From Halodesulfovibrio aestuarii DSM 17919 = ATCC 29578 (GTDB lineage: Bacteria; Desulfobacterota; Desulfovibrionia; Desulfovibrionales; Desulfovibrionaceae): a DNA stretch of 64,000 nucleotides. Below, one piece after another: positions 1-64,000 of the stretch. A program made the position numbers and the translations under genes. Within the stretch, counting starts at the first letter, position 1. Each line of letters starts with the position of its first letter. The DNA is taken from NCBI RefSeq assembly GCF_000384815.1, contig NZ_ARQF01000021.1, positions 806,001 to 870,000 on the forward strand, written 5' to 3'. The notes below the pieces were generated by a model, which had not been told where the DNA came from, made no database searches, and saw nothing but the letters and a program-made list of their open reading frames with translations.

Positions 1-3000
1 ACACCAAACTCCCGCCCCTCTTTCAAAACTTTACGAAATGACGGAAAATTCTGAGCCATAAAATTATCAGCCTCATCAACTAAAATAACTTTGGTCAATT
101 GGCGATGTTCTCCTTGAATTTCTGGCTTACCCGCTTTTTGCATTTGAAGATAAAATAAGTCTAAAGTCAGCGCAACAATCAAGCTCTGAATATTACTCGG
201 GTAATTGATTAGATTTAAAACAGTCACCCCTGAAAGAACTTCATAAAGAGAATTAACTTTTGTCGCATCTCTCTCAAAGATATCAAAAGAATCCAACCGG
301 TACAGTGCCGCATAAAGCGAGTCCTCTACAGGATTTTCCTCTAAAAAAAGTTTATACACATCGTGTATGGTTGGAGCTGGTGCTGTCAAATCATCCAACA
401 CACCTGCACGGCGATAAGCTTCCATTATCAAGCGATGTAATTTCATCGTTTGTTTAACCCCAAACCCAAAAACACGTGTGATAGTATCAACAAGTCCTTC
501 AGCTATCAGCATTGGATCTGCATCGCCATACAGGCTTAATGGATTATAAGGGAGCTTTTTAGGCTTAAGAACGGTTGCATTGGTTGCTGAAGCAAATTCT
601 TCTCCTACGTAATCAGCTTTGTAATCAAAAATTAAAAATCCAACTTGTTGGCCATTAACATTGCAAGCCCTCTGCTGTACTAACTGGGTAATAAGAGACT
701 TAGTAAATTGTGTTTTACCCGATCCCATAGTCCCAATAATACCGGTATTGGGATTCAAGAATTTTGATGTATTGGTTGGCTCCCAATAAACTGGTGATGC
801 TGTTACACTTTCATGGCCACAAAGTACTTTAATGCACTCAAGTTTGTCTATTTTATCAAAAGCTACTGTTTCCTTTGAGCTAGTCTCTGGTTGGTCATCA
901 TCGATAATAGATGACACCTCATTACTGGCAACATTAACTTCAATACTCATACTGTGCTCATTGCTAACTACCTGCGACGAGGAAAAAAGCTCATCAACAA
1001 CAGATGACTCCGCTTTCTCTAAACTAGTTTCATCCCCTTCTACAGACAGTGCATTCTGCCTCAGCTCTTCTTCTTTGGAAACAGAATTGACATTCTCAGA
1101 AGAAGCTAAATCTAACTTCCCTGGCTCAACTTTCGCACTATCACTTTGAGATGGATGGACCGAATTAAGGTAACTTTGGAGAGACATTGATGCTAAAGAG
1201 CATAACGTGAATTCACTCGGTATGCCAAAATGTTCTACCAAGCTTAATCTTGCCTTTCGCCCAATCAGATCACCATTCACCAAATACTCTAGTGAAGCCA
1301 TTGGGAGCGTTATTTTCAAGACATTACTCTCAACTTGATACATTGGTCCTGAAAGTTTTTTTGAATTAGAGTGGGCTACTACAATTCCTTCAAAAAAATC
1401 ATTCAATTGTTCAAGTTGATAGTCACCTCTAAGCCATTCTTCTCGTTGATCTAAAATTGGCTTGAAGTAATCTTCTTCAAAAATTCCATATAATTGATAA
1501 TTTTCTATTTGCATGAAGACCTGACGTACAAACAGCGCTCGATACAGCTTGTGTGCAAGGATTTCTTTTCCCAACAAATCATCACCCATATATAGTAAAA
1601 GAGAGCGTGCCTGAGTAACAGCTTTGTCATAATTGGGTGGCGCTCCTGTTTTCACTTCAACAGGCAGTAAATACATTTTATTATCTTTAAACCCTACAAA
1701 TAAAATGTCATCTGAAATTGCCCCATTTTTTACGCCATGCAACGCCCTAGCCAAATCTCCTTCTAATATGGACAAACCAATATTCCCTGACACACGAATC
1801 ATTTCGGCAATCGAAATCGGTACCCAAGTAATTGAAGAATCAGAAAGCATAGCAGCAACAAATTTATACGCACCGATAATACCAACACGCTCACGTTGTA
1901 TATTAGGCTTTGCGGTCAACATTCCTAACAACCACGTACCATTAAAGGCATTAAACTGACTAATGTCACCACCATCAATCGTAGCTAGAATATTGGAGAA
2001 TAAGTTAGTTTGCTTGGTAACAGTAATTGCATCGTAATTGGTTGAAGGAGTATATTGATCTGAATAATGAATAAGCATCAAATCCCGTTCAGATCTAAAA
2101 AAATCTAAAGTAACTTTAGGATCAATAATTGTTGTCCAAATTGAACTATCATAGCAGTGCTGCAATGAGTTCCTAAAACTACCATCAACTGCTAAGGCCA
2201 CCGCAGAAGAATTAGTATATTGTTCATTGGAACCGATAGCGGGTTTAATAAGTAAACCGTATAGGTTAGCCAACGGCAAAGCTGTCGAGACTGAACTGTC
2301 AACATTTCTTAAACCAAACGCTGTGAAATATGAGTCTTCTTTGCATTCAGAAGCATCGCCACAAAGTAAGCCATCGCAAGTGACGCCGCTCAAGTCATTT
2401 ACAATCGTAGTTGGTTTCACTTGCGGCTTATTATTATTTCTAAAAAAAGAGACATGCGAATAGGCATGACAACCATCAGCCTCTTTATGGGTAAACTTGC
2501 TATGAGTAACACTCTTACGCATCATTTCTATTACAGAAGTTAGTAGCTCTTTTTCTGATTTTTTAAAGCGCCCTTCTTTGCTGATAAACTCTTCTGCTTT
2601 TCCGATGCTTTCTAAGCGTTTAAATTCATCAAATGAGTTTAAAACAGCATTATCATCATAGAAACTAATATGAATTGGGTTAGATACGCCTTTCCTTTTT
2701 TTCATAAAACGAACAATCCCCCAAAATAGTTCCGCTGCTGAGTGCATATTTACAGCGGTCACTAATAGCGGGCTCTCTGGACGTTCAAATAACGATTTAT
2801 ACCCAACCTGAAATTCTTCAAGCTTATCTGCGACTAATTTTCGAACAAAATTACGGCAACTGTCGTGCTGCGGAACAACCTTTAACCAAAATATATTTTC
2901 AGAAACAGGAGTCAATGAAGCATATTCTTCATCAGTGTGGAAAATATATGGCAACAGGCCACTTGGTGTTAATCTTTCCTTAGTAATTGCTGGAATTAAT

Positions 3001-5003
3001 TTAAAGCTACCACTAGAGTCACTTGTCACCCTATCAAACAAATCCCAATAATACGCCAAAACTAAAGGGTGAAAACTCGAATAGTAAGTCTCACCATTTA
3101 TCTCAGTCACCCCCAACGACAATATCTTTTTATGCTCTAATGTAAGCATTGCCCCCTGAGTTATCTCACGTAAGTAAGCAGTTGTGGAAGTCACCAAGTC
3201 ATGAACAATAGTCCGATAAGACTCTCCCCAAGAGGTTAATGAAGGCGTTGTATTATTTGAGCGCAAGTATTCAAAGAGCCTTTTGTAAGCAGAAAAAACT
3301 GGGCCTGAAATTCCCTTAAGCTCTTCCAGAGTAATTTCGTTACCGTTATAAACGCCTAGCTTTTCACCATGCAACATTTCGCATTCGTGATTTAAAAGTA
3401 CCCCACGAACACCAACAACTTTAGACTCACGATTATCTAAACTATATCTATCGCTATCTGTCAGGACAGTAGCGTGGTAAGAATCATCAAACAATCTTTC
3501 AAACCGCTGCTTACTAAAGGCTAGCGGAACATCAAGAGAATCAGTTGCAGGCACTCCTTCTAGAGCAACTTTCAGTTTCCCTTTTACACCTTTCAAAACA
3601 AACTCAAGAGAATCAGTATCATTCCAAGATGTTGAAACATCAATCTTTGAAAAAATAGAAACATCAACTTCAGGGGTGTTATCCAAGAGTACAAAAGTTT
3701 GGCCGGGTGCATTTGAAATAGGTAAAATGCATTTATCAGTTTCTACTCTCAAAATTTCTTTAGTGACATTTAATAAAAAATGATCCTTGATGTTACCTAC
3801 TGAAATTATCCCTGCCGGAATTACTAAACAACAAAACTTATAGCTTTCTGACGTTTTTTCTCGCTTCACTTTTATTGTGAAAAAAGCAGGACTCACAGGA
3901 ACTGGCGCAATAAAACTCACCAAACTGCGCCCAGAAGGACCTAACCGACAATCTGGTTTTATATTTTTTAATGACTGACATTTTGTTTTTAGACTAACCT
4001 CAGATTTTTCTAACGCAGCTCCATCAAATGTAATTTTAAATTTCATCTCTGATGCATCATCATTAGGAACAGCAATTAGGTGTAATTCCCGTTGCCCTGC
4101 CTTAGTTAAGCTCTTAGGTCGATCCCAAAGTAGTCCCCCTTCAAATTCTACCCGTTGAAAAACAACTCCCTGTTCCTTATTGCGTTCGATTTCTTCTCTA
4201 TATTTGTCATAGCTAATTTGATTCCAAGTTGTTGGGTCATCAGCTATTTTTTTTCTAAATCTTCGACCTAAATCATAATTTTTCAAACGATCAGAAAGTC
4301 TATCAGGATAATTCTCTACCTCAAACCCTATATCCTCATATAGCGTTCTATTCTCTTCTATTCTTTTCTGGATTTGAGAAATATCGCTGCTCATAGTTAA
4401 TATGTATGGATCATTAAACAAACCTAACTCAGAAAACTCTAATCTCCCATCATCTAATGCATCAAAAAGAGGCTTAAATCCAAACATTGTAGAGTTTTCA
4501 TTTTGGATAACATCACATTGATATCCTAACAAACAGCGTGAGAGGTCTTTAAAGCGACCTTGCTCTTCAATTTTTTCTTTTAACGACTCACTTACACTTT
4601 CAACACTCCAGACATTCCCTTTTGAGCCAAGGTTAAGTGCAGAGTTTGTTATCGTATCAAGAGAACTATTATGGATCATTAACAGTGCAGCACCCTTAAA
4701 TTTTCCACTTTGTCCAGCAACTTCGTCACGCAATTTGGAAATATAGCTATCGGTAAAGCCATTCCCCCCATTTGTTTTATGAAGTACGGGAATAAGATAA
4801 CAATCTGCAATAGATATCGCCGGCAATGCAGTTTTGCCATCATTTATATACGGTTCCGCTCGTTCTAAAAATGCATTAAAAAGACGTTCACTATTATCTG
4901 TGCTAGGAGACTTAAACTGACAGCGGAAACCAGGACTAATAGATTCCTTTGCCCAACTAACAAACCTATCAACCTGAAACAACTCAAATTGTTTTTCCAA
5001 CAT
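1..5003 (-). CDS. dptH: DndH/DptH, HerA-like ATPase of phosphorothioate restriction (3' end cut by window)
   Basis: The reading frame is open on the minus strand from ATG 5003 to base 3, at least 1667 residues, and its C-terminus lies outside the window. The C-terminal part carries a Walker A motif GTMGSGKTQFTKSL (about 690-735) and a Walker B-like ILVDEAD (about 65-100), as in HerA/FtsK-type ATPases of the DptH family. The long N-terminal part has no motif I recognise. The start overlaps dptG by 20 bp and is preceded by GGAG. In the known Dnd systems DptF, DptG and DptH together restrict DNA lacking phosphorothioate. DptH is the ATPase/translocase-like member. Confidence 0.88.
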   Translation of the reverse strand, partial: MLEKQFELFQVDRFVSWAKESISPGFRCQFKSPSTDNSERLFNAFLERAEPYINDGKTALPAISIADCYLIPVLHKTNGGNGFTDSYISKLRDEVAGQSGKFKGAALLMIHNSSLDTITNSALNLGSKGNVWSVESVSESLKEKIEEQGRFKDLSRCLLGYQCDVIQNENSTMFGFKPLFDALDDGRLEFSELGLFNDPYILTMSSDISQIQKRIEENRTLYEDIGFEVENYPDRLSDRLKNYDLGRRFRKKIADDPTTWNQISYDKYREEIERNKEQGVVFQRVEFEGGLLWDRPKSLTKAGQRELHLIAVPNDDASEMKFKITFDGAALEKSEVSLKTKCQSLKNIKPDCRLGPSGRSLVSFIAPVPVSPAFFTIKVKREKTSESYKFCCLVIPAGIISVGNIKDHFLLNVTKEILRVETDKCILPISNAPGQTFVLLDNTPEVDVSIFSKIDVSTSWNDTDSLEFVLKGVKGKLKVALEGVPATDSLDVPLAFSKQRFERLFDDSYHATVLTDSDRYSLDNRESKVVGVRGVLLNHECEMLHGEKLGVYNGNEITLEELKGISGPVFSAYKRLFEYLRSNNTTPSLTSWGESYRTIVHDLVTSTTAYLREITQGAMLTLEHKKILSLGVTEINGETYYSSFHPLVLAYYWDLFDRVTSDSSGSFKLIPAITKERLTPSGLLPYIFHTDEEYASLTPVSENIFWLKVVPQHDSCRNFVRKLVADKLEEFQVGYKSLFERPESPLLVTAVNMHSAAELFWGIVRFMKKRKGVSNPIHISFYDDNAVLNSFDEFKRLESIGKAEEFISKEGRFKKSEKELLTSVIEMMRKSVTHSKFTHKEADGCHAYSHVSFFRNNNKPQVKPTTIVNDLSGVTCDGLLCGDASECKEDSYFTAFGLRNVDSSVSTALPLANLYGLLIKPAIGSNEQYTNSSAVALAVDGSFRNSLQHCYDSSIWTTIIDPKVTLDFFRSERDLMLIHYSDQYTPSTNYDAITVTKQTNLFSNILATIDGGDISQFNAFNGTWLLGMLTAKPNIQRERVGIIGAYKFVAAMLSDSSITWVPISIAEMIRVSGNIGLSILEGDLARALHGVKNGAISDDILFVGFKDNKMYLLPVEVKTGAPPNYDKAVTQARSLLLYMGDDLLGKEILAHKLYRALFVRQVFMQIENYQLYGIFEEDYFKPILDQREEWLRGDYQLEQLNDFFEGIVVAHSNSKKLSGPMYQVESNVLKITLPMASLEYLVNGDLIGRKARLSLVEHFGIPSEFTLCSLASMSLQSYLNSVHPSQSDSAKVEPGKLDLASSENVNSVSKEEELRQNALSVEGDETSLEKAESSVVDELFSSSQVVSNEHSMSIEVNVASNEVSSIIDDDQPETSSKETVAFDKIDKLECIKVLCGHESVTASPVYWEPTNTSKFLNPNTGIIGTMGSGKTQFTKSLITQLVQQRACNVNGQQVGFLIFDYKADYVGEEFASATNATVLKPKKLPYNPLSLYGDADPMLIAEGLVDTITRVFGFGVKQTMKLHRLIMEAYRRAGVLDDLTAPAPTIHDVYKLFLEENPVEDSLYAALYRLDSFDIFERDATKVNSLYEVLSGVTVLNLINYPSNIQSLIVALTLDLFYLQMQKAGKPEIQGEHRQLTKVILVDEADNFMAQNFPSFRKVLKEGREFG

Positions 5004-6300
5004 ATACAGCATCTCCACTATCACTTAAACGTTCCGAATTACCAATTCGCTCATAGAATTCAATTAACTCTTGCTGACTTTGCGTATCTAAGAACACTCC
5101 ACGATCGTTAAGACCTTGAAGCAGATCACTAAATCGTAACTTTTCACTTTTCCCAACAATTAAATTAGTCAACAGCAGGATCATATCTTGCGATAAGACT
5201 AAAACCTTTCCTGCTCGCCCTCTTGTGGCAGTGAAGGACTTGGCAAAGTAATTTTCAGCACTCCTGCAATATTTATTGAGTGCGGCACTTCGAGTTCCTT
5301 CGAACTGAAGGATGAACAAAGAAGACAAATAATTAACCGCCTCTTCAACATCATTAAAATCTTCAACTTCTCCAGCGAGCTCTCTCTTGATCATAAAAGG
5401 GCTTAAAAAAGCTCTTAAAACCCTCAAAGCTTCTGTCTCATATAACTCTAACTCATTAATGAATTTCCAAAACGGCTTAACACTTTTGGATTTATACTGA
5501 AAACATTCGCACATAGCTAAGATAGGGAAAACTTGACGTAAATGTTCCTCAAATAATTTATATCCATATCTATGAATATACTTTCTTTCAAAACTTGCTT
5601 TTTCATTTTCTAATAAAAAGTATAAAGGCTTAACCCTAGGCTCTTCTTTTGAGTGCCAGCTAAGAATTGATAGACTAAGTTGCGAAGTATACAGAAAGCC
5701 ATATAGGGTTAAAAAATTTTCTATTTCTCGAACAAACAACTGAGGATTATCTACTAAGAATTGAAAATCTTTTCTGAAATACTCAGAAATCATAGGAAAA
5801 TATGGTTCTCTTTTGGGAACACGCGGCTCTGTATCTTGAAGGCTGTTGCGCAATAAATCTGATAGCTTTTGCTCGATAAAAGTTAATTTATCAAAACAAA
5901 AGTCTGGATGCTCAGCACTCAACAAATCAGCAAAGAAATCAGCAACTCGCCTCTCTGGTGATTTGGAATCTACTTCACTGCCATGAAAAACTAAAAATTC
6001 TGGAGCGACAGAATAAAGTTCATTATTACGAAAATATGTTTGCTCAAGAAGTTCCCATCCCTTCCCTTCTTTAATCCCTACGCTTTCAAACTCTTTTTTG
6101 GCATCTTCGCAAAAATGCTCAACAGAATATCGACTAACATCTTTTGCTAAAACAATTTCCAAAAAGGCACCCACGACTTTATTCCAGTCGATAGGAGTAT
6201 CATGAGTTATGAATGGTAAAAATAATCCAGGCTTATTCTTAGCCTCTGCACGTTGTACAATCTGTTCGTCTGTCCAAGTTACAAATTCTATAGGATGCAT
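4984..6300 (-). CDS. dptG: DndG/DptG, phosphorothioate-dependent restriction protein
   Basis: The protein is about 438 residues and sits between dptF and dptH, the standard place of DptG. Assignment rests mainly on this order; no catalytic motif is visible. ATG 6300 is chosen because a near-perfect ribosome site (AGGAGGGG) lies just upstream and it begins 1 bp after the dptF stop, while the longer open frame would run into dptF. It overlaps dptH by 20 bp, indicating translational coupling in a dptFGH operon. By family knowledge it acts with DptF and DptH against DNA without the phosphorothioate mark. Confidence 0.8.
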   Translation of the reverse strand: MHPIEFVTWTDEQIVQRAEAKNKPGLFLPFITHDTPIDWNKVVGAFLEIVLAKDVSRYSVEHFCEDAKKEFESVGIKEGKGWELLEQTYFRNNELYSVAPEFLVFHGSEVDSKSPERRVADFFADLLSAEHPDFCFDKLTFIEQKLSDLLRNSLQDTEPRVPKREPYFPMISEYFRKDFQFLVDNPQLFVREIENFLTLYGFLYTSQLSLSILSWHSKEEPRVKPLYFLLENEKASFERKYIHRYGYKLFEEHLRQVFPILAMCECFQYKSKSVKPFWKFINELELYETEALRVLRAFLSPFMIKRELAGEVEDFNDVEEAVNYLSSLFILQFEGTRSAALNKYCRSAENYFAKSFTATRGRAGKVLVLSQDMILLLTNLIVGKSEKLRFSDLLQGLNDRGVFLDTQSQQELIEFYERIGNSERLSDSGDAVYVGKTI

Positions 6301-6301
6301 A

Positions 6302-7900
6302 TTACCCCTCCTGGACCCCAATATATTTGTCATGGTGTTTTTTAAACGTCGTGCACTCACCATTACGCCAAAAGACTAATGATGACTGTTTTCTTGCAAC
6401 AGAAAGAATAAGCTCTACTACTTCGTCCAACAACAAAATTACTTCGTTATCATATCTTGTTGGTTGATATCCTTTAAGAACATCAAGAAGCAACTCAAGC
6501 ATATTTAATGTAACTTCGATAACACCTATTTGTTCTCCCTCAGCAAGCAAGTACGCCTGAAAACACATCGTCTTCTTTTCTTTTCCCTTGCTAATACGTT
6601 CAAAATCAGGAGTAATATTTAGCTTTGCAGCTACAATGGTTTCGCCATATTCAGAAATCACAAACTCATCACTGGGCAACTGTGGTGCAGACCTATTAAT
6701 ATAGGTGTGAAGACTTGGAATTAATTTTTCAAAATAAAAATCAAATAAGTAATTTTCAGATAAACCTTCTCCAGTTATCCCGCTGTGCAGTAACCAAAGG
6801 CGTGCGAAAGTTCTAACGAGATCATCGTCACTTTTCTGAAAGAATGTTCTATGATAATTTGATGAAAATTCAATTCGATGAAGAAGATAGAATAACCGAA
6901 CATGAGAATAGGCTGAGTCAACACGAATTACACCAAACTCATCTTCCAGCTCATCAGTAAAAGTCTTAAAATCTAAAACAGTAGCGTCTGTACTTTGTTC
7001 AACAATAAATTGATCAAGCTCTTTTGAGCGGACTAAAGCCGGATCATAACTTTGAAGATTGTCAAGCAGTTCATTATCCCCTCCCTCGAATAATGTATCA
7101 AATAAATACCCTTTCGAGCATAGCAGTTGATATAAAAAATCCAGTAAGGCTCGGGCAGTCATAAATTGATTTTTTGCTAGGCGTGCACAAAGTAAAAGTT
7201 CAATTAAAAGCTGTTGCACTTCCTTTCTTGCTAGCAACTTAAAATTAACGGCCAAATATGATGAAGTATCTCGATGAATTTCACTTTGGAGTAAACTGTA
7301 AAATGGATTCTCATCACTCAACTTTGTTAACTTTTTCATTATGCTTTGAGCAAATTCTGAATCAACACCTTCGCTGGAAAAAGAAAAACGCTGAAAATCT
7401 TCAAAACACAAAAATCTATAATCTGAGCTAGTTGTATCACTATCTACCGCTAAAAACTCTTTGATTATAGACTTAATATCATCGTGCTCAACGGCTCCCT
7501 CTTCAGCAAAGTTACCAAGCATTCCTACATTGATCCCTACCACTAGTGGTCGCTTACTCTGCTTGTATTTAGTAAACCGCTCATTAAGTGCTTCAACTGC
7601 GGTTTCTTGAGGAGAATTGCTATGTGTTCCATCTAAATGAAAATCGATTAACTGCTGATAAGAATTCTTATACCGTGTTAATATTTCAGACTTTCCATCA
7701 CCACTACTCCCACACAAAAAGAGTATTCCCGCATTCTTATCTGCAAGCTTATTCAACTTGAGAGCAAACTGCTCTTCTATTTCACTTGGAACATACAAGT
7801 AGTCTTTTATTTGTCTTAACTCGTCCGTTCTTTCCACGTCAGTGCTCACAGCAAATGGTGATGACTTGGAAAGTACACTCAAAGCATCATACAACCTCAT
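6302..7900 (-). CDS. dptF: DndF/DptF, P-loop ATPase of phosphorothioate restriction
   Basis: The protein is about 532 residues. A Walker A motif GSSGDGKSEIL lies near residues 65-75, and the rest is an AAA-like helical protein consistent with DptF. It is the first gene of a dptFGH operon diverging from dndBCDE across about 130 bp. ATG 7900 is preceded by GGGAG at good distance; a GTG one codon earlier is also in frame. In the Dnd family DptF joins DptG and DptH to damage DNA that lacks the sulfur modification. The role here is inferred from motif and gene order. Confidence 0.87.
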   Translation of the reverse strand: MRLYDALSVLSKSSPFAVSTDVERTDELRQIKDYLYVPSEIEEQFALKLNKLADKNAGILFLCGSSGDGKSEILTRYKNSYQQLIDFHLDGTHSNSPQETAVEALNERFTKYKQSKRPLVVGINVGMLGNFAEEGAVEHDDIKSIIKEFLAVDSDTTSSDYRFLCFEDFQRFSFSSEGVDSEFAQSIMKKLTKLSDENPFYSLLQSEIHRDTSSYLAVNFKLLARKEVQQLLIELLLCARLAKNQFMTARALLDFLYQLLCSKGYLFDTLFEGGDNELLDNLQSYDPALVRSKELDQFIVEQSTDATVLDFKTFTDELEDEFGVIRVDSAYSHVRLFYLLHRIEFSSNYHRTFFQKSDDDLVRTFARLWLLHSGITGEGLSENYLFDFYFEKLIPSLHTYINRSAPQLPSDEFVISEYGETIVAAKLNITPDFERISKGKEKKTMCFQAYLLAEGEQIGVIEVTLNMLELLLDVLKGYQPTRYDNEVILLLDEVVELILSVARKQSSLVFWRNGECTTFKKHHDKYIGVQEG

Positions 7901-7980
7901 CACATTCTCCCTATTATTCCAGTGGTGAAGACAAATATTAGCTATATGATATTGAATGATTTAAATCCATACTGTTATTC

Positions 7981-8003
7981 GGAAGTCAATTAAGTTGACT
8001 TCC
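7981..8003. promoter_or_regulatory. Inverted repeat in dptF/dndB divergent region, candidate operator
   Basis: The arms GGAAGTCAA and TTGACTTCC are perfect 9-bp inverted repeats around a 5-bp centre, lying 26 bp before the dndB start and within the divergent control region. Each arm contains TTGACT reading outwards. DndB of Salmonella is a known autorepressor, so this is a reasonable candidate operator, but it does not match the TACG-type site reported for that protein. No convincing -10 element is seen for either direction. Confidence 0.45.
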
Positions 8004-8029
8004 ACTTCATATTTTGCAAATCACTACTT

Positions 8030-9133
8030 ATGAAAAATACTTCCACAGAATTTAGTTATTCGTTTCCAGTAATTCGGGGGATACAAGCTGGTCGTGAATA
8101 CTACACAACAATGTGTCCGCTGAAGCTTGTTCCACGACTTTTTAAGTTTGTTGAGGACGATCTTCCTGCCGATCTTCGCGCACAACGCACTCTCAACAAA
8201 CAACGCATTCCTTCCCTTGCTCGGTATATTATCGATAACAAAAAAAGCTATGCATTTTCTGCTCTCACGGTATCTATTGATGGTGAAGTTTATTTTGAAG
8301 CAGCCAGTAACGACCCTATAGGAAAGAAGCTAGGTGTACTTTCAATCCCAATGGAAGCTCGATTTCTTATTAATGACGGGCAACACCGTAGGGCAGCAAT
8401 TGAAGAAGCGTTACAAGCATGTCCTGAATTAGCTGATGAAACGATTTCTGTAGTATTTTTCGTTGATTCTGGTCTAAAACGCAGCCAGCAAATGTTTGCT
8501 GATTTAAATAGATATGCAGTCCGCACCACTCGTTCCCTTGGAATCCTCTATGACCACAGGGATCCACTCGCAGAACTTGCTAGAATGTTGGCAGATACAG
8601 TTCCAGTTTTTATCGGGATGACAGAAAAAGAAAAAACGACTATTTCCAACCGTTCTAGAAAACTGTTCACACTCAGTAGCATCTACCAAGCCACAAAGCA
8701 GCTTCTGCAAAAGGGCAAAAATACCAAATTTTCTAAGCAGGAAGAAAAATTGGCGATCGAATTTTGGACAGAAATTTCCAACAATATTCCAGATTGGCTT
8801 CTCTGTAAGCAAAAGAAAGTATCTGCATATGAATTACGTGCAGATTATGTTCATGCGCATGGCATTGCCCTTTCTGCACTTGCAACAGCAGGTTCTACTT
8901 TAATCACTACTCATCCAGAAGGTTGGAAAAAACACTTAGCAGCTTTAAAAGATCTTGATTGGAGTAGACACAACAGGGAAATATGGGAAGGTCGTGCGCT
9001 AATTGGTGGCAGGTTAAGTAAAGCAAAAACCAACGTCACACTTACTTCAAATTTATTAAAACAGACACTTTCACTTCCTTTAGAGCCAAGTGAAGAAGAA
9101 ATAGAGACACACTATGCCCCAGGCAAAAAGTAA
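8030..9133 (+). CDS. dndB: DndB, DGQHR-domain regulator of phosphorothioation
   Basis: The protein has 367 residues with the defining DGQHRRAAI motif at about residue 120. It is the first gene of dndBCDE. In characterised systems DndB represses transcription of the dnd genes and tunes modification level; it is not needed for the chemistry. The ribosome site is weak, with only TTTGC-like sequence before the ATG. The gene overlaps dndC by 20 bp. A perfect inverted repeat just upstream may be its operator. Confidence 0.93.
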   Translation: MKNTSTEFSYSFPVIRGIQAGREYYTTMCPLKLVPRLFKFVEDDLPADLRAQRTLNKQRIPSLARYIIDNKKSYAFSALTVSIDGEVYFEAASNDPIGKKLGVLSIPMEARFLINDGQHRRAAIEEALQACPELADETISVVFFVDSGLKRSQQMFADLNRYAVRTTRSLGILYDHRDPLAELARMLADTVPVFIGMTEKEKTTISNRSRKLFTLSSIYQATKQLLQKGKNTKFSKQEEKLAIEFWTEISNNIPDWLLCKQKKVSAYELRADYVHAHGIALSALATAGSTLITTHPEGWKKHLAALKDLDWSRHNREIWEGRALIGGRLSKAKTNVTLTSNLLKQTLSLPLEPSEEEIETHYAPGKK

Positions 9134-10616
9134 CGTTACTGCTAAAAAGCTGGATGAACTCATCAACATAATTCAGCAAACATATCTTGCTGACGATCGC
9201 CCTTGGATCGTTGGTTACAGTGGTGGTAAAGATTCCACATGCACTCTGCAAATTGTATGGGAAGCTTTAGCGAGACTACCGAAAGAAAAACGCACAAAGA
9301 AAATTTACAGTATTTCTTCTGACACTTATGTAGAAATGCCTTTAATTGAACAATATCTTCTAGGGCAAATATCTACACTTAATCATGGCGCGACAGAGCA
9401 AGACTTACCAATAGAAGCATACACGGTTGAACCAGATGTTGATGAGACATTCTGGGTAAACATGATTGGGCGCGGCTACCCAGCGCCATACAGGAATTTC
9501 CGTTGGTGTACAGACCGCATGAAGATCAAGCCGACCAGTCGATTTATTAAAGACAAGATTGCAACACATGGTGAAGTGGTTATAGTTCTTGGCGTTCGCT
9601 ATTCAGAAAGCTCAGCTCGCGCTGGAAGCATGCAAAGTGAACGCACAACTGAAAGCGGTAAAAAAGTTGGTCGCAAGATTCTTTCAAAATACCTTTCCCA
9701 ACACAAAGACCTTGCTGGCGCTTTAATCTTCTCTCCTATTGAAGATTGGAGCACCGAAGATGTCTGGGAATACTTACGTGGCTACTGCCCACCGTGGGGC
9801 GGCGACCATAAAGAATTAGAGCGCCTTTACAGCAACGCTCAAAAAGCAGACGACGATGGTGAAGATGAGTTGGCATTAAAAACTTTTGGCAACAGCCGAT
9901 TCGGCTGTTGGACCTGCACTGTTGTGCAGCGTGACCTTTCAATGGAAGCTTTCATTGAAAAAGGCGAAGAATGGTTGAAGCCGTTGCTAAAATTTCGCAA
10001 CGATCTCATGCGTACATTCGAACAAGAGTTCAAATTTAAACACCGCAAGTATCGTAGACGTACAGGTCGTATCGAAACAAAAGATACAAACGATGGGCAG
10101 AAAAAACTCATTTGGGGGCCATTTACCCTCGAATATCGCCAACACTTGCTACGCAAACTGTTAAAAACACAGCTTGAAGTCTGTGAGCTCAAACAAGATC
10201 CTTCCATTGAATTAATTCGCAAGAATGAGCTCTACAGGATTAGACAACTGTGGTGTAACGATGAAGGCGACTGGGCTGATTCATTGCCTAAAATCTATGA
10301 AGAAATTTTAGGTGAAAAATTAGAAGTTCCACGTGATGACTGGTCAGGCATGGGAAAAGCTGAACACGAAATCCTTCAGGAAGTTTGTGCTCAAAACAAT
10401 ATTCCTAAAGGACTAGTTACAGAACTTTTCGATCTCGAACGCCGTCACCACGGCATGAGTAGACGTTCGAAAATTTTTGACAAAATTGATTCTATTTTTA
10501 AAAAAGACTGGCGTACTCGCGAAGAAGTCTTTGCTGAAATAGGATATGAAATGTCAATAGAAGATGATGGCGTTGGGGGTATCCATAATGTTCTTGAAAA
10601 AAATAACTCTCGATAA
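9114..10616 (+). CDS. dndC: DndC, PAPS-reductase-like sulfur transferase of phosphorothioation
   Basis: The protein has 500 residues. The N-terminal part carries the PP-loop SGGKDST (about residues 36-42) of the PAPS reductase/ATP sulfurylase superfamily, and FRWCTDRMK and FGCWTCTVVQ supply cysteines expected to hold an iron-sulfur cluster. DndC is thought to adenylate the DNA backbone or carry sulfur in the modification reaction. The gene overlaps both dndB and dndD, so the operon is translationally coupled. No dndA cysteine desulfurase is present in the window; a chromosomal IscS-type enzyme probably replaces it, as in many hosts. Confidence 0.95.
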   Translation: MPQAKSNVTAKKLDELINIIQQTYLADDRPWIVGYSGGKDSTCTLQIVWEALARLPKEKRTKKIYSISSDTYVEMPLIEQYLLGQISTLNHGATEQDLPIEAYTVEPDVDETFWVNMIGRGYPAPYRNFRWCTDRMKIKPTSRFIKDKIATHGEVVIVLGVRYSESSARAGSMQSERTTESGKKVGRKILSKYLSQHKDLAGALIFSPIEDWSTEDVWEYLRGYCPPWGGDHKELERLYSNAQKADDDGEDELALKTFGNSRFGCWTCTVVQRDLSMEAFIEKGEEWLKPLLKFRNDLMRTFEQEFKFKHRKYRRRTGRIETKDTNDGQKKLIWGPFTLEYRQHLLRKLLKTQLEVCELKQDPSIELIRKNELYRIRQLWCNDEGDWADSLPKIYEEILGEKLEVPRDDWSGMGKAEHEILQEVCAQNNIPKGLVTELFDLERRHHGMSRRSKIFDKIDSIFKKDWRTREEVFAEIGYEMSIEDDGVGGIHNVLEKNNSR

Positions 10617-12567
10617 CTATGGGCTGTATAGAGGGCAGGTTACTTTCAACCTATCACCCGAAACAGCTCCTGAAGACCAACCTATCGTACTTTTTGGTGG
10701 CCAAAATGGTGCTGGCAAAACAACGCTATTCGATGCAATCCGTCTCGCTTTCTACGGCAAGACAGCAATTGGGTCACGTTTAACTGACAACGAATACAAA
10801 ACTTTTCTTGCAAGTAAAATCCACAGATCCACTTCTGCAGTCTTACATGCTAACTATGCGGCTATCTCAATAGAATTTCAGCACGTAATTCTAGGTGAAC
10901 GTTCTGAGTATAAAATTTGTCGTTCTTGGGAATCATCTGAATCTGAAAAAATTACGGAAAAACTTTCCATATGGAAAGATGGCGAAACTCTAACTGGCGT
11001 TAACCAAGATTACTGGGCTGGTTTTATCGAAGAAGTTATTCCCGAAAGGTTATCTAGCCTTTTTTTCTTCGATGGTGAAAAGATCAAAAGCATTGCTGAT
11101 GACACAAATGGCAATGCCGCTATGGCAGAATCTATTAGAACCCTTCTGGGACTGGACATCGTTGAAAAGCTCAAGTCTGACCTTGCAATATACCGCACCA
11201 AGCAAGCTAAACAACAGTCTAACAGCGATTATGCCTCACAAATCAACAGCCTTGAACTCGAAGTTGAAGAATTAGACGCTAACTTGTTGGCCTTAAAAGA
11301 AGAACTTGCCTCTAATAAGACTGGCATAGATGGAATCCAAAATACCATCAACAAAGTTGAGGGAAAACTTCGCAACGAAGGCTCAGTATTTGCGAACCAG
11401 CGTGACACTTTTATTGAGAGACGGGCACAAATCGAAACTTCAATCGAAGAGCAATCTAAAATAATTCACCACCAGTGCGAAACCATGTTTCCTTTCTCAT
11501 TGTGTCCAACCCTGTGTGACAAGTTAACAAAACAACTTGCTGCAGAGGATGAGGGCACTAAAGCTCGGGTTGTAGTTAATGAACTAAATGGAATTCTTTC
11601 TGAGATTCAAAGTAAGCTATCTAGCGACGCCAACCTTGCTGATAAAATCTCAAAAGGCATTAACAACAGGCTAAACAAGTATAATGCTGCCTTAGATTTT
11701 ACTTCATTACTCAAGCTATCGCCAAAAGAAGCGCTGACAATTTTAGGTTGGATTGAACACTCCGCAAATTCATCAAAGCCATCGGTAAACAGCGCACGTG
11801 ATGAACGCGAAAACCTTACACTTCAGCTTCGCAAAGTTGAACAGGACATCCAAAAAGCTCCCGAAAGCACTGTGCTTGAACCAATCATTGAAGAACTTAA
11901 CTCTCACAATCAACGATTAGGCGAATTGCAACAACAGCGTGTAGAATTGGAAGAAAAGCTTCGTAAAAATGAAAATATATTAGCAGATGCACAAAGACGC
12001 TTACATAAAGCAACCATTGCGGAAGTTAGTGACAAAGCTTGCGGAAAGCGCATTGAATTGACAACGAGAATTGATGATGCCCTTGAAGAGTATGCAGCAA
12101 AGCTTACCCAGAAGAAAATTGAAGGACTACGAATTACTGTTACAAAATGTTTCAACAGGTTAAGCCGCAAAGGCAATTTGATTAAAGACATCCAGATCGA
12201 CCCAGATAACTTTTCAGTTACTCTCTTCGATCGATATGGACATATGTTGCCGAAAGAGGAACTAAGCGCTGGTGAGAAACAACTGTTTGCGGTTGCTCTA
12301 CTTTGGGGACTTTCAATTACATCAGGCCGCCCACTACCTGTAATCATCGATACTCCGCTTGGTCGTTTGGATAATGCACACAGAAAAACGCTTATCCACA
12401 ACTACTTTCCTAAAGCAGCCGCTCAGGTCATCATTCTATCAACGGATACTGAAATTGACGAACAATGGCATGCAGAACTAAAACCTTATGTGTCCAAATC
12501 GTTCATGCTTGCCCATGACACCGTCGAGAACTGCACTTCAGTAAAAGAAGAATACTTCTGGAGCTAA
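10588..12567 (+). CDS. dndD: DndD, SMC-like ATPase of phosphorothioation
   Basis: The protein is about 659 residues and SMC/RecF-like. It has N-terminal Walker A GGQNGAGKTTLFDAIR, a long central coiled coil (roughly residues 215-300 and 440-500) with CPTLC in between, and a C-terminal LSAGEKQLFAVALLWG signature with Walker B PVIIDTPLGRLD. DndD is thought to remodel or nick DNA to give DndC/E access. I choose ATG 10588 because the protein then begins directly with the family-typical FLKKITLDNYG strand and has GGGGG upstream. It overlaps dndC by 29 bp. Confidence 0.94.
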   Translation: MFLKKITLDNYGLYRGQVTFNLSPETAPEDQPIVLFGGQNGAGKTTLFDAIRLAFYGKTAIGSRLTDNEYKTFLASKIHRSTSAVLHANYAAISIEFQHVILGERSEYKICRSWESSESEKITEKLSIWKDGETLTGVNQDYWAGFIEEVIPERLSSLFFFDGEKIKSIADDTNGNAAMAESIRTLLGLDIVEKLKSDLAIYRTKQAKQQSNSDYASQINSLELEVEELDANLLALKEELASNKTGIDGIQNTINKVEGKLRNEGSVFANQRDTFIERRAQIETSIEEQSKIIHHQCETMFPFSLCPTLCDKLTKQLAAEDEGTKARVVVNELNGILSEIQSKLSSDANLADKISKGINNRLNKYNAALDFTSLLKLSPKEALTILGWIEHSANSSKPSVNSARDERENLTLQLRKVEQDIQKAPESTVLEPIIEELNSHNQRLGELQQQRVELEEKLRKNENILADAQRRLHKATIAEVSDKACGKRIELTTRIDDALEEYAAKLTQKKIEGLRITVTKCFNRLSRKGNLIKDIQIDPDNFSVTLFDRYGHMLPKEELSAGEKQLFAVALLWGLSITSGRPLPVIIDTPLGRLDNAHRKTLIHNYFPKAAAQVIILSTDTEIDEQWHAELKPYVSKSFMLAHDTVENCTSVKEEYFWS

Positions 12568-12569
12568 CA

Positions 12570-12902
12570 ATGAACGAACTTACTCTACAGCGCGTTCCTT
12601 TTACTAAAGACGCAGACAATAAGCTTAGGTCATTAAAGGCAAAGACAGGACTTACCCCAAATATCCTATGCCGCCTTGCCTTCTGCCTTTCAGTGGAACA
12701 CAGCACGACACCACCTGAAGTTGACATGACAGAACGTGGGCGTGAAATTAACCGCTACACACTGTTTGGTGAATATGAAACATTGTTCACGTCTCTTTTA
12801 AAAGTGTGGCACCATGAACACTCGTCACCTCTTGAAATAAATGATCTTTGTATTCGCCACATCCACCGTGGGATATCATTGATCAATCCCAACAAGTTAT
12901 AA
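12570..12902 (+). CDS. dndE: DndE, DNA-binding protein of phosphorothioation
   Basis: The protein has 110 residues, the usual DndE size, and starts 2 bp after dndD. It is rich in lysine and arginine near the N-terminus. DndE forms a tetramer that binds nicked DNA and is required for modification in the characterised systems. It is the last gene of dndBCDE, followed by two hairpins that end the operon. The assignment rests on size and gene order together with the typical start (LQRVPFTKDADNKLRSLK). Confidence 0.92.
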   Translation: MNELTLQRVPFTKDADNKLRSLKAKTGLTPNILCRLAFCLSVEHSTTPPEVDMTERGREINRYTLFGEYETLFTSLLKVWHHEHSSPLEINDLCIRHIHRGISLINPNKL

Positions 12903-12937
12903 AAAGAGCAGCCGAATGGCTGCTTCATATTGCTGAC

Positions 12938-12970
12938 AAACCCCAGTTTCAAATCGAAGCTGGGGTTTTC
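12938..12970 (+). terminator. Terminator after dndE
   Basis: A strong hairpin (AAACCCCAG with CTGGGGTTT, stem extended by TTTC/GAAG) is followed by TTTTC. A shorter hairpin (AGCAGCC/GGCTGCT, 12907-12924) precedes it without a T-run. Confidence 0.8.
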
Positions 12971-12974
12971 TATA

Positions 12975-12986
12975 CGTAAGCTTACG
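12975..12986. repeat. Perfect 12-bp palindrome
   Basis: CGTAAGCTTACG lies between the dndE terminator and the thsB terminator. The same AAGCTTAC core recurs in the thsB terminator stem. No function can be assigned. Confidence 0.4.
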
Positions 12987-13026
12987 CCCCCATCCTGAGA
13001 TTTGAAACCTTACAAACAACATAAAA

Positions 13027-13061
13027 GAAGTAAGCTCTCTACTAATAAATAAGCTTACTTC
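13027..13061 (-). terminator. Terminator of thsAB
   Basis: Arms GAAGTAAGCT and AGCTTACTTC form a 10-bp stem with a 15-nt loop. On the minus strand the stem is followed by TTTTATG. It sits 43 bp past the thsB stop. Confidence 0.65.
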
Positions 13062-13103
13062 TATTTATTAAAATTATCTAAAACCATGTGTTATGGTGTG
13101 TTA

Positions 13104-13607
13104 TTAGTCATGTTGAGACCTAATCTTGATTGCTTCCTCAACAGCGTTGGTAAGATGCTTCTTAATCCATGCATATTTTTCTTTACTAGTCGCCCCGACT
13201 GGATTGTAACATTTAACCAACGTTGATAATTTCTTTTTAGACGGGCTATGTATCACGTGATCAAAAGGGTTCCCCCCCATACGAGACGTCTTTCCGTCTA
13301 AATCCTTTAAGCCGTGAATTTTAATCCCAACGACCCCCATCCCCTTATCCCAAGCTTTTACGATTTCGTGAGTAATCCATTTACGACCTCCTGTATTCTC
13401 ACCAACAAGAACAACTGCGCAGGACTTACCTTTCATTTGCCCCTCAATCCACTCCTTAATTGCTTTCTCCCCCCCCTTCTTTACCTTCTCCCAATCATTA
13501 TCAGTAGCAGGACGACTTCCCTCTAGAACCCCAATGTTACGAACTTGTGAGGCTCGGCTAGCGTCAGGCTTATAATGAAAACTATAGAAAACTCTTCGTT
13601 TAGGCAT
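13104..13607 (-). CDS. thsB: ThsB, Thoeris TIR-domain sensor
   Basis: The protein has 167 residues of the ThsB TIR-like family (DUF1863/MTH538 type). It shows the FYSFHY start, then VVLVGENTGGRKWITHEI, VGIKIHGLKD, and GGNPFDHV near the end. In Thoeris, ThsB senses phage and makes a cyclic ADP-ribose isomer that activates ThsA. The start overlaps the thsA stop by 8 bp with GGAGAGG as ribosome site, so the two are one operon, and a hairpin terminator follows. ThsA and ThsB side by side make the system call firm. Confidence 0.88.
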   Translation of the reverse strand: MPKRRVFYSFHYKPDASRASQVRNIGVLEGSRPATDNDWEKVKKGGEKAIKEWIEGQMKGKSCAVVLVGENTGGRKWITHEIVKAWDKGMGVVGIKIHGLKDLDGKTSRMGGNPFDHVIHSPSKKKLSTLVKCYNPVGATSKEKYAWIKKHLTNAVEEAIKIRSQHD

Positions 13608-15045
13608 ATTTTAACCTCTCCATCTTGCATGTATGTTGAATTGCTTCAAGAAGTAATTCATTTAACTCTTTAATGTCACTTACTTTGTCTAACTGAATAA
13701 GGTAGTTCTTAAAGTCATTAGGTAACTCCTCCTTATCCAAGTATTCTTCAAGCAGTTCCTTTGTGATATAACCAGTTGCCCCAACTAAAATAATTGGAAT
13801 TCCATGCTGAAGGCAAATTTCAAATTCTTCACTCATGCCATCCGACATAGCCAAGGTGCCATCCTTTAACTTCTTATTACCAAAAAGGAATACTGCTATT
13901 CCAGCATGCGAGATCATATCGCTGCGATATTGGGTATAGCATTGTTTAAGATTATCACTTTTAACCTCTTGGTATGGGAATGGTCTCAATATAAGCTGCT
14001 CTGCGGAATGCGAAGCCCCTCTCAAATATATTTCTTCCAATGCCCCTGAAATAATAGAACTCCCAACACCAAGCCCAAAACCTGAAACTATTTTAAAATT
14101 TTTTTTAATAAGATCTGAACTTAAGTTATTCAAAAAAAACAAAGCGTCTTCTTCTGACCAATCATTATACTCGTGGGCTGCTCCAGATATAAATACAGTT
14201 TTTCTTTTATATCGAGATTCAATTTCGCGTAATAGTTCTGTTATTTCAAAATATTCTTCAACCTTGATGGCCTTTATTCCAAATCTTTTTAGATCGTTTA
14301 TAAATAATTCTTGCTTTCGCATGTTGTATTCATAATCAGCATTACTATTACATTCATATTCCTTCACAGACCTTACAAAACAATAATGCTGCCTCTGATT
14401 TTTTTCATAGGCAACTCTAACACGGCTTAAAATATAATCTAAATTCGGGTCAGTAAAACTAAAGCCTATAAAAATGAACGTCTTGGATATCAAATCACCT
14501 TTCAGTGCCGACAGATAATGTTCCATTTTTAAATGATACTGTTCATAGTCATCTTTTGTTAGAATTGCATTATTGGGATGGTCAACATCACCATGCATTT
14601 TATATACAACGGCATCGCGACCTCTTTTAGTAAGAGTCAGATGCTCGTTTGTATGTTTCACATCAACACACTTTCCACGTTCAGCTAGAGCTAATTCGAT
14701 TAGTTTATCATAATTAGTTGTCCAATAAGTCGATATTGGCAATGAGCTCAACACAGAATGTGTTGGAGTCGTATCTTTTTTCTGTGAAAATTTATTTAGT
14801 ATTATATCGTTTATTTTGCTTCTATTATCGCAATTTTCATTACAATGGTATTGAGCTAACGCAACTAAGTCAGTTACTTTAGAAATATCTAATGATAAAT
14901 CTTCAGCAAGTGGTTCTAACAGCGTTTTCCAATCAACAAATCCAGCCCCTGCCGATAGTCCTGCCCCTGCAAAAATAGCTAAATTGTCATCTTCAAGCTC
15001 TGTTAAAATGGCTTTGACAAACACTTCTTTCTCACGACTCATCAT
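13600..15045 (-). CDS. thsA: ThsA, Thoeris SIR2-SLOG NADase effector
   Basis: The protein has 481 residues, close to the 476 of Bacillus cereus ThsA. SIR2 domain: FAGAGLSAGAG at about 25-35, TTNYD at 109-113, KMHGDVD with His151; Asn111 and His151 match the catalytic Asn112/His152 of the B. cereus enzyme with a shift of one. C-terminal SLOG domain from about 283 (KTVFISGAAHEYND, then VSGFGLGVGSS) should bind the cADPR-type signal. On activation ThsA depletes NAD+ and aborts infection. It has its own TATAAT promoter. The start is one of two adjacent ATGs (15045 or 15042). Confidence 0.92.
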   Translation of the reverse strand: MMSREKEVFVKAILTELEDDNLAIFAGAGLSAGAGFVDWKTLLEPLAEDLSLDISKVTDLVALAQYHCNENCDNRSKINDIILNKFSQKKDTTPTHSVLSSLPISTYWTTNYDKLIELALAERGKCVDVKHTNEHLTLTKRGRDAVVYKMHGDVDHPNNAILTKDDYEQYHLKMEHYLSALKGDLISKTFIFIGFSFTDPNLDYILSRVRVAYEKNQRQHYCFVRSVKEYECNSNADYEYNMRKQELFINDLKRFGIKAIKVEEYFEITELLREIESRYKRKTVFISGAAHEYNDWSEEDALFFLNNLSSDLIKKNFKIVSGFGLGVGSSIISGALEEIYLRGASHSAEQLILRPFPYQEVKSDNLKQCYTQYRSDMISHAGIAVFLFGNKKLKDGTLAMSDGMSEEFEICLQHGIPIILVGATGYITKELLEEYLDKEELPNDFKNYLIQLDKVSDIKELNELLLEAIQHTCKMERLKYA

Positions 15046-15067
15046 ATTACAACTCTAATCAGCTAAA

Positions 15068-15073
15068 ATTATA
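15068..15073 (-). promoter_or_regulatory. -10 element of the thsAB promoter
   Basis: A perfect TATAAT lies on the minus strand 23 bp before thsA. The matching -35 (TGATCA or GTGATC, 16-17 bp upstream) is weak. It suggests that thsAB is transcribed separately from the hydrolase gene upstream. Confidence 0.55.
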
Positions 15074-15198
15074 CTAACAAAATAAATTTGATCACCGGAC
15101 ATGCCACGTACAACTCTTTTTTTAAACCCATGCTCGAATGCTACTTCCTGTAGAACCTTAAAAAATCAAATTGAGAGCAATTCATTTTTTTACATAAA

Positions 15199-16557
15199 TC
15201 AATTTTCAGACTGCGTTGGCTCAGTGTTGCTAAAATCCCCTTTAGCAACACTTAATGGTTCAAAACGAAAAGTTTCATCATCAACTATTCGTTTCAAAAC
15301 TACATCTATAAGCATCGTTTGATTTGGCTTTAAAATGTCATGAACAGCATAGCCATTTGACCGAAATTCGATTGGAACATAACGGCAAAAGCCAACATCT
15401 GGTCTTGCGTTAATTCTAATTCCAAAATGGCTTTCCTCTCCCATCTGACTGTGATTTATATAATACACAAGCGCCCCAGACTGCTTATTATACTGTCGAT
15501 CTTGAAAAAAGCCCTGAGGTAGCATGTCAGGGCGATAAGATTCTCCAGCAAGCAATAACATATCAAAATCTTCGATAATGTTGCCTCGGTCATCCCGTAT
15601 GCGAAAAATTAACATCGAAAATTTATCTGTTGTTTCTTGATTCAACTGTAATTGCGCATTAAAATCATGTGTTATATTTTCATAGTCCTGACGAGAGGCT
15701 ACTTTCAAGCAATCCAAAATACGTGAAACAACAGGTTCATTACGCTTAACATTACGCATAATACCAAAAGCTGTTCCAGAATGACTCGCCTCAGGAATAA
15801 TGGCTAAAGGAGTTGAAGGACTTTGAACTATGCCACGAACGGGGCTAAGCAACGCAATTTTTTTTCCATCAAAACCAATCAGTTCAGGATCATTGTTTTG
15901 AATAAGCTCAACATACTGGTAATTCATATTCGCACTACAAATCCGAATAACACCATCTGACCCTGGCTCAACTAAATAGCTATTAATAAAATCATAAAAG
16001 CTATTATCAATTGTTTCCCCAGTCAGAACAAAAGAATAACAATCGCTGTTTTCTGGGGAATAATCTAACCAGGCCATATTTAACTCACGTTGTTCATTAC
16101 TTCCAAGCTGAAGCCAACGTAACAGTTGAATGCCTTGCTCAACACCTTTAAATAACTCTTTTGCAAACCTAACTAATCTTTTTTTCCCTAAGGCAGCCAA
16201 CGCGGAACCATGGTTAGCCGGTGCTAACATTACTAAGTGTTTTAAGGGACAATTAGAAAAACCATTACTTCCGTAATACAAATGCATCCATAAACGAATT
16301 ACCGGCCCACCGGTAGAATGGGTAATACAAGAAAACTCTTCTTTCCCAACAACATCTAATCGAGCCTTGTTGAAAGCCCGAGCTACATCTTCTAAAGTTA
16401 TTTCATCATCAAAGTTAATATACCGGCCTAAGAAAAGATCTTCTGTTTCAATAGATAGCTCAGGAGGGGCTGAGATCTTTAAGGCATCTGGAAGCTCACC
16501 ATAGCTATCAAAACTCGTAACATTCCAACCATGAACAAATAGTAACTTCACTTTCAT
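15199..16557 (-). CDS. Alpha/beta hydrolase (lipase/PGAP1-like) beside SIR2 gene
   Basis: The protein has 452 residues. The N-terminal 265 form an alpha/beta hydrolase: oxyanion HG at 9-10 (LLFVHGW), nucleophile Ser81 in THSTGG, likely acid Asp201 (EPGSDGVIR) and His259 (PEASHSGT). This resembles esterases and phospholipases of the PGAP1/lipase class. The C-terminal 160 residues are beta-rich and unrecognised, perhaps a binding domain. There is no signal peptide, so it should act in the cytoplasm or on the inner membrane face. It starts 29 bp after the SIR2 gene and is likely co-transcribed with it. A role as a membrane- or lipid-attacking effector is inference. Confidence 0.8.
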   Translation of the reverse strand: MKVKLLFVHGWNVTSFDSYGELPDALKISAPPELSIETEDLFLGRYINFDDEITLEDVARAFNKARLDVVGKEEFSCITHSTGGPVIRLWMHLYYGSNGFSNCPLKHLVMLAPANHGSALAALGKKRLVRFAKELFKGVEQGIQLLRWLQLGSNEQRELNMAWLDYSPENSDCYSFVLTGETIDNSFYDFINSYLVEPGSDGVIRICSANMNYQYVELIQNNDPELIGFDGKKIALLSPVRGIVQSPSTPLAIIPEASHSGTAFGIMRNVKRNEPVVSRILDCLKVASRQDYENITHDFNAQLQLNQETTDKFSMLIFRIRDDRGNIIEDFDMLLLAGESYRPDMLPQGFFQDRQYNKQSGALVYYINHSQMGEESHFGIRINARPDVGFCRYVPIEFRSNGYAVHDILKPNQTMLIDVVLKRIVDDETFRFEPLSVAKGDFSNTEPTQSEN

Positions 16558-16586
16558 TCTCTCAAAAAGTAGTTGATTAAAAAATC

Positions 16587-18128
16587 TTAATAATCTTCAA
16601 TCGATTCTCTTGCCCCTTCCCCTCCACACACAAAGAAATCATATGCACAAAGCAAGAATTTATAGTTGGTACTCTTGAGCTTGCCAGAATATTGCAACAA
16701 GTAACCTTTTAAATCCTCTGAACTAATATTTTCTTTGTAGTAATTCCAAAGTATTACTACTTCCTTTTGGCTTGCAGTAATCGCATCAGACTCAAAAATG
16801 TCACTTATTGAATGAAACTCCATTTGATGTCGCCTAGGTATACTATTAATTTTTGACTTTAATTTATTTTGTTGTTGTAACTGCAACTCATCTAATCTTT
16901 CAATTTCATGGCATATTTCACCAAAGGCATATATCGGGAAATATTGATTAGAATTAATACGTTGTTTATTGATTACCCTCAGCAGGGCTCGATTATCTTC
17001 TTCAATAATTTCAAAATAATTTGCCATCATTTCTGCTAAATTTTGATATTCATACGATATGGTCTTTTCCGAACCAACAGCCAACACTAAGTCCCCATTT
17101 TGCAAGGAATCTATGTCTTCTGTAATTTTTACAGAAATTGAACCACCTGTGACTATTTTTTTCCATACCTTTTGAACTTTTCTAATATCCATTGCTGACA
17201 CTGGTAGCTCAAGGCTGGATACCGCATCATATACTGCGACATAGTTATCTGTTTTGATCTTATTGATCCTAACCGTAACATTTTCGTTTATCACGATATC
17301 ATGGTCGACAATCTCAGTTGAGTCACTTCCTGTTTGATACTCAATAAGCAAAAACTGACTCCGAATAACCTCAGCTTGTTCAGAGTTATAATCAACGTAG
17401 TTGAAAATAGTTTGAAGCAACTCCTTAATATTTTGATCTCCCACACTATAACCAATAAAAATTATTGGATTATGAATAAAAAGGGATAGTAACTGCGCTC
17501 GAATAAGCTCATATTTCGCCTTAAAGTGCTCATAGTCATTTTCTGTTATGATAATATTAGTGGGATCTGTCACACAGCCATGAATTTTATATACAGAGCC
17601 ATATTGATTACTAAGCAATAAATTATTACCCACAATGGGGGTAAACTGGAATAAATCTTCAATTAACAGATCATAATTAGTTGTAATTATGGAACCGATA
17701 TTTTTGCGCATTCTTCTAAAAGCAGTTAATTCTTCTTGAATACCGTCTCTGTATTCAATATTTCGTAACACTTCAGATAAATAGATCTTTAACCTACTTA
17801 AAAAAATGTCTTTTTCAGCATTTTCATAAAATATATCATTTACATATTTAAACTTACCGTTACGCTCTGAAGTCGCAACTACCTCAAATTTATCGCTCAG
17901 CATGGTGGCAAGTTTATCAAACCTAGCACTCCCTTCCTCTCGACATTCCAATTTAAGGTCTAAGTAATCTTCATTATTACCTGTAAGCTCAAAAGCGATA
18001 TGCTTAAGCAAACCGTCCCATGAATAGGACGATTCTAGATATCTCAAACTAACGCCAGTACCAATAAAGAGCACAGGATGATTACGATAATTGCTAACAA
18101 ATTCAGAAATATTCATTATAGCATCCAT
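16587..18128 (-). CDS. SIR2-like protein, probable NADase, paired with hydrolase
   Basis: The protein has 513 residues. The SIR2 core has GTGVS (23-27), TTNYD with Asn151 (149-153), KIHGCV with His183, and FIGYSVGD near 230. The second half (about 270-513) has no family I recognise and no SLOG domain, so it is not a second ThsA. SIR2 domains of this type in phage defence hydrolyse NAD+. The gene lies between a terminator and the hydrolase gene. Start is ATG 18128; MNISEF at 18116 is an alternative. The product is likely a sensor/effector working with the hydrolase. Confidence 0.82.
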   Translation of the reverse strand: MDAIMNISEFVSNYRNHPVLFIGTGVSLRYLESSYSWDGLLKHIAFELTGNNEDYLDLKLECREEGSARFDKLATMLSDKFEVVATSERNGKFKYVNDIFYENAEKDIFLSRLKIYLSEVLRNIEYRDGIQEELTAFRRMRKNIGSIITTNYDLLIEDLFQFTPIVGNNLLLSNQYGSVYKIHGCVTDPTNIIITENDYEHFKAKYELIRAQLLSLFIHNPIIFIGYSVGDQNIKELLQTIFNYVDYNSEQAEVIRSQFLLIEYQTGSDSTEIVDHDIVINENVTVRINKIKTDNYVAVYDAVSSLELPVSAMDIRKVQKVWKKIVTGGSISVKITEDIDSLQNGDLVLAVGSEKTISYEYQNLAEMMANYFEIIEEDNRALLRVINKQRINSNQYFPIYAFGEICHEIERLDELQLQQQNKLKSKINSIPRRHQMEFHSISDIFESDAITASQKEVVILWNYYKENISSEDLKGYLLQYSGKLKSTNYKFLLCAYDFFVCGGEGARESIEDY

Positions 18129-18240
18129 AATTAAGCAAAATTAAAATAATATTTTCTTAAATGACAACCTGTTATGAAATATAATTAAAATTTACAATTG
18201 TAAACCTAACAACCTATTTCAACCGCTTTATTCATGTAAA

Positions 18241-18268
18241 AAAGGATGTTACATTTGCAACATCCTTT
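18241..18268 (-). terminator. Terminator of second TIR gene
   Basis: Stem AAAGGATGTT/AACATCCTTT with an 8-nt loop, followed on the minus strand by a T-run (CCTTTTTTAC). It separates the TIR gene from the SIR2/hydrolase pair. Confidence 0.75.
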
Positions 18269-18309
18269 AAAAATAACACATCGTTCACTATCAATTCGAT
18301 AGATCTATA

Positions 18310-18915
18310 TTAATTATTTCGCTTGCGCATTGGGCGAGACATGTCATATTCACACTTCCCCTTATCATCGAAGGTTTTATTTATAAGAAATCGTAGTTTC
18401 TCTGGATCAGTACACACCATGTTCCAATCCGTAACAGAAATATGAACGTTCTCTTTAAGCAAATTATCGATTATACGCTCAGGAACATCTGGATATAGTT
18501 TATGATACTCTTCACGTTTACTGAATTTTTTCCATGAGTCCAAGTTTGGATATATAAACTCTTGTTCCCCTTCATGTGCAACCGTGCATCCATTACATTC
18601 TGCATCAGGCAAATGAATTACCACTATCCCAGATTGTTTATTTTTTACCCCATTATACATGCTTGAATAAAGTTCCCAATCAATGTGTTTTCGATTCTTT
18701 GTTTCTGTACCAACAAGTAAAATCGTTACAGTAGTATCCTTAAGATAGTTATCTCGTATTATCGTACGTATCTTTTCCGGTGGAAGATTATCTTTTACAT
18801 TTCCAGTATCAACGGATCGATCGATAAAGATCTCATCTTTCTTATTCATATCAAGAAGCTTTTGCTTGTAATCTTGATCATTCTCGTGATGGTAACTAAT
18901 AAAAACCTTATGCAT
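18310..18915 (-). CDS. Second ThsB-like TIR protein (DUF1863 family)
   Basis: The protein has 201 residues. The start HKVFISYHHENDQDYK, then FIDRSVDTG, VTILLVGTETKNRKHIDWEL and IVVIHLPDA are typical of the DUF1863/ThsB TIR-like family. It differs from the 167-aa ThsB and carries a longer C-terminus with two cysteines. It has a ribosome site GAGGT, its own AT-rich promoter region and its own terminator. Thoeris loci often carry several ThsB genes with different phage specificities, so it may feed ThsA. It could instead signal to the SIR2/hydrolase pair just downstream. Confidence 0.78.
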   Translation of the reverse strand: MHKVFISYHHENDQDYKQKLLDMNKKDEIFIDRSVDTGNVKDNLPPEKIRTIIRDNYLKDTTVTILLVGTETKNRKHIDWELYSSMYNGVKNKQSGIVVIHLPDAECNGCTVAHEGEQEFIYPNLDSWKKFSKREEYHKLYPDVPERIIDNLLKENVHISVTDWNMVCTDPEKLRFLINKTFDDKGKCEYDMSRPMRKRNN

Positions 18916-18969
18916 ATCTACCTCGCAATTTTTTCTAAAAATATAATTTACATTTTATATATTCCATTA

Positions 18970-19010
18970 GAAATTTTTTTGTACAATGCGCAACGAACTG
19001 CATTATCCAT
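18970..19010. promoter_or_regulatory. Divergent promoter region with shared TTGTACAA
   Basis: The palindrome TTGTACAA can serve as a -35 element in both directions. To the left AATATA/TATATA-like -10 sequences precede the TIR gene. To the right ATTATC at about 17 bp precedes a small gene. Assignment by sequence only. Confidence 0.35.
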
Positions 19011-19028
19011 ACAAAGGAACTACTAAAA

Positions 19029-19238
19029 ATGGTAGATCTGGGTGCTATTAGAGCGCCACTGCTTATGCATTCAAATATTGTCATTGAGCTTCCTTATATT
19101 TTTCTCGAAACGATTCGTTCGACTGTTTACAAATTAAAAAACGGTCGTAACATTTTCGCCCGCCCTGACAATAGAAAAAAACTATTAGAACAGACCATTA
19201 AAACCCAGCACAGAGAACTTACACGCTGGAGTTTTTAA
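19029..19238 (+). CDS. Small hypothetical protein, 69 aa
   Basis: A 69-residue frame starts with ATG preceded by AAGGAA and is followed 22 bp later by a strong terminator, so a transcript unit of one small gene is plausible. The sequence is hydrophobic in the first half (PYIFLETIRS) and basic at the end. I recognise no family. It diverges from the second TIR gene and could be a regulator or small partner, but nothing shows this. Confidence 0.4.
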   Translation: MVDLGAIRAPLLMHSNIVIELPYIFLETIRSTVYKLKNGRNIFARPDNRKKLLEQTIKTQHRELTRWSF

Positions 19239-19259
19239 AAATACCAACAAAATCAATAC

Positions 19260-19298
19260 AAAAAGAGCTCGCAACCAATCAGGCTGCGAGCTCTTTTT
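19260..19298. terminator. Strong bidirectional hairpin terminator
   Basis: The 13-bp stem AAAAGAGCTCGCA/TGCGAGCTCTTTT has an 11-nt loop and T/A runs on both sides. It ends the small gene on the plus strand. Confidence 0.85.
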
Positions 19299-19604
19299 GA
19301 ATACAATACCGTAAGGGATGGAGTCTCATTGGGGTACATAAAAATTCAAAATTGAAAATCCATTTCCCCACCATATTATAATGAAACTCATCGAAAAAAC
19401 TGGAGTTTTGTTTCCAGTCATTTTTGCCAAGCTACCTCCAAAATAATGATACAACGTCAAAGACTACGAAGATTTTGTGTAAATTTACCTTCTGCAAAAA
19501 ACATCCCCCATCCTCCAATAAATTTTTTTACCATTTCCAGACCTGAGTTGCTAAATAAAAAAATTAAGCTTAGCAATGCGTTACACACCCTAGAAGGAGT
19601 TATC
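19299..19604. other. Upstream region of TIR-STAND gene
   Basis: An AT-rich stretch of about 300 bp. An open frame extends through it from 19446, but without a ribosome site and with a composition unlike the protein. I take it as leader and promoter DNA. No clear promoter is seen. Confidence 0.4.
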
Positions 19605-22100
19605 ATGCCAACTTGTTTTCTATCTCACAGTAGTAAAGACAAAGCTCATTTTGTATCTCTAGTTTCTGACAGGCTAAAAAGTCACTTCCATGTAGTGGAT
19701 GAAAAGTCTTTTGAAGAAGGCGAAAAGTCTATTGACGAAATCATCAAGAATTTAGATCGAACTGACATTTTTGTTTTATTCATTTCAAATGATTCCCTTG
19801 AGTCAACATGGGTGCTTACAGAAATCACTGAAGCAAAAGACAGGTTGGATAAACACGAGCTTAAAAAATTCTATCCAATAATTATCGACACAAATGTAAC
19901 CTACTATGACAAAAGGCTCCCAGACTGGCTACGGGAGTATAACTTAAAGCCTGTCTTAAAAGTTGCCGCTGTAGTACGCAGAATCGAAAAAAAAATTCGT
20001 GAAGTATCTTGGGAACAACATCCACAACTTAAAGCGCGAAAAAAAATTTTTATTGGCAGAAACGAACATATTCAAAAATTTGAAGAAAGATATGCTGATT
20101 ATGATCAAGGTACCCCGATCTGCTTTATAGCTTCAGGAATAAAAAAAATTGGTAGAAAATCTTTTCTCACCCATTGTTTTGAAAAAGTGAGTTTCTTTGA
20201 TGAAAGTTACAAGCCAGCACTAATCGAACTGCAACAAGATGAAAGCATAGAAGATTTTATTCTTAAAATTTATGACCTTGGTTTCACAGAGCACATTGAA
20301 ACCAGAAATTTAATGAAAACCCCCATCGAAAAGAAAGTAAATATTGCATTTTCTCTTATGAAAGATGTCCAAAGAATAAAAGAAGTCGTTATGATTAACG
20401 ACAATGGCTGCTTGGTTACTAGAGAAGGTCGTTTCACGGACTGGTTCGACTCCTTATTAACAAAACTCTCACAGCATACTGATCGGGCTACATTTATTAT
20501 TGCCTCAAGAACTACAGTGAAAAATTTCTTCTATAGGACACGTGGTGAAATCTTTTCAATTTTTATCCCCGAACTTGAGCAAAAAGAACGTGCAGGTCTA
20601 TTTAGACGTTATCTAGATTTATATAATTTGGAGCTCACTAGAGAAGATTTTAACTTATTTAGTTCACTACAAAAAGGCTACCCAGATCAAGTAGCCTTTA
20701 CTGTAGACTTAATACGTGAATTAGGAGTCCCAAATCTTAAGCGTGATACAAAAAAAATTGTAGATTACAACTCAGAGCTAGTTAACATAACCATCCAGGA
20801 ATATAATGAAAACAAGAAGGCAATAGGCTTATTAGCTTTCTTTTCTAAATTTGATTTTGTTAGCTACAAGCTTGCTGATGACATTATTGGTAAGGATGAA
20901 GAATCTTATCTGCTACTCAATGAGTTTACAAACACAGGTGCATGTGTCCAGATGGGTGTTAATGGGGAATTTTTTAGAATTAACGATATGCTTCGTGATT
21001 ATGTTCAAAGAACAAGATACGAAATTCCTTCTCAATTTGAAAAAGCAATGAAGCAACACGTTGAAAACTCTTTGGCGAACTATGAAGATGACTTCGACCT
21101 TTCCGATCATTTAAGCACAATAAAAGAAGGGTTGATTCAAAAAAAGATTGCACCATCCGATAGCCGGATCATTCCTTCAATTTTAATTAAAACGATGCGA
21201 GACTTATATCATCACTCAAAAGCATACGGCGATGTTATTTCTTTCGCTAACAAGTTCTTAGAGAATGAACAGTATTTAGATCGAAATATCGTATATGAAG
21301 CAAAGTTTTTCTTATGCCTTTCATACTCCCGAACTAGAAATGATAAGGCACTAAAGATTGCACATCAGTTCCCTGCACCAGAATTAAACTTTCTTAAAGG
21401 CTTTTACTATAGAAATGCTGAAAGATACGCTGACGCACTAGAACAATATAAGAAAGCACTCGCAATTACCCCTTCATTTTCAAGAGCTCAAAGAGAACTT
21501 GTAAACGTTTATATTAAGCTTGAAGACTATGACCTTGCATTAAACTTAGCGAAACAAGGTTACAACAACAACAAAAAGAATATATACCTAGCACAAGCAT
21601 ATTTTAACTGCTTAGTTCGTAATTTAAATCCCACTCATCTGGCTAATAAAAAAGAGATCTTACTTGAAATAATTAGTTCCCTTGAGTCCAATGTTTCAGA
21701 AAAAGCAAAAGAAATGTCATATAGCGCGAGAGCATTATATAGCTTCTACATAGAGCAGGACTATACAAGGGCACTAAATACAGTAGCAGAGGCTATGATC
21801 CTTCTACCGCATAATATTTATCCTATAATGACAAAATTTGATCTTGCCGAAAAAAGTTCAGACCTTTCCACAATGGAAAAAGCTCTCAAGGAGCTTCAGT
21901 CGATAATAACGTCATCAAGTAGATTTGTTGCTCCTATCGCAAAGATGGAAGCTAGTATTGCTTATAAGAAAGGAGATTCTGAACTCGCACTTCATATTTT
22001 AAGTAAAAAACTCGGAAACTATCCTGCCGATAGTCTTGAAAGGATAAAACGTAGGCTTATGAATGGAACATTGTCTGGAGACAATGTGGGGCCAAAATAG
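19605..22100 (+). CDS. TIR / degenerate STAND NTPase / TPR defence protein
   Basis: The protein has 831 residues. N-terminal TIR (1-140): CFLSHSSKDK, and the catalytic-type Glu73 in STWVLTEITEA, as in NAD-cleaving TIRs. Then an NTPase module like that of STAND proteins opens with FIGRNEHIQKFE (149-160). Its P-loop reads GIKKIGRKS, with Arg where Walker lysine normally stands. Walker B-like VVMINDN lies near 263-270. The C-terminal part from about 570 is TPR-like (FYYRNAERYADALEQYKKAL). I choose ATG 19605, with AAGGAG upstream. Likely a phage sensor: TPRs detect, TIR kills. The loss of the Walker lysine suggests altered nucleotide control. Confidence 0.82.
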   Translation: MPTCFLSHSSKDKAHFVSLVSDRLKSHFHVVDEKSFEEGEKSIDEIIKNLDRTDIFVLFISNDSLESTWVLTEITEAKDRLDKHELKKFYPIIIDTNVTYYDKRLPDWLREYNLKPVLKVAAVVRRIEKKIREVSWEQHPQLKARKKIFIGRNEHIQKFEERYADYDQGTPICFIASGIKKIGRKSFLTHCFEKVSFFDESYKPALIELQQDESIEDFILKIYDLGFTEHIETRNLMKTPIEKKVNIAFSLMKDVQRIKEVVMINDNGCLVTREGRFTDWFDSLLTKLSQHTDRATFIIASRTTVKNFFYRTRGEIFSIFIPELEQKERAGLFRRYLDLYNLELTREDFNLFSSLQKGYPDQVAFTVDLIRELGVPNLKRDTKKIVDYNSELVNITIQEYNENKKAIGLLAFFSKFDFVSYKLADDIIGKDEESYLLLNEFTNTGACVQMGVNGEFFRINDMLRDYVQRTRYEIPSQFEKAMKQHVENSLANYEDDFDLSDHLSTIKEGLIQKKIAPSDSRIIPSILIKTMRDLYHHSKAYGDVISFANKFLENEQYLDRNIVYEAKFFLCLSYSRTRNDKALKIAHQFPAPELNFLKGFYYRNAERYADALEQYKKALAITPSFSRAQRELVNVYIKLEDYDLALNLAKQGYNNNKKNIYLAQAYFNCLVRNLNPTHLANKKEILLEIISSLESNVSEKAKEMSYSARALYSFYIEQDYTRALNTVAEAMILLPHNIYPIMTKFDLAEKSSDLSTMEKALKELQSIITSSSRFVAPIAKMEASIAYKKGDSELALHILSKKLGNYPADSLERIKRRLMNGTLSGDNVGPK

Positions 22101-22111
22101 ATTTCGAAAAT

Positions 22112-22160
22112 AAAAAAAGCCTTTACACGAAAACATTTTTTTCAAGTAAAGGCTTTTTTT
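22112..22160 (+). terminator. Terminator after TIR-STAND gene
   Basis: Stem AAAAAAAGCCTTTAC/GTAAAGGCTTTTTTT with a 19-nt AT-rich loop, 12 bp after the stop codon. Confidence 0.85.
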
Positions 22161-22231
22161 ATTCGGCACCCGGATCAGAAATTGAACCGGCACGGCCGTC
22201 AGGCCGAGAGATTTTAAGTGTAAGAGTTTCG

Positions 22232-22280
22232 ACTTGATCTGACAGATGATCGGTCAAAAGGGCTATGTGTCAGATCAAGT
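22232..22280. repeat. 13-bp perfect inverted repeat downstream of mob genes
   Basis: ACTTGATCTGACA and TGTCAGATCAAGT are separated by 23 bp. The pair lies between the TIR-STAND terminator and the relaxase stop codon. It has no T-run, so it is not a typical terminator. It could be a protein site or the scar of an older insertion. The rest of 22161-22314 shows nothing else. Confidence 0.5.
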
Positions 22281-22314
22281 ATGAACCACTACATTTTAAG
22301 TTCATCGTAATTAT

Positions 22315-24042
22315 TCACTCTCTTTTTCGTCCAAACCGTCTTGCTCTCAGCTTTTCAGCAAACTTGATAGCTTCAACATCATTGCTCACATAAATGTCCT
22401 TAAGGCAATCCCGCACCACACCGCCATTCTTAAGTTTATAGGAAATATTCCCCTCATTATCGACAGTGTAGGTCATACCTTCCAGCAGCTTCACCGCAGC
22501 ATGTTCTTTAAAGGCAGTCTTCTCTTTCGGCTTTGCTGACTGAAGCACGGCCAGCGCTGCCGTGTTACCAGCTTCGGCCTGTTGACGAAGGAATTCGTTC
22601 CAGTTGCCGTATGGAATCTCTTCTTTGATCTTGGTACGCTGCTCTGCGTACTTTTTATTCAGCAGTTCTTCATGGCGTAGTTGTTCGGCCTTGGCCGCAT
22701 TGACCAAGTATCGCTTTTCTTTCCAGCTCAAGGTGCTATCAATTTGATACTTTTTAATCTTAATCTTCCATTTAAGCTTCTGGTCTCGGGTCTCTTGTTC
22801 CCTTCGCTCCTTTTGTTCGTTGAACAAGCACTTACGCCTTTCAATACCGACTTTATATTTCTGATACAGCTCGCCACGCTCCGGATCACGGTGAAGAGGC
22901 TTGCTACTGTAGTGACGTTTCGGCTTAACCTGTCGCCCTCCTTCAAGTTTTTTAAACATGCCGAACTTTGCTTCTAACTTAGCCTTTGAGTACTCTCGCC
23001 CAAGGCTGCTAAGTTTAGCATGAGGCTGATTCTTGCCCCTAACAGTAAGGTCAGCAATTACTGCGCCCCTACCACGTTCTTTGAGTGTAACGTTCAGCTC
23101 GTCCTGTAGAGTATTCTGGAAGCTTTTCCACGAAAGCGCTGAATCACGCGCAGCGTCGATAACCCCTTTGTGCCGTTTCAGGTAGCCATCAAAGCTTTCT
23201 TGGCCAGTGTAGGCTTCCAGCGCTTCCGCTTTTTCGTTATTCTCCGACTTCGCTTGAGAACTCGGCTCGAAGGCTTCCATCGTTTGGTAGAAATTTTTCT
23301 TCGTCTCGAATGCGCCCAGACGCTCTTCTAAGGCTGTTTTACTCAGCGAGGTGTGAATCTCTACGCCAGCAACTCTGCATCCTCTACCAACCCCTTCAAA
23401 GGGAGTGAGCTGAACATCTTCCTTGCAAGTCATCTGCAAACCAAACAGAGCCATTGTTGCGTGAACATGCTCCCATGATTGAGCCGCGTTAACTGCCGGC
23501 AAAATCCTCTCTTTTCTATCTGTGAGGTAGCAATGCAGCTCCTTGCGTTGCTTCCTTCCCGGGTCGATGGCTATGTCATATTCTTTCTCAAGCTTCCGGC
23601 ACAACTCATCGCGCTTCCAGTAGTCATAATACGGGGCATGGCGAGTTTTCTTTTCTGGGTGAATCATATTGTATGCAACGTGCATATGGGGGGTAGCTGT
23701 ATTGTTATGTATCCCGCAATGGCGCTGGTGATCTTCAAACCCAAGCACTTCAGCAAAGCGCTCTTCAATCTCTTTGAAATCTTTCTCAGTAAGCTTTGCT
23801 TCGTCTTCCGGCCGGAAAGAAACAATGAGGTGGTAGGTCTTTTCTTTCTTCGTACGCGTATTGCAATCCTGGGTCGCCAACACTTCAGATATGCCTAATT
23901 GAAAATCATCCCCAGCCATGCAGCCGGCGCTCCACGCCATAAGGCACTTCTCACCTTCATGCGAAGCATCGGCAATGTAGTTGGCCAGACGTGCGTAGTT
24001 GTCGTTCCTCGGCTTAGGAGAAGGCTGTTTCGTTGATATCAT
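22315..24042 (-). CDS. TraI-type MOBP relaxase
   Basis: The protein has 575 residues. It matches IncP (RP4) TraI in its N-terminus: Tyr22 in LANYIADA at the same position as the RP4 nicking tyrosine, ATQ.CNTRTKKEKTYHLIVSFR with Ser75, and the metal-binding TPHMHVAYNMIHP (His119, His121). It should cut oriT and stay covalently bound to the 5' end. The C-terminal half is charged and helical, without a primase region. The start overlaps the TraJ-like gene by 4 bp (ATGA), so both form one operon. Confidence 0.9.
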   Translation of the reverse strand: MISTKQPSPKPRNDNYARLANYIADASHEGEKCLMAWSAGCMAGDDFQLGISEVLATQDCNTRTKKEKTYHLIVSFRPEDEAKLTEKDFKEIEERFAEVLGFEDHQRHCGIHNNTATPHMHVAYNMIHPEKKTRHAPYYDYWKRDELCRKLEKEYDIAIDPGRKQRKELHCYLTDRKERILPAVNAAQSWEHVHATMALFGLQMTCKEDVQLTPFEGVGRGCRVAGVEIHTSLSKTALEERLGAFETKKNFYQTMEAFEPSSQAKSENNEKAEALEAYTGQESFDGYLKRHKGVIDAARDSALSWKSFQNTLQDELNVTLKERGRGAVIADLTVRGKNQPHAKLSSLGREYSKAKLEAKFGMFKKLEGGRQVKPKRHYSSKPLHRDPERGELYQKYKVGIERRKCLFNEQKERREQETRDQKLKWKIKIKKYQIDSTLSWKEKRYLVNAAKAEQLRHEELLNKKYAEQRTKIKEEIPYGNWNEFLRQQAEAGNTAALAVLQSAKPKEKTAFKEHAAVKLLEGMTYTVDNEGNISYKLKNGGVVRDCLKDIYVSNDVEAIKFAEKLRARRFGRKRE

Positions 24043-24422
24043 CGCCTTCTCTCAGAGTCCCGCTTCAGCACGACGCGTTCAGTTGTACTGATGAGCTGTC
24101 GCAGCTCCTCTTGCCTATCCTCAATCTGATGTAAGATTCGGCGCACTTCCTTATGGCTCGCTATCTTGTTCACACCATCAGTTAACGCCAACTTAAAAAG
24201 ACCGCCAAGACGACCTAGGTCAGCATTGACCTTCAGCAGATTCAGGAATGCTTCTTTATCCACCTTGGAGTTAACTTCCTGCCCCAACACAACACGGCGC
24301 ATGAACTCAGATACAGAAAGACCGCATTGCTCGGCCAAGGCAACAATGCGGTCACGTTCTGATTCTGTCATGTATGATTTCATGCAGACCTTACGTTTCT
24401 TTTCTGGAGATTTTTGATTCAT
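24039..24422 (-). CDS. TraJ-like relaxosome protein
   Basis: The protein has 127 residues. A ribbon-helix-helix-like N-terminus (MTESERDRIVALAEQCGLS) is followed by VNADLGRLGGLFKLALTD, which closely resembles the VNGDLGRLGGLLKLWL segment of RP4 TraJ. TraJ binds the oriT inverted repeat and guides TraI to nic. In RP4 the oriT lies directly upstream of traJ. Here only 12 bp separate it from the next gene, so oriT must be elsewhere; a good candidate lies at 25.98-26.04 kb. Confidence 0.85.
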   Translation of the reverse strand: MNQKSPEKKRKVCMKSYMTESERDRIVALAEQCGLSVSEFMRRVVLGQEVNSKVDKEAFLNLLKVNADLGRLGGLFKLALTDGVNKIASHKEVRRILHQIEDRQEELRQLISTTERVVLKRDSERRR

Positions 24423-24434
24423 AGAACTGGCTCG

Positions 24435-25889
24435 CTATGCCACCTCTTTTAAGGCCAGTGCCGCGCTTAGCTTACCCCAAACAATAAGCAACACTTTGAG
24501 CACATCTTTTTCTGGAATAAACTCAGGCGAGCCAATTCCAGTCGTTCTTTCAAACTCTTTCATTACTTCTTCATAAGAGCGAGTCTCCGCATGATACACC
24601 CATAAATCCAGTGCGCCACGTAGCATGGAATAACTCTCATCTGAGCATAGCGTCTCTGTCTGAACATTTGGAATATGCGGCCGCTCTATTCCCATCCAGA
24701 CGTACTCAAGGGCTATCTCATAGGATTCAAGCCCCAAGTCTTCCAGTCTTGCCAGTTTAAAATACGCGCACAACTCTGCGGAAGTTTCATCATAGGTCCT
24801 ATTTTCTATGGCGGCATAAATTCGTAATGCACCTTTTAAGGCAAGCATTCTCCTGGCATCGATGCAGGGTTTAATCACGCGAGGCGTAACCTGCTTAACT
24901 GTATTCGTCGTGGCAACCAGCGGACGACATAACGCAAACTCTTCAGCAACATGGAGCATAAAATCTTTAACTCGCTTTCCAGAATAATGCTGCATCATCA
25001 GATTAAATCCGGCCTGTGTCATTGCCACGATAGAAATCCGCTCTCTTCCTTCAACAACTGCTTCACCAATGCGAAAATTATGCTCCATTACTTCGAGAGA
25101 CTGCTCAAGAGCCCAAATATTAGCTACCACATAGCTGTGTTCAACTTGCAATTCCTCAGCAACTGTCAATGAAGTTATGACATCAAGTTCCAAATATTTT
25201 TGCAAATACCTTCTGCCCAGAGAAGAACTCTCGACCACTGGGGCTACCTCGCGGTTAAAGTAGGCATCTTCTAGCTTCTCGAAAACATCCCATGCAGCGT
25301 CAGTTTCAAGCATTTTTGCGTGACGAGCTGCGCCGCGTTCTGTCCAAAGAAGCACGGTTGGGGTTTGGGTAGAAATTTCCACTTGGCCTCTTTGAGAGGC
25401 TAAGCGCTTTATCTCTCGAAGTGCTTCTCCTTCTAGCTTGAAGTAGTGCTTCCCTTCGACAAACCGTGCCTCATTTCTTTTATAATTCTGCTTAATATTT
25501 TTTACGTTACATCCGTAAAATTGCGCTAGTAACTGCGTAGGAACGACCGGCATTTTTCTATAAACCAAGGGCTCACCAAGCTCGAACTCAACGGGAGCTG
25601 GTAGTTGAACAAGATGTTCTTCTTCGCCCTGCTTCTTCTGTTCTACCGGATCAATCCCACGCGCTATCAGTTCTTCTGCTGCCATACGCATACCGCGCGC
25701 GTCTTTTAGCCCCACATCTGGATAAGAACCAAATGACATTCTGTTGCTATGCCCGTTCAACTGGTACCTATAACGCCAATGTTTCCTTCCTTCGGGAGTA
25801 ATTTCCAATTGCAGTCCATCTCCATCGGGCAATGCATATGTTTTTTCAGCCGGCTTTGCGTGTTTGATCTTTAGTGTATTCAATTTCAT
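24435..25889 (-). CDS. Arm-DNA-binding (DUF4102) / ORF6N / Rha-like fusion without recombinase domain
   Basis: The protein has 484 residues. Residues 1-90 resemble the N-terminal arm-binding domain (DUF4102) of P4-type integrases (LPDGDGLQLEITPEG, YRYQLNGHSNRMSFGSYPDVGLKDAR). About 125-230 resemble ORF6N (VPTQLLAQFYGCNVKNIKQNY, FVEGKHYF). About 270-345 resemble the Rha phage regulator (EELQVEHSYVVANIWALEQ, AMTQAGFNLMMQHYSGKRVK). No tyrosine-recombinase catalytic residues follow. Start ATG 25889 has GGGAGAA upstream. It may bind integrase arm sites or oriT and act as a regulator or directionality factor; that is inference. Confidence 0.7.
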   Translation of the reverse strand: MKLNTLKIKHAKPAEKTYALPDGDGLQLEITPEGRKHWRYRYQLNGHSNRMSFGSYPDVGLKDARGMRMAAEELIARGIDPVEQKKQGEEEHLVQLPAPVEFELGEPLVYRKMPVVPTQLLAQFYGCNVKNIKQNYKRNEARFVEGKHYFKLEGEALREIKRLASQRGQVEISTQTPTVLLWTERGAARHAKMLETDAAWDVFEKLEDAYFNREVAPVVESSSLGRRYLQKYLELDVITSLTVAEELQVEHSYVVANIWALEQSLEVMEHNFRIGEAVVEGRERISIVAMTQAGFNLMMQHYSGKRVKDFMLHVAEEFALCRPLVATTNTVKQVTPRVIKPCIDARRMLALKGALRIYAAIENRTYDETSAELCAYFKLARLEDLGLESYEIALEYVWMGIERPHIPNVQTETLCSDESYSMLRGALDLWVYHAETRSYEEVMKEFERTTGIGSPEFIPEKDVLKVLLIVWGKLSAALALKEVA

Positions 25890-25981
25890 TGCAGGTTTCT
25901 CCCTGTGCATGTCTTCAGACTGTATTGTGTGTTTTCTTACGTTGAGCCGGTAGGCGAATAAGTTCTTCTCCACCTTTAGGT

Positions 25982-26036
25982 GGCAGGCTGTGATGTGGCA
26001 CCATTCGAAGAATGGGACCACATCACATGTCCTGCC
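25982..26036 (+). other. Candidate oriT with MOBP-like nic site
   Basis: Arms GTGATGTGG + CCATTC (25990-26006) and GAATGG + CCACATCAC (26010-26026) form a 15-bp inverted repeat with a 3-nt loop and a 2-nt internal mismatch. Directly after it comes ATGTCCTG/CC (26027-26036), close to the IncP nic consensus TATCCTG/C, with the nick expected between 26034 and 26035. Outer GGCAGG/CCTGCC also pair. Inverted repeat followed by nic is the RP4 layout bound by TraJ and TraI, both encoded here. Confidence 0.6.
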
Positions 26037-26100
26037 TACGGACTCCGAAAGAGGAAAACATACGAAGCAAGATTAATCGAGAAATTTTGGAATGTTATTG

Positions 26101-26170
26101 GTTCGGCTCGAATCGGCTTGAATCGACTCGATTGTTCTCGATTATTCTTGAATCCGCTCGACTCTGCTTG
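26101..26170. repeat. Seven degenerate 10-bp tandem repeats
   Basis: Successive decamers such as GTTCGGCTCG, AATCGGCTTG, AATCGACTCG, AATCCGCTCG share the consensus aaTCGgCTcG with exact 10-bp spacing, about one helical turn. They sit between the candidate oriT and the integrase stop codon. Such phased repeats usually bind an oligomeric protein along one face of DNA. Confidence 0.65.
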
Positions 26171-26207
26171 CATAAAATCGGCTGTAACCTATTGAAATTT
26201 ATTTCGC

Positions 26208-27092
26208 TTATACGGTTGACCGCATAAACTTTTGCATATAATTATCAATGTACGTTACAGCTTCTCTTCCTTGCTGAGGAGCCAGATGGGCATAACGCAT
26301 AGTCATTTTTATATCGCTGTGCCCCAAAAGGTGACTCACAACAGCAATAGGAGTTCCACCTTGTACAAGCCATGAGGCAAAGGTGTGACGTAACGTATGA
26401 AAAACAACGCGCTGGCGACGGTCTCGCATACCGTTGTTTAAGCCGCAGGAATTAACAACTCCTCGATAGAGCTTTCCAGCAAACTGAATTTTATTTCCGT
26501 GAATGGTAGTAAATAGATATGTTCCCGTATTACGGGCAAGGTAGGTTTTAGCAATCGCTTGTGCTGCATCATTGAGCGGCACAACCCTGTTATCTGACTT
26601 TGTATCTACGACAGCAACAGTCTTTGCTAAAAGATTGATATGTTCAGGAAGTAAATTGAAGATTTCTCCGGAGCGTAAACCGGTAGAAAGTGCGAAGAGA
26701 GTTATGTCATGCCATAACTCGGAACGCCGCTTCAGTTCATTAAGTAAGATCGCAGCTTCTTCTAATGTAAGAAACCGTGTTCTATCATTCTGAACCTTGG
26801 GCATTTCAAATATTGGCAGTGGTCCCTGATATAATTCCCACTGGACGGCCTTTCGAAGAATTCGGCGAAGTAAGCCTAAGACGTGGTGCACAGATTGTGG
26901 ACTAAGTTGTTTTGCTTCGATTTGAGATCGAAGGCGGAGAACGTCGATACTTCTAACGGCATCCAATTCTTTGGCACCTAAGTAGGGAGCAATATGCATT
27001 TCCCACACTCGAATGTCAGTTTTTGGTTTGCGTACAGAAGGTAATTTTAATTCTTTATACAGGTCCCACGCGGATTCAACAGTAGGTCTCAT
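26208..27092 (-). CDS. Tyrosine recombinase (site-specific integrase)
   Basis: The protein has 294 residues. Core-binding domain 1-95, catalytic domain with Arg140 (STGLRSGEI), His232-x-x-Arg235 (HTLRHTFAS), His258 (LLGHSDIK) and nucleophile Tyr267 (MRYAHL). All expected catalytic residues are present. ATG 27092 is chosen for the GAGGGGG ribosome site; the longer frame lacks one. The protein has no N-terminal arm-binding domain, while the neighbouring fusion protein has one without a catalytic part. It sits next to the tRNA-Arg 3' end, the expected attachment site. Confidence 0.93.
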   Translation of the reverse strand: MRPTVESAWDLYKELKLPSVRKPKTDIRVWEMHIAPYLGAKELDAVRSIDVLRLRSQIEAKQLSPQSVHHVLGLLRRILRKAVQWELYQGPLPIFEMPKVQNDRTRFLTLEEAAILLNELKRRSELWHDITLFALSTGLRSGEIFNLLPEHINLLAKTVAVVDTKSDNRVVPLNDAAQAIAKTYLARNTGTYLFTTIHGNKIQFAGKLYRGVVNSCGLNNGMRDRRQRVVFHTLRHTFASWLVQGGTPIAVVSHLLGHSDIKMTMRYAHLAPQQGREAVTYIDNYMQKFMRSTV

Positions 27093-27222
27093 AGTTTTTT
27101 CCCCCTCGTTTAAAGTTTTTACTTGAAACAAGCGGAAGCAAGAACTATGACTAGTACAGTTTTCATTAAACATAAAAAAAGTCCTTAAAGAATAAGAACT
27201 TTTGAACTCTTCAGATAAGAGA

Positions 27223-27240
27223 TGGTGCGCCTGACAGGAG
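27223..27240 (-). other. Probable attachment site at tRNA-Arg 3' end
   Basis: Tyrosine integrases of this class usually recombine within the T-arm and acceptor end of a tRNA. The integrase gene begins about 130 bp away. The matching repeat at the far end is outside the window, so the core cannot be defined exactly. Confidence 0.45.
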
Positions 27241-27299
27241 TCGAACCTGTGGCCTGCCGCTTAGGAGGCGGCCGCTCTATCCATCTGAGCTACAGGCGC
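27223..27299 (-). tRNA. tRNA-Arg (anticodon CCT)
   Basis: A complete cloverleaf lies on the minus strand: acceptor GCGCCTG/CAGGCGC, anticodon stem GCCGC/GCGGC with loop CTCCTAA giving CCT, T-arm with GGTTCGACTCC, discriminator A and encoded CCA. The 3' end faces the integrase gene, so this is the likely integration target of the mobile element. Confidence 0.96.
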
Positions 27300-27839
27300 G
27301 TTTGAGATGCGACTTTTACTCTCATTATTGGGTAAAGGTCAAGGAAAAGTCTGTAATGATTACTCTTACCTTTTTGCCTCTTGTATCTTTAAGAAATTAT
27401 CTTTTAATTCCTTAAAGATAACCTATCAAAACACCCTGCCTTTATATCTCTTTAGTCTTTTTTCTTAATTTATTTCGTAACGTTTTTGTCCCATCCAGAT
27501 TTTTTTGCCGCACCTTGTACAATTAGCTCTTATCACTATACGTAACTCCAGCATGTTGTACTCAATTGCACCTATCATTCTTATCTATTTTTTGTCTGTC
27601 TGCAGTCTTAGATTGTATTCTCTACTCTTTCCTGCTACTGCGCGATTTCAACTATCATATTTTTTTGATAGATGCTGGTGATTACTATTTACTTTTTCGA
27701 AGAACTCTATCGCACCGTGTTTGTATTCGCTACCTAGTTTAAATTTATACTAAATTTTACTCACTAAACTGCGAGTCACAGGCTGAGTGCGATATTTTTT
27801 CCTTCTATTTAATGTATTGTACAAATAACGAGTGTACCA
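27300..27839. other. Long AT-rich intergenic region
   Basis: About 540 bp between tRNA-Arg and the exporter gene. No open frame with a ribosome site, no RNA gene and no clear repeat is seen. It must hold the tRNA promoter and the exporter promoter. Confidence 0.5.
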
Positions 27840-28736
27840 ATGCCTAGTTCTAATACGTCTTCAGCTCTACTGAGTGTTTTCGCAGGTGCCATTTGCATCA
27901 GCTTTTCAGCTATATTTGCAAAACTCGCCAGCACTAGCCCTGATGTCTCTGCTTTTTATCGCACATTCATTGGCGGATCGTGCCTACTTATTCTATCACT
28001 TTTTCAATGTCGTGAAGCCATCTTTATTTTACTGAAAAAGCATTTCGGCATGCTATGTCTGGGTGGAGTCCTTCTCACACTGGATTTAACAGCCTGGCAC
28101 CGCTCAATCAACATCTTAGGCCCCGGAGTCGGGACAATCCTCGTTAATTTTCAGGTATTCTTCCTTGCTGTTGCCGGTTGGATTTTCTTTAAAGAACGCA
28201 TCACAGTCCGTTTTGCCTTAGCCGTCCCTCTGGCGCTTGCAGGACTTTGCATGCTTATCGGCATCACACTCGACAACCTCCTAACAAGTGAATTCTCAGG
28301 CATTGGACTTGGACTTGCCGCAGCACTGTGGCTTGCATTTTACACCCTCATAGTACGCCATATTCAAGTACGTAGCCCGAAGATTTCACCAATCGCAGTA
28401 GTAGCGCTCGTATCACTTGCGTCTGCTGCCAGCATGGGCATTTTCTTTATATGGAACTCCACTTCAATAGTTATTCCAACTGCAACAGACGGCATATGGC
28501 TGTTCCTCTACGGACTTGTAAGTCAGGCCACAGGCTGGCTGCTCATTTCTCGCGGGCTGCCAAATATCTCAACCTCGCAGGCAGGATTAACAATTCTCAT
28601 CATGCCTACACTCTCCTTCATCTGGGATATTCTCTTTTTTGCCCGACCAGCAGGTATTATGGAGCTTGCAGGTGGCATTCTCGCATTAACCGCTATCTGG
28701 CTCGGAACCTCTTCACAGGCAGGAGCTAAAGAATAA
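27840..28736 (+). CDS. EamA/DMT-family membrane transporter
   Basis: The protein has 298 residues with about ten hydrophobic segments and two EamA repeats (for example SVFAGAICISFSAIFAKLA at the start and FSGIGLGLAAALWLAFYTLIV in the second half). Drug/metabolite transporters of this type export small metabolites such as amino acids from the inner membrane. The substrate cannot be told from sequence. Monocistronic; it converges with the efflux operon, whose last stop lies 55 bp away. Confidence 0.85.
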   Translation: MPSSNTSSALLSVFAGAICISFSAIFAKLASTSPDVSAFYRTFIGGSCLLILSLFQCREAIFILLKKHFGMLCLGGVLLTLDLTAWHRSINILGPGVGTILVNFQVFFLAVAGWIFFKERITVRFALAVPLALAGLCMLIGITLDNLLTSEFSGIGLGLAAALWLAFYTLIVRHIQVRSPKISPIAVVALVSLASAASMGIFFIWNSTSIVIPTATDGIWLFLYGLVSQATGWLLISRGLPNISTSQAGLTILIMPTLSFIWDILFFARPAGIMELAGGILALTAIWLGTSSQAGAKE

Positions 28737-28791
28737 GGCTATTAACGCCCCGCGAAAATCGCCCCTGAAAGTTTTAGAAGGCAAATCAAAA

Positions 28792-29910
28792 CTACTGCGT
28801 TCTGTGCCGAAACATAACAGCGGCGGCGGGCATAGTTACGGCAGAGATTATAAGCAACGGCCATATATAATGCCATATTGTGGATAGCTCCGCTCCCATG
28901 AGAAAGATATCTCGCAAAGCCTGCACTACGTATCTGAGAGGATTAACAAGCGTACCATTTTGCAACCACTGCGGCATGTTACTTATAGGTGTAGTAAACC
29001 CGCCAAGTAATACTGATGGCATAATAAAGACAAACGCACCGAGTAAACCTTGCTGCATTGTCACGGATATGGATGAAATAAACAGCCCCACTCCAACAAC
29101 TGCTATCAAAAATGCTAAAAGTACGATGACAAGCGCAACAATTGAACCCCTGAACGGCACATCAAACCAGTAGGCTGCTGCGAGAGACAGTATTGTTGCG
29201 TCCATCAGTCCAAAAAATACACATGGCACGGCTTTACCAATTAAGATTTCTGCTGGTTGAAACGGTGAGACGAGAAGTTGATCAAATGTGCCAAACTCTC
29301 GCTCCCGTGCCACAGAAAGCGCAGACAAAAGCATAACAATAACCATGCTTATTATCCCACCCAAAGACGAAACAATATACCAACGCGTTTCCATATTTCT
29401 ATTGAACCATGAACGCTGAATAAGCGAAATACGGGGGCTGGTGGAGACAAACCTGGCCTGTAGAGACTCGCCATACTGTTCTGTTATCTCTTGCACATAG
29501 CCAAGGGCAACAGACGCAACGTTGGAATTGCGTCCGTCAGCTATGACCTGTAGGACTGCCGGTTCATGATTACGAACCCTGTCTGCAAAATCAGTGGGAA
29601 TATGAAGCACGAGCCGCACTGCTCTATTATTAATCAATTCTGGGACCTGTGCTGTTGTGTCCAGCATACCCACCAGTGAAAAATGTGGCGACCCGCTGAA
29701 TCTACTCAATAATGAACGAGAGAGCACAGTATTCGACTCATCCAACACAGCATACTCCACATTTTGCAGATCAAACGTTGCAGAATAGCTGAAGACAAAA
29801 AACTGTATTAACGGCGGTACGATGATTACAAAACGACTTTTGGGATCAATCAGAATCAGTAAGAACTCTTTCACGATAAGTGTAGCAATCCGCTGGAGTA
29901 TTTCGATCAT
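28792..29910 (-). CDS. ABC-2 type permease, second of pair (YbhR/YhhJ-like)
   Basis: The protein has 372 residues: one N-terminal membrane helix, a large extracytoplasmic loop, then five helices near the C-terminus (LGGIISMVIVMLLSALSVAREREFGT). This is the ABC-2 exporter layout of YbhR. It overlaps the preceding permease gene by 4 bp (ATGA) and is the last gene of the efflux operon. It should form a heterodimeric inner-membrane channel with its neighbour, powered by the fused ATPase. Confidence 0.87.
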   Translation of the reverse strand: MIEILQRIATLIVKEFLLILIDPKSRFVIIVPPLIQFFVFSYSATFDLQNVEYAVLDESNTVLSRSLLSRFSGSPHFSLVGMLDTTAQVPELINNRAVRLVLHIPTDFADRVRNHEPAVLQVIADGRNSNVASVALGYVQEITEQYGESLQARFVSTSPRISLIQRSWFNRNMETRWYIVSSLGGIISMVIVMLLSALSVAREREFGTFDQLLVSPFQPAEILIGKAVPCVFFGLMDATILSLAAAYWFDVPFRGSIVALVIVLLAFLIAVVGVGLFISSISVTMQQGLLGAFVFIMPSVLLGGFTTPISNMPQWLQNGTLVNPLRYVVQALRDIFLMGAELSTIWHYIWPLLIISAVTMPAAAVMFRHRTQ

Positions 29911-31037
29911 TGCGGCAACCTTCGTCCTAATTTTTTACGGGCGGCTACGAGCAAAACAATACTCATTATAACCAGTACAAAGCTAGCGGGGAGCAGCACA
30001 GACCACACATTACCTGCCAAAAACAACGTTTGCGTAATGGTAACAAAGTACTTAGCGGGGATAATAGTACTTATATACTGAACAATCACAGGTGTGCTTT
30101 TTAAATCAAACATTAGTCCAGACAAAAAGAAAGCCGGAAGAAACGCAGACAAAACCGATCCCATTGCTGATACAAACTGAATTCTGGCGGCAGAGGAAAT
30201 AAACAGCCCGAAACCCAGTGACGCGAGCAAAAAAACACTGCCCAGACAAATAAGAACAAACAACGACCCGCGAAGCGGTACATGGAATAAAAAAACACCA
30301 AGTGTAATGGAAAACCCCATACCGATCATACCAAGCGCATAGTACGGTAACAATTTACCTAAAAGAATCTCGTTCGCCGAAATCGGCGTACTCAGCAAAG
30401 CTTCCATAGTTCCACGTTCCCACTCCCGAGCTATGACAAGTGCGGTAAGCTGCGTGCCGATAAGGGTCATTATTAACGTCAACAAACCAGGGATAAGAGA
30501 ATATGTACTATTTGCTGCGGCATTGAACCATATACGTGACTCTAGGATAATGGGAGGAGAGTTGTAACTTCTGCCGGACTGATTTGCGGCATGCTGCGCC
30601 CATAATCCGACGGTATTCCGAACATACCCTTCAACAATACGCGCCCTGTTTGCATCGATACCGTTAAGAATAAGTTGAATTGGTGCTTCTACCCCCGATT
30701 CCAGTAACGAAGAAAAATTAGAACGAACATGCACAATGCCGTCAACTTCGTCTGCTTGCATACGCTGAACGGCCTCCGCCATTGAACGCACTGTCACCGG
30801 AGAAAAATAACGGGATAATTGAAACCGCGCCTTTAACTCTTGCGTGACGGGAGTCTGTTCATCAACCACAAGCGCAATCGGTACATTCGTCGGTTCCAAC
30901 GAGACGCCATAGCCAAAAATAAGCAACAACAAAACAGGCATCACAAGCCCCAACAACAAACTGCTTGGATCACGTTTTATTTGCAGCATTTCCTTACGGA
31001 TAAAACCGCGAAGCCGTATATATGATATCCCTGTCAT
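29907..31037 (-). CDS. ABC-2 type permease, first of pair (YbhS-like)
   Basis: The protein has 376 residues with the same ABC-2 plan: helix near the start (SLLLGLVMPVLLLLIFGYG), large loop, then a helical domain with LTALVIAREWERGTMEALLSTP, the typical coupling segment. ATG 31037 has AAGGA upstream and lies after the ATPase stop; an upstream frame extension overlaps the ATPase gene without a ribosome site. Partner of the next permease in the efflux complex. Confidence 0.87.
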   Translation of the reverse strand: MTGISYIRLRGFIRKEMLQIKRDPSSLLLGLVMPVLLLLIFGYGVSLEPTNVPIALVVDEQTPVTQELKARFQLSRYFSPVTVRSMAEAVQRMQADEVDGIVHVRSNFSSLLESGVEAPIQLILNGIDANRARIVEGYVRNTVGLWAQHAANQSGRSYNSPPIILESRIWFNAAANSTYSLIPGLLTLIMTLIGTQLTALVIAREWERGTMEALLSTPISANEILLGKLLPYYALGMIGMGFSITLGVFLFHVPLRGSLFVLICLGSVFLLASLGFGLFISSAARIQFVSAMGSVLSAFLPAFFLSGLMFDLKSTPVIVQYISTIIPAKYFVTITQTLFLAGNVWSVLLPASFVLVIMSIVLLVAARKKLGRRLPQ

Positions 31038-31059
31038 ATGAGTTCCTTCCGGCGCTGTA

Positions 31060-32880
31060 CTAACTTTCAGCAAGCTGTATAAAGGCATCCTCAATTGTTG
31101 GCTCCGGCGTTTTCTCGCTCACTGCATACTCTCTGATTTGTGCCGGTGTTCCCGCTGCAAGCTGCTGCCCTTGCGCCATAATCAACAAATGATCACAGTA
31201 TTCTGCCTCTTCCATAAAATGCGTAGTAACAATGACCGTTACTCCCTCACGGGCAAATTTGTTTATCCGAGCCCAAAACTCACGACGCGCAAGCGGGTCA
31301 GCACCTGATGTGGGTTCATCCAGAAACAAAATCTCCGGCTCATGCAGCATGGCTGCCGCCATTGCCAGCCGCTGCTTGAATCCCGCAGGTAAGCTTTGCG
31401 TTATAACATCTTTCCGGTCTTCCATATCAAATTCGCGCAATGCCCAGTCTAACCGTTGTTGTAACTGCGCCCGATGCAATCCGTAGGCTTTGCCATAAAA
31501 ACGCAAGTTCTGCTTCACTGTGAACTGCTGGTATAATGAAAATTTTTGCGCCATATACCCAATTCGCGAACGAGTTTTAGACGGCGTTTTACGCATATCA
31601 TTTCCGGCAACGTGAATTTCGCCACCGGATGCTTTCAGCAACCCGCAAAGCATACGAAACGTTGTTGTTTTACCTGCCCCGTTCGCACCTAATAAACCAA
31701 AGATCTCACCACGATGAACAGTAAAAGAAATATCGCGTACAGCGGTGAACGTTCCAAATTGCTTTAACAGACTTGAAACAACAATAGCGGGAGCATTCTT
31801 CATTGCAACAGGTCTTGTTTGCTTAACGGTATCCTCATCTGGCGCAGCTAGAAGCGGTTTTTCTATGACAGTGCCGTCCTGCTGAAGCATATCCACAAAA
31901 ACATCTTCAAACCTTGGGGTAACAGGAACAAGTGAATCTTTAGGAATTGTTCGAAGCGTCTTTTTCTCGGACTCCCCTTCGATAGGGCTACTGTGGGTTT
32001 CAGCTACATCATTTGTTAATACGGGGCTATTTTTCGAAAACACAGTGCGAACCATGCCGGATTGGATGGAAGCATCGACAACATCGCTTCTCTGAAGCAC
32101 CTCTCCATGCAACATACGGGCTGTCTGAGGCGGCTGAGGCGCAACAACAAAGACACGCCCTGATACTCTGCTATAAAAACTTTTTGGCGTTCCTTCAGCC
32201 AGCTTCGAACCGTTGTGCATTACCACCACATTATTACAGCGTTCCGCTTCATCCAAATAGGCTGTGGACACAACTACGCCCAAACCTTTTTCATCAACAA
32301 GCTGATACACTATCCGCCAGATATCGCGCCGCGAAACCGGATCTACTCCTACAGTCGGTTCGTCCAAAATAAGCAACTCAGGCACTTTTACCAGACAGCA
32401 TGCTAGCCCTAACTTCTGCTTCATCCCACCGGAAAGCTGGCCGGAGCGTCTATCGGTGAACTTTTCAAGATCCGTCATATCAAGTAGACGAGCAAACTGA
32501 TCTTTACGTAACGCCATTGGAACGCCTTGCAAGTCTGCGTACAAATTTAGGTTCTCCTGCACGGTCAAATCTTCATACAGTCCAAATTGCTGTGGCATAT
32601 AGCCGACTCTTGGACGTATGAGGTCTGCCTCGTGCACAACGTCATGTCCAAGCACATGCATACTGCCAGACTGTGGGACAAGCAGCCCTGCCGCAAGGCG
32701 CAGGCAAGTTGTTTTACCCGCACCGTCCGGCCCCACAAGCCCAGTGACGCTTCTGGCCTCAACGCGCAGATTTAAGTTGTTCAACGCAACAACCGGATGG
32801 TCACTCTTGGGTTTGAACACAACACGCAAATCCACAGCCTGCAACAACGGCCGCCCTTCCTGATCTTCATGCATCGTCAT
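31060..32880 (-). CDS. Double ABC ATPase of efflux pump (YbhF-like)
   Basis: The protein has 606 residues with two complete nucleotide-binding domains. First: Walker A GPDGAGKTT, signature LSGGMKQKLG, LLILDEPTVGVD. Second: GANGAGKTT, then a signature LPAGFKQRLA in place of the usual LSGGQ form, LFLDEPTSGAD. A linker of about 130 residues (230-365) lies between. It powers the two permeases encoded downstream. Starts at 32880 or 32874, 4 bp after the HlyD gene stop. Confidence 0.92.
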   Translation of the reverse strand: MTMHEDQEGRPLLQAVDLRVVFKPKSDHPVVALNNLNLRVEARSVTGLVGPDGAGKTTCLRLAAGLLVPQSGSMHVLGHDVVHEADLIRPRVGYMPQQFGLYEDLTVQENLNLYADLQGVPMALRKDQFARLLDMTDLEKFTDRRSGQLSGGMKQKLGLACCLVKVPELLILDEPTVGVDPVSRRDIWRIVYQLVDEKGLGVVVSTAYLDEAERCNNVVVMHNGSKLAEGTPKSFYSRVSGRVFVVAPQPPQTARMLHGEVLQRSDVVDASIQSGMVRTVFSKNSPVLTNDVAETHSSPIEGESEKKTLRTIPKDSLVPVTPRFEDVFVDMLQQDGTVIEKPLLAAPDEDTVKQTRPVAMKNAPAIVVSSLLKQFGTFTAVRDISFTVHRGEIFGLLGANGAGKTTTFRMLCGLLKASGGEIHVAGNDMRKTPSKTRSRIGYMAQKFSLYQQFTVKQNLRFYGKAYGLHRAQLQQRLDWALREFDMEDRKDVITQSLPAGFKQRLAMAAAMLHEPEILFLDEPTSGADPLARREFWARINKFAREGVTVIVTTHFMEEAEYCDHLLIMAQGQQLAAGTPAQIREYAVSEKTPEPTIEDAFIQLAES

Positions 32881-32884
32881 ACAG

Positions 32885-33967
32885 TTACTGCTTCCGTAAG
32901 TCGCTGCTTAAGTTCGCGAACCTATCTTTTTCTATATTTAATTCCGAAATATTTTCTAAATCAGAATTGATGTTCTTACTAGCCACTGTATCCAGTTTAA
33001 CAGTCACGGGCATCCCCAATTTGAGCTTGTTATCAGGATCATCCACCCATACCCGCACCTCATATACAAGCTGGGTCCGCAACTCTGTGGTTTCAACCCG
33101 CTTCGGTGTAAATTCTGCCTGAGGGGAAATAAACCCCACCCAGCCTTCAAACGGTTCAGCAAATGAGTCAGAATACACAGCTGCAATCATACCTTCTGAA
33201 ACACATCCAAGCTCCGGCTCCGGCAAGTATGCGCGCACCCATTTAGGCTCCGTAACAGCGAGGGTAAATGCCACACGAGCTGGCGATGCCAGCTCACCTG
33301 CTTCTGCAATCCGGTTTTGAATAATGCCGTCAACAGGCGCAGTCAGTTGCAGTTCTCCCATACGAACCTGTAATAACTCTACAGCAGCCTGAAGCCCTTT
33401 TAGCGTTGCCTCAGATTCTGCAATATTTTCTTTGCGGTACCCTTCCTCTGCGAGGCTCAATCCATTTTTTTCAATAGCCAGTTCCGCCCGAGCTAAGTCA
33501 ACCGCCGTTACAGCATCATCAAGGCTTTTTCGGGTGCTTGCGCCGGATGGCGTTGTTGTCTTCACACGACGTAACAGCGAATTAGCATTTTTCAATCGAA
33601 TCTGCGCTGCATTAACCTTTGCCCGTGCCTGCGATACTTCCTCCGGGCGCAGCCCTGTTGTCAGTCGCTGTACCACTTTTCTCTGAGCATCCACGCGGGC
33701 GACAGCCTCCTTATACTGCGCCGCAAGCCGATCTTTTTTGAGCACAGCCAGCACCTGTCCACTCTGAACCACATCCCCCTCATCCACATACATTTCTTCA
33801 ATGTACTCCTGCTCACTGAACGTTAATTGCACAGTTCGCAGATCAATCTGACCGTACAACGTTATTTCGCTGGTATCCTCCATTATTCTCGAAGGAGAAA
33901 AGTACCACCAGAACACAAGTCCTACACAGAAGATAAGTAGAATTAACAGCATCTTTCTTTTATTCAT
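32885..33967 (-). CDS. HlyD-family periplasmic adaptor (YbhG-like)
   Basis: The protein has 360 residues: N-terminal membrane anchor (LLILLIFCVGLVFWWYF), a biotinyl-lipoyl-like barrel (YVDEGDVVQSGQVLAVL), a long coiled coil (about 75-190) and the second half of the barrel (LTAPVDGIIQNRIAEAGE). It links the inner-membrane ABC pump to the outer-membrane channel. ATG 33967 overlaps the outer-membrane gene stop by 8 bp, so the longer upstream frame is not used. Confidence 0.9.
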   Translation of the reverse strand: MNKRKMLLILLIFCVGLVFWWYFSPSRIMEDTSEITLYGQIDLRTVQLTFSEQEYIEEMYVDEGDVVQSGQVLAVLKKDRLAAQYKEAVARVDAQRKVVQRLTTGLRPEEVSQARAKVNAAQIRLKNANSLLRRVKTTTPSGASTRKSLDDAVTAVDLARAELAIEKNGLSLAEEGYRKENIAESEATLKGLQAAVELLQVRMGELQLTAPVDGIIQNRIAEAGELASPARVAFTLAVTEPKWVRAYLPEPELGCVSEGMIAAVYSDSFAEPFEGWVGFISPQAEFTPKRVETTELRTQLVYEVRVWVDDPDNKLKLGMPVTVKLDTVASKNINSDLENISELNIEKDRFANLSSDLRKQ

Positions 33968-35486
33968 GCCCCAGCTCCTTGCCGACACTCCTAACTGTGT
34001 CCATATCTGCTTTCCCTGTAGTAGATGTGCCATTTCTCCTATCAGTCACGGTTTTCCCTGCATGTTCTGCCACACTCCAACCACCGCCCAAGGCCCGGTA
34101 CAGGTGGATAACTTCACCCAGTTCCTGCTGATGTGCGATTACAAGAGAATCTTCCAAATCCACTTGTTCCAACTCTCTCTGAACAACTGTATCCTTATTC
34201 GCAAGTCCACTTGCAAACAATTGCTCTGCAAGAACAGTCGCCTGTGACAATTTTTGCAGGGCCCATGCAACATCTTGAACTTGCCGACCTTTTTCTACTA
34301 CCCCGACTGCACTATCTTCAATCTCTGCCACAGCCTCAACTACGGTCTGCTGCAACTGAAACTTGCGTTGTTCTGCCTGCGAGGCCTGCACTGCAATCTG
34401 GGCATCAATACGTCCTCCGGTAAACACCGGAACCAAAAGTCCGCTACCGAACGTATAGACAAGAGTGTCTGCATGAAACAGCTTATCCACATCAGTTGAT
34501 TGAAAACTCAGCATGCCGCCCAAAACAATTTTAGGATAACGCTCCCCTTCTGCTGCCCCCACCAGCGCCACAGCCCCTGCATATTCCTGCTCTGCTTTGC
34601 GGACATCCGGTCTGCGTGAAATCAAACTTGCAGGAACACTTATCCCCATCACAGCAGGAACCGTAAGCTGACAACCTCTGGCACACGAAAATTCACTGGG
34701 TGGAATCCCTAACAGTACGGCAATACTGTTTTCTGCAACAGCCTTTGCCTGACTCAGCACCCGCTGCTGTGCCTTTTCATTTCGAACCATCGCTTGCGAC
34801 TGTAAGTATTCCTGCCGTGTTCCTGTCCCCGCGTTCAGCCGCGCACACGTAAGTCTAGCCCGCTGCTCTAATAACAACAGTTTTCGTTCTGAAATCCGAA
34901 TGCGTGATTCCACAGCCCGCAAATCAACATAGGCAAGTGCCAACTCTGCCACCAGTGAAACAGCCACATCACCGTACGCAGCACGGTTTGCCTCTATGGT
35001 ACTGTCAGCCGCTTCTACAAGCCGTTGCACACGTCCCCATAAATCCAGTTCCCACCCCGCAAGAGCTGCACCTGCAAAAAGATTGGTCTGTACTCCTCCC
35101 GGCACACCCACAATTCCTTGTGCATCATCAGCGGCACGAGTGTGTGCACCATATCCACCAAGATACGCCCGTGGTAGCAAGTCTGCCCGCGTAACGCCGC
35201 GTTGTGATCGGGCCTCAACTATCCGTTCGCGCGCTATCTTCAACGATAAATTCTGCATAAATAGCGTTTCGACCAGTCTGTTCAGTTCATTGTCGTTAAA
35301 CTGCGTCCACCAAAGTGCAGCAACACTCTCATGCTGTAACATTGGGGCGCGCACCTTCCATTCTTTGCCATGGAACTCCGTAAGATCTGGTGCAACATAG
35401 TCTGCACCAACTTTCCAACAGCCGCACAACGCAGCAACAGTAAACAACAAACTGGTGACCAGCCCAACAATCTTATGCTTTTTCAT
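33960..35486 (-). CDS. NodT-family outer-membrane efflux lipoprotein
   Basis: The protein is about 508 residues. Start MKKHKIVGLVTSLLF with a lipobox ALCGC gives a lipoprotein signal peptide. Two OEP repeats follow with long helical segments (WWTQFNDNELNRLVETLF, SLISRRPDVRKAEQEYAGA). It is a TolC-like outer-membrane channel and the first gene of the five-gene efflux operon. ATG 35486 gives a cleaner signal peptide than ATG 35501. The efflux substrate is unknown. Confidence 0.9.
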   Translation of the reverse strand: MKKHKIVGLVTSLLFTVAALCGCWKVGADYVAPDLTEFHGKEWKVRAPMLQHESVAALWWTQFNDNELNRLVETLFMQNLSLKIARERIVEARSQRGVTRADLLPRAYLGGYGAHTRAADDAQGIVGVPGGVQTNLFAGAALAGWELDLWGRVQRLVEAADSTIEANRAAYGDVAVSLVAELALAYVDLRAVESRIRISERKLLLLEQRARLTCARLNAGTGTRQEYLQSQAMVRNEKAQQRVLSQAKAVAENSIAVLLGIPPSEFSCARGCQLTVPAVMGISVPASLISRRPDVRKAEQEYAGAVALVGAAEGERYPKIVLGGMLSFQSTDVDKLFHADTLVYTFGSGLLVPVFTGGRIDAQIAVQASQAEQRKFQLQQTVVEAVAEIEDSAVGVVEKGRQVQDVAWALQKLSQATVLAEQLFASGLANKDTVVQRELEQVDLEDSLVIAHQQELGEVIHLYRALGGGWSVAEHAGKTVTDRRNGTSTTGKADMDTVRSVGKELGHE

Positions 35487-35716
35487 GCACGACCTAACCA
35501 TGCTGCAGATTATAAAAAATAATTCTTATATTCAGCCATACCTTGTTTTTTATTTTTTATTAACTAGTTAGATACTTTTTTCTTTAAAAAGAGGTCATGA
35601 CAAATCTGCAACGCTTTTCCCTTTGCCCTCAGCCCCCGCGTAAAGCTTCTATTAGCGGGGTGCTGACATGATTTCTAGAATCGTACACAACTTCATACCT
35701 CACTGACGTAAACAAA
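35487..35716. other. Promoter region of efflux operon
   Basis: AT-rich region of about 230 bp upstream of the operon. It should carry its promoter. I see no clear operator and no regulator gene nearby. Confidence 0.35.
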
Positions 35717-35752
35717 CAAAAAAGGCTGCCCTAACTAAATAGGACAGCCTGA
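35717..35752 (-). terminator. Terminator of TPR gene
   Basis: Stem AGGCTGCCCTA/TAGGACAGCCT with one mismatch, followed on the minus strand by TTTTTTGTTT. It lies about 77 bp past the TPR gene. Confidence 0.8.
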
Positions 35753-35828
35753 AAAATTTTCAGAAAAAGTAGGTGATGAATATAAGCCGTAAGGTTCTGA
35801 GAAAAGTAGCTTAGAACAACTCCTTAAA

Positions 35829-36545
35829 TTACAGTTGCTGCATACAGATGCTAAGGTTCTGTTTGCAAGCTTTAGCTAATTCAGAATCATCCTGACCTAT
35901 TCGTTCACAACACTTGATAGCTTCTTCAAGGCTGTTCTTTGCTTCTTGGAACTGCTGAAGAAGCATGTATGCGAGCCCCTTGTTCATAATTGAGAAGGCA
36001 GTCTGCTCGTGATCACCGAACACCTGCTTTTTAATCTCGATTGCCTGCTGATGCAGTTCTAAAGCTTCTTCCGGTTTGCCTTGTTCTTCACGCAGCCGTC
36101 CTAAATTGCTGAGACAGTCTGCGACTTCTGCACAGTCGTGACCTTTTTCATGAGTCCAGATAGTAATAGATTCCATAAGGACAAGTGCTGCGTTGTCGAA
36201 GTCTTCCTTCGCATAAAGAATAGAAGAAAGATTGAGAAACGCCTGCGCCATATCGTCTGCGGTAGTGCCCTGCGCGGTTTGCATAATGGCAATACCTTCG
36301 TTAGCAATGGCTTCTGCTTGTTCCATGTCTCCACTATATAATAAAATACGGCTTGCATTCTGAATGAGCTTTGCTTTCAAAAGCATATTCTCAGGTGCAA
36401 CTTCTTCCTGTAATCCAATACAGACCATTGCCGCCTCTAATGCTTCTTCCATCATGCCAGATTCAGCAAATTCAACGGCGCGTTGCTGCAGCTGAGCAAT
36501 CTGTAGCAAGCCATCATGTTCAGTAGTTGTTTCTGTGTTAGTCAT
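35829..36545 (-). CDS. Tetratricopeptide-repeat protein
   Basis: The protein has 238 residues made almost wholly of TPR units, with clear repeats at ADCLSNLGRLREEQGKPEEA and AFSIMNKGLAYMLLQQFQEAK. No signal peptide or catalytic domain, so a cytoplasmic scaffold is likely. ATG 36545 is used because AGGAGA precedes it. Single gene with its own terminator; partner unknown. Confidence 0.82.
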   Translation of the reverse strand: MTNTETTTEHDGLLQIAQLQQRAVEFAESGMMEEALEAAMVCIGLQEEVAPENMLLKAKLIQNASRILLYSGDMEQAEAIANEGIAIMQTAQGTTADDMAQAFLNLSSILYAKEDFDNAALVLMESITIWTHEKGHDCAEVADCLSNLGRLREEQGKPEEALELHQQAIEIKKQVFGDHEQTAFSIMNKGLAYMLLQQFQEAKNSLEEAIKCCERIGQDDSELAKACKQNLSICMQQL

Positions 36546-36572
36546 AACATTCTCCTGAATCAGAAGTTGCAA

Positions 36573-36807
36573 AAATCACGCCACAGCTTTGTACTTTTTA
36601 CGTATGAGTTTTCAGAATTTTTTAGATGAAAGCACCTATTTTATCTGACTTTTTTGTTTTTCAGTTCATTATTGAATGCAGCTTTGTTGCAGCAAGGCAA
36701 CACAAAGAATTGCACAGCTGCAACATATAACAACTAATCACTGGTAGCACGTATCCTTCATTTTTTATGAGACTAGAAATAAACGTCGAGAGCTCATTCA
36801 TAACACA
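36573..36807. other. Intergenic region
   Basis: About 230 bp of AT-rich sequence upstream of the TPR gene. No gene, hairpin or promoter can be supported. Confidence 0.4.
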
Positions 36808-36999
36808 TCAAAGAAGTACATTTTCACCTGAGGTTCTAACAACCGACCTTTTTAACTGATACTCTTCACTGTTGCGTAAGCTTTTATTCTCAAGCACAAA
36901 CAAGCTGTCAGCAAGTTCCTCTATCGCCACTAAGAGTGACGCCATAAAACACTCACAACATGCAGCACAATACACATGTATTTGCTTCATCTTACTCAT
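36808..36999 (-). CDS. Small cysteine-containing hypothetical protein, 63 aa
   Basis: The frame starts directly after the TGA of the preceding small frame, with no spacing. It has a cluster CAACCEC near the start, which could bind metal, and an amphipathic helix after it. No ribosome site is visible, so it would depend on coupling. It may be a chance frame. Confidence 0.3.
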   Translation of the reverse strand: MSKMKQIHVYCAACCECFMASLLVAIEELADSLFVLENKSLRNSEEYQLKRSVVRTSGENVLL

Positions 37000-37122
37000 T
37001 CAAAAACCGTCACATTTCTGCTTGTACTGGACAAATTTGTAAATTTCGGTACAAATGTCTTCCACATTTTTCACTAGCGTATGCAAAGAGCCACATTCTC
37101 TGCAAACGGCGTCATTCGCCAT
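37000..37122 (-). CDS. Small CxxC hypothetical protein, 40 aa
   Basis: The short frame from MANDAVCRECGSLH contains a CxxC and two more cysteines, suggesting a zinc-binding peptide. The ribosome site is weak. With the adjoining frame it might be one broken gene. It lies divergent to the oxidoreductase gene. Confidence 0.28.
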   Translation of the reverse strand: MANDAVCRECGSLHTLVKNVEDICTEIYKFVQYKQKCDGF

Positions 37123-37333
37123 TCCCGCAATCTTTGAGCGGCCTTTTAATACGCTGCAATCTTGTATAATAGTAAGTCCTGTGTAATGACTAAACAAACG
37201 TAAGTTTACACTGTTTGTGATTAGCAGACACTTTCATATAATTATGTTGCCGTGTTGGACCTTTTTCTTTGCTGCCGTAAGGAAAGTGCACCACACAGCA
37301 CAATTCTTTATTTCAATTACGAGCGAGTAAACC

Positions 37334-39829
37334 ATGAATGCTATGAAGAAGTTATGTACTGAGGAAAATGGACACAAAACAGTCCTGCAGGGGAACATTG
37401 CCTTTGCTGCTGGATGCGTACGCAATGGCATCCATGCAGTCGACGGTTACCCTGGTACTCCAAGTTCTGAAGTTATCGACAAAGGGTTGTCGCAGGTTCA
37501 GGAGATGATCACTGTTGGCTGGTCCGTTAGCGAATCGGTTGCACTCGGCGTTGGACACGGGCACACACTTGCCGGTCGCGACTGTGTTGTAACCATGAAG
37601 ATTCCGGGATTATTTCAGGCAGGTGACGTGTTTACCAGTCTTGCGACTTTTTCCGTTCCTCGCGGTGGTCTTGTTCTTTATGTAGCAACAGACTTTACCC
37701 CAAGTTCTACTCAGCACGTAATTGATCCACACCTTTTATACAAAAGCACCTTTGTGCCTGTTTTTGAACCTCGTAGCCATCAGGAACTATACGAGGCCTC
37801 CAAAATTGCAGCAGACCTCGCGCGCAAATTCAACACCGCAGTTGTTATTCAGCCAAGCGGAGTACTCTGCCACAGTGAAGGTTTGGTAACACTGACAGAA
37901 ACAACAACACGTGAGCTTGCTGAAGTTGCACCAATGAAGCAGCTTAACGCTCTGCCAAACCTTGCACGCATGAACTACGATCGCGTTATGGACGAAAGAA
38001 TGCCTGCGCTCACCAAATACATCGAAGAAAGTCCTCTCAACATACATATCAAAGGTAACGGCAAACGCGGCGTTATAGCATACGGTGTAAATGCTCTGTA
38101 CATGGAAGAATACAAGGATCTGTACGATAATGATATTGACGTACTGTCCCTCGGGTTCACTAACCCGCTTCCAATACAGAAAATCAAAGATTTCTGTGCA
38201 TCTATCGAAGGCGACGTATACGTTTTGGACGATGGCTACCGCTACTTGCAGGACGAATGTGCAGCAGCCGGCCTTACAGTTATCGGCAAACCTGATTTCA
38301 GCAAGGTAACCGAATGGACACCGGCAAGCATTGCTGCTTTCCTCGGCGAAGAAATCACCGTCAAGACTGTTGCAGCACAACCTGTACCGCGTCCGCCAAT
38401 GATCTGTGCGGGCTGTCCTTACCGTCTCTTCGCACAGGTTGCATCACGTATGAAAAAGAGCGGCCAACTTGAGGCCATCTTCGGCGACATCGGCTGCAAC
38501 ACTCTGCTCTACTTTATGAACGCACTGGATACCGGCCTTGCCATGGGTGCAAGTGAGAGCAAACGCACAGGCTATGTTCTCTCCAAACCAGAATCTGCAA
38601 GTAAGTGTATCAGCCTCATCGGTGACGGAACTGAATGCCACAGCGGCATGGACGCAACCCGTAACGCTGTGTTCAGGCACGTTGCCGGTGTAAAAGTCGT
38701 TCTCGATAACGAATGGACTGCAATGACCGGCGGCCAGCCAAGCCCAAGTTCCCCTGTTAACCTTGCTGGAGACGAAAACCGCTTTGTAATGACAGAAGCA
38801 CTTCGCTCACAGGGAACCGACGTGGTTGAAGTAGATGCCTACAACTACAAAGACATCAGAAAAAGTTTGCGCAAAGCACTTGCAGATGCAGATGAAGGCA
38901 AATTCACCACTCTCGTTGTTCAAGGCACATGTATCCGTAAGGTACCGAAATCGGCATACGGTCAAAAACTCGCCGTTGACCACGAAAAATGTATCAGCTG
39001 TGGAGCTTGTAATATCTGCTCCGGCCTAAGCCTTGACGAAAATGGTCAGCCAGTATGGAACAACATCTGTTCCGGTTGCGTATCTCAGACTCCGGCATGT
39101 ATGCAGATGTGTCCCAAAGGCGCTATCTCCGTTATTGGTCCAAGCGATATAAAAATTGAAAAATCCTCCGTGGTGCTTCCAGAGCCTCCACAGGAAATTA
39201 CAGTACCGACACTGTCCGATGAAGAACGTCCGGAACGTCTATCTCTCTCCATCCGTGGTGTCGGAGGTCAGGGCAACCTATTCTTCGGTAAAGTTCTCGC
39301 ACAGCTTGCATTTGCAGCAGGCTACGGTGATAAAAATATCATTAAAGGTGAAACACACGGAATGGCCCAAATGGGCGGGCCAGTTGTCTCAACCTTTGCA
39401 TGCGGCAATGTTCGCAGCCCGCAAATTATTCCGGGAACCGCTGACTCGCTTATCGTAATGGAAAAAAGTGAACTCCTGCGTCCCGGCTTCCTCGGAATGC
39501 TTAAAGACGGCGGCACAATTCTCTTTGCCGACACTGCAATTATCCCACAAGGATTTGATGCAGAACAGTACCCTTCTGACGAAGTCATTGCCGAGCTTGT
39601 TGACGGCTATAACGTAATTAAACTCGACATCCTCAGCGAAGCAATCAAGCTTGGTGATACAACAGGCCGTTGTGCTAACGTCGTAATGCTCGGGGCTCTC
39701 AGCACCGTGGCACCGTTCAATGCACTGCCAGAAGAATGCTGGTTAAGCGCTCTTAAAAACGTTACTCCAGCCAAAATGTGGGCTGGGAACTACGCCGCCT
39801 TCATGGCCGGTAAAAATCTTATGAAGTAG
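37334..39829 (+). CDS. Indolepyruvate:ferredoxin oxidoreductase, fused alpha and beta subunits
   Basis: The protein has 831 residues and fuses what are normally two proteins, IorA and IorB. N-terminal pyrimidine domain (GYPGTPSSEVID), then the thiamine-diphosphate site (ISLIGDGTECHSGMDATRNAV ... DNEWTAMTGG). A ferredoxin-like domain follows (CISCGACNIC near 552, then ACMQMCPKGA) holding iron-sulfur clusters. The last 190 residues are the gamma-type domain (RGVGGQGNLFFGKVL). The enzyme oxidatively decarboxylates aryl pyruvates to acyl-CoA with ferredoxin in anaerobes. Start ATG 37334; 37343 is an alternative. Confidence 0.9.
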   Translation: MNAMKKLCTEENGHKTVLQGNIAFAAGCVRNGIHAVDGYPGTPSSEVIDKGLSQVQEMITVGWSVSESVALGVGHGHTLAGRDCVVTMKIPGLFQAGDVFTSLATFSVPRGGLVLYVATDFTPSSTQHVIDPHLLYKSTFVPVFEPRSHQELYEASKIAADLARKFNTAVVIQPSGVLCHSEGLVTLTETTTRELAEVAPMKQLNALPNLARMNYDRVMDERMPALTKYIEESPLNIHIKGNGKRGVIAYGVNALYMEEYKDLYDNDIDVLSLGFTNPLPIQKIKDFCASIEGDVYVLDDGYRYLQDECAAAGLTVIGKPDFSKVTEWTPASIAAFLGEEITVKTVAAQPVPRPPMICAGCPYRLFAQVASRMKKSGQLEAIFGDIGCNTLLYFMNALDTGLAMGASESKRTGYVLSKPESASKCISLIGDGTECHSGMDATRNAVFRHVAGVKVVLDNEWTAMTGGQPSPSSPVNLAGDENRFVMTEALRSQGTDVVEVDAYNYKDIRKSLRKALADADEGKFTTLVVQGTCIRKVPKSAYGQKLAVDHEKCISCGACNICSGLSLDENGQPVWNNICSGCVSQTPACMQMCPKGAISVIGPSDIKIEKSSVVLPEPPQEITVPTLSDEERPERLSLSIRGVGGQGNLFFGKVLAQLAFAAGYGDKNIIKGETHGMAQMGGPVVSTFACGNVRSPQIIPGTADSLIVMEKSELLRPGFLGMLKDGGTILFADTAIIPQGFDAEQYPSDEVIAELVDGYNVIKLDILSEAIKLGDTTGRCANVVMLGALSTVAPFNALPEECWLSALKNVTPAKMWAGNYAAFMAGKNLMK

Positions 39830-39864
39830 AAAAATAGCTGAAAGGCTATTTTCAAACTGAGTGG

Positions 39865-39902
39865 AACTCCCCATCGTCATCATGACGCTGGGGAGTTTTT
39901 TA
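39865..39902 (+). terminator. Terminator after oxidoreductase gene
   Basis: Stem AACTCCCC/GGGGAGTT with an inner CGTCAT/ATGACG stem, followed by TTTT. Confidence 0.88.
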
Positions 39903-40351
39903 TATGGATATAAAATTCGGGATACCTTTTTGACTTCGACAAACAAGGAGATCGCCCATAATACGCCCACGAGAAAAAATTCTCTGGCCTGCAAGGATTG
40001 GGAAGTCTTTTAGAACAATGCAGATTAATTTACTCAAAAACAAAAATCCTACATTTACCCCGCCTCTAGGAATCAACGTCAGTAACATGCTGTTACAATA
40101 TGTTATGTTCACGGTCTCGTTCAGCCTATATGATTATGTCAACTTGTAAATAATCAGAAACCATTCTACTGCTGCCTTTCTTTTGAATTATTAATTGCCC
40201 GACCAAGTGCTTTGCCGTACGGTTAACAATGATCAGGAATCCAAAACATTTCATCTTGTACTAAAAATATAGGTAGTTAGTTTGGCACATAACTGTTCAA
40301 CATAACCGCAGACACCTGTCCGCAGGTAATCTGTATTATGGAGGGAATACA
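39903..40351. other. Intergenic region without supported gene
   Basis: About 450 bp. A minus-strand frame of 70 codons lacks a ribosome site and protein-like composition. The last part holds the leader of the next gene with a good ribosome site (GGAGGG). Confidence 0.45.
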
Positions 40352-41020
40352 ATGTACTACGAAATCACACCTGACGGCGCGGGATTTCTCCCTGCCGAAA
40401 CGGCTAGAATGGATGTCGACGGACTATACATTCGAACTCTTGCTATTGCCTATCATCTTACAGGCAGTGCCGGTCATCTGCTTATAAATGGTACAGCAGC
40501 CCTTTCACCGTTAAGTATTCTCAAACAAGCTCCTCTTCTCGGAACGCCGCAAACGCTACACATCATCCAGCGACATGAAGAAGAAACTATCGCAGGCGAA
40601 ACCGTAAAGGCGCTATTTGAACGCGACTTTCCTTCTATAAAGATAACCTATGAAAGCTCGGCAGCCGATGCTCTTCTACTTTTGGCAAATGGTACAACCA
40701 CAACTGATCCAAACCAGATAGTGCAAGCTGAATTTTCTATAATTACCCCTCCGAATCGAGAAAAACGAATCGCTATAAACTGTCTTAACAATTTATTTCT
40801 GCCGCTGAAACTGTACGATGTACATGTAGATCTTCAATTCAATGGAGAAATATATTTAGGAATACCAGCCCTTCAGCTTTCACAGGAAGAAATGAAGGCA
40901 TTGGCAAAGGCACAACCACGTCCGGAACCATACAAAACAGCATTAGATCTGGGGCTGTGTGTAGGACTTTTTGATATTGCACCGCGTTTTTCAAATCTTA
41001 CATCCGAACCAGCCAAGTAA
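40352..41020 (+). CDS. Hypothetical protein, 222 aa
   Basis: The ATG is preceded by GGAGGG. The sequence is of mixed alpha/beta type with no signal peptide or membrane segment and no motif I recognise; a segment LLLLANGTTTTDPNQ lies in the middle. The gene reads towards a small membrane-protein gene 65 bp downstream and may be co-transcribed with it. Function unknown. Confidence 0.75.
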   Translation: MYYEITPDGAGFLPAETARMDVDGLYIRTLAIAYHLTGSAGHLLINGTAALSPLSILKQAPLLGTPQTLHIIQRHEEETIAGETVKALFERDFPSIKITYESSAADALLLLANGTTTTDPNQIVQAEFSIITPPNREKRIAINCLNNLFLPLKLYDVHVDLQFNGEIYLGIPALQLSQEEMKALAKAQPRPEPYKTALDLGLCVGLFDIAPRFSNLTSEPAK

Positions 41021-41085
41021 AGAACAGGCATAAAAGACTTACCCACGTGAAACGTAGAACAGCTCATGTCACAACTGAGGATCCT

Positions 41086-41412
41086 ATGGAAATATTAAAA
41101 AAATTATGGCGTGGCGAGTTGCCGCTATATATCACTTTTTGGTTTTTCGGCATGGTCATAGGCACGTTTGTCAGCTTTTTTGTAAACAAATACGCACTGC
41201 AAGTGCAGAAATTATCAGACGCATCGCGCGTCAGCTGTCTCATGGCAGCCCTGTTTTATACAGGATTTTTGTGTGTTGCCCTGTGGCGTAGCGCAGAGAA
41301 CTATCAGGGTGCTCCTCTATGGTCCATAGGAGCCCGTTTCTACTCAGCAATTTTACTCATGTCGTTTGTCAGTTTTGCTGTGGAAATAGTCAAAATCACC
41401 TACAATACCTAA
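41086..41412 (+). CDS. Small integral membrane protein, 108 aa
   Basis: Three hydrophobic segments (YITFWFFGMVIGTFVSFF, LMAALFYTGFLCVALW, FYSAILLMSFVSFAVEIV) predict an inner-membrane protein. ATG 41086 has GAGG upstream and gives MEILKKLWRGELPLY, a natural cytoplasmic start; a longer frame begins at 41047 without a ribosome site. Function unknown. Confidence 0.7.
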   Translation: MEILKKLWRGELPLYITFWFFGMVIGTFVSFFVNKYALQVQKLSDASRVSCLMAALFYTGFLCVALWRSAENYQGAPLWSIGARFYSAILLMSFVSFAVEIVKITYNT

Positions 41413-41566
41413 CTTTTCATTCTTACCAAAACCAAGCATCTTCTGTATCCACTACTGACTATTCATTTTTTTTGTAAAAAATGAATATTTTTCTTGCCAA
41501 ATATTGCTTCCATCCGTAAATAGATCCCCGTTGTCAAAAATACTTATTTAGACAACAAACATAACA

Positions 41567-41652
41567 GGTGGGGTTCCCGAGTGGCCAAAGGGAACAGACT
41601 GTAAATCTGTCGGCGTACGCCTTCGGAGGTTCAAATCCTCCCCCCACCACCA
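41567..41652 (+). tRNA. tRNA-Tyr (GTA), copy 1
   Basis: Class II tRNA of 86 nt with a long variable arm, anticodon GTA in loop ACTGTAAAT, acceptor GGTGGGG/CCCCACC, encoded CCA. It is identical to a second copy at 42092. Confidence 0.97.
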
Positions 41653-41680
41653 CGTTGCTAACTAGCACGCTGTAAGAGAA

Positions 41681-41756
41681 GCGGGAATAGCTCAATTGGT
41701 AGAGCATCAGCCTTCCAAGCTGAGGGTTGCGAGTTCGAGTCTCGTTTCCCGCTCCA
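41681..41756 (+). tRNA. tRNA-Gly (TCC)
   Basis: 76-nt cloverleaf, acceptor GCGGGAA/TTCCCGC, anticodon loop CTTCCAA giving TCC, encoded CCA. 28 bp after tRNA-Tyr, so the two are probably one transcript. Confidence 0.97.
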
Positions 41757-41814
41757 ACAGTCAAGATGAAGCCAGTTGCAACCACTATACTCAAAGTGAA
41801 GAAAATTTATTCGT

Positions 41815-41856
41815 AAAAAGGAGCCTCAGGTGACAATCTGAAGCTCCTTTTTTTTT
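41815..41856 (+). terminator. Terminator of Tyr-Gly tRNA operon
   Basis: Hairpin AAAAAGGAGC/GCTCCTTTTT with inner TCAG/CTGA and a T9 tract. A very similar hairpin lies at 42282. Confidence 0.9.
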
Positions 41857-42010
41857 AATTTGTAGACCTAGAAATGCCGCTTCCTGTCGTAATAATAGTA
41901 TAATGAGACGCCCAATTCATCATGCCATCAGCACGTTGGCATACAAAATGTCATTTTTTTATTTTTTTGCTTGCCAAATTTTTTAGATATCTATAAACAA
42001 TTTTCTCGCT

Positions 42011-42086
42011 GCTGGCGTAGCTCAATTGGTAGAGCAGCTGATTTGTAATCAGCAGGTTGCGGGTTCAAGTCCCATCGCCAGCTCCA
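42011..42086 (+). tRNA. tRNA-Thr (TGT)
   Basis: 76-nt cloverleaf, acceptor GCTGGCG/CGCCAGC, anticodon stem GCTGA/TCAGC with loop TTTGTAA giving TGT, encoded CCA. Confidence 0.97.
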
Positions 42087-42091
42087 GCAAA

Positions 42092-42177
42092 GGTGGGGTT
42101 CCCGAGTGGCCAAAGGGAACAGACTGTAAATCTGTCGGCGTACGCCTTCGGAGGTTCAAATCCTCCCCCCACCACCA
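42092..42177 (+). tRNA. tRNA-Tyr (GTA), copy 2
   Basis: Exact copy of the tRNA-Tyr at 41567, beginning 5 bp after tRNA-Thr. Confidence 0.97.
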
Positions 42178-42184
42178 CGCAATT

Positions 42185-42212
42185 AAAGCCAGTCATATGA
42201 CTGGCTTTTTTT
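42185..42212 (+). terminator. Terminator of Thr-Tyr tRNA operon
   Basis: Perfect 24-bp palindrome with half AAAGCCAGTCAT, followed by TTTT. Confidence 0.88.
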
Positions 42213-42221
42213 ATGTCCAAA

Positions 42222-42275
42222 TGTAAGCTGACACCCAAAATGAGAATTTTGTACTCTCAAAATGAGAAAAGTACC
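42222..42275. repeat. Candidate transposase-binding repeats at prophage end
   Basis: CAAAATGAGAA occurs at 42236-42246 and 42258-42268, exactly 22 bp apart, and GTAC follows each. A terminal TG (TGTAAGC) starts at 42222. MuA sites are also about 22 bp long and arranged near the ends. The left-end partner needed for proof is outside the window. Confidence 0.5.
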
Positions 42276-42281
42276 GCACAC

Positions 42282-42317
42282 AAAAAGGAGCTTCAGAGAA
42301 ATCTGAAGCTCCTTTTT
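42282..42317. terminator. Bidirectional terminator at end of prophage cassette
   Basis: 16-bp stem AAAAAGGAGCTTCAGA/TCTGAAGCTCCTTTTT with a GAAA loop. It lies directly after the formyltransferase stop codon and nearly repeats the terminator at 41815. Confidence 0.9.
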
Positions 42318-42319
42318 CT

Positions 42320-42910
42320 TTATGTTATATTGCTCAACATTTTTCTTGTTAGAGATGGTTCCCATGTAGCGAAAATTTCATCTTGTTTTTTCGCTTCAAA
42401 TTGACCTGTTGAAGCTAATTTCTGAACAACACTCGTTAACAGGTGAACACCCATTGGAGCTAAGGCTCTACGCCAAAGAAGTTGAGGAGTATCATTCGCA
42501 GCAACGTGACACCAATCTTGAATTATGATCCCGCCTGTATCTGCGCCATCATCCATTTTGTATACAGTTCCACCTGCAATGGGATCTTTCATTGCGAGTG
42601 TCCAGTGAATTGCATCTCTACCTCGATGCCGAGGAAGTAATGACGGATGGTAGGCAAGCACACCATGCGTTGCTTTACTCCGTATAGCCTTTGATACAAA
42701 GCAGTGACAATGTGCGGCTAAAACCACGTCACATTCTGGTAGTTCTTCCAGTGCTGCGACTACCATCACACCGAGTTCATTTGCTAATTTCTCAAAATGA
42801 TCATTTCTCTTTTCAGGTGAAATCGCAATGACCTGCACGCCATCAAGCTTATTAACCTTCTTTAGAACTTCTGCAGCAAGCCAACCTTGGCCTATGATTA
42901 TTACTCGCAT
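42320..42910 (-). CDS. Formyltransferase-fold protein of phage cassette
   Basis: The protein has 196 residues. Rossmann start VIIIGQGWLAAEVL, then HPSLLPRHRGRDAIHW and MDDGADTGGII, the core signature of the methionyl-tRNA/ArnA formyltransferase family. His and Asp of the catalytic triad are present, but the usual Asn of NxHxSLLP reads Ala (AYHPSLLP). It starts at 42910, overlapping the GNAT gene by 10 bp; the longer frame has no support. It may formylate an amino group made by its partner, possibly on DNA. That is inference. Confidence 0.82.
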   Translation of the reverse strand: MRVIIIGQGWLAAEVLKKVNKLDGVQVIAISPEKRNDHFEKLANELGVMVVAALEELPECDVVLAAHCHCFVSKAIRSKATHGVLAYHPSLLPRHRGRDAIHWTLAMKDPIAGGTVYKMDDGADTGGIIIQDWCHVAANDTPQLLWRRALAPMGVHLLTSVVQKLASTGQFEAKKQDEIFATWEPSLTRKMLSNIT

Positions 42911-43755
42911 GAGGTATCCCCCATATAACGAAAACCTTGCACCGCTCGGAAATGGCCACCGTAGCCCGACATTGCTGTTTTCTTTTTCCCGCGCCTTTCT
43001 GCACTCTGTGCCAAACTCTTCGCGCAACGCACTTTGTTAGCGCCATAAAGTTTAGTACTTACCTGACACCATTTAGGTTGTCGTCTGAGTGCTGCAGCCA
43101 GCCCAGGATGTGATGTATGGAAGAGTACGGGCATCGGTCTTTCATATCTATTCTCCCCTCTCCGCCACAAATCACAAACAGCATTCAAGAACCGGAGTCC
43201 CACACCTGCGCCCTGCCATTCTGGCATCACAACAAGTCTACACGCCCTTGCCTCGTTTCTTGAACGGGTGCTTACAGCCAAATGTGCTACTGGCTCCCCA
43301 TTCACGAATCCAACATAACAGGTGGCAGCGATCATGTGCGGAAGCTTTAAATAATGATGCGGCGCAAAGTACTCCCACCATTCCCAGCCTGTCTGTCTGA
43401 TTTCCAATTCAATTGGTGGTCGTTGAAGACACCTCCGAGAAAGTTTACCTGTAGCAGTATCAAACACCCAGTCTGGTTGTAACCACTCTACAATGTCATA
43501 ATGGCAAGAAAGCAACACGGCCTTGCCTGATGTCCTGCGCCACGCCTTAGCAAAAGCGTGTGCTCCGACTTTAGCAATCTGACGGTCTACCACGGAAGTA
43601 AATTCATCAATTACTATTCGCTCAGGCTTTTCACTTACAATTCGTGCAAGCTCTGCTCTGAATTTTTCACCTGTTGAGAGCACCCTGTATGGGCGAAGCC
43701 ATGAGGGGACATCACCAAGCCCCACAGCAGACAACGCCCTGTTACCGCCTGCCAA
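42901..43755 (-). CDS. ABC-ATPase/GNAT fusion, C-terminal part (frameshifted)
   Basis: About 284 codons are visible, opening at a TTG that is not a real start. The first part continues an ABC-type ATPase: VLSTGEKFRAELAR signature and RIVIDEFTS Walker B. From about residue 120 a GNAT acyltransferase follows (VGFVNGEPVAHLAVSTR, RLVVMPEWQGAGVGLRFLN) with a conserved-looking tail HTSHPGLAAALR and GGHFRAVQGFRYMG. Mu Mom also belongs to the GNAT superfamily. The Walker A half is in another frame upstream, joined by a -1 shift at about 43737. It lies in the com cassette and overlaps the formyltransferase gene. Confidence 0.75.
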   Translation of the reverse strand: MAGGNRALSAVGLGDVPSWLRPYRVLSTGEKFRAELARIVSEKPERIVIDEFTSVVDRQIAKVGAHAFAKAWRRTSGKAVLLSCHYDIVEWLQPDWVFDTATGKLSRRCLQRPPIELEIRQTGWEWWEYFAPHHYLKLPHMIAATCYVGFVNGEPVAHLAVSTRSRNEARACRLVVMPEWQGAGVGLRFLNAVCDLWRRGENRYERPMPVLFHTSHPGLAAALRRQPKWCQVSTKLYGANKVRCAKSLAQSAERRGKKKTAMSGYGGHFRAVQGFRYMGDTSCE

Positions 43756-44033
43756 TCACCATCTGGTGCAATAACATCTATAATAGGTGCGCTATCTGGC
43801 CATGCTCGTTCCTGATGCATCGTGAAACCTTCTGCAGCAAGCGCATTGCCTATTGAAGACTTACCGGAACCTGATGGACCGATAACAAGACCGACTCGCC
43901 ATCCATCTTCCTCAATTGGCAGGTCTGCTTTAAGTGAAAAGCTATTCCCTGCATCTACATTAAATAGGGATTTCACACAGGCAGCTCGGTATGAAGAATA
44001 GTCCGGGCATGAATGAGTAATGTCTATTCTCAT
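43635..44033 (-). CDS. ABC-ATPase/GNAT fusion, N-terminal part (frameshifted)
   Basis: Start ATG 44033 overlaps the preceding stop as ATGA. Residues 52-60 hold Walker A GPSGSGKSS. After VIAPDGDWQAVT the frame leaves the ABC fold, whereas the other frame gives a sensible continuation (ALSAVGLGDVPSWLRP). One missing base in the G-run at 43737-43739, or a -1 shift, explains this. It could be a sequencing error, a true inactivating mutation or recoding; the site is not a standard slippery heptamer. Confidence 0.72.
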   Translation of the reverse strand: MRIDITHSCPDYSSYRAACVKSLFNVDAGNSFSLKADLPIEEDGWRVGLVIGPSGSGKSSIGNALAAEGFTMHQERAWPDSAPIIDVIAPDGDWQAVTGRCLLWGLVMSPHGFAHTGCSQQVKNSEQSLHEL

Positions 44034-44206
44034 GTCCGCACCGCCCTGCATTTGTAGCCTTTTGAATACAAGCGTTCATACACTTGCTTGTGCTCTGCTT
44101 CTGTTTTGCAAATCACAATTACCCCAAACTGTTCTTTGTACCGGGTATCTTTTGGCCTTCCCGGAGCCTCTGGCGCTAACGCTGGAAGCTCTGTTTTATT
44201 TTCCAT
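44030..44206 (-). CDS. Small protein of com cassette, 58 aa
   Basis: A 58-residue frame between com and the ABC/GNAT gene, ATG 44206 to TGA 44030. The start is 10 bp after the com stop and the end overlaps the next ATG, so it is tightly coupled. Sequence PGRPKDTRYKEQFGVIVICK then EAEHKQVYERLYSKGYKC resembles a small mixed alpha/beta domain. No family recognised. Confidence 0.65.
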   Translation of the reverse strand: MENKTELPALAPEAPGRPKDTRYKEQFGVIVICKTEAEHKQVYERLYSKGYKCRAVRT

Positions 44207-44215
44207 GTAATGTCC

Positions 44216-44362
44216 TTACGGACGGTCACGCCGTTCCTGTCCGGTGCTCTTGTCACTCACATGGTTATATGTCCCACAACGAGGACATTTTATTTCAAGT
44301 ATTGTTGCTGTGCCTTTAGCCAACAGACGGTTACAGTTACCGCATCGAATTTCTTTTCTCAT
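44216..44362 (-). CDS. com: Com-like zinc-finger translational regulator
   Basis: The protein has 48 residues with CxxC pairs Cys7/Cys10 and Cys26/Cys29 (IRCGNCNRLL, IKCPRCGT), matching the Mu Com pattern. In Mu, Com opens a hairpin in the mRNA so that the downstream mom can be translated. Here the downstream genes are a 58-aa gene, the ABC/GNAT fusion and a formyltransferase gene. ATG 44362 gives the family-typical start. The ribosome site is weak. Confidence 0.85.
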   Translation of the reverse strand: MRKEIRCGNCNRLLAKGTATILEIKCPRCGTYNHVSDKSTGQERRDRP

Positions 44363-44406
44363 TTTGAGTTGCCAAATGGTAAGCCCTTTAGATACAAGGC
44401 TACTTA

Positions 44407-44418
44407 GTCTGATCAGAC
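44407..44418. promoter_or_regulatory. GATC-centred palindrome upstream of com
   Basis: GTCTGATCAGAC is a perfect 12-bp palindrome 45 bp before com. In Mu the com-mom promoter is controlled by methylation of GATC sites. Only one site is present here and the host methylase is unknown. Confidence 0.35.
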
Positions 44419-44549
44419 GACTGGAGCAGCGGTGTATCTTCACGAATGGCTATCACCAATCATGAGGCCGTGATGCAGTGTGCTACCACTGCATTGGTGG
44501 GGGCAGGTTACGCCCTCGCCTGTTCCTCTCAAAACTAAGAGGAGAATTT

Positions 44550-44783
44550 ATGTACTATTCTTACACCTTTAATAATGGTCCAACTTTTGAAATTCATCCT
44601 GAACTTAATAGGTTCTGGGGAATTTATGGTAATGACCAACACATCATCAACTGCAATGACACCTATACGTGCATAGAAATGGTTGCTCGGCACAATGCCA
44701 TTCCCGACGACTTTCCTGAAGAAATACACCAATACGGTCAGCACCTTCCTCCATTAGGACAATGGGAAACAGTAACAGACTAA
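44550..44783 (+). CDS. Plus-strand small phage protein, 77 aa (moron)
   Basis: ATG preceded by GAGGAG at ideal distance; a longer frame from 44478 is not needed. Sequence YYSYTFNNGPTFEIHPELNR is rich in aromatic and acidic residues; no family recognised. It runs against the late operon and has its own terminator, so it is probably expressed independently, perhaps in the lysogen. Confidence 0.7.
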   Translation: MYYSYTFNNGPTFEIHPELNRFWGIYGNDQHIINCNDTYTCIEMVARHNAIPDDFPEEIHQYGQHLPPLGQWETVTD

Positions 44784-44802
44784 TCTATCGTAATTATTTC
44801 AC

Positions 44803-44836
44803 GCCTCACACTAGACAGTGAGGCTTTCTTTTTCTT
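44803..44836 (+). terminator. Terminator after plus-strand moron
   Basis: Stem GCCTCAC/GTGAGGC with an 8-nt loop, then TTTCTTTTTCTT. Confidence 0.8.
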
Positions 44837-44860
44837 CCCTATCAATTGTCAAAAAAAACT

Positions 44861-45304
44861 TTAGTCAGTCAGTAGCGCGGCTAGTTCTGTACGTAGTTTC
44901 TGCGCTTGTTCTTCTAGCTCGTTAAGCCGTAACTCATCTACTTCCTTTGCTGTTCCCGCGGTCTTTGCCCGTAATGGACGTACAGAGGCAAGATCATTAC
45001 TAACAAGTTCTTGTTGAATTTCCGCAATACGTTTCTGTGCCTTCTCTGCTTCTGTAGGCTCCGGTGGCACAATCGCTTCAAGCCGCACTTTTTCCGCCTT
45101 CCACGCTTCCAGATATGGCTGCACTTCTAATTCAGAAACTGGCGCAGTAGTTACACCTCCGTCCGGTGTTTCAAATTCAATATGCCCTTTCTGTCCATCA
45201 AATTGGATAGCGTGAAGAGTTTCATCAAAATCAAAGTTAGGTAACTCAAGAGCGTTGCCATCAACTAGAACCAATTTATCTGGAGCTATAACTGTTACGT
45301 GCAT
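44861..45304 (-). CDS. Tail fibre assembly/accessory protein
   Basis: The protein has 147 residues directly after the tail fibre gene (8 bp). N-terminal beta part (HVTVIAPDKLVLVDGNALELP) and a C-terminal coiled coil with heptad leucines (EAEKAQKRIAEIQQEL, LNELEEQAQKLRTEL). Position and layout suit a fibre chaperone or accessory tail protein, but it is not a clear member of the P2 gpG/lambda Tfa family. Confidence 0.6.
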   Translation of the reverse strand: MHVTVIAPDKLVLVDGNALELPNFDFDETLHAIQFDGQKGHIEFETPDGGVTTAPVSELEVQPYLEAWKAEKVRLEAIVPPEPTEAEKAQKRIAEIQQELVSNDLASVRPLRAKTAGTAKEVDELRLNELEEQAQKLRTELAALLTD

Positions 45305-45312
45305 AAACTCTC

Positions 45313-46746
45313 CTACAAATATTTAATATAGAACACGCCTATATATGGTGGACGGTTTTCATGTGCCTGAGAGCCACCCGTATGCCTTGTTCCATCGTCA
45401 TAATCACCTGTATTACGGCTGTTGAAGTTGTGATAAGTAGAACCCGACAAATCATTACCCGTTTCATACGCAATTACGTGATGATGTGACGCAGTCGTGC
45501 TTATAGTCGGAGATACTTTATCAGCACCACCTTTACTTCCAACAGAATATTTTCCGCCTGCACCAACGGTAAATCGGTCTCTCATATTGGGCGTGCTTAC
45601 ATTTCTGCCATCTGGAGATGCATATGTGCGACCATCACACACGCCGTATCGCAAATCAGGCTGTCCTGTTTTTTCATCAATAGGTCGTCCAGAGCTATTT
45701 ACAGAACCACTAAACAATTCAATACCACCATGAATTTTAGAGTCTGCAATACGCGATCTGACTTCGCTTTCTGTGTAATAACGTGAATCATGATTGTGAT
45801 TCGATGCAGCTTTGGTATTTGCGGCATTTAATGCCTGCGTTGCTCTATCGTATGCAGTCTTAGTGGCCTTGCTAGTCGACAGAGCATTTTCACTAGTTGA
45901 CGAAACACTACTACTTTTAGAGTTAGGCAGGTTGCCAAGTCCCACCTGTGCAGGCGTATGCGTATGTGTTTTGGTAGCATATACGCTATTATGATTATGA
46001 TTAGATGCTGCCTTTTGACCAGCCAGATCAAGAGCTTGTTTTCCTTTATCGTAAGCGACTTTTACGGCCTTACTCGTGGCAAGGCTGTTGCCACTGGTGG
46101 ACGTTACGCTATCACTTTTTGCATTAGGTAAATTACCTAAACCTACCTGACTAGGTGTGTGCGTATGTCCAGCTGGTGGAAAAACTGAAGGCTTGCCAGT
46201 AATGACACTCCACGCATGGGTATGCTCGTTTAACAATTTTTTTAGATGCGGATGGGCACCTTGTGAGCCATTATGCTCTGCTAGCTGCTCATTCACGAAC
46301 TCCTGACTCGCAAGAACCACCGTCGGATCAACAATCAGCGAAACAGCACCAGTATTACCGAACGTCACAGGAGCTTTAATTACATGCTCCATCTTTGTCG
46401 GTTCTTCTGGCGCAGGCTTCCACATAACTGGATGTGTGCCGATTGCTAGCAGGACATCTCCTGCATACAAAGCGGCTTCTCTGATATACCAGCCGCCCGC
46501 GTTGATAGGCACATGTGCTTCAAATACAACTTGCTTACCTGCGTCACTATCCCCCTGTTCATTAATAGTGATAGACTGCAATGCACCACGCCATACTTCA
46601 TTAATGAGGGACGACGAACTCGTTGTGTGTTCCGGCACTGAGCCGTTACCATCGCCCAAGGCCATGTGGGTTGCCTGTAGCTTTGTGCCGCTTTCTTCAG
46701 CTTCAACTAATGCGGCAAGCCCTGCTTTTGTGAGAATGAGTGCCAT
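45313..46746 (-). CDS. Tail fibre protein with repeats and collar domain
   Basis: The protein has 477 residues. N-terminus (ALILTKAGLAALVEAEESG) is the P2/Mu-type baseplate-attachment domain. In the middle a unit beginning HTHTPSQVGLGNLPN is repeated near 195 and 265 with 70-residue spacing, with HNH/HTH histidine clusters that bind metal in fibre shafts. The end (ENRPPYIGVFYIKY) is a tail-collar-type tip. ATG 46746 follows the previous stop by 4 bp. It should bind the host surface. Confidence 0.87.
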   Translation of the reverse strand: MALILTKAGLAALVEAEESGTKLQATHMALGDGNGSVPEHTTSSSSLINEVWRGALQSITINEQGDSDAGKQVVFEAHVPINAGGWYIREAALYAGDVLLAIGTHPVMWKPAPEEPTKMEHVIKAPVTFGNTGAVSLIVDPTVVLASQEFVNEQLAEHNGSQGAHPHLKKLLNEHTHAWSVITGKPSVFPPAGHTHTPSQVGLGNLPNAKSDSVTSTSGNSLATSKAVKVAYDKGKQALDLAGQKAASNHNHNSVYATKTHTHTPAQVGLGNLPNSKSSSVSSTSENALSTSKATKTAYDRATQALNAANTKAASNHNHDSRYYTESEVRSRIADSKIHGGIELFSGSVNSSGRPIDEKTGQPDLRYGVCDGRTYASPDGRNVSTPNMRDRFTVGAGGKYSVGSKGGADKVSPTISTTASHHHVIAYETGNDLSGSTYHNFNSRNTGDYDDGTRHTGGSQAHENRPPYIGVFYIKYL

Positions 46747-46750
46747 AATG

Positions 46751-47401
46751 TTATCCAAGACTTGTTGTTGTGATTGTATGCAGGCCGCAGCCTGAAGAAA
46801 TAGTCACGGTCAAAAGAGCTTCTTTCGGCTTTTCTGGCTCCAAGGTAACAACAGAGCAAAGAAGTAATGTGCCTGAAGCATTTGCTGCGCCCTGCACTGC
46901 TGAATGCGTCTGCAAGGCAGCAAGCTTTGAACGGGCAGGCTTTGTTTCCTGAACTGCCCAAGTGACCAGCGAGTAGTCATTAACCTCAAGCCCGTGTTTC
47001 GGGACAGGGATTTGCACTTTAAACTCTGCCCAGCGCACTGCATCGTCATTTCGGCAATTGTGGAATGTACAGCCGTCGTATCCATAATGCTGCAATATCT
47101 GCGGCATCCCTTCGGCCTTACCGCCTTGACGATGCCACGCATACGCTTTCACGACACGTTTTCTATACTGGTCAGTTGATTCCAGCGGGTATTGAAGTAT
47201 TCCACGAGTTGCGCCGTGTGTTGGAAGATATTGTTCCTCACAAGTCAGCGGGTTGAGCTGATCCCGAAGCCAGAAAATATCTTCTCGGATATCATCAAAA
47301 ACCAGAGCAACACCTTTCGCGATGACTGAAATAAGACCCGGTGAATGGATAAGTGCCCACCCAAGTACATCCTTAAAGAATTTCCAGAAGGTACTTTTCA
47401 C
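46751..47401 (-). CDS. Baseplate/tail protein I-like (Mu gp48 position)
   Basis: The protein has 216 residues between the gp47-like gene and the fibre. Its N-terminus (FWKFFKDVLGWALIHSPGL) and YRKRVVKAYAWHRQGGKAEGM resemble the P2 gpI/Mu gp48 family that joins baseplate and fibres. 4 bp after the gp47-like stop. Family assignment is partly by position. Confidence 0.75.
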   Translation of the reverse strand: MKSTFWKFFKDVLGWALIHSPGLISVIAKGVALVFDDIREDIFWLRDQLNPLTCEEQYLPTHGATRGILQYPLESTDQYRKRVVKAYAWHRQGGKAEGMPQILQHYGYDGCTFHNCRNDDAVRWAEFKVQIPVPKHGLEVNDYSLVTWAVQETKPARSKLAALQTHSAVQGAANASGTLLLCSVVTLEPEKPKEALLTVTISSGCGLHTITTTSLG

Positions 47402-47405
47402 GCTG

Positions 47406-48575
47406 CTAGCTTTCCGACGCGGCTGTTGCCGTTAGGATTATGCTGGATAATACAGCAAGTCCGTCTTGCATGACGGGAAAATCTGCCGTTCCATTCCAAG
47501 TAATTTTTTTAATACCGGGTACTGCCATAATAGCGGCAACTAGCCTGTCTTTTGTGAGGTCTTCCCCAATCTGTAACGGAGTGATCCCGACAACCTTAGT
47601 CGGGTCTGTAAACAATGCCCGAACACGTTCCTCAACTTTGACCTTAGCCTCTTCCCGCTGTGTACCGGGATGACACTGAAGCGCTGCATTCAATGTAACG
47701 AGCACGTGTTGTGGAGCACGTACTTCCCAGTCGTCATTTACAGGATAGTTTCCAGTGATGGATTTACGCACTGCCTGAAGCAGCTCATCCGTAGGTATTC
47801 CGGCAGTGCCTTTGATAATGACGTCGACCGTACCCTGCCCCCGTGGGTGCTGATCAAGAATACGACAGGCAACCACGCCAGTAATTTGCATTGCCCAACG
47901 TTCATAAGCGTGTTTGGTAACTCCATTATTACCAAGCCATGCAAGAGGAATACGCGGTGCAAGCTTATGATCAGCTTCAATATCCGCGCCTTCCTGCGTA
48001 AGCCAATTTGCCTTTACCGTGATGCTACTAATGCCAGAGACAGGCGTCACAAGCTCAAGGTACTGTCCTGCGGTCAAGTTGCTTGCGCATCCATACTCTT
48101 CGGCTTCGACCGGAATCAGCACGTTACTTGCTCCATCTGGTAGAACCACATCGCTCATTGTCACATAACGGTATACCTGCCCTGCCCCGTCTGGTTTTGT
48201 CCGCAAAATACGGCCATTCGGAATAACAATATTGCCTTGGCGACCTTCCCGACCGAACTCTATATTGCCTTTCGCTTTAGTTGCCTGCTTACGTGACTGC
48301 TCCACCTGATCCGCATGAAGGTCAAGCCACGATGCGTCCGCATGTTTCGCAAACCCCTGCCGGACTGTTGCCTCTACTAGCTGATAAAGTTGGTAGAGAC
48401 CCCAAGCAAACAACTCTATAAGACCACGCACCACGCCCTTGTTTAAATTCAATCTGCGAGGGAGCCAGCCTTTAGACTGATACTCTTCCTGCACTTCCTC
48501 AATTCGGGTAAAAAGCATCTGGCGGCAGTCGTCCAGCGATTTAGAAAGACGCGGTATTGGCATCGGGTTTGGCAT
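47406..48575 (-). CDS. Baseplate J-like protein (Mu gp47)
   Basis: The protein is about 389 residues. Segments WLDLHADQVEQSRKQATKAKG, IPVEAEEYGCASNLTAGQYLELVTPVSGI and PLAWLGNNGVTKHAYERWAM match the baseplate J/gp47 family that forms the wedge. Starts at ATG 48575 or 48563, overlapping the gp46-like gene by a few codons. Confidence 0.87.
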   Translation of the reverse strand: MPNPMPIPRLSKSLDDCRQMLFTRIEEVQEEYQSKGWLPRRLNLNKGVVRGLIELFAWGLYQLYQLVEATVRQGFAKHADASWLDLHADQVEQSRKQATKAKGNIEFGREGRQGNIVIPNGRILRTKPDGAGQVYRYVTMSDVVLPDGASNVLIPVEAEEYGCASNLTAGQYLELVTPVSGISSITVKANWLTQEGADIEADHKLAPRIPLAWLGNNGVTKHAYERWAMQITGVVACRILDQHPRGQGTVDVIIKGTAGIPTDELLQAVRKSITGNYPVNDDWEVRAPQHVLVTLNAALQCHPGTQREEAKVKVEERVRALFTDPTKVVGITPLQIGEDLTKDRLVAAIMAVPGIKKITWNGTADFPVMQDGLAVLSSIILTATAASES

Positions 48576-49005
48576 CAGCAAGTACCTGCTTCATTTTTCC
48601 GGTTTCATTTACAGCAAATGTAAGATTGTATTCGTGATCTTCATCAATAAACTGCCATGCGGCCTCTGCGGTAATACCCGCCTCATCCCAAGCAACCACC
48701 TTGCAACGTTCCGAGCCGATAACCACGCGAGGGTCTGTACGAATGGTGCGTTGCACTTCCAATGCAAACGCTAACCTGCTAGAAGAATTCGACTCTTCTT
48801 TTATCCAGTCCGGCACAAGAGAACCGAACTCTTTGTGATAAAACAGGGTGCCAAGGTATGTGCGCAGTGCAAGCCAGATGTCTTGAATTCCGGTGTCCAC
48901 ACCGTCAGTCAAAACTAGCGTTCCGTCTGCCGCCACCTTGGCCTGTAAGGTATCGTCTAAGGCTATGTCTTGGGAAAAAATATTCAACAACTTAGCAGAC
49001 TCCAT
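48541..49005 (-). CDS. Mu gp46-like baseplate protein
   Basis: The protein has 154 residues. DGVDTGIQDIWLALRTYLGTLFYHKEFGSLVPDW is typical of Mu gp46/baseplate wedge (gpW-like) proteins, followed by VQRTIRTDPRVV. The start lies only 8 bp from the divergent moron start at 49014. Confidence 0.82.
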   Translation of the reverse strand: MESAKLLNIFSQDIALDDTLQAKVAADGTLVLTDGVDTGIQDIWLALRTYLGTLFYHKEFGSLVPDWIKEESNSSSRLAFALEVQRTIRTDPRVVIGSERCKVVAWDEAGITAEAAWQFIDEDHEYNLTFAVNETGKMKQVLADAKPDANTASF

Positions 49006-49013
49006 AGGAAATC

Positions 49014-49466
49014 ATGATGAGTAAAATAAATAAGGCATTCCAAAAAGACATCTTAACGACCTGCTGCAACTTTTCGAGAATTGCTGTAGCTGAGCACGTG
49101 TATCGTCCTATATACGATGAGTACTTCCCTTCCCAAAAACAAACTATCGATCAGGTGGTAACTGAACTCTACGAAGATAAACTTTTTTTTAACCTTAATG
49201 ACCTTGAGCAGCGTGACCTGATTGAATTTATAAATTTTGACAAGAATCAAATAGCTAACCTCGGCTATTCTTGCCCCTTGCCTAAAATTCAAATCACCTC
49301 AAAAGGTCGCGACTATCTTCAAGCTCAACGACTTATTAACAAAATAAGAAATCTACTTTTTCCATCAAAAAGGTTTGCGGACTTCCTGTGGGGCGTCTTC
49401 ACAGGGGCTGGTGCTGCCATGTTAGGACAATACCTTATTAACTGTTTGAAACTAGCCCCTAAATAG
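49014..49466 (+). CDS. Plus-strand moron, 150 aa, C-terminal membrane segment
   Basis: The protein has 150 residues. ATG 49014 or 49017 with AGGAA before it. The end (FLWGVFTGAGAAMLGQYLIN) is a likely membrane anchor, and the rest is cytoplasmic and helical. It sits inside the tail operon on the opposite strand, convergent with gp45. Such genes often give superinfection exclusion; the function here is unknown. Confidence 0.72.
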   Translation: MMSKINKAFQKDILTTCCNFSRIAVAEHVYRPIYDEYFPSQKQTIDQVVTELYEDKLFFNLNDLEQRDLIEFINFDKNQIANLGYSCPLPKIQITSKGRDYLQAQRLINKIRNLLFPSKRFADFLWGVFTGAGAAMLGQYLINCLKLAPK

Positions 49467-49469
49467 CCG

Positions 49470-50171
49470 CTATACAGATCCACCACTCCGGCTCCCCGCG
49501 TGGCAGTTGCCGCCAACATCTACGTTTCCTGCTACGCTGAGGGAAGAACACTGCACATGCCCTAAAACTGTTAGGCTGCCTTCCTGCTCTGTATGGGCTT
49601 TAACTGTTGTTGTGCCTATTCCACCGTCTGTGCCTGTTGCCTGCACATTGCCCTCTTGAATTATCTTGGGGGCTTTAATCGTCCAAACACCGCCGATAGT
49701 TTCATCTTTGTTGCCACCGATCTCTGTGCTGGCGTTGGCGGGTGTTACTTCAATTAAATTTTTCTCAGCATCAATTTTTATATACGTTGAAGGGTCAGCC
49801 TGAATGATGAACGCTCCTACCTCGCAAGCAGGTGCACCGTTATTCTGCCAACGGAAATTACTAATACGTGGGTAGTTCGGGTCTCCATCGTAGTAGCTCA
49901 AGTCACACAGCGTCCCCACCATTGGCGGGCACACAACGCCTCTGTCTTTTCCGCCCCATAGAATGGGGATTTCTACTTTCGACACGACAGGTTCGTTTGT
50001 ATCTTCTGATTCATCGTTCTTCAAAGGTTGCACGTCAGCCCAATAGCGCCCGTCGCTGGCGTAGGTTTGTACAACTTTCGCTTTGCGTGTGATGCGGTAG
50101 TAGACACGAAGGTTAGGCATTGCTATTTCTATAGCTCTTTTAATCAACTGAATTAGATCAATATTTCTCAC
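49470..50171 (-). CDS. Mu gp45-like baseplate spike (gpV)
   Basis: The protein has 233 residues. N-terminus and PILWGGKDRGVVCPPMVGTLCDLSYYDG are typical of the Mu gp45/P2 gpV OB-fold spike; the C-terminus is a beta-helix-like glycine-rich tail (QVQATGTDGGIGTTTVKAHTE). It pierces the host outer membrane. A plus-strand gene starts 25 bp upstream of it. Confidence 0.85.
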   Translation of the reverse strand: MRNIDLIQLIKRAIEIAMPNLRVYYRITRKAKVVQTYASDGRYWADVQPLKNDESEDTNEPVVSKVEIPILWGGKDRGVVCPPMVGTLCDLSYYDGDPNYPRISNFRWQNNGAPACEVGAFIIQADPSTYIKIDAEKNLIEVTPANASTEIGGNKDETIGGVWTIKAPKIIQEGNVQATGTDGGIGTTTVKAHTEQEGSLTVLGHVQCSSLSVAGNVDVGGNCHAGSRSGGSV

Positions 50172-50196
50172 AACAAATAACCTTCTGGACTACTTT

Positions 50197-50475
50197 ATGC
50201 TTTACGAAAAAATAATTTTTAACGGCGATGAAATCAAAGTTATGGACTACTGTTTGTTCGAAACCTTTTTTAAAAACTCATTTGATAGTTCAAAAGACTC
50301 TACAAACAAACATCTCTCTTTAATTACGGACAATAAGAATTGGTTTGACACGTTAACGAAAGGAGATGCCTATTCCATCGGGTATCAAAACATTACACGG
50401 GAGTGGGTATTAAAAGAAAAACACGAAGAAAAAAAATTAGAACTGGAATTCAGTGAAATTACGCCCTCCAGCTAA
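50197..50475 (+). CDS. Plus-strand moron, 92 aa
   Basis: The protein has 92 residues, soluble and charged, with a lysine/glutamate-rich end (KEKHEEKKLELEF). The ribosome site is weak. It converges with and overlaps the gp44-like gene by 17 bp. No family recognised. Confidence 0.62.
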   Translation: MLYEKIIFNGDEIKVMDYCLFETFFKNSFDSSKDSTNKHLSLITDNKNWFDTLTKGDAYSIGYQNITREWVLKEKHEEKKLELEFSEITPSS

Positions 50476-51277
50476 ATACACTCCTAATCCTATTCGGCTC
50501 AACGCTATGCGTTACCCGTAACGCCCTAAAGGTTCCTGCAATTCCCTTGCGGGAATCTTTTAGCGTGAACCGCATTCCCGCCCGCATTGTCGGCAGTAGA
50601 AAGGTTTCAACCTCGCTGTGCCCGTATACTGTTTTTGCTGGAGTGTACCGGATAAGTCCTGCGCCTGTTGCAATGACTGGCGTTGTCTCCTGCCAATGAT
50701 CACAAGGGGCAAAATGAACAAGCTTTGCTTCGCCCACCCACAAAGCATGGTCTTTCATATTACAGCCGTGCCCCTGTTGCAGTGTGTTTGAAAGCTGCTG
50801 TATGGCCTGCCAAACTGGCACGGTTGCCAAAGTCATACGCGGGATAATTTCTTGCGGCACATCCACAACACCTACGGTCAAACCGCTTGCTTCCAGAATA
50901 CGTTTTGCAATGGCTGGTGCGGCTTCATTCACCCACATTTCGCATATAGTCTTTTGCGCTAATGGCAATTCAACACCTGCAGCATAAATAACGAGCTGGT
51001 CACGTTTCTTGCCTTGGCCTTGCTTCCAGCCATCAACCGTGCCCTTCCATTTGTGCGGCTTTTGGTTACGATAGCCTACTGCAATAGAAACTTCCGGAAA
51101 CTGGGATAAGCTAGACAACATATTTTTCGCCGCACCAAAAACATGGTTAGGAATATGAATTTCTGCACGGCTTAATACCGTATGGCGGTCATAGGTGATG
51201 ATGCAACGCGGCGCACGATGAATAAGGTAATTTCCAATCTGAATTGAAAGCTCTATGCCGTAAATGTGAGACATCAT
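50459..51277 (-). CDS. Mu gp44-like baseplate hub (late control D)
   Basis: The protein has 272 residues. Segments VSIAVGYRNQKPHKWKGTVDGW and LLPTMRAGMRFTLKDSRKGIAG match the gp44/late-control D hub family that forms the central ring under the tube. It overlaps the upstream gene by 4 bp. Confidence 0.82.
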   Translation of the reverse strand: MMSHIYGIELSIQIGNYLIHRAPRCIITYDRHTVLSRAEIHIPNHVFGAAKNMLSSLSQFPEVSIAVGYRNQKPHKWKGTVDGWKQGQGKKRDQLVIYAAGVELPLAQKTICEMWVNEAAPAIAKRILEASGLTVGVVDVPQEIIPRMTLATVPVWQAIQQLSNTLQQGHGCNMKDHALWVGEAKLVHFAPCDHWQETTPVIATGAGLIRYTPAKTVYGHSEVETFLLPTMRAGMRFTLKDSRKGIAGTFRALRVTHSVEPNRIRSVFSWRA

Positions 51278-51783
51278 CGGCCACCTAAAATGTGATCAGA
51301 TAGCCCGGGGTCTACGTTTGCTGTTGTGTCAGGTGTAGTGCTTGATACTGAGCGCTTCTCTACAAGCTGGATAGGCGGGTTGTGTTCCACGAAACGTAGA
51401 TTCACCGTAATAGAATCAGACTGATTGTTTTCTGAGCTGTTCAGACCATCAAAGACAATTTCATCAATATTCCGTGCTGCAAGATGTGCGTTTGTCGTGC
51501 GGTACACCATAGGGTTACCGCCAGAGTCATGTCCCTTGTAGAGACGTGAAAGGGAGATAAGCTTGTCGTAGCAGGTAGAGCCTTCATCAGTCAGCAACTC
51601 CATCGTTACAGAGACCGCCGCGTCCTCCCACCCCATAGGCACTTTGACCTTGCCGGAAAGGCCATCCTGTTCTGCCTCATCAAAACGCACTTTTCCATCT
51701 ACTGACAGGCGGGAGAGTACGCCGGGGACAAGCGTGTCCCCTAGCCGCAACTCACCGTGCTCAAATGTAATATAGCCATCCAT
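51274..51783 (-). CDS. Baseplate/tail protein in gp43 position, 169 aa
   Basis: The protein has 169 residues, much shorter than Mu gp43, so it is likely a different protein in the same slot. Segments SGKVKVPMGWEDAAVSVTMELL and ITVNLRFVEHNPP suggest a beta-rich tail tube/baseplate adaptor (DUF6046-like). It starts with a TAATG overlap at the tape measure stop. Confidence 0.65.
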   Translation of the reverse strand: MDGYITFEHGELRLGDTLVPGVLSRLSVDGKVRFDEAEQDGLSGKVKVPMGWEDAAVSVTMELLTDEGSTCYDKLISLSRLYKGHDSGGNPMVYRTTNAHLAARNIDEIVFDGLNSSENNQSDSITVNLRFVEHNPPIQLVEKRSVSSTTPDTTANVDPGLSDHILGGR

Positions 51784-54128
51784 TAAAACGCTCCCTGAGG
51801 CGTCTGGCCGTCAAACTCTGATACTAGTTGCTGAAGGGCTGAAACAAAGTCCTGCGCATTACTTACGTCCGGCAAGGAAACAGTTAAATTCTGAATTACC
51901 ACACCACCGGAAGAGCGCTCCTGTGGTCTTGGAGGCTGTTGCTTCTTAGCCTGCTTCGGTCTACCCAGTTCAGGCTGCTGGACTGGAACCACCACCTCTT
52001 GAGCTAATTTTGTCTCTGGAAAAGTTGGAATTTCCGGTAAAGTCACGCCTCCGCCTACAGGCTGCTCTACCACATTGGATATTGTTTCGATGGTAGTATT
52101 TTTACTGACTTCAACAGCTGCCAAATCAGGCACAGCCTGTTGCATAATGCCTGCGTCTGATTCCTGCTGAAGGACAGGAAGCTTTACACCTTCTTCAAGA
52201 ACTTCTGGTACTACTTCTGCCACAGTAGACATGACTAAATCTGGAGTTTCAATACCCGCCAGTGCGTTGTTAACAACGCCATGAAGGTCTGGCGCGGCCT
52301 TGGTCACACCTTCGCCAATGGTATCCATAACTTTTTGCCCGTTAAGGGTAAGAGCAGAAAGAGGACCTTCCTTAGCGTCTGAAAACGGCAGCAAATTACG
52401 GACACTGGTTAAAGCCGACTTTACAGCATCAAACGGCGCTGTTGCCATCGACTTCACACCTTCCACGAGGCTGCCTAAAATTCTTTTGCCAGCCTCAAAC
52501 AACGAGATATCACCCTGCAGAAAATCAAAAATATGACCTACTGATGAAACCAAAACTCGAAGTGGCGTAAACATAAGCTTTATCCCATCAACAAAGCTTG
52601 TAAGAAGCTTTCGGCCAGAATCTGACAAGTCAATATCAAATAGTCCCAAGACCGCTTCAACAACCCCTGTCAGGCCATCCATATGGAATGCACCGGCAAT
52701 ACGGTTCCATGCGTATTCCACCTCATCCGCAAAAGCGGTCACCGGCTCCCATAACGAAACAAAGAAATTCTTAATATCATCCCAGTACGTCATAATGAGA
52801 ATAGCACCCGCAACCAAAGCAGCAGCCACAAGAACAATAGGGTTAGCAAGAATCATAAGGTTCATAGCACCAACCGCAGCGGTTGCCGCCCATGACGCTG
52901 CTGAAAACAACGTAACGGCAAGCGTAACCGCGGCTACGCCACCTACTAAGGCTAAAATAGCCTTTCCAACAGGATGGGACGCAAGCGCATTCAGCCACCC
53001 CACAACTCCTGTCACAGCATCCACCAAGACCTTAAGCGCTGGTGTGAATACGCTACCAACTGAAATAGAAAGGCCCTCAACACCTGAATCTAAAATAGTA
53101 AGGGAGCCTTTCAAATTATCGAGTTGTTTTCCAGCCATTGCCGAGGCCGTTCCGGTGCTGTTAGAAAGCGTGTCGTGATATTCACGCAAAGAATTAACGC
53201 CCTGCCCAAGCAAAGCCGTAACCGACCCAACGGCCTCCTCACCAAAGACACGCTTTAAGAGTTCTGCCTGTTCAGCTGTACCCTTGCCTTGCATGGCGGT
53301 TTCCAAGCTGCCCATAATATCCAAAAACGGCAGCATGTTTCCCTGAGCATCACGGGTCACGATACCAAGACCACTTAACGCCTTTGCTGCGTCTCCAGTA
53401 GGAGCTGCCAAACGGTTAAACATAATCTTAGTTGCGGTACCAGCAACAGATGCGTTGATGTTTGCATCCGCTAGCTTGCCCGTAATGGCTGCAAGGAGCG
53501 CAAAATCACCACCTACACCAGCCACAACTGCGCCAGCGTTTTGCAATGCCATACCTAAGCCGTCCACGTCCGTTGCGCTTGTTGTGGAAGCCGCCGCGAT
53601 AATATCCGCAACCTCCGCGGCCTGCGCTGCTTCCATATGGAACGAGTTAAGCGCACCAGAAGTAACACCCGCGGCATTAGCAAGGCTTGTTTGTGCCGCA
53701 GCAGCCAAATCAAGCAAACCCGGCATGGAGCCAACAACCTGATTTGCAGTAAATCCTTTCTTTGCAAGTTCTGTCTGTGCTTCAACAACCTGTGCGGCAC
53801 TAAAAGCGGTGCTTGCCCCAAGGTCTAACGCTGATTGCTCCATGACATTCATATCCGCAGCGCTGGCGTTACTAATAGCCCCAAGACCGGACAACGCAGC
53901 CTCAAATTCCATCGCGACGCCAATCGTTGGCGCAAAGGCACCAAGCACAATCCCCGCAGCCAGCGCTAGAGGCAGAAGCCTTTTAGTAAGGCCGCCCATC
54001 ATGCTTGATAGGCGGCCTCCTTCAACGTCTGTAGAGCGGAATGACTGGCGAATCCTGTTCAGGGGACCAGAAAGGTTGTCGAGCAAACTGAATGTTGCGA
54101 AAACTTCAAATAGTTCCATTGACTTCAC
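51783..54128 (-). CDS. Tail tape measure protein
   Basis: The protein has 781 residues. Repeated helical and hydrophobic segments in the middle (VVGWLNALASHPVGKAILALVGG, NPIVLVAAALVAGAILIM) and a phage tape-measure domain at the N-terminus (EQSALDLGASTAFSAAQVVEAQTELAKKG). It sets tail length. Placed after the tail chaperone genes, as expected. Start 54128 or the ATG at 54119. Confidence 0.92.
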   Translation of the reverse strand: MKSMELFEVFATFSLLDNLSGPLNRIRQSFRSTDVEGGRLSSMMGGLTKRLLPLALAAGIVLGAFAPTIGVAMEFEAALSGLGAISNASAADMNVMEQSALDLGASTAFSAAQVVEAQTELAKKGFTANQVVGSMPGLLDLAAAAQTSLANAAGVTSGALNSFHMEAAQAAEVADIIAAASTTSATDVDGLGMALQNAGAVVAGVGGDFALLAAITGKLADANINASVAGTATKIMFNRLAAPTGDAAKALSGLGIVTRDAQGNMLPFLDIMGSLETAMQGKGTAEQAELLKRVFGEEAVGSVTALLGQGVNSLREYHDTLSNSTGTASAMAGKQLDNLKGSLTILDSGVEGLSISVGSVFTPALKVLVDAVTGVVGWLNALASHPVGKAILALVGGVAAVTLAVTLFSAASWAATAAVGAMNLMILANPIVLVAAALVAGAILIMTYWDDIKNFFVSLWEPVTAFADEVEYAWNRIAGAFHMDGLTGVVEAVLGLFDIDLSDSGRKLLTSFVDGIKLMFTPLRVLVSSVGHIFDFLQGDISLFEAGKRILGSLVEGVKSMATAPFDAVKSALTSVRNLLPFSDAKEGPLSALTLNGQKVMDTIGEGVTKAAPDLHGVVNNALAGIETPDLVMSTVAEVVPEVLEEGVKLPVLQQESDAGIMQQAVPDLAAVEVSKNTTIETISNVVEQPVGGGVTLPEIPTFPETKLAQEVVVPVQQPELGRPKQAKKQQPPRPQERSSGGVVIQNLTVSLPDVSNAQDFVSALQQLVSEFDGQTPQGAF

Positions 54129-54146
54129 CCTTACAGTGTCTATCTA
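54119..54146 (+). promoter_or_regulatory. Promoter of plus-strand moron over tape measure start
   Basis: TTGACT (54119-54124), 16-bp spacer, TATCTA (54141-54146). It overlaps the start codon of the opposed tape measure gene and ends 26 bp before the moron start. Confidence 0.5.
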
Positions 54147-54171
54147 TGCTTCAGATAAGGAGAATATTAAT

Positions 54172-54381
54172 TTGACAAAGAAAGAAATTAAAACATTACT
54201 GGTTACTTTACTCAAAAATAAAAAAAGCCAGACTGTAACGAACCTAGAGCTTAACAGTTACCTTTCAGCCGATGATGCAGACATTCTATCTGAATGCGTC
54301 GTAGAGTTATCTGAAGAAAAAATCATACGGGTAAATCCCGGTTCGCTCTGCAAAGGTCATAACTTTGCTTCGTTCTCCTAA
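54172..54381 (+). CDS. Plus-strand moron, 69 aa, TTG start
   Basis: The TTG start is chosen because AAGGAG lies 9 bp upstream; a longer open frame from 53809 is tape-measure antisense. Sequence TKKEIKTLLVTLLKNKKSQTV then LNSYLSADDADILSECVVEL looks like a small helical winged-helix-like protein. Function unknown. It ends next to the GT frame stop. Confidence 0.68.
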   Translation: MTKKEIKTLLVTLLKNKKSQTVTNLELNSYLSADDADILSECVVELSEEKIIRVNPGSLCKGHNFASFS

Positions 54382-54389
54382 CAAACCTT

Positions 54390-54898
54390 TCACACCGTGT
54401 TGTTGATACTGCTTATGACAGCCGCAGCTTGCTGCTGCATAAACCGCTCTTCCATCACCATTGCTCTGGCGACTTCCTCTCCGAACTCGTCCATATCTTC
54501 GGAAGGCTCTATGCGCAGCCAGTAGCGGACTAAATCTGCATAAACCAGAACGGCGTTGTTTTTCACCGCCGTTCTGGCTTTTTCTAGTTTCCCGCTTCAA
54601 CCACTCCTGAGCCGCATTTTTTAAAAACAGTATCCACAAAGCTCATGGCAAGCACAGGCTCATTTTTGATGATGTCTTTCATCTGCACAGCATCGTCGGG
54701 ATGGGCAATCTGCGTAATGATGTTGCACATCACATCAAACTGTTTTGCTTTGGAAGCCTTAGCAATGGTGGTCAATTCCTTTCTCCCCGGACGACGAAAA
54801 CGAATGGTATACTTACGCTCTTTACCATCAAAGTCTTCATAGTCAGCAGTGAATGGAGAGTACATTACGTCTTTTTTAACTTCTGTCTGTTCAGCCAT
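54390..54898 (-). CDS. Tail assembly chaperone GT, made by -1 frameshift
   Basis: The G frame (54898 down) shifts -1 at the GGGAAAC heptamer (54587-54593) and continues to TGA 54390. The extension has good coding character (KARTAVKNNAVLVYADLVRYW, DEFGEEVARAMVMEERFMQQQ). A perfect hairpin follows the site. As in lambda G/GT and Mu gp41, the longer product should help load tail tube subunits on the tape measure. Confidence 0.85.
54545..54577 (-). other. Frameshift-stimulating hairpin
   Basis: CCAGAACGGCG/CGCCGTTCTGG forms a perfect 11-bp stem with an 11-nt loop. It begins 9 nt after the GGGAAAC slippery site on the minus-strand mRNA. Confidence 0.85.
54584..54898 (-). CDS. Tail assembly chaperone G
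   Basis: The protein has 104 residues and is the short frame of the G/GT pair. It ends in VEAGN just after the slippery heptamer; its TAG lies inside the shift region. TADYEDFDGKERKYTIRFRRPGRKELTTIAKAS is like other Mu-type gp41 chaperones. It is the main product; only a fraction is extended. Confidence 0.86.
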   Translation of the reverse strand: MAEQTEVKKDVMYSPFTADYEDFDGKERKYTIRFRRPGRKELTTIAKASKAKQFDVMCNIITQIAHPDDAVQMKDIIKNEPVLAMSFVDTVFKKCGSGVVEAGN

Positions 54899-54909
54899 TT
54901 ATTCTGTCC

Positions 54910-55350
54910 TTACTTGTTTTCGTAATCAGCCTTACCATCACGAGTGATCATAAGTGCTGTACCAGATAGTTTTACGGTTGCTTCTTCATCACCCTGTTTT
55001 GCTGATTCATCCAGATCATCAACCATGATCTGCTTGATAACGACTTCGTGCTTTGTTGCGCCTTCCGGCTCAAAGACCACAGCAACATCAAACGGCGTAC
55101 GGTAAATGCCTTTAGCTAAGGCTTTCGCCAAATCCTGATATTCGCTTACAAGCAGCGTCATACTGGTTGTTGCTTCATAATTACCGCGAGTTGCACCAAT
55201 GCTGGTTGCCCCCTTACCGTAAACACGCTTTTTCTTTTGGCTGGATTTCCAGTTTACTTCTGAAATCCCGATAAACACACCCTGTGGACCTGTGATGGTG
55301 ACACTTTCCCAGTCATGAGTTTTGCCGTTAATTGTTACACTGTCAGCCAT
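54910..55350 (-). CDS. Tail tube protein (Mu gpM-like)
   Basis: The protein has 146 residues. SVTINGKTHDWESVTITGPQGVFIGISEVNWKSSQKK and KQIMVDDLDESAKQGDEEATVKL fit Mu/P2-type tube proteins. It lies between sheath and chaperone genes as in Mu. Confidence 0.85.
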   Translation of the reverse strand: MADSVTINGKTHDWESVTITGPQGVFIGISEVNWKSSQKKKRVYGKGATSIGATRGNYEATTSMTLLVSEYQDLAKALAKGIYRTPFDVAVVFEPEGATKHEVVIKQIMVDDLDESAKQGDEEATVKLSGTALMITRDGKADYENK

Positions 55351-55358
55351 ATTGCCAC

Positions 55359-57050
55359 CTACCCTTGTAATCGCGGATCAAACTTGCTGCCCGCATAAAT
55401 GTACGAAGAATACAGATTAATTTTGTCGATGATTGGGATACCGATCAGCTTGGTTTCTACCGCCACACCGTTGTTCACGAAGTCCTGATCAAGTGGAATC
55501 ACAATGGCGTATCCCGCTAGTTCTTTCGGCTTGGCTTTAACCATCGTATCCAACGCGTTTTCAAGATTTGAACGAAGGTAGGCAAGACCGCTTGCATCTG
55601 CACCTTGTACTGGATCACCGAGCTCATCTTTCAATGCCTTCAGAGCTTGCAGGCGCATCAATCGAATAGCCTTGAACGTAGTACGGATAACTTCCAGTCG
55701 CTGATAGTCACTTGTGGTATCAGCCATTGTTCTGGCTGTTCCCCAGTAAGTTCCGCGAAGGCCAGCGTAACGTGTCAGCGTAATGTATCCGGCATCTTCT
55801 AAAGCAAGCTGCATGGATTCTGTATATTCATCAGAAACCGTAATTCCTGTGATGGACTGATCACGCACACGCCCGATATCGCGCTGCACTGGAATGCTAA
55901 GAATACGCCCGCTAAGCAGGCCGCCAGCATTTCGCACCTTACGTTGACCTGTTCGATCGGCAATTTCTCCGAATCCACAACAGACACTCACAAAGCGATG
56001 TGCAAAGGTTGCCCGTTCTTCCTTAAGCGCACTCACCCAGTCGTCTAAATCTTCACCTGCTGAAGGGAGACGCGATTCACAAAGAAAGAATGTAGGACGG
56101 TGCTTATTCCATAAATCGTCTGCCAGTGCGCCAAGAGACGCCCACGCTACGGAATCGGACGCACCGACAACATAAACATACTCTGGATCAACAATTTCAA
56201 GCGGCTTTTTAAGTGCTGCGATAACGGCTGATACGGTAGGAACTGGTGCAAGCAAACTACATGAATATGTAGTACCCAAGGTAAACTCATCATCAGGGCA
56301 AACAATGGTTGTTCCTGTATCAGCGGCGGAAATCCGCCCATCTACCGGAATGGTTCGGTACCCGCTAAAGTTATCGCCACCGTCAACACTAAGACGGTAT
56401 TGCCCAACATTGCGTCCACCGGATTTGACGACCTGCAACGCAAGCTGCGCACCTACTTTAACTGCGCCCTCAACTGAAACAGAGGCACCCTTGCCCGTCT
56501 GCTGAATAGCCCCAATGGCACCACGGACAATATAACTATACGTGTCACCTACAACCAGATTACCCGACTCCAAAACCAAAGTTGTTCCAGAGCCCCCAAT
56601 TGCAATTTGTCCATTTGCAGCAACAGCTGAGGCCGAACCAAAACTAGCACCGGCATCCGTACTTACTTTCGCTGTAGCTGTTCCCAAAGAGCCACCATTC
56701 ACGATCTCAACAAGTACATCCGCATTGGCCGCAGGAAGTCCAGAAACAGAAGCAGAAACGCCTGTGCCTACATGCTTTACCCGACTAATTGTACCTGAAG
56801 GATTACCGGAAACTGGTACAGCAAGCACGGTGGCATCCTGCCCTGCAGCAGCAAATATATCGTTCAAACGATCCACAAGAGGACCTGCCCCAAGCAGCTT
56901 GGTTAAATCGCTGCGTTTACCAAGATAGTAGACTTTGCCCACTTCACCTTGGCTGCAAACACCGACAACCAGCGCTTTGCCTGTAACGTCACCCGGAACG
57001 AGACCGCTGACGCCATCAACAATGTGTTCAAATACGTCCTTACGCCCCAT
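55359..57050 (-). CDS. Tail sheath protein with duplicated beta domain
   Basis: The protein has 563 residues, longer than Mu gpL (about 495). N-terminal part and C-terminal sheath core (DKINLYSSYIYAGSKFDPRLQG) are typical of the contractile sheath. Between about 95 and 275 lie two similar beta modules: AKVSTDAGASFGSASAVAANGQ and RLSVDGGDNFSGYRTIPVDGR, which look like a tandem duplication. The insert probably faces outward on the sheath. Confidence 0.87.
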   Translation of the reverse strand: MGRKDVFEHIVDGVSGLVPGDVTGKALVVGVCSQGEVGKVYYLGKRSDLTKLLGAGPLVDRLNDIFAAAGQDATVLAVPVSGNPSGTISRVKHVGTGVSASVSGLPAANADVLVEIVNGGSLGTATAKVSTDAGASFGSASAVAANGQIAIGGSGTTLVLESGNLVVGDTYSYIVRGAIGAIQQTGKGASVSVEGAVKVGAQLALQVVKSGGRNVGQYRLSVDGGDNFSGYRTIPVDGRISAADTGTTIVCPDDEFTLGTTYSCSLLAPVPTVSAVIAALKKPLEIVDPEYVYVVGASDSVAWASLGALADDLWNKHRPTFFLCESRLPSAGEDLDDWVSALKEERATFAHRFVSVCCGFGEIADRTGQRKVRNAGGLLSGRILSIPVQRDIGRVRDQSITGITVSDEYTESMQLALEDAGYITLTRYAGLRGTYWGTARTMADTTSDYQRLEVIRTTFKAIRLMRLQALKALKDELGDPVQGADASGLAYLRSNLENALDTMVKAKPKELAGYAIVIPLDQDFVNNGVAVETKLIGIPIIDKINLYSSYIYAGSKFDPRLQG

Positions 57051-57250
57051 TACTGACCTCCAAGGCCGATTGCTCTGTTCTGGAAGCGGGTATAGGCTGC
57101 GTTAAAATCGGCTTCTGTCACGGCCTTATCTTCTGTCCAACCTTCAGCACGCACCAAACCAGCCAGCTCCCATTTTTCCAACTTTTGTGCTGCAGCAAGC
57201 TCGTGCACCGAAATTTGTGGTTTGTTATCTGTTTTTTTATCCTTAACCAC
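57050..57250 (-). CDS. Small tail protein, Mu gp38-like (DUF2635-like)
   Basis: The protein has 66 residues. It overlaps the sheath start (TAATG) and the gene upstream by 8 bp. Short charged protein between the head-completion genes and the sheath, the position of Mu gp38. Function unknown. Confidence 0.65.
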   Translation of the reverse strand: MVKDKKTDNKPQISVHELAAAQKLEKWELAGLVRAEGWTEDKAVTEADFNAAYTRFQNRAIGLGGQ

Positions 57251-57755
57251 GGCTATTCTCCTGCCTGCTTACGCTTGGTGAAACGTCCTTCATCCAAGGA
57301 TGCGCTACCTCTTTGGTAAGGAGGCTTGTAAAAGTTATGTGGTATGCCTTTGACCAAGTTTTCAAAACTTCCACTAATTCGGAACTGAACCCGCCCCATT
57401 CTGCCTGATGCACTTTGCTGGTTACTAAATTCCCTTGTGGATCTGAACTTGTCTTAGGTAGAGCAAGAAGAAATTGCTTACTCATTTCATCCAACGAATC
57501 TTTGTCATCAGTAATAATCGAAACGGTAGCGGCCTGTTCAGCACTATAAATTGCGGCCTTAACCCTGCGGTTTTCTGAATCACCGTTCACGGCTATCTTT
57601 TTGCCTATGCGAGTGTTTTTCTCCTTTAGCCAGGTAACATCAATACGAGGCAAAGGAAGCGCCAAGTCGGACGGGTCTTCAGGATTAATAAGAACTGTAG
57701 AAAGCCCTGCTGCAAAAGCAGCTTTTTCTATTCTCGACTGGTAGAAATTTCTCAT
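57243..57755 (-). CDS. Tail terminator/Mu gp37-like protein
   Basis: The protein has 170 residues, basic N-terminus then mixed alpha/beta (LPRIDVTWLKEKNTRIGKK). Located between the gpG-like and sheath genes, the Mu gp37 position. Overlaps its neighbours by a few bases. Role in tail termination is by position. Confidence 0.65.
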   Translation of the reverse strand: MRNFYQSRIEKAAFAAGLSTVLINPEDPSDLALPLPRIDVTWLKEKNTRIGKKIAVNGDSENRRVKAAIYSAEQAATVSIITDDKDSLDEMSKQFLLALPKTSSDPQGNLVTSKVHQAEWGGFSSELVEVLKTWSKAYHITFTSLLTKEVAHPWMKDVSPSVSRQENSRG

Positions 57756-58246
57756 TTTGACTGTCCTACTGCGGTCTGCATGTAACTTTTAATAAGCTCT
57801 GCGGCCTCTTCTTTATCCTCGTCGCTAATTCCCAAAAATTCCCGCTGTGGCACTGTCACTTTGTCCACTTGTACAAACTGTCCATTGGGTAGCCGAAACT
57901 TAAGCTTTCCCTTTTTGCCTTTGATTTCTCCACCGAGCTGGTGAATTGCAGCATAGACTTTATTTGAACCGACGCTAACGCCCTCTGAACTAGCCATGTA
58001 GCCAATAGAGTTCTTCAGTTCACTTGTGCTTGTCAGGGTTACCCCGCCCATCTCTTTAGCGCGCATGGATGGTTTCCAACTTGAACCGTCTGGTGCTTTC
58101 TGATCTTCAAATCTCTGTTGTGTACGGCTGACCAGCATTTCACCGATATCTATTGCAAGCCGTCTTTGCTGCTGCTCCCCGGTTATTTCTTTGTCAGCCC
58201 AGCTCAGCACCTTGCACATGTCCATTTTGAAAGATGCACCAGCCAT
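57752..58246 (-). CDS. Virion morphogenesis protein, Mu gpG-like
   Basis: The protein has 164 residues. EMLVSRTQQRFEDQKAPDGSSWKP and GGVTLTSTSELKNSIGY match the phage virion morphogenesis family (Mu gpG/P2 S-like), which completes heads and tails. Confidence 0.83.
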   Translation of the reverse strand: MAGASFKMDMCKVLSWADKEITGEQQQRRLAIDIGEMLVSRTQQRFEDQKAPDGSSWKPSMRAKEMGGVTLTSTSELKNSIGYMASSEGVSVGSNKVYAAIHQLGGEIKGKKGKLKFRLPNGQFVQVDKVTVPQREFLGISDEDKEEAAELIKSYMQTAVGQSK

Positions 58247-58248
58247 AT

Positions 58249-58677
58249 TTACCAGCCCTTAAAATCAAAACGACGCTTGCGACTCACAACAGCCATGCCA
58301 CCAGTGGGTGTATCCACCACGGCCTCACCCGAAAATACTAATTTCATTTTCCACGATCGGATTGCCGCTAGGTCTGCCCGTGCCTGCTTATAAAGGTCTT
58401 GCAGCACAAGAAGCTTGTTGTCGTTTCCGCCCTCTTTCTTGACTGCCGTAATACCGCCAACCGCCTCATACGCCGCCATGACAATCGCCATCTGCTTAAT
58501 AGTTTCGGGCACGTCCTGAAGCGGAAGCACATAATGTTGGCGCAGCGTGTCATCAATGACTCGGCTCACACTCCCCATCTTTCTTTCCACAATTCCCGGC
58601 GTAACCTTGTCTGCCGCGTCAAGATAGCCCTTCGGGATAACGTCGTATAAGTCGGCTAATTCACAGTATGGCATCAC
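58249..58677 (-). CDS. DUF1320 head-tail connector (Mu gp36-like)
   Basis: The protein has 142 residues. MPYCELADLYDVIPKGYL at the start and VIDDTLRQHYVLPLQDVPETIKQMA are characteristic of the DUF1320/gp36 head-completion family. Confidence 0.85.
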   Translation of the reverse strand: MMPYCELADLYDVIPKGYLDAADKVTPGIVERKMGSVSRVIDDTLRQHYVLPLQDVPETIKQMAIVMAAYEAVGGITAVKKEGGNDNKLLVLQDLYKQARADLAAIRSWKMKLVFSGEAVVDTPTGGMAVVSRKRRFDFKGW

Positions 58678-58694
58678 GGTTTCTCGCGTTTTGA

Positions 58695-58711
58695 ACTAGT
58701 TTTAAACTAGT
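58695..58711. repeat. Short inverted repeat between capsid and gp36-like genes
   Basis: ACTAGT-TTTAA-ACTAGT in the 101-bp gap between these genes. A second imperfect stem (58733-58768, around GGCTTGGTAAAGCC) lies beside it. They may regulate expression between capsid and tail genes; no T-run is present. Confidence 0.35.
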
Positions 58712-58778
58712 GTTTATGCATTAGTACGCCCAACGCTTCGACAGGCTTGGTAAAGCCCGCCGAGAAGCGATATGGGCT

Positions 58779-59768
58779 TTACGTCAACACGGTAGCTTTA
58801 ATTGTAGCTTTAGGAGCGACAGCGGGGAGGGGTTTGGATTCACCGATAAGCATATACTTGCTTGGGTTATCCATTTTAAGCGGTTTCACAAACATCGGCA
58901 TAGCTTGCAGATTAGAATCTAGATCATCAATAGGACCGTAGAATAAGGCGGTATTGCCCGTTGCAATCATGCGAATTTCTTTAGGCGCAAGCTTGGCCTT
59001 TACGGTATCGTTTTCTGGATCAGGATATGTTTCTGCCATCTTTTTAATTTTGTGGCCGCCCAAGTTGATAGAGCCATCATCCATAATTTTCACAGGAATT
59101 TTCGGCTTATCTGTAGCTTCAATGAGCGTGAGAATAGTGGTAAATGCAAGCACACCAGCAAACGTAATTTTTTCTCCACCATGCCCGGCCTTGTCGAGCT
59201 TGCTACTCATTTCTTCCAAAGTCTTGTAGATAGACATCATGCTTGCATCAGCATGGTTCCATTTTTCCTGTGCGGTAGTGTTGTACGTAAGCACATCACC
59301 ATATTGCACCGTATAGGTTGCATAACTTCCGTTAGATTCAAGCAATGGGTAGCTAATACTTCCATCAAACACAGCTTGTGCACAAAGCACCGCAGCAGTA
59401 AGGCGTGCAGTTCTACGAAGAGCAAGCTGCTTACGTTCTGCCCACTGTTCCAACGTGGTAGAGTTGGCCAGCTTTAAATTGTTAAGCGTCACGCCATCAA
59501 TATCGTCATGAATACGGACGGGAAGCGGTTCTACGTAGGTATTAAGCGTAACATCACCACGTAGCGGAATAGAGGCCGCGCCGCGATGTACTACCGGAAC
59601 AGCTCCGACAACCTGCTGGATATCTGACACCGGAATTACTGGGGACTCTACAGTCTGCCGTACTTCTGGCGGAAAGAGCGTATCCATGACTACGTCTTTA
59701 ATTATTGGCGCATTCTGGAAACGCTTAGCGATTCGTACCGCTGTAAAATATGGTTTTAAATCAAACAT
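58779..59768 (-). CDS. Major capsid protein (E family)
   Basis: The protein has 329 residues. FDLKPYFTAVRIAKRFQNAPIIKDVVMDTLFP and RIHDDIDGVTLNNLK are typical of the major capsid protein E family, rather than Mu gpT itself. Position after the protease and decoration genes fits. Confidence 0.87.
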   Translation of the reverse strand: MFDLKPYFTAVRIAKRFQNAPIIKDVVMDTLFPPEVRQTVESPVIPVSDIQQVVGAVPVVHRGAASIPLRGDVTLNTYVEPLPVRIHDDIDGVTLNNLKLANSTTLEQWAERKQLALRRTARLTAAVLCAQAVFDGSISYPLLESNGSYATYTVQYGDVLTYNTTAQEKWNHADASMMSIYKTLEEMSSKLDKAGHGGEKITFAGVLAFTTILTLIEATDKPKIPVKIMDDGSINLGGHKIKKMAETYPDPENDTVKAKLAPKEIRMIATGNTALFYGPIDDLDSNLQAMPMFVKPLKMDNPSKYMLIGESKPLPAVAPKATIKATVLT

Positions 59769-59793
59769 AATTGTCCTTCTTACTTAGTGCTGC

Positions 59794-60135
59794 TTACTCG
59801 CAGTAAATATGACGTTCTTCGAGCTTCACTGTAATTGCAGCATCAAGGGCAGCATTATCTTTAACCGTAACCAACTCACGCTTAACGCCACCCAAAACAC
59901 AAAGGGTGACACTTATGTCGTCTGCGGCTGCAGGCTTTATTGCAATGCCTTTCACAGCTAAATCGCCTGACGGGTCAAATTCAATTGCCTCGGCACTGTT
60001 CATTGCAGCAATGCCGCCAAAAGGAATCACTACCCCTGCCTTTTTAGGATAAGTGCGCACCACATGCGGTCCGCTGCCAGAAATTACAATTTCTACAGTG
60101 TATGAATGCTGTACTGATGCATTATGCTTTCCCAT
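59794..60135 (-). CDS. Probable capsid decoration protein
   Basis: The protein has 113 residues, beta-rich, with no catalytic motif, between protease and major capsid genes. That slot usually holds head decoration/cement proteins. Assignment is by position. Confidence 0.6.
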   Translation of the reverse strand: MGKHNASVQHSYTVEIVISGSGPHVVRTYPKKAGVVIPFGGIAAMNSAEAIEFDPSGDLAVKGIAIKPAAADDISVTLCVLGGVKRELVTVKDNAALDAAITVKLEERHIYCE

Positions 60136-60144
60136 AACAGCCTC

Positions 60145-60573
60145 CTAAAACTTTCCGGCAAGACCGCTTAGGTCTGCGGTTTCGCCACCCTGCTGTGGAT
60201 TGGTATCAGCTGCAGAGAACTCAAAAAGACCATGCTCTTTGCGGCCTTCAACCCATGACCAAAAATGATCGGCCAGCGGCTTTTTACCTTCACCTGCGCT
60301 AAAACTGATTTCCTCACCACCTTCCAAAGCCTTGGCGAACTCAGCTATCTGCTCTTTTTCTGCGGGCAACACTTTGCCTTCGGTAATCAGCTTTTCCACT
60401 TTGGCGGTACGAGATGCAGAAGCCTGTTCTTCAGCTGTCTTTGCAAGCTTCCCTTCTGCTTCAGCTCGGGCTTGGGTTTCCTTTTCCCGTGCGGATTCAG
60501 CCGCTGTCTTCGCGTCCTGCTCCGCTTTAAGTTTTGCTTCAAGATCAGCAATCTTTTTGTCTTTTTCGTCCAT
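60145..60573 (-). CDS. Internal scaffold start (Mu gpZ-like)
   Basis: ATG 60573 within the protease frame gives a 142-residue scaffold. GAGG lies 11 bp upstream. Mu makes gpZ in the same way from gene I. Confidence 0.5.
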   Translation of the reverse strand: MDEKDKKIADLEAKLKAEQDAKTAAESAREKETQARAEAEGKLAKTAEEQASASRTAKVEKLITEGKVLPAEKEQIAEFAKALEGGEEISFSAGEGKKPLADHFWSWVEGRKEHGLFEFSAADTNPQQGGETADLSGLAGKF

Positions 60574-61017
60574 TGTTGCCTGTTCCTCAGTTTGAAAATT
60601 TGCAAACATGAGCGCCCCGTCTTCGCCCTCTGAAAGTTGAATGCCTCCAAGGCCGTCTATGGCTGGTGCAGCAGCACCAAGCAGCCCTACGTGTTTAAGC
60701 TTCCAAGGCTCTCCAGATTTAGGAGGAAAAACGGAAATACTCTTGCTCAAGTAGCGTCCACTATAGACCTCATTTTTCAACTCGTCGGGAACTGAGGCAT
60801 ATAGGGCAAACAAAATGTCACCTTCCCGTTTAAGCTCTGCAACATGCCCAAACGCTGGGTCTTCCACTTTAGGATGGCCTTTAACCACAGGGGGTTTGTA
60901 GGTTTCCGGGACAAAGCTTTTAACCAGCTCGTCCAGTTTTGATTTTGTGATCGTCACCTGCTTTCCGGACATGGCGGTAAACGTGCCAGTGCGTGCAATC
61001 TTGTCCCATTTCTTCAT
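60145..61017 (-). CDS. Prohead protease with scaffold (Mu gpI/Z-like)
   Basis: The protein has 290 residues. N-terminal 150 (HPKVEDPAFGHVAELKREGD, SKSISVFPPKSG, KHVGLLGAAAPAIDGLGGI) match Mu-like gpI protease. From about 149 comes a long coiled coil (KDKKIADLEAKLKAEQDAK), the scaffold. An internal ATG at 60573 with GAGG upstream could yield the scaffold alone. Confidence 0.85.
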   Translation of the reverse strand: MKKWDKIARTGTFTAMSGKQVTITKSKLDELVKSFVPETYKPPVVKGHPKVEDPAFGHVAELKREGDILFALYASVPDELKNEVYSGRYLSKSISVFPPKSGEPWKLKHVGLLGAAAPAIDGLGGIQLSEGEDGALMFANFQTEEQATMDEKDKKIADLEAKLKAEQDAKTAAESAREKETQARAEAEGKLAKTAEEQASASRTAKVEKLITEGKVLPAEKEQIAEFAKALEGGEEISFSAGEGKKPLADHFWSWVEGRKEHGLFEFSAADTNPQQGGETADLSGLAGKF

Positions 61018-61087
61018 AAGTACTCCTCAAGTATTATCTCGTAGTAAAAGAAATGCGCGCCAACACACCGTGTTAACGCGCTTAAAA
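61018..61087. other. Gap with imperfect hairpin between gpF-like and protease genes
   Basis: Seventy bases including the imperfect pair GCGCG-CAACAC / GTGTT-ACGCGC. Could be a weak terminator or processing site. Confidence 0.3.
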
Positions 61088-62365
61088 TCATGACTCACGA
61101 TAAAGCAGTATCCCTTCTCGCTGCCTCTCTAGCGATTCCAGCATTATCGTTTTGTTTCCGATATTCGGCGTAAAAGAAGCTACACCTGACCACTTGCGCC
61201 CATTTACCAGATTAAAAATAGCGAATCCGCCAGCTTTGCCATCTTCCCCGGCAAACACACGTAGCATCCGCAATACATGCGCAGGCTTTCCTGCAAGCAT
61301 TGACGGCACTTTCCAGACTTCAAACGGCCTTTTGATGGTTCTGGCCAATAGCTTCAGGTACTGCTCGTGCCCGAAGCCTTTTACTTTCCACTTACCTGTC
61401 TTTTTATCGAGAAACAGGTGCTTGCTGATAACAAGAGGATGCCCACACGGAAGTGTATGCAGGATTGAACCATCAACATCGGGCAAGCCAAATTCGTTTA
61501 GGAATGCTTTTGCGTATTGCTCTGAAGCTAGCCCTTCGGAAAGTATATCAGCATCTACCACGGGCAAAACATGACGGTCACCAAGCTCATGTAATGGCAA
61601 TTTACACGCGTCTCCTTTATGCACAGTAAACTCAACAGGAGTGCGGCACATTGTTGTTCGCACTCCTGTTGATACCAACTGAGATTCATCTTTAAGCTCA
61701 GAAGCTGTAAGCCCTGCGTGCCATTCCTTTCCTACATTGGTTGAAAACCCTGCATCCGGCTTTGGTCGTACTGGAGGAAGTGGCTCACCTGTAGTCGGAT
61801 GGGTGGCGTGTACAATGTCCGGCATATCCTTTTCTACTTTCAGACCACGCTTACGCATCTGGAACTCGGACAAAGTCTGCACTGAACAACGACAAGCGAA
61901 GCCATTAGGCGGATAAAATGTATTCCAAAATTCATGGTCATGCGGATAGACTTTTCCGTGTAACGCCAAATGATCAAGACGACTGCGCTCGTCACCCACG
62001 GCAACATATCGCCAATACGGGCGACTAGTAGCTGCTCGTTTCATCTGAGAATAGCGACCTGACATATAAGCGCTCTGAATATTGGTGCGGTAAATGTTTG
62101 CAAGTTGCCACGGGCGCAGCGTTGCTTCTTTGGCTACATCCGCAACACGTTTTTTGAAGTCATTAAAGGTCTCGCCATCTTCAATGGCCTTGCCTATCGC
62201 GGCCTGCATAGTTGCCACCTGATCAGCACGTGCAAGACTACTCACTGCGAAGGCACGAGAACGAGCTTCATCACCCATCCGTTTAAATTCACCACTTGAA
62301 ACAGGAACTTTAGTTTTCCAATAAGTAATGGCCTCGGCAGGAGCTAGTGCAACTGGTTTAATCAT
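61088..62365 (-). CDS. Phage head morphogenesis protein, Mu gpF-like
   Basis: The protein is about 425 residues. LRPWQLANIYRTNIQSAYMSGRY and PYWRYVAVGDERSRLDHLALHGKVYPHDHEFW with FACRCSVQTLS match the gpF/SPP1 gp7 minor head family. The C-terminal half has an extra domain (KGFGHEQYLKLLARTIKRP, RMLRVFAGEDGKAGGFAIFN). ATG 62365 overlaps the portal stop by 8 bp; upstream ATGs also exist. Confidence 0.87.
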   Translation of the reverse strand: MIKPVALAPAEAITYWKTKVPVSSGEFKRMGDEARSRAFAVSSLARADQVATMQAAIGKAIEDGETFNDFKKRVADVAKEATLRPWQLANIYRTNIQSAYMSGRYSQMKRAATSRPYWRYVAVGDERSRLDHLALHGKVYPHDHEFWNTFYPPNGFACRCSVQTLSEFQMRKRGLKVEKDMPDIVHATHPTTGEPLPPVRPKPDAGFSTNVGKEWHAGLTASELKDESQLVSTGVRTTMCRTPVEFTVHKGDACKLPLHELGDRHVLPVVDADILSEGLASEQYAKAFLNEFGLPDVDGSILHTLPCGHPLVISKHLFLDKKTGKWKVKGFGHEQYLKLLARTIKRPFEVWKVPSMLAGKPAHVLRMLRVFAGEDGKAGGFAIFNLVNGRKWSGVASFTPNIGNKTIMLESLERQREGILLYRES

Positions 62366-63965
62366 CGCTATTACCTGCTGCATATTGCCCAAACATAGCA
62401 GCACCATTTAGCACTTTGGACATAAACGCGGCCTGCTCGTCCTCCGTCATGTCTTGCGGAACAAGCTCTTCCAACAGGAGCTGCATATCTTCCCATGACT
62501 CCGCGTTTTCAGCTGCCGCCTGAACTTGCCGCATAAATTTCTCATTTTGGGTGACAACATCTGGCAGCACACTTTCAACAAATGTATCTATCTGCTGCTG
62601 AATTGCGTCCGGTTTTTCTTCTTCAGGAGCTGCAAAATTTTCTTCTTTCTCTTCAGGTTGCTTTTCATTGTCTGACGTACCTTTTTTCTTGTTCTCGCCG
62701 TGAAGGTTGCCCGCCCCGGAGTCCTCTTCTCCTTTCAGCGTAAACTCTTCTTCGGCCAACGCGTACTTTTGTACAAAATGCTGCTTTTTAAACGTCACTC
62801 CAAGTGAGGACAGCCCCTTATCCAGTTCAACACGTTCCTTGTAATCTTCCGGTTCTATGTAGCTAAATATAGGGCTAAATGCGGAACGAAGTCGTTTGTT
62901 CACGGCGTCAGGCGTATTGACCTTAGTGTACGTCCACGCGATGTTGTTCATTGCAGTTACAACTAGTTGCGCGTCAGCCGCCGCGTAGTCTTCCAGAACG
63001 CCATAGTGTGTTTGAGCTGCTGCATTTGAATGCCCGCTGCCCATATCACTAGTGAGCGTCTGCCCCTTGAGGACTTTATTTATTGCCTTGTCCCAATGCT
63101 GTACGTAGCTGCTGTGTGCTTCGCCCTTTCCTGAAAACTGAAGCGCCTCAACCTTTGCACCACTTGGAACAACCGCCACGGCATCCTGCACCATTGATGC
63201 AAGGTTAGCCGCCATCGTATTCATTTCTGCCTGAGTTGCATTTTGCCCGGCTGTTCCCAGCATCCAAGGTTGTCCAAACTTCTCACAGAACCGAGTCCAG
63301 AATTCTATCCCGCCACGTTTAAACGCCACAGGCCACAAGCAGCGCGACAACAAGCGTAGGCCATACGGGTTCTTGTATGTAGAGAAATGTCGTACCAGTA
63401 CAAACTTATATGGATGAACTGGCGCAGGATTAGAGAAGAATTCACCACGAAATTGTAGTTGATTGGTATCGTTAAAAGTGAACCACTCCACGGGCTTTGG
63501 TTCTACTTGCACCAACTTCAGACGACCACCATCCGGCGCAAAGGTAAGTTCTATTGGCGTCATACCGTAATACGGCGCATCAAGAATGCCGCTGAACAAC
63601 ACATCCATATCGATATCTTCAAAATCACGAACAAGGCTGTCGCACAGCTTCACGGCCTCTGCTTCAGGCTCTGCTCCTGCAGGTGCACCCGGAACAAACT
63701 GATACTGCCGTTTGTTCAGCGTCATGAGCTTACGTCCCTGCACGGCCTGTGTAACTTCATCGTCTGCCATCAGGTCATCAAGCACAGCAACACCGTCACC
63801 GCGCTTGCGTAAAACCAGATCAGGGTCAGGAAGGCTGCCTAACGCCATAGCGGGAGAGTAGCCGCCCGCCCGTTGGCGAGTAGCAAGTTCTGCCGTTAGT
63901 GCTCCACGCTCATTAGATTTTGAAAACTCGACAAATTCTCCGGAGGAGAGATATAGACCGTTCAT
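62358..63965 (-). CDS. Portal protein (DUF935, Mu gp29-like)
   Basis: The protein has 535 residues. LMADDEVTQAVQGRKLMTLNK, PVEWFTFNDTNQLQFR and GSGHSNAAAQTHYGVLEDYAAADAQL are typical of the DUF935 portal family. The C-terminus is acidic and lysine-rich (about 420-470). AAGG precedes ATG 63965. The next gene (probably terminase) is beyond the window edge. Confidence 0.9.
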   Translation of the reverse strand: MNGLYLSSGEFVEFSKSNERGALTAELATRQRAGGYSPAMALGSLPDPDLVLRKRGDGVAVLDDLMADDEVTQAVQGRKLMTLNKRQYQFVPGAPAGAEPEAEAVKLCDSLVRDFEDIDMDVLFSGILDAPYYGMTPIELTFAPDGGRLKLVQVEPKPVEWFTFNDTNQLQFRGEFFSNPAPVHPYKFVLVRHFSTYKNPYGLRLLSRCLWPVAFKRGGIEFWTRFCEKFGQPWMLGTAGQNATQAEMNTMAANLASMVQDAVAVVPSGAKVEALQFSGKGEAHSSYVQHWDKAINKVLKGQTLTSDMGSGHSNAAAQTHYGVLEDYAAADAQLVVTAMNNIAWTYTKVNTPDAVNKRLRSAFSPIFSYIEPEDYKERVELDKGLSSLGVTFKKQHFVQKYALAEEEFTLKGEEDSGAGNLHGENKKKGTSDNEKQPEEKEENFAAPEEEKPDAIQQQIDTFVESVLPDVVTQNEKFMRQVQAAAENAESWEDMQLLLEELVPQDMTEDEQAAFMSKVLNGAAMFGQYAAGNSDD

Positions 63966-64000
63966 AATTAACCTTGGAGATGTTATGAGATATTACAAAA

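Follow-up and report, generated by a model that had tools for sequence, protein, structure and literature searches.

In the window, a stretch of 64,000 nucleotides of the Halodesulfovibrio aestuarii genome, the final 2.1 kb ahead of a prophage end at position 42222 are occupied by a cassette of genes encoding a Com protein, a 58-aa protein (PC), an ABC ATPase with a GNAT acyltransferase (ABC-GNAT), and a formyltransferase-fold protein (Table 1). The best explanation of this cassette is a late, Com-switched DNA-modification set in the place of mom, and its role in DNA modification is well supported by association. The gene content and linkage of the cassette, the enrichment of the Com motif in its relatives, the conservation of enzyme motifs, and the loss of a characteristic Asn from the formyltransferase-fold protein are all direct observations. 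The gene set that the sequence-only reading had predicted was matched throughout by Pfam or phrog profiles, and its placing of a Com-headed cassette in the mom position is confirmed by the gene content and by the prophage end. Com, for instance, scores 70.4 bits against PF10122 (cut-off 22.9) and thus belongs to this zinc-ribbon family.

Table 1. Features of the cassette and of the adjacent prophage end (positions in the window)
Feature	Position	Strand	Basis
Prophage right end, begins with TG	42222..42244	+	Found again, with 1 mismatch, at the corresponding end of the second prophage
Inverted repeat with T-runs on both strands, likely terminator	42285..42318	.	Sequence read by eye
Formyltransferase-fold protein, 196 aa	42320..42910	-	PF00551 5e-21; phrog_9240 1.1e-55
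Second piece in the other frame: ABC signature, Walker B, H-loop, then GNAT; own start codon not claimed	42901..43755	-	ORFs, profiles; motifs in relatives
ABC ATPase first piece, Walker A, early end from frame change	43635..44033	-	ORF list, profile matches
58-aa PC protein	44030..44206	-	phrog_28816 E 3.2e-12; alignment with ParB C-termini; partner test
Com zinc-ribbon protein, 48 aa, two CxxC pairs	44216..44362	-	PF10122 E 8.8e-20; phrog_6417 "translational regulator" 2.7e-18
GAG(N)2CC element, 43 nt ahead of the start of the 58-aa gene	44243..44249	-	One of two reported Com-binding motif forms

The prophage end lies 98 bases beyond the last gene of the cassette, and the distance from mom to the end of the Mu genome is 115 bases. 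Apart from the matching end of a second prophage, no other site in the genome resembles the 23-base end sequence at three or fewer mismatches, and the similarity between the two prophages stops at this sequence. The genes upstream of the cassette encode tail and head proteins of a phage with a contractile tail. The label "Mu-like" derives from Com, the layout, and the terminal TG; the transposase end of the prophage is beyond the window. An inverted-repeat arrangement comparable to that in the window is present 3' of the second copy of the cassette. Comparison of the cassette parts with two relatives gave dN/dS values of 0.03-0.18, which is more than chance.

The earlier description of a fused ABC ATPase/GNAT protein is upheld as to the presence of both domains and their membership in one family, the profile phrog_11143 (357 positions) matching both pieces (E 5.3e-20 and 2.1e-120), but the window gene is split over two overlapping frames (43635-44051 and 42901-43755) instead of forming one open frame, which suggests that this copy is broken. 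Elsewhere in the same genome, the second prophage encodes an intact relative of 377 aa (locus L002) with 94% identity across the region matched. The ABC-GNAT of the window copy is probably inactive; the second prophage holds an intact set. A programmed frameshift is a less likely origin of the split than damage or an assembly error, as the window and locus L010 are broken at different positions and inspection by eye revealed no slippery run. The residues of the Walker, signature, and GNAT motifs are invariant or nearly so across 33 relatives. In a marine branch, an ABC protein without GNAT would result from a frame change at a conserved run, A10. The name COG2401 denotes an ABC ATPase fused to an acetyltransferase; no paper on COG2401 was found in the literature searched.

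The association with DNA modification is indicated by the genes that Com precedes. A census of 348 related genomes gave 84 Com sites with E values of 1e-10 or lower, of which 80 were read and 79 passed the com profile. All 79 scored Com genes have a modification-type gene downstream, on the same strand and within 1.3 kb, which is of the amino-methyltransferase kind in 30 cases, C5 in 13, Mom in 13, ABC-GNAT in seven, D12 in six, C5 plus amino in five, and long ParB-like in five. Pfam agrees on five representatives of the amino-methyltransferase, C5, and D12 kinds, and assigns to the sole long ParB-like neighbour tested a methyltransferase domain that is not DNA-specific. The upstream control of the census (three matches) spans only about 500-700 bases at most loci and was not used. 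Neither Com heading methyltransferases nor the com/ABC-GNAT/formyltransferase set is reported in the literature searched, a limited collection.

A similar picture emerges from ABC-GNAT itself. Among 239 scored loci, which represent three overlapping sets of best matches, com is present at 103 and a ParB-like core in its stead at 83; neither is found at 53, and the two occur together at none. The linkage to com is real and recurrent, and the genomic company of the cassette consists mostly of DNA-modifying enzymes. Relatives with an intact set include Pseudomonas phage Komp_PAO1_1, whose record contains com, PC, ABC-GNAT, and the formyltransferase, and Gordonia phage NHagos, which has the ParB form. 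The objection that homologues lie mainly away from com, foreseen in the sequence-only reading, holds in part, as com is present at 103 of the 239 loci, but the ParB neighbours also indicate DNA modification. PC, the ParB core, and com are all absent from 21 of 80 viral loci, two of which begin at the locus edge. According to their record titles, the best 80 bacterial relatives come from Proteobacteria, Bacteroidetes, Planctomycetes, Actinobacteria, and Firmicutes, among others.

The 58-aa protein aligns with the tail of those ParB-like proteins that adjoin ABC-GNAT, and on sequence grounds PC is the C-terminal domain of a ParB-like protein, set free. We propose that it serves as an adaptor for ABC-GNAT. 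The ParB relatives with the PC domain have ABC-GNAT as the next gene in 17 of 17 cases, as compared to none of 52 (those with room) for ParB relatives without it; the PC and formyltransferase profiles were built from ABC-GNAT-linked members, which favours the finding of ABC-GNAT linkage. The ParB proteins without PC are fused or adjacent, as judged by motif, to a methyltransferase or Mom in 49 of 54 cases, and Pfam confirms all eight partners tested. The cassette is comparable to the ParB-like proteins that accompany phage DNA methyltransferases and Mom in that PC corresponds to the C-terminal part of such ParB proteins in ABC-GNAT phages, and it differs from them in that the Com-linked phages lack the ParB core and have Com in its place.

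The motif bound by Com is described in two forms, CC(N)2-3GAG and GAG(N)2CC, in the available text of PMC6483171. In relatives of the cassette, CC(N)2-3GAG is found ahead of 89 of 98 Com-linked PC starts (36.6 in shuffled sequences), as compared to 22 of 85 PC starts without Com (shuffled, 12.4) and 11 of 95 sites in the upstream control; GAG(N)2CC precedes 75 of the 98 Com-linked starts. At the window junction, no CC(N)2-3GAG and a single GAG(N)2CC are present in the 100 nt examined. In the related genomes, CC(N)2-3GAG occurs within the last 100 nt of com at only three of seven com/ABC-GNAT junctions (shuffled, 1.6), the motif counts per neighbour class being derived from an earlier Com sorting in which Mom was mixed into the methyltransferase profile and loci L231 and L240 were misplaced, with L231 moved by hand. 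The start of PC overlaps com in 94 of 112 relatives, like that of mom in Mu, but not in the window. Masking of the start by RNA folding was rejected as support. At Com-linked starts the effect is weak, with a mean z of -0.51 and 66 of 98 starts below shuffles (ParB starts 0.0; PC starts without com +0.33; ABC-GNAT starts -0.27 with com and +0.21 without), and the z of -1.36 for the window but +1.44 for Mu itself indicates that the fold test does not discriminate.

The GNAT of the cassette is not a Mom. It carries the usual acyl-CoA-type motif, and no match of PF25680 (Mom) to the GNAT piece is listed at E up to 1, while Mu Mom itself scores 2.4e-75. A fold search with the complete ABC-GNAT model was dominated by ABC transporters, and a GNAT-only model was used instead; the solved Mom structure 8bv8 is absent from the best 50 of its 1323 PDB matches, which are other GNATs. 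An H-Y motif seemed by eye to be common to both proteins, and a profile comparison by hhalign aligned exactly that stretch, without significance (E 0.14, probability 0.4%). The kinship of GNAT with Mom assumed earlier is not supported. The accompanying idea of a different modified base that protects phage DNA is supported in part, by the com linkage, the mom position, and the mostly DNA-modifying company of the cassette. The cassette shares with com-mom of Mu the com gene, its overlap with the next gene and the Com RNA motif before the start (both in relatives of the cassette), a GNAT-fold enzyme as product, and the right-end position about 100 bases from the terminus. In contrast to com-mom, its enzyme is not Mom, and an ABC ATPase, the PC adaptor, and a formyltransferase-fold protein are added.

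We consider it rather probable that the cassette mediates a Com-switched acylation of bases by ABC-GNAT with PC as an adaptor. Binding of Com to the RNA motif at the com/PC junction would open the mRNA of PC, ABC-GNAT, and formyltransferase to translation. PC, which in other phages is the tail of a ParB-like protein, would pass DNA to the ABC ATPase, and ATP-driven clamping by the latter would bring GNAT onto a base amino group, to which it would move an acyl group from acyl-CoA. The modified phage DNA may then be protected from restriction, as by momylation in Mu. According to PMC7824862, Iyer and colleagues had earlier predicted that ABC ATPase-GNAT proteins acylate a DNA base. Their family is very probably that of the cassette protein, as the tblastn matches of the window GNAT piece include phage pT24, which is named in that account. 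In the available text of that account neither Com nor a formyltransferase is mentioned (the word "formyltransferase" has no occurrence). The acylator function is an earlier prediction; the literature searched contained no mention of the Com/ParB logic or of the formyl route.

The formyltransferase-fold protein of the cassette is akin to the 10-formyl-THF dehydrogenase (FDH) hydrolase domain, which is its best solved relative in a profile search (E 1.8e-41); other solved relatives are FMT, ArnA, and PurN. The intact copy scores 53.3 bits for PurN, under the cut-off of 150.1. In 17 of 17 relatives His, Ser, and Asp are invariant and Asn is absent, which agrees with the FDH-type signature (His-Pro-Ser and Asp, with Asn replaced) and not with that of amine formyltransferases (Asn-x-His and Asp). 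In FDH, as described in the available accounts, Ile stands in place of Asn and the formyl group passes to a pantetheine thiol, and formyl-CoA is put forward as a product in the HypX paper. The cassette protein shares the His-Ser-Asp site with the ALDH1L1 (FDH) hydrolase domain and the HypX N-terminal domain, and the loss of Asn with FDH. Unlike them, it has no carrier or dehydrogenase domain and adjoins a CoA-type acyltransferase. The FDH-like fold without Asn leads us to propose, tentatively and with a probability well below even, that an FDH/HypX-like enzyme makes formyl-CoA by loading formyl from 10-formyl-THF onto a CoA-type thiol, from which ABC-GNAT would write N-formylated bases.

Of the best viral relatives of this protein, 79 of 80 adjoin ABC-GNAT, and in the wider viral ABC-GNAT set a formyltransferase is present in 18 of 80. 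It is absent from 14 of 80 bacterial loci, including some com and PC loci where host genes follow (the scoring rule gave 16, of which L264 and L281 do have one; L302 is without room). The many loci without a formyltransferase suggest that ABC-GNAT can work without one or with another donor. Such loci with com and PC would also suit a modification in two steps, in which an acyl or aminoacyl group of the ordinary kind is moved by GNAT from a host acyl-CoA to the base, and the formyltransferase then formylates an amino group within this addition, amine formylation being the usual job of this fold in FMT, ArnA, and PurN. The Asn required by amine formyltransferases (for its role, see PMC4388273, as available) is missing in all 17 relatives, and we regard this course as unlikely.

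GNATs act mostly on proteins, small molecules, or tRNA, which counts against DNA as the target. The Ard1, RimI, and SpeG types among the best 50 of the 1323 PDB matches, and Met-tRNA formyltransferase among the formyltransferase relatives, would fit an acylation of aminoacyl-tRNA or of a host protein by GNAT, with the formyltransferase acting on tRNA, for host takeover or a toxic effect. Such a target is improbable, as the Pfam matches of the 196-aa protein include no tRNA-binding C-terminal domain, the partners of Com and ParB are otherwise modification-type genes, and PADLOC gave weak ATPase resemblances alone (best mad3, E 3.6e-8). Very improbable is a restriction or anti-restriction ATPase merely regulated by the acyl and formyl enzymes, for although the ABC motifs are complete and the marine-branch frame change would leave ABC without GNAT, the GNAT motif residues are near invariant as well and no nuclease domain is among the families matched by the cassette proteins.

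If Com-switched base acylation is true, the cassette would represent a widespread, uncharacterised base modification with testable chemistry, and, if the formyl route is true as well, a folate-dependent DNA acylation with formyl-CoA serving as a GNAT donor. Many phage ParB-like genes would gain a function as partners of modifying enzymes, and the PC domain would predict which enzyme a ParB serves. Com would be a common late switch for several phage DNA modifications and not the private regulator of Mom, and the mom position of Mu-like phages would be a swap site, beside which new base chemistries may be found.

The cassette, whose genes are listed below, occupies the mom position at the end of the Mu-like prophage, downstream of tail-fibre, baseplate, tape-measure, sheath, head and portal genes, and, read from the tail side to the terminus, it consists of com, the gene of a 58-aa protein (here PC), the ABC ATPase-GNAT gene (ABC-GNAT) and the formyltransferase-fold gene.

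Genes of the com-headed cassette (positions in the window)
Feature	Position	Strand	Remark
com	44362-44216	minus	
58-aa gene (PC)	44206-44030	minus	
ABC ATPase, piece 1	43635-44051	minus	
Rest of ATPase and GNAT	42901-43755	minus	frame differs from piece 1
Formyltransferase-fold gene	42910-42320	minus	

The prophage terminus was placed at 42222, where the sequence begins with TG and where the mutual similarity of the two prophages of this genome stops; with up to three mismatches allowed, the 23 bases at this end are found at two places in the genome, both of them prophage ends. The opposite end and the transposase fall beyond the window, and the prophage is known here from its cassette-side end. 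The last cassette gene lies 98 bases from the terminus, compared with 115 bases between Mu mom and the end of the Mu record. Outside the terminus, 45 bases separate it from the end of a tRNA-Tyr gene (42092-42177), and a second tRNA-Tyr gene with identical anticodon is located at 41567-41652. Inverted repeats at 41821-41855, outside the prophage end, and 42285-42318, inside it, partly share their stem sequence as judged by eye. A tRNA-Trp called by ARAGORN within the tape-measure gene (51968-52065) is probably false.

A search with the Com family (PF10122) gave matches in 94 of 348 related genomes. Of 84 places at E ≤1e-10, two were this genome's own, two were left out and 80 were read; 79 were scored as com with clean profiles, and all 79 are followed within 1.3 kb, on the same strand, by a gene of modification type, in a sample that comes from one bacterial family and counts related phages repeatedly. 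These genes encode amino-methyltransferases (30), C5 methyltransferases (13), Mom (13, one with an amino-methyltransferase in addition), ABC-GNAT (7), a C5 together with an amino-methyltransferase (5), D12 methyltransferases (6, two with a C5 enzyme) and long ParB-like proteins (5). At L357 the com score was under the threshold and a piece of Mom is present. The gene after com overlaps it in 27/30 amino-first, 17/18 C5-first, 12/13 Mom-first and 4/6 D12-first cases, and Pfam assignments of representatives agree with the sorting (PF01555 in two, PF00145 in one, PF02086 in two). One long ParB protein tested in Pfam comprises a ParB_N-like domain and Methyltransf_23, which is not DNA-specific. 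In loci L337, L338, L340, L342 and L240, some 130 bases separate com from the gene of a ParB-like protein of 506-546 aa, which in L337 includes a methyltransferase domain.

The RNA motif described for Com, CC(N)2-3GAG or GAG(N)2CC (PMC6483171), is enriched at the junction of com and PC in relatives. Between -90 and +10 of the PC start, the first form was found at 89 of 98 com-linked starts (36.6 after shuffling) and the second at 75 of 98 (24.4), shuffles that overstate the significance because the sequences are related; an upstream control stretch of the same com loci, free of that fault, gave 11/95 and 8/95, at the level of shuffled sequences. Com-less loci contained them in 22/85 (shuffled 12.4) and 11/85 (7.5) cases, respectively. 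The motif occurs in all three com frames (90, 67 and 33). Of 96 com-PC loci, 72 have CC(N)2-3GAG within the final 100 nt of com (31.6 after shuffling); in the related genomes it is present there before Mom (12/12), C5 (12/14), amino-methyltransferase (25/35), ABC-GNAT (3/7), D12 (2/4) and ParB (0/4) genes, as counted with a first, provisional sorting of com neighbours. PC begins before com has ended in 94 of 112 loci; in the window there is no overlap, and only a single GAG(N)2CC, at 44243-44249, was found. RNA folding tests of start masking gave weak results.

Other phages have a ParB-like protein ahead of ABC-GNAT, and PC aligns with the last ~45 residues of these proteins. ABC-GNAT loci were scored in three sets, each made up of the best 80 matches and partly overlapping with the others; of the 239 that received a score (one did not), 103 contain com and 83 a ParB core, and no locus has both. 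A search for relatives of one ParB-PC protein added 71 scored loci, six or more of which lie on contigs of the ABC-GNAT set. Of these loci, 17 had the PC tail, and ABC-GNAT comes next in all 17; the other 54 had none recognizable by a profile built from ABC-GNAT-linked members, which very different tails could escape, and ABC-GNAT follows in 0 of the 52 having room. By motif, the 54 comprise 27 fusions to a DPPY-like methyltransferase, 15 with a Mom-like neighbour, seven with a C5 methyltransferase neighbour and five of no class; Pfam confirmed N6_N4_Mtase, Mom or DNA_methylase in 8/8 tested. ParB cores therefore serve more than one kind of DNA-modifying enzyme, with PC as the mark of those that go with ABC-GNAT.

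Both the ABC motifs and that of the GNAT hardly vary among 33 relatives, and an intact relative was modelled by AlphaFold2 with mean pLDDT of 86.8 (87.8 for GNAT alone). Its structure matches place the GNAT with Ard1, RimI and SpeG-type enzymes. The kinship with Mom on which the sequence-only reading had drawn was not borne out: Mom (8bv8) is absent among the best 50 of 1323 PDB matches, and the profile comparison was insignificant. In the formyltransferase family (17 sequences), the His, Pro, Ser and Asp are kept and the Asn two places before the His is absent from all 17. FDH has Ile where FMT, ArnA and GART have this crucial Asn (PMC4388273), and FDH hydrolase domains are the best solved relatives (E 1.8e-41), followed by Met-tRNA formyltransferase (5.3e-27) and PurN (3.1e-15). 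Short forms of 157 aa (L005:5831-6301) and 161 aa (L015:7149-7631) lack much of the N-terminal half and keep HPS and Asp.

A query made from ABC-GNAT-linked members found 355 viral relatives of the formyltransferase; among the best 80, 79 have ABC-GNAT upstream, and the remaining locus is cut at the contig edge and shows a 41-residue piece. More distant matches in 57 phage records include ordinary formyltransferases. Conversely, 405 bacterial ABC-GNAT loci were found, and of the best 80 the formyltransferase accompanies 64 by the scoring rule, plus L264 and L281; in the viral set (best 80 of 150) it accompanies 18, and three others, L006, L011 and L013, are cut at the contig edge. Many metagenomic phages (among L027-L059 and L075-L084; 38/80 loci of that set) carry ParB-PC-ABC-GNAT with no formyltransferase. 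Since several com+PC loci run from ABC-GNAT into host genes, the partner is usual, not universal.

Taken together, a role of the cassette in DNA modification is likely, counting both the explanation favoured here and a two-step rival. The explanation that we favour, and consider fairly probable, is a Com-switched acylation of a base by ABC-GNAT and PC. As GNATs take acyl-CoA, a relay from 10-formyl-THF through formyl-CoA to the base would connect the two enzymes most simply; formyl transfer to 4'-phosphopantetheine has been described (PMC8748788), and for HypX formyl-CoA has been proposed, direct proof lacking (PMC6802093). We regard this part of the explanation as doubtful. In the two-step rival, which we hold to be unlikely, the GNAT would add an ordinary acyl or aminoacyl group, which the formyltransferase would then formylate.

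ABC-GNAT is broken in the window, and the copy in the second prophage of the genome (L002) is an intact 377-aa frame, as it is open in the relatives L006 and L007. Compared with L002 and L007, PC and the pieces of ABC-GNAT have dN/dS of 0.03-0.10, and the formyltransferase has 0.17-0.18; by these ratios the cassette parts are under purifying selection, so the damage would be recent or an assembly error. The gene is also split in this region in L346 and L347 (two copies in a same-genus genome) and in viral contig L010, perhaps one of those two, whose split point differs from that of the window (43635-43755). Such repeated splits of the ATPase may mean that the gene is costly in lysogens. In a marine branch (L016-L026), the ABC and GNAT frames differ and meet at exactly ten A in 11/11 loci (e.g., L016:5737-5746), which represent about six distinct phages with roughly 73-88% identical DNA. 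A -1 shift at this run would give an ABC-GNAT fusion, and the arrangement looks like programmed or transcriptional slippage that sets how much ABC is made alone relative to ABC-GNAT. An exact-pattern scan located it in 12 contigs, including a new one.

For GNATs that are coupled with ABC ATPases, previous work had predicted an acyl modification of DNA, as yet uncharacterised, and phage pT24, which is among the matches of our search, was named for such a predicted system (PMC7824862). To this our results add that the formyltransferase is FDH-like, that the 58-aa gene derives from ParB and is specific in the enzyme it goes with, that the junction carries the Com motif, that this cassette replaces mom under Com, and that Com heads modifying genes of several kinds.
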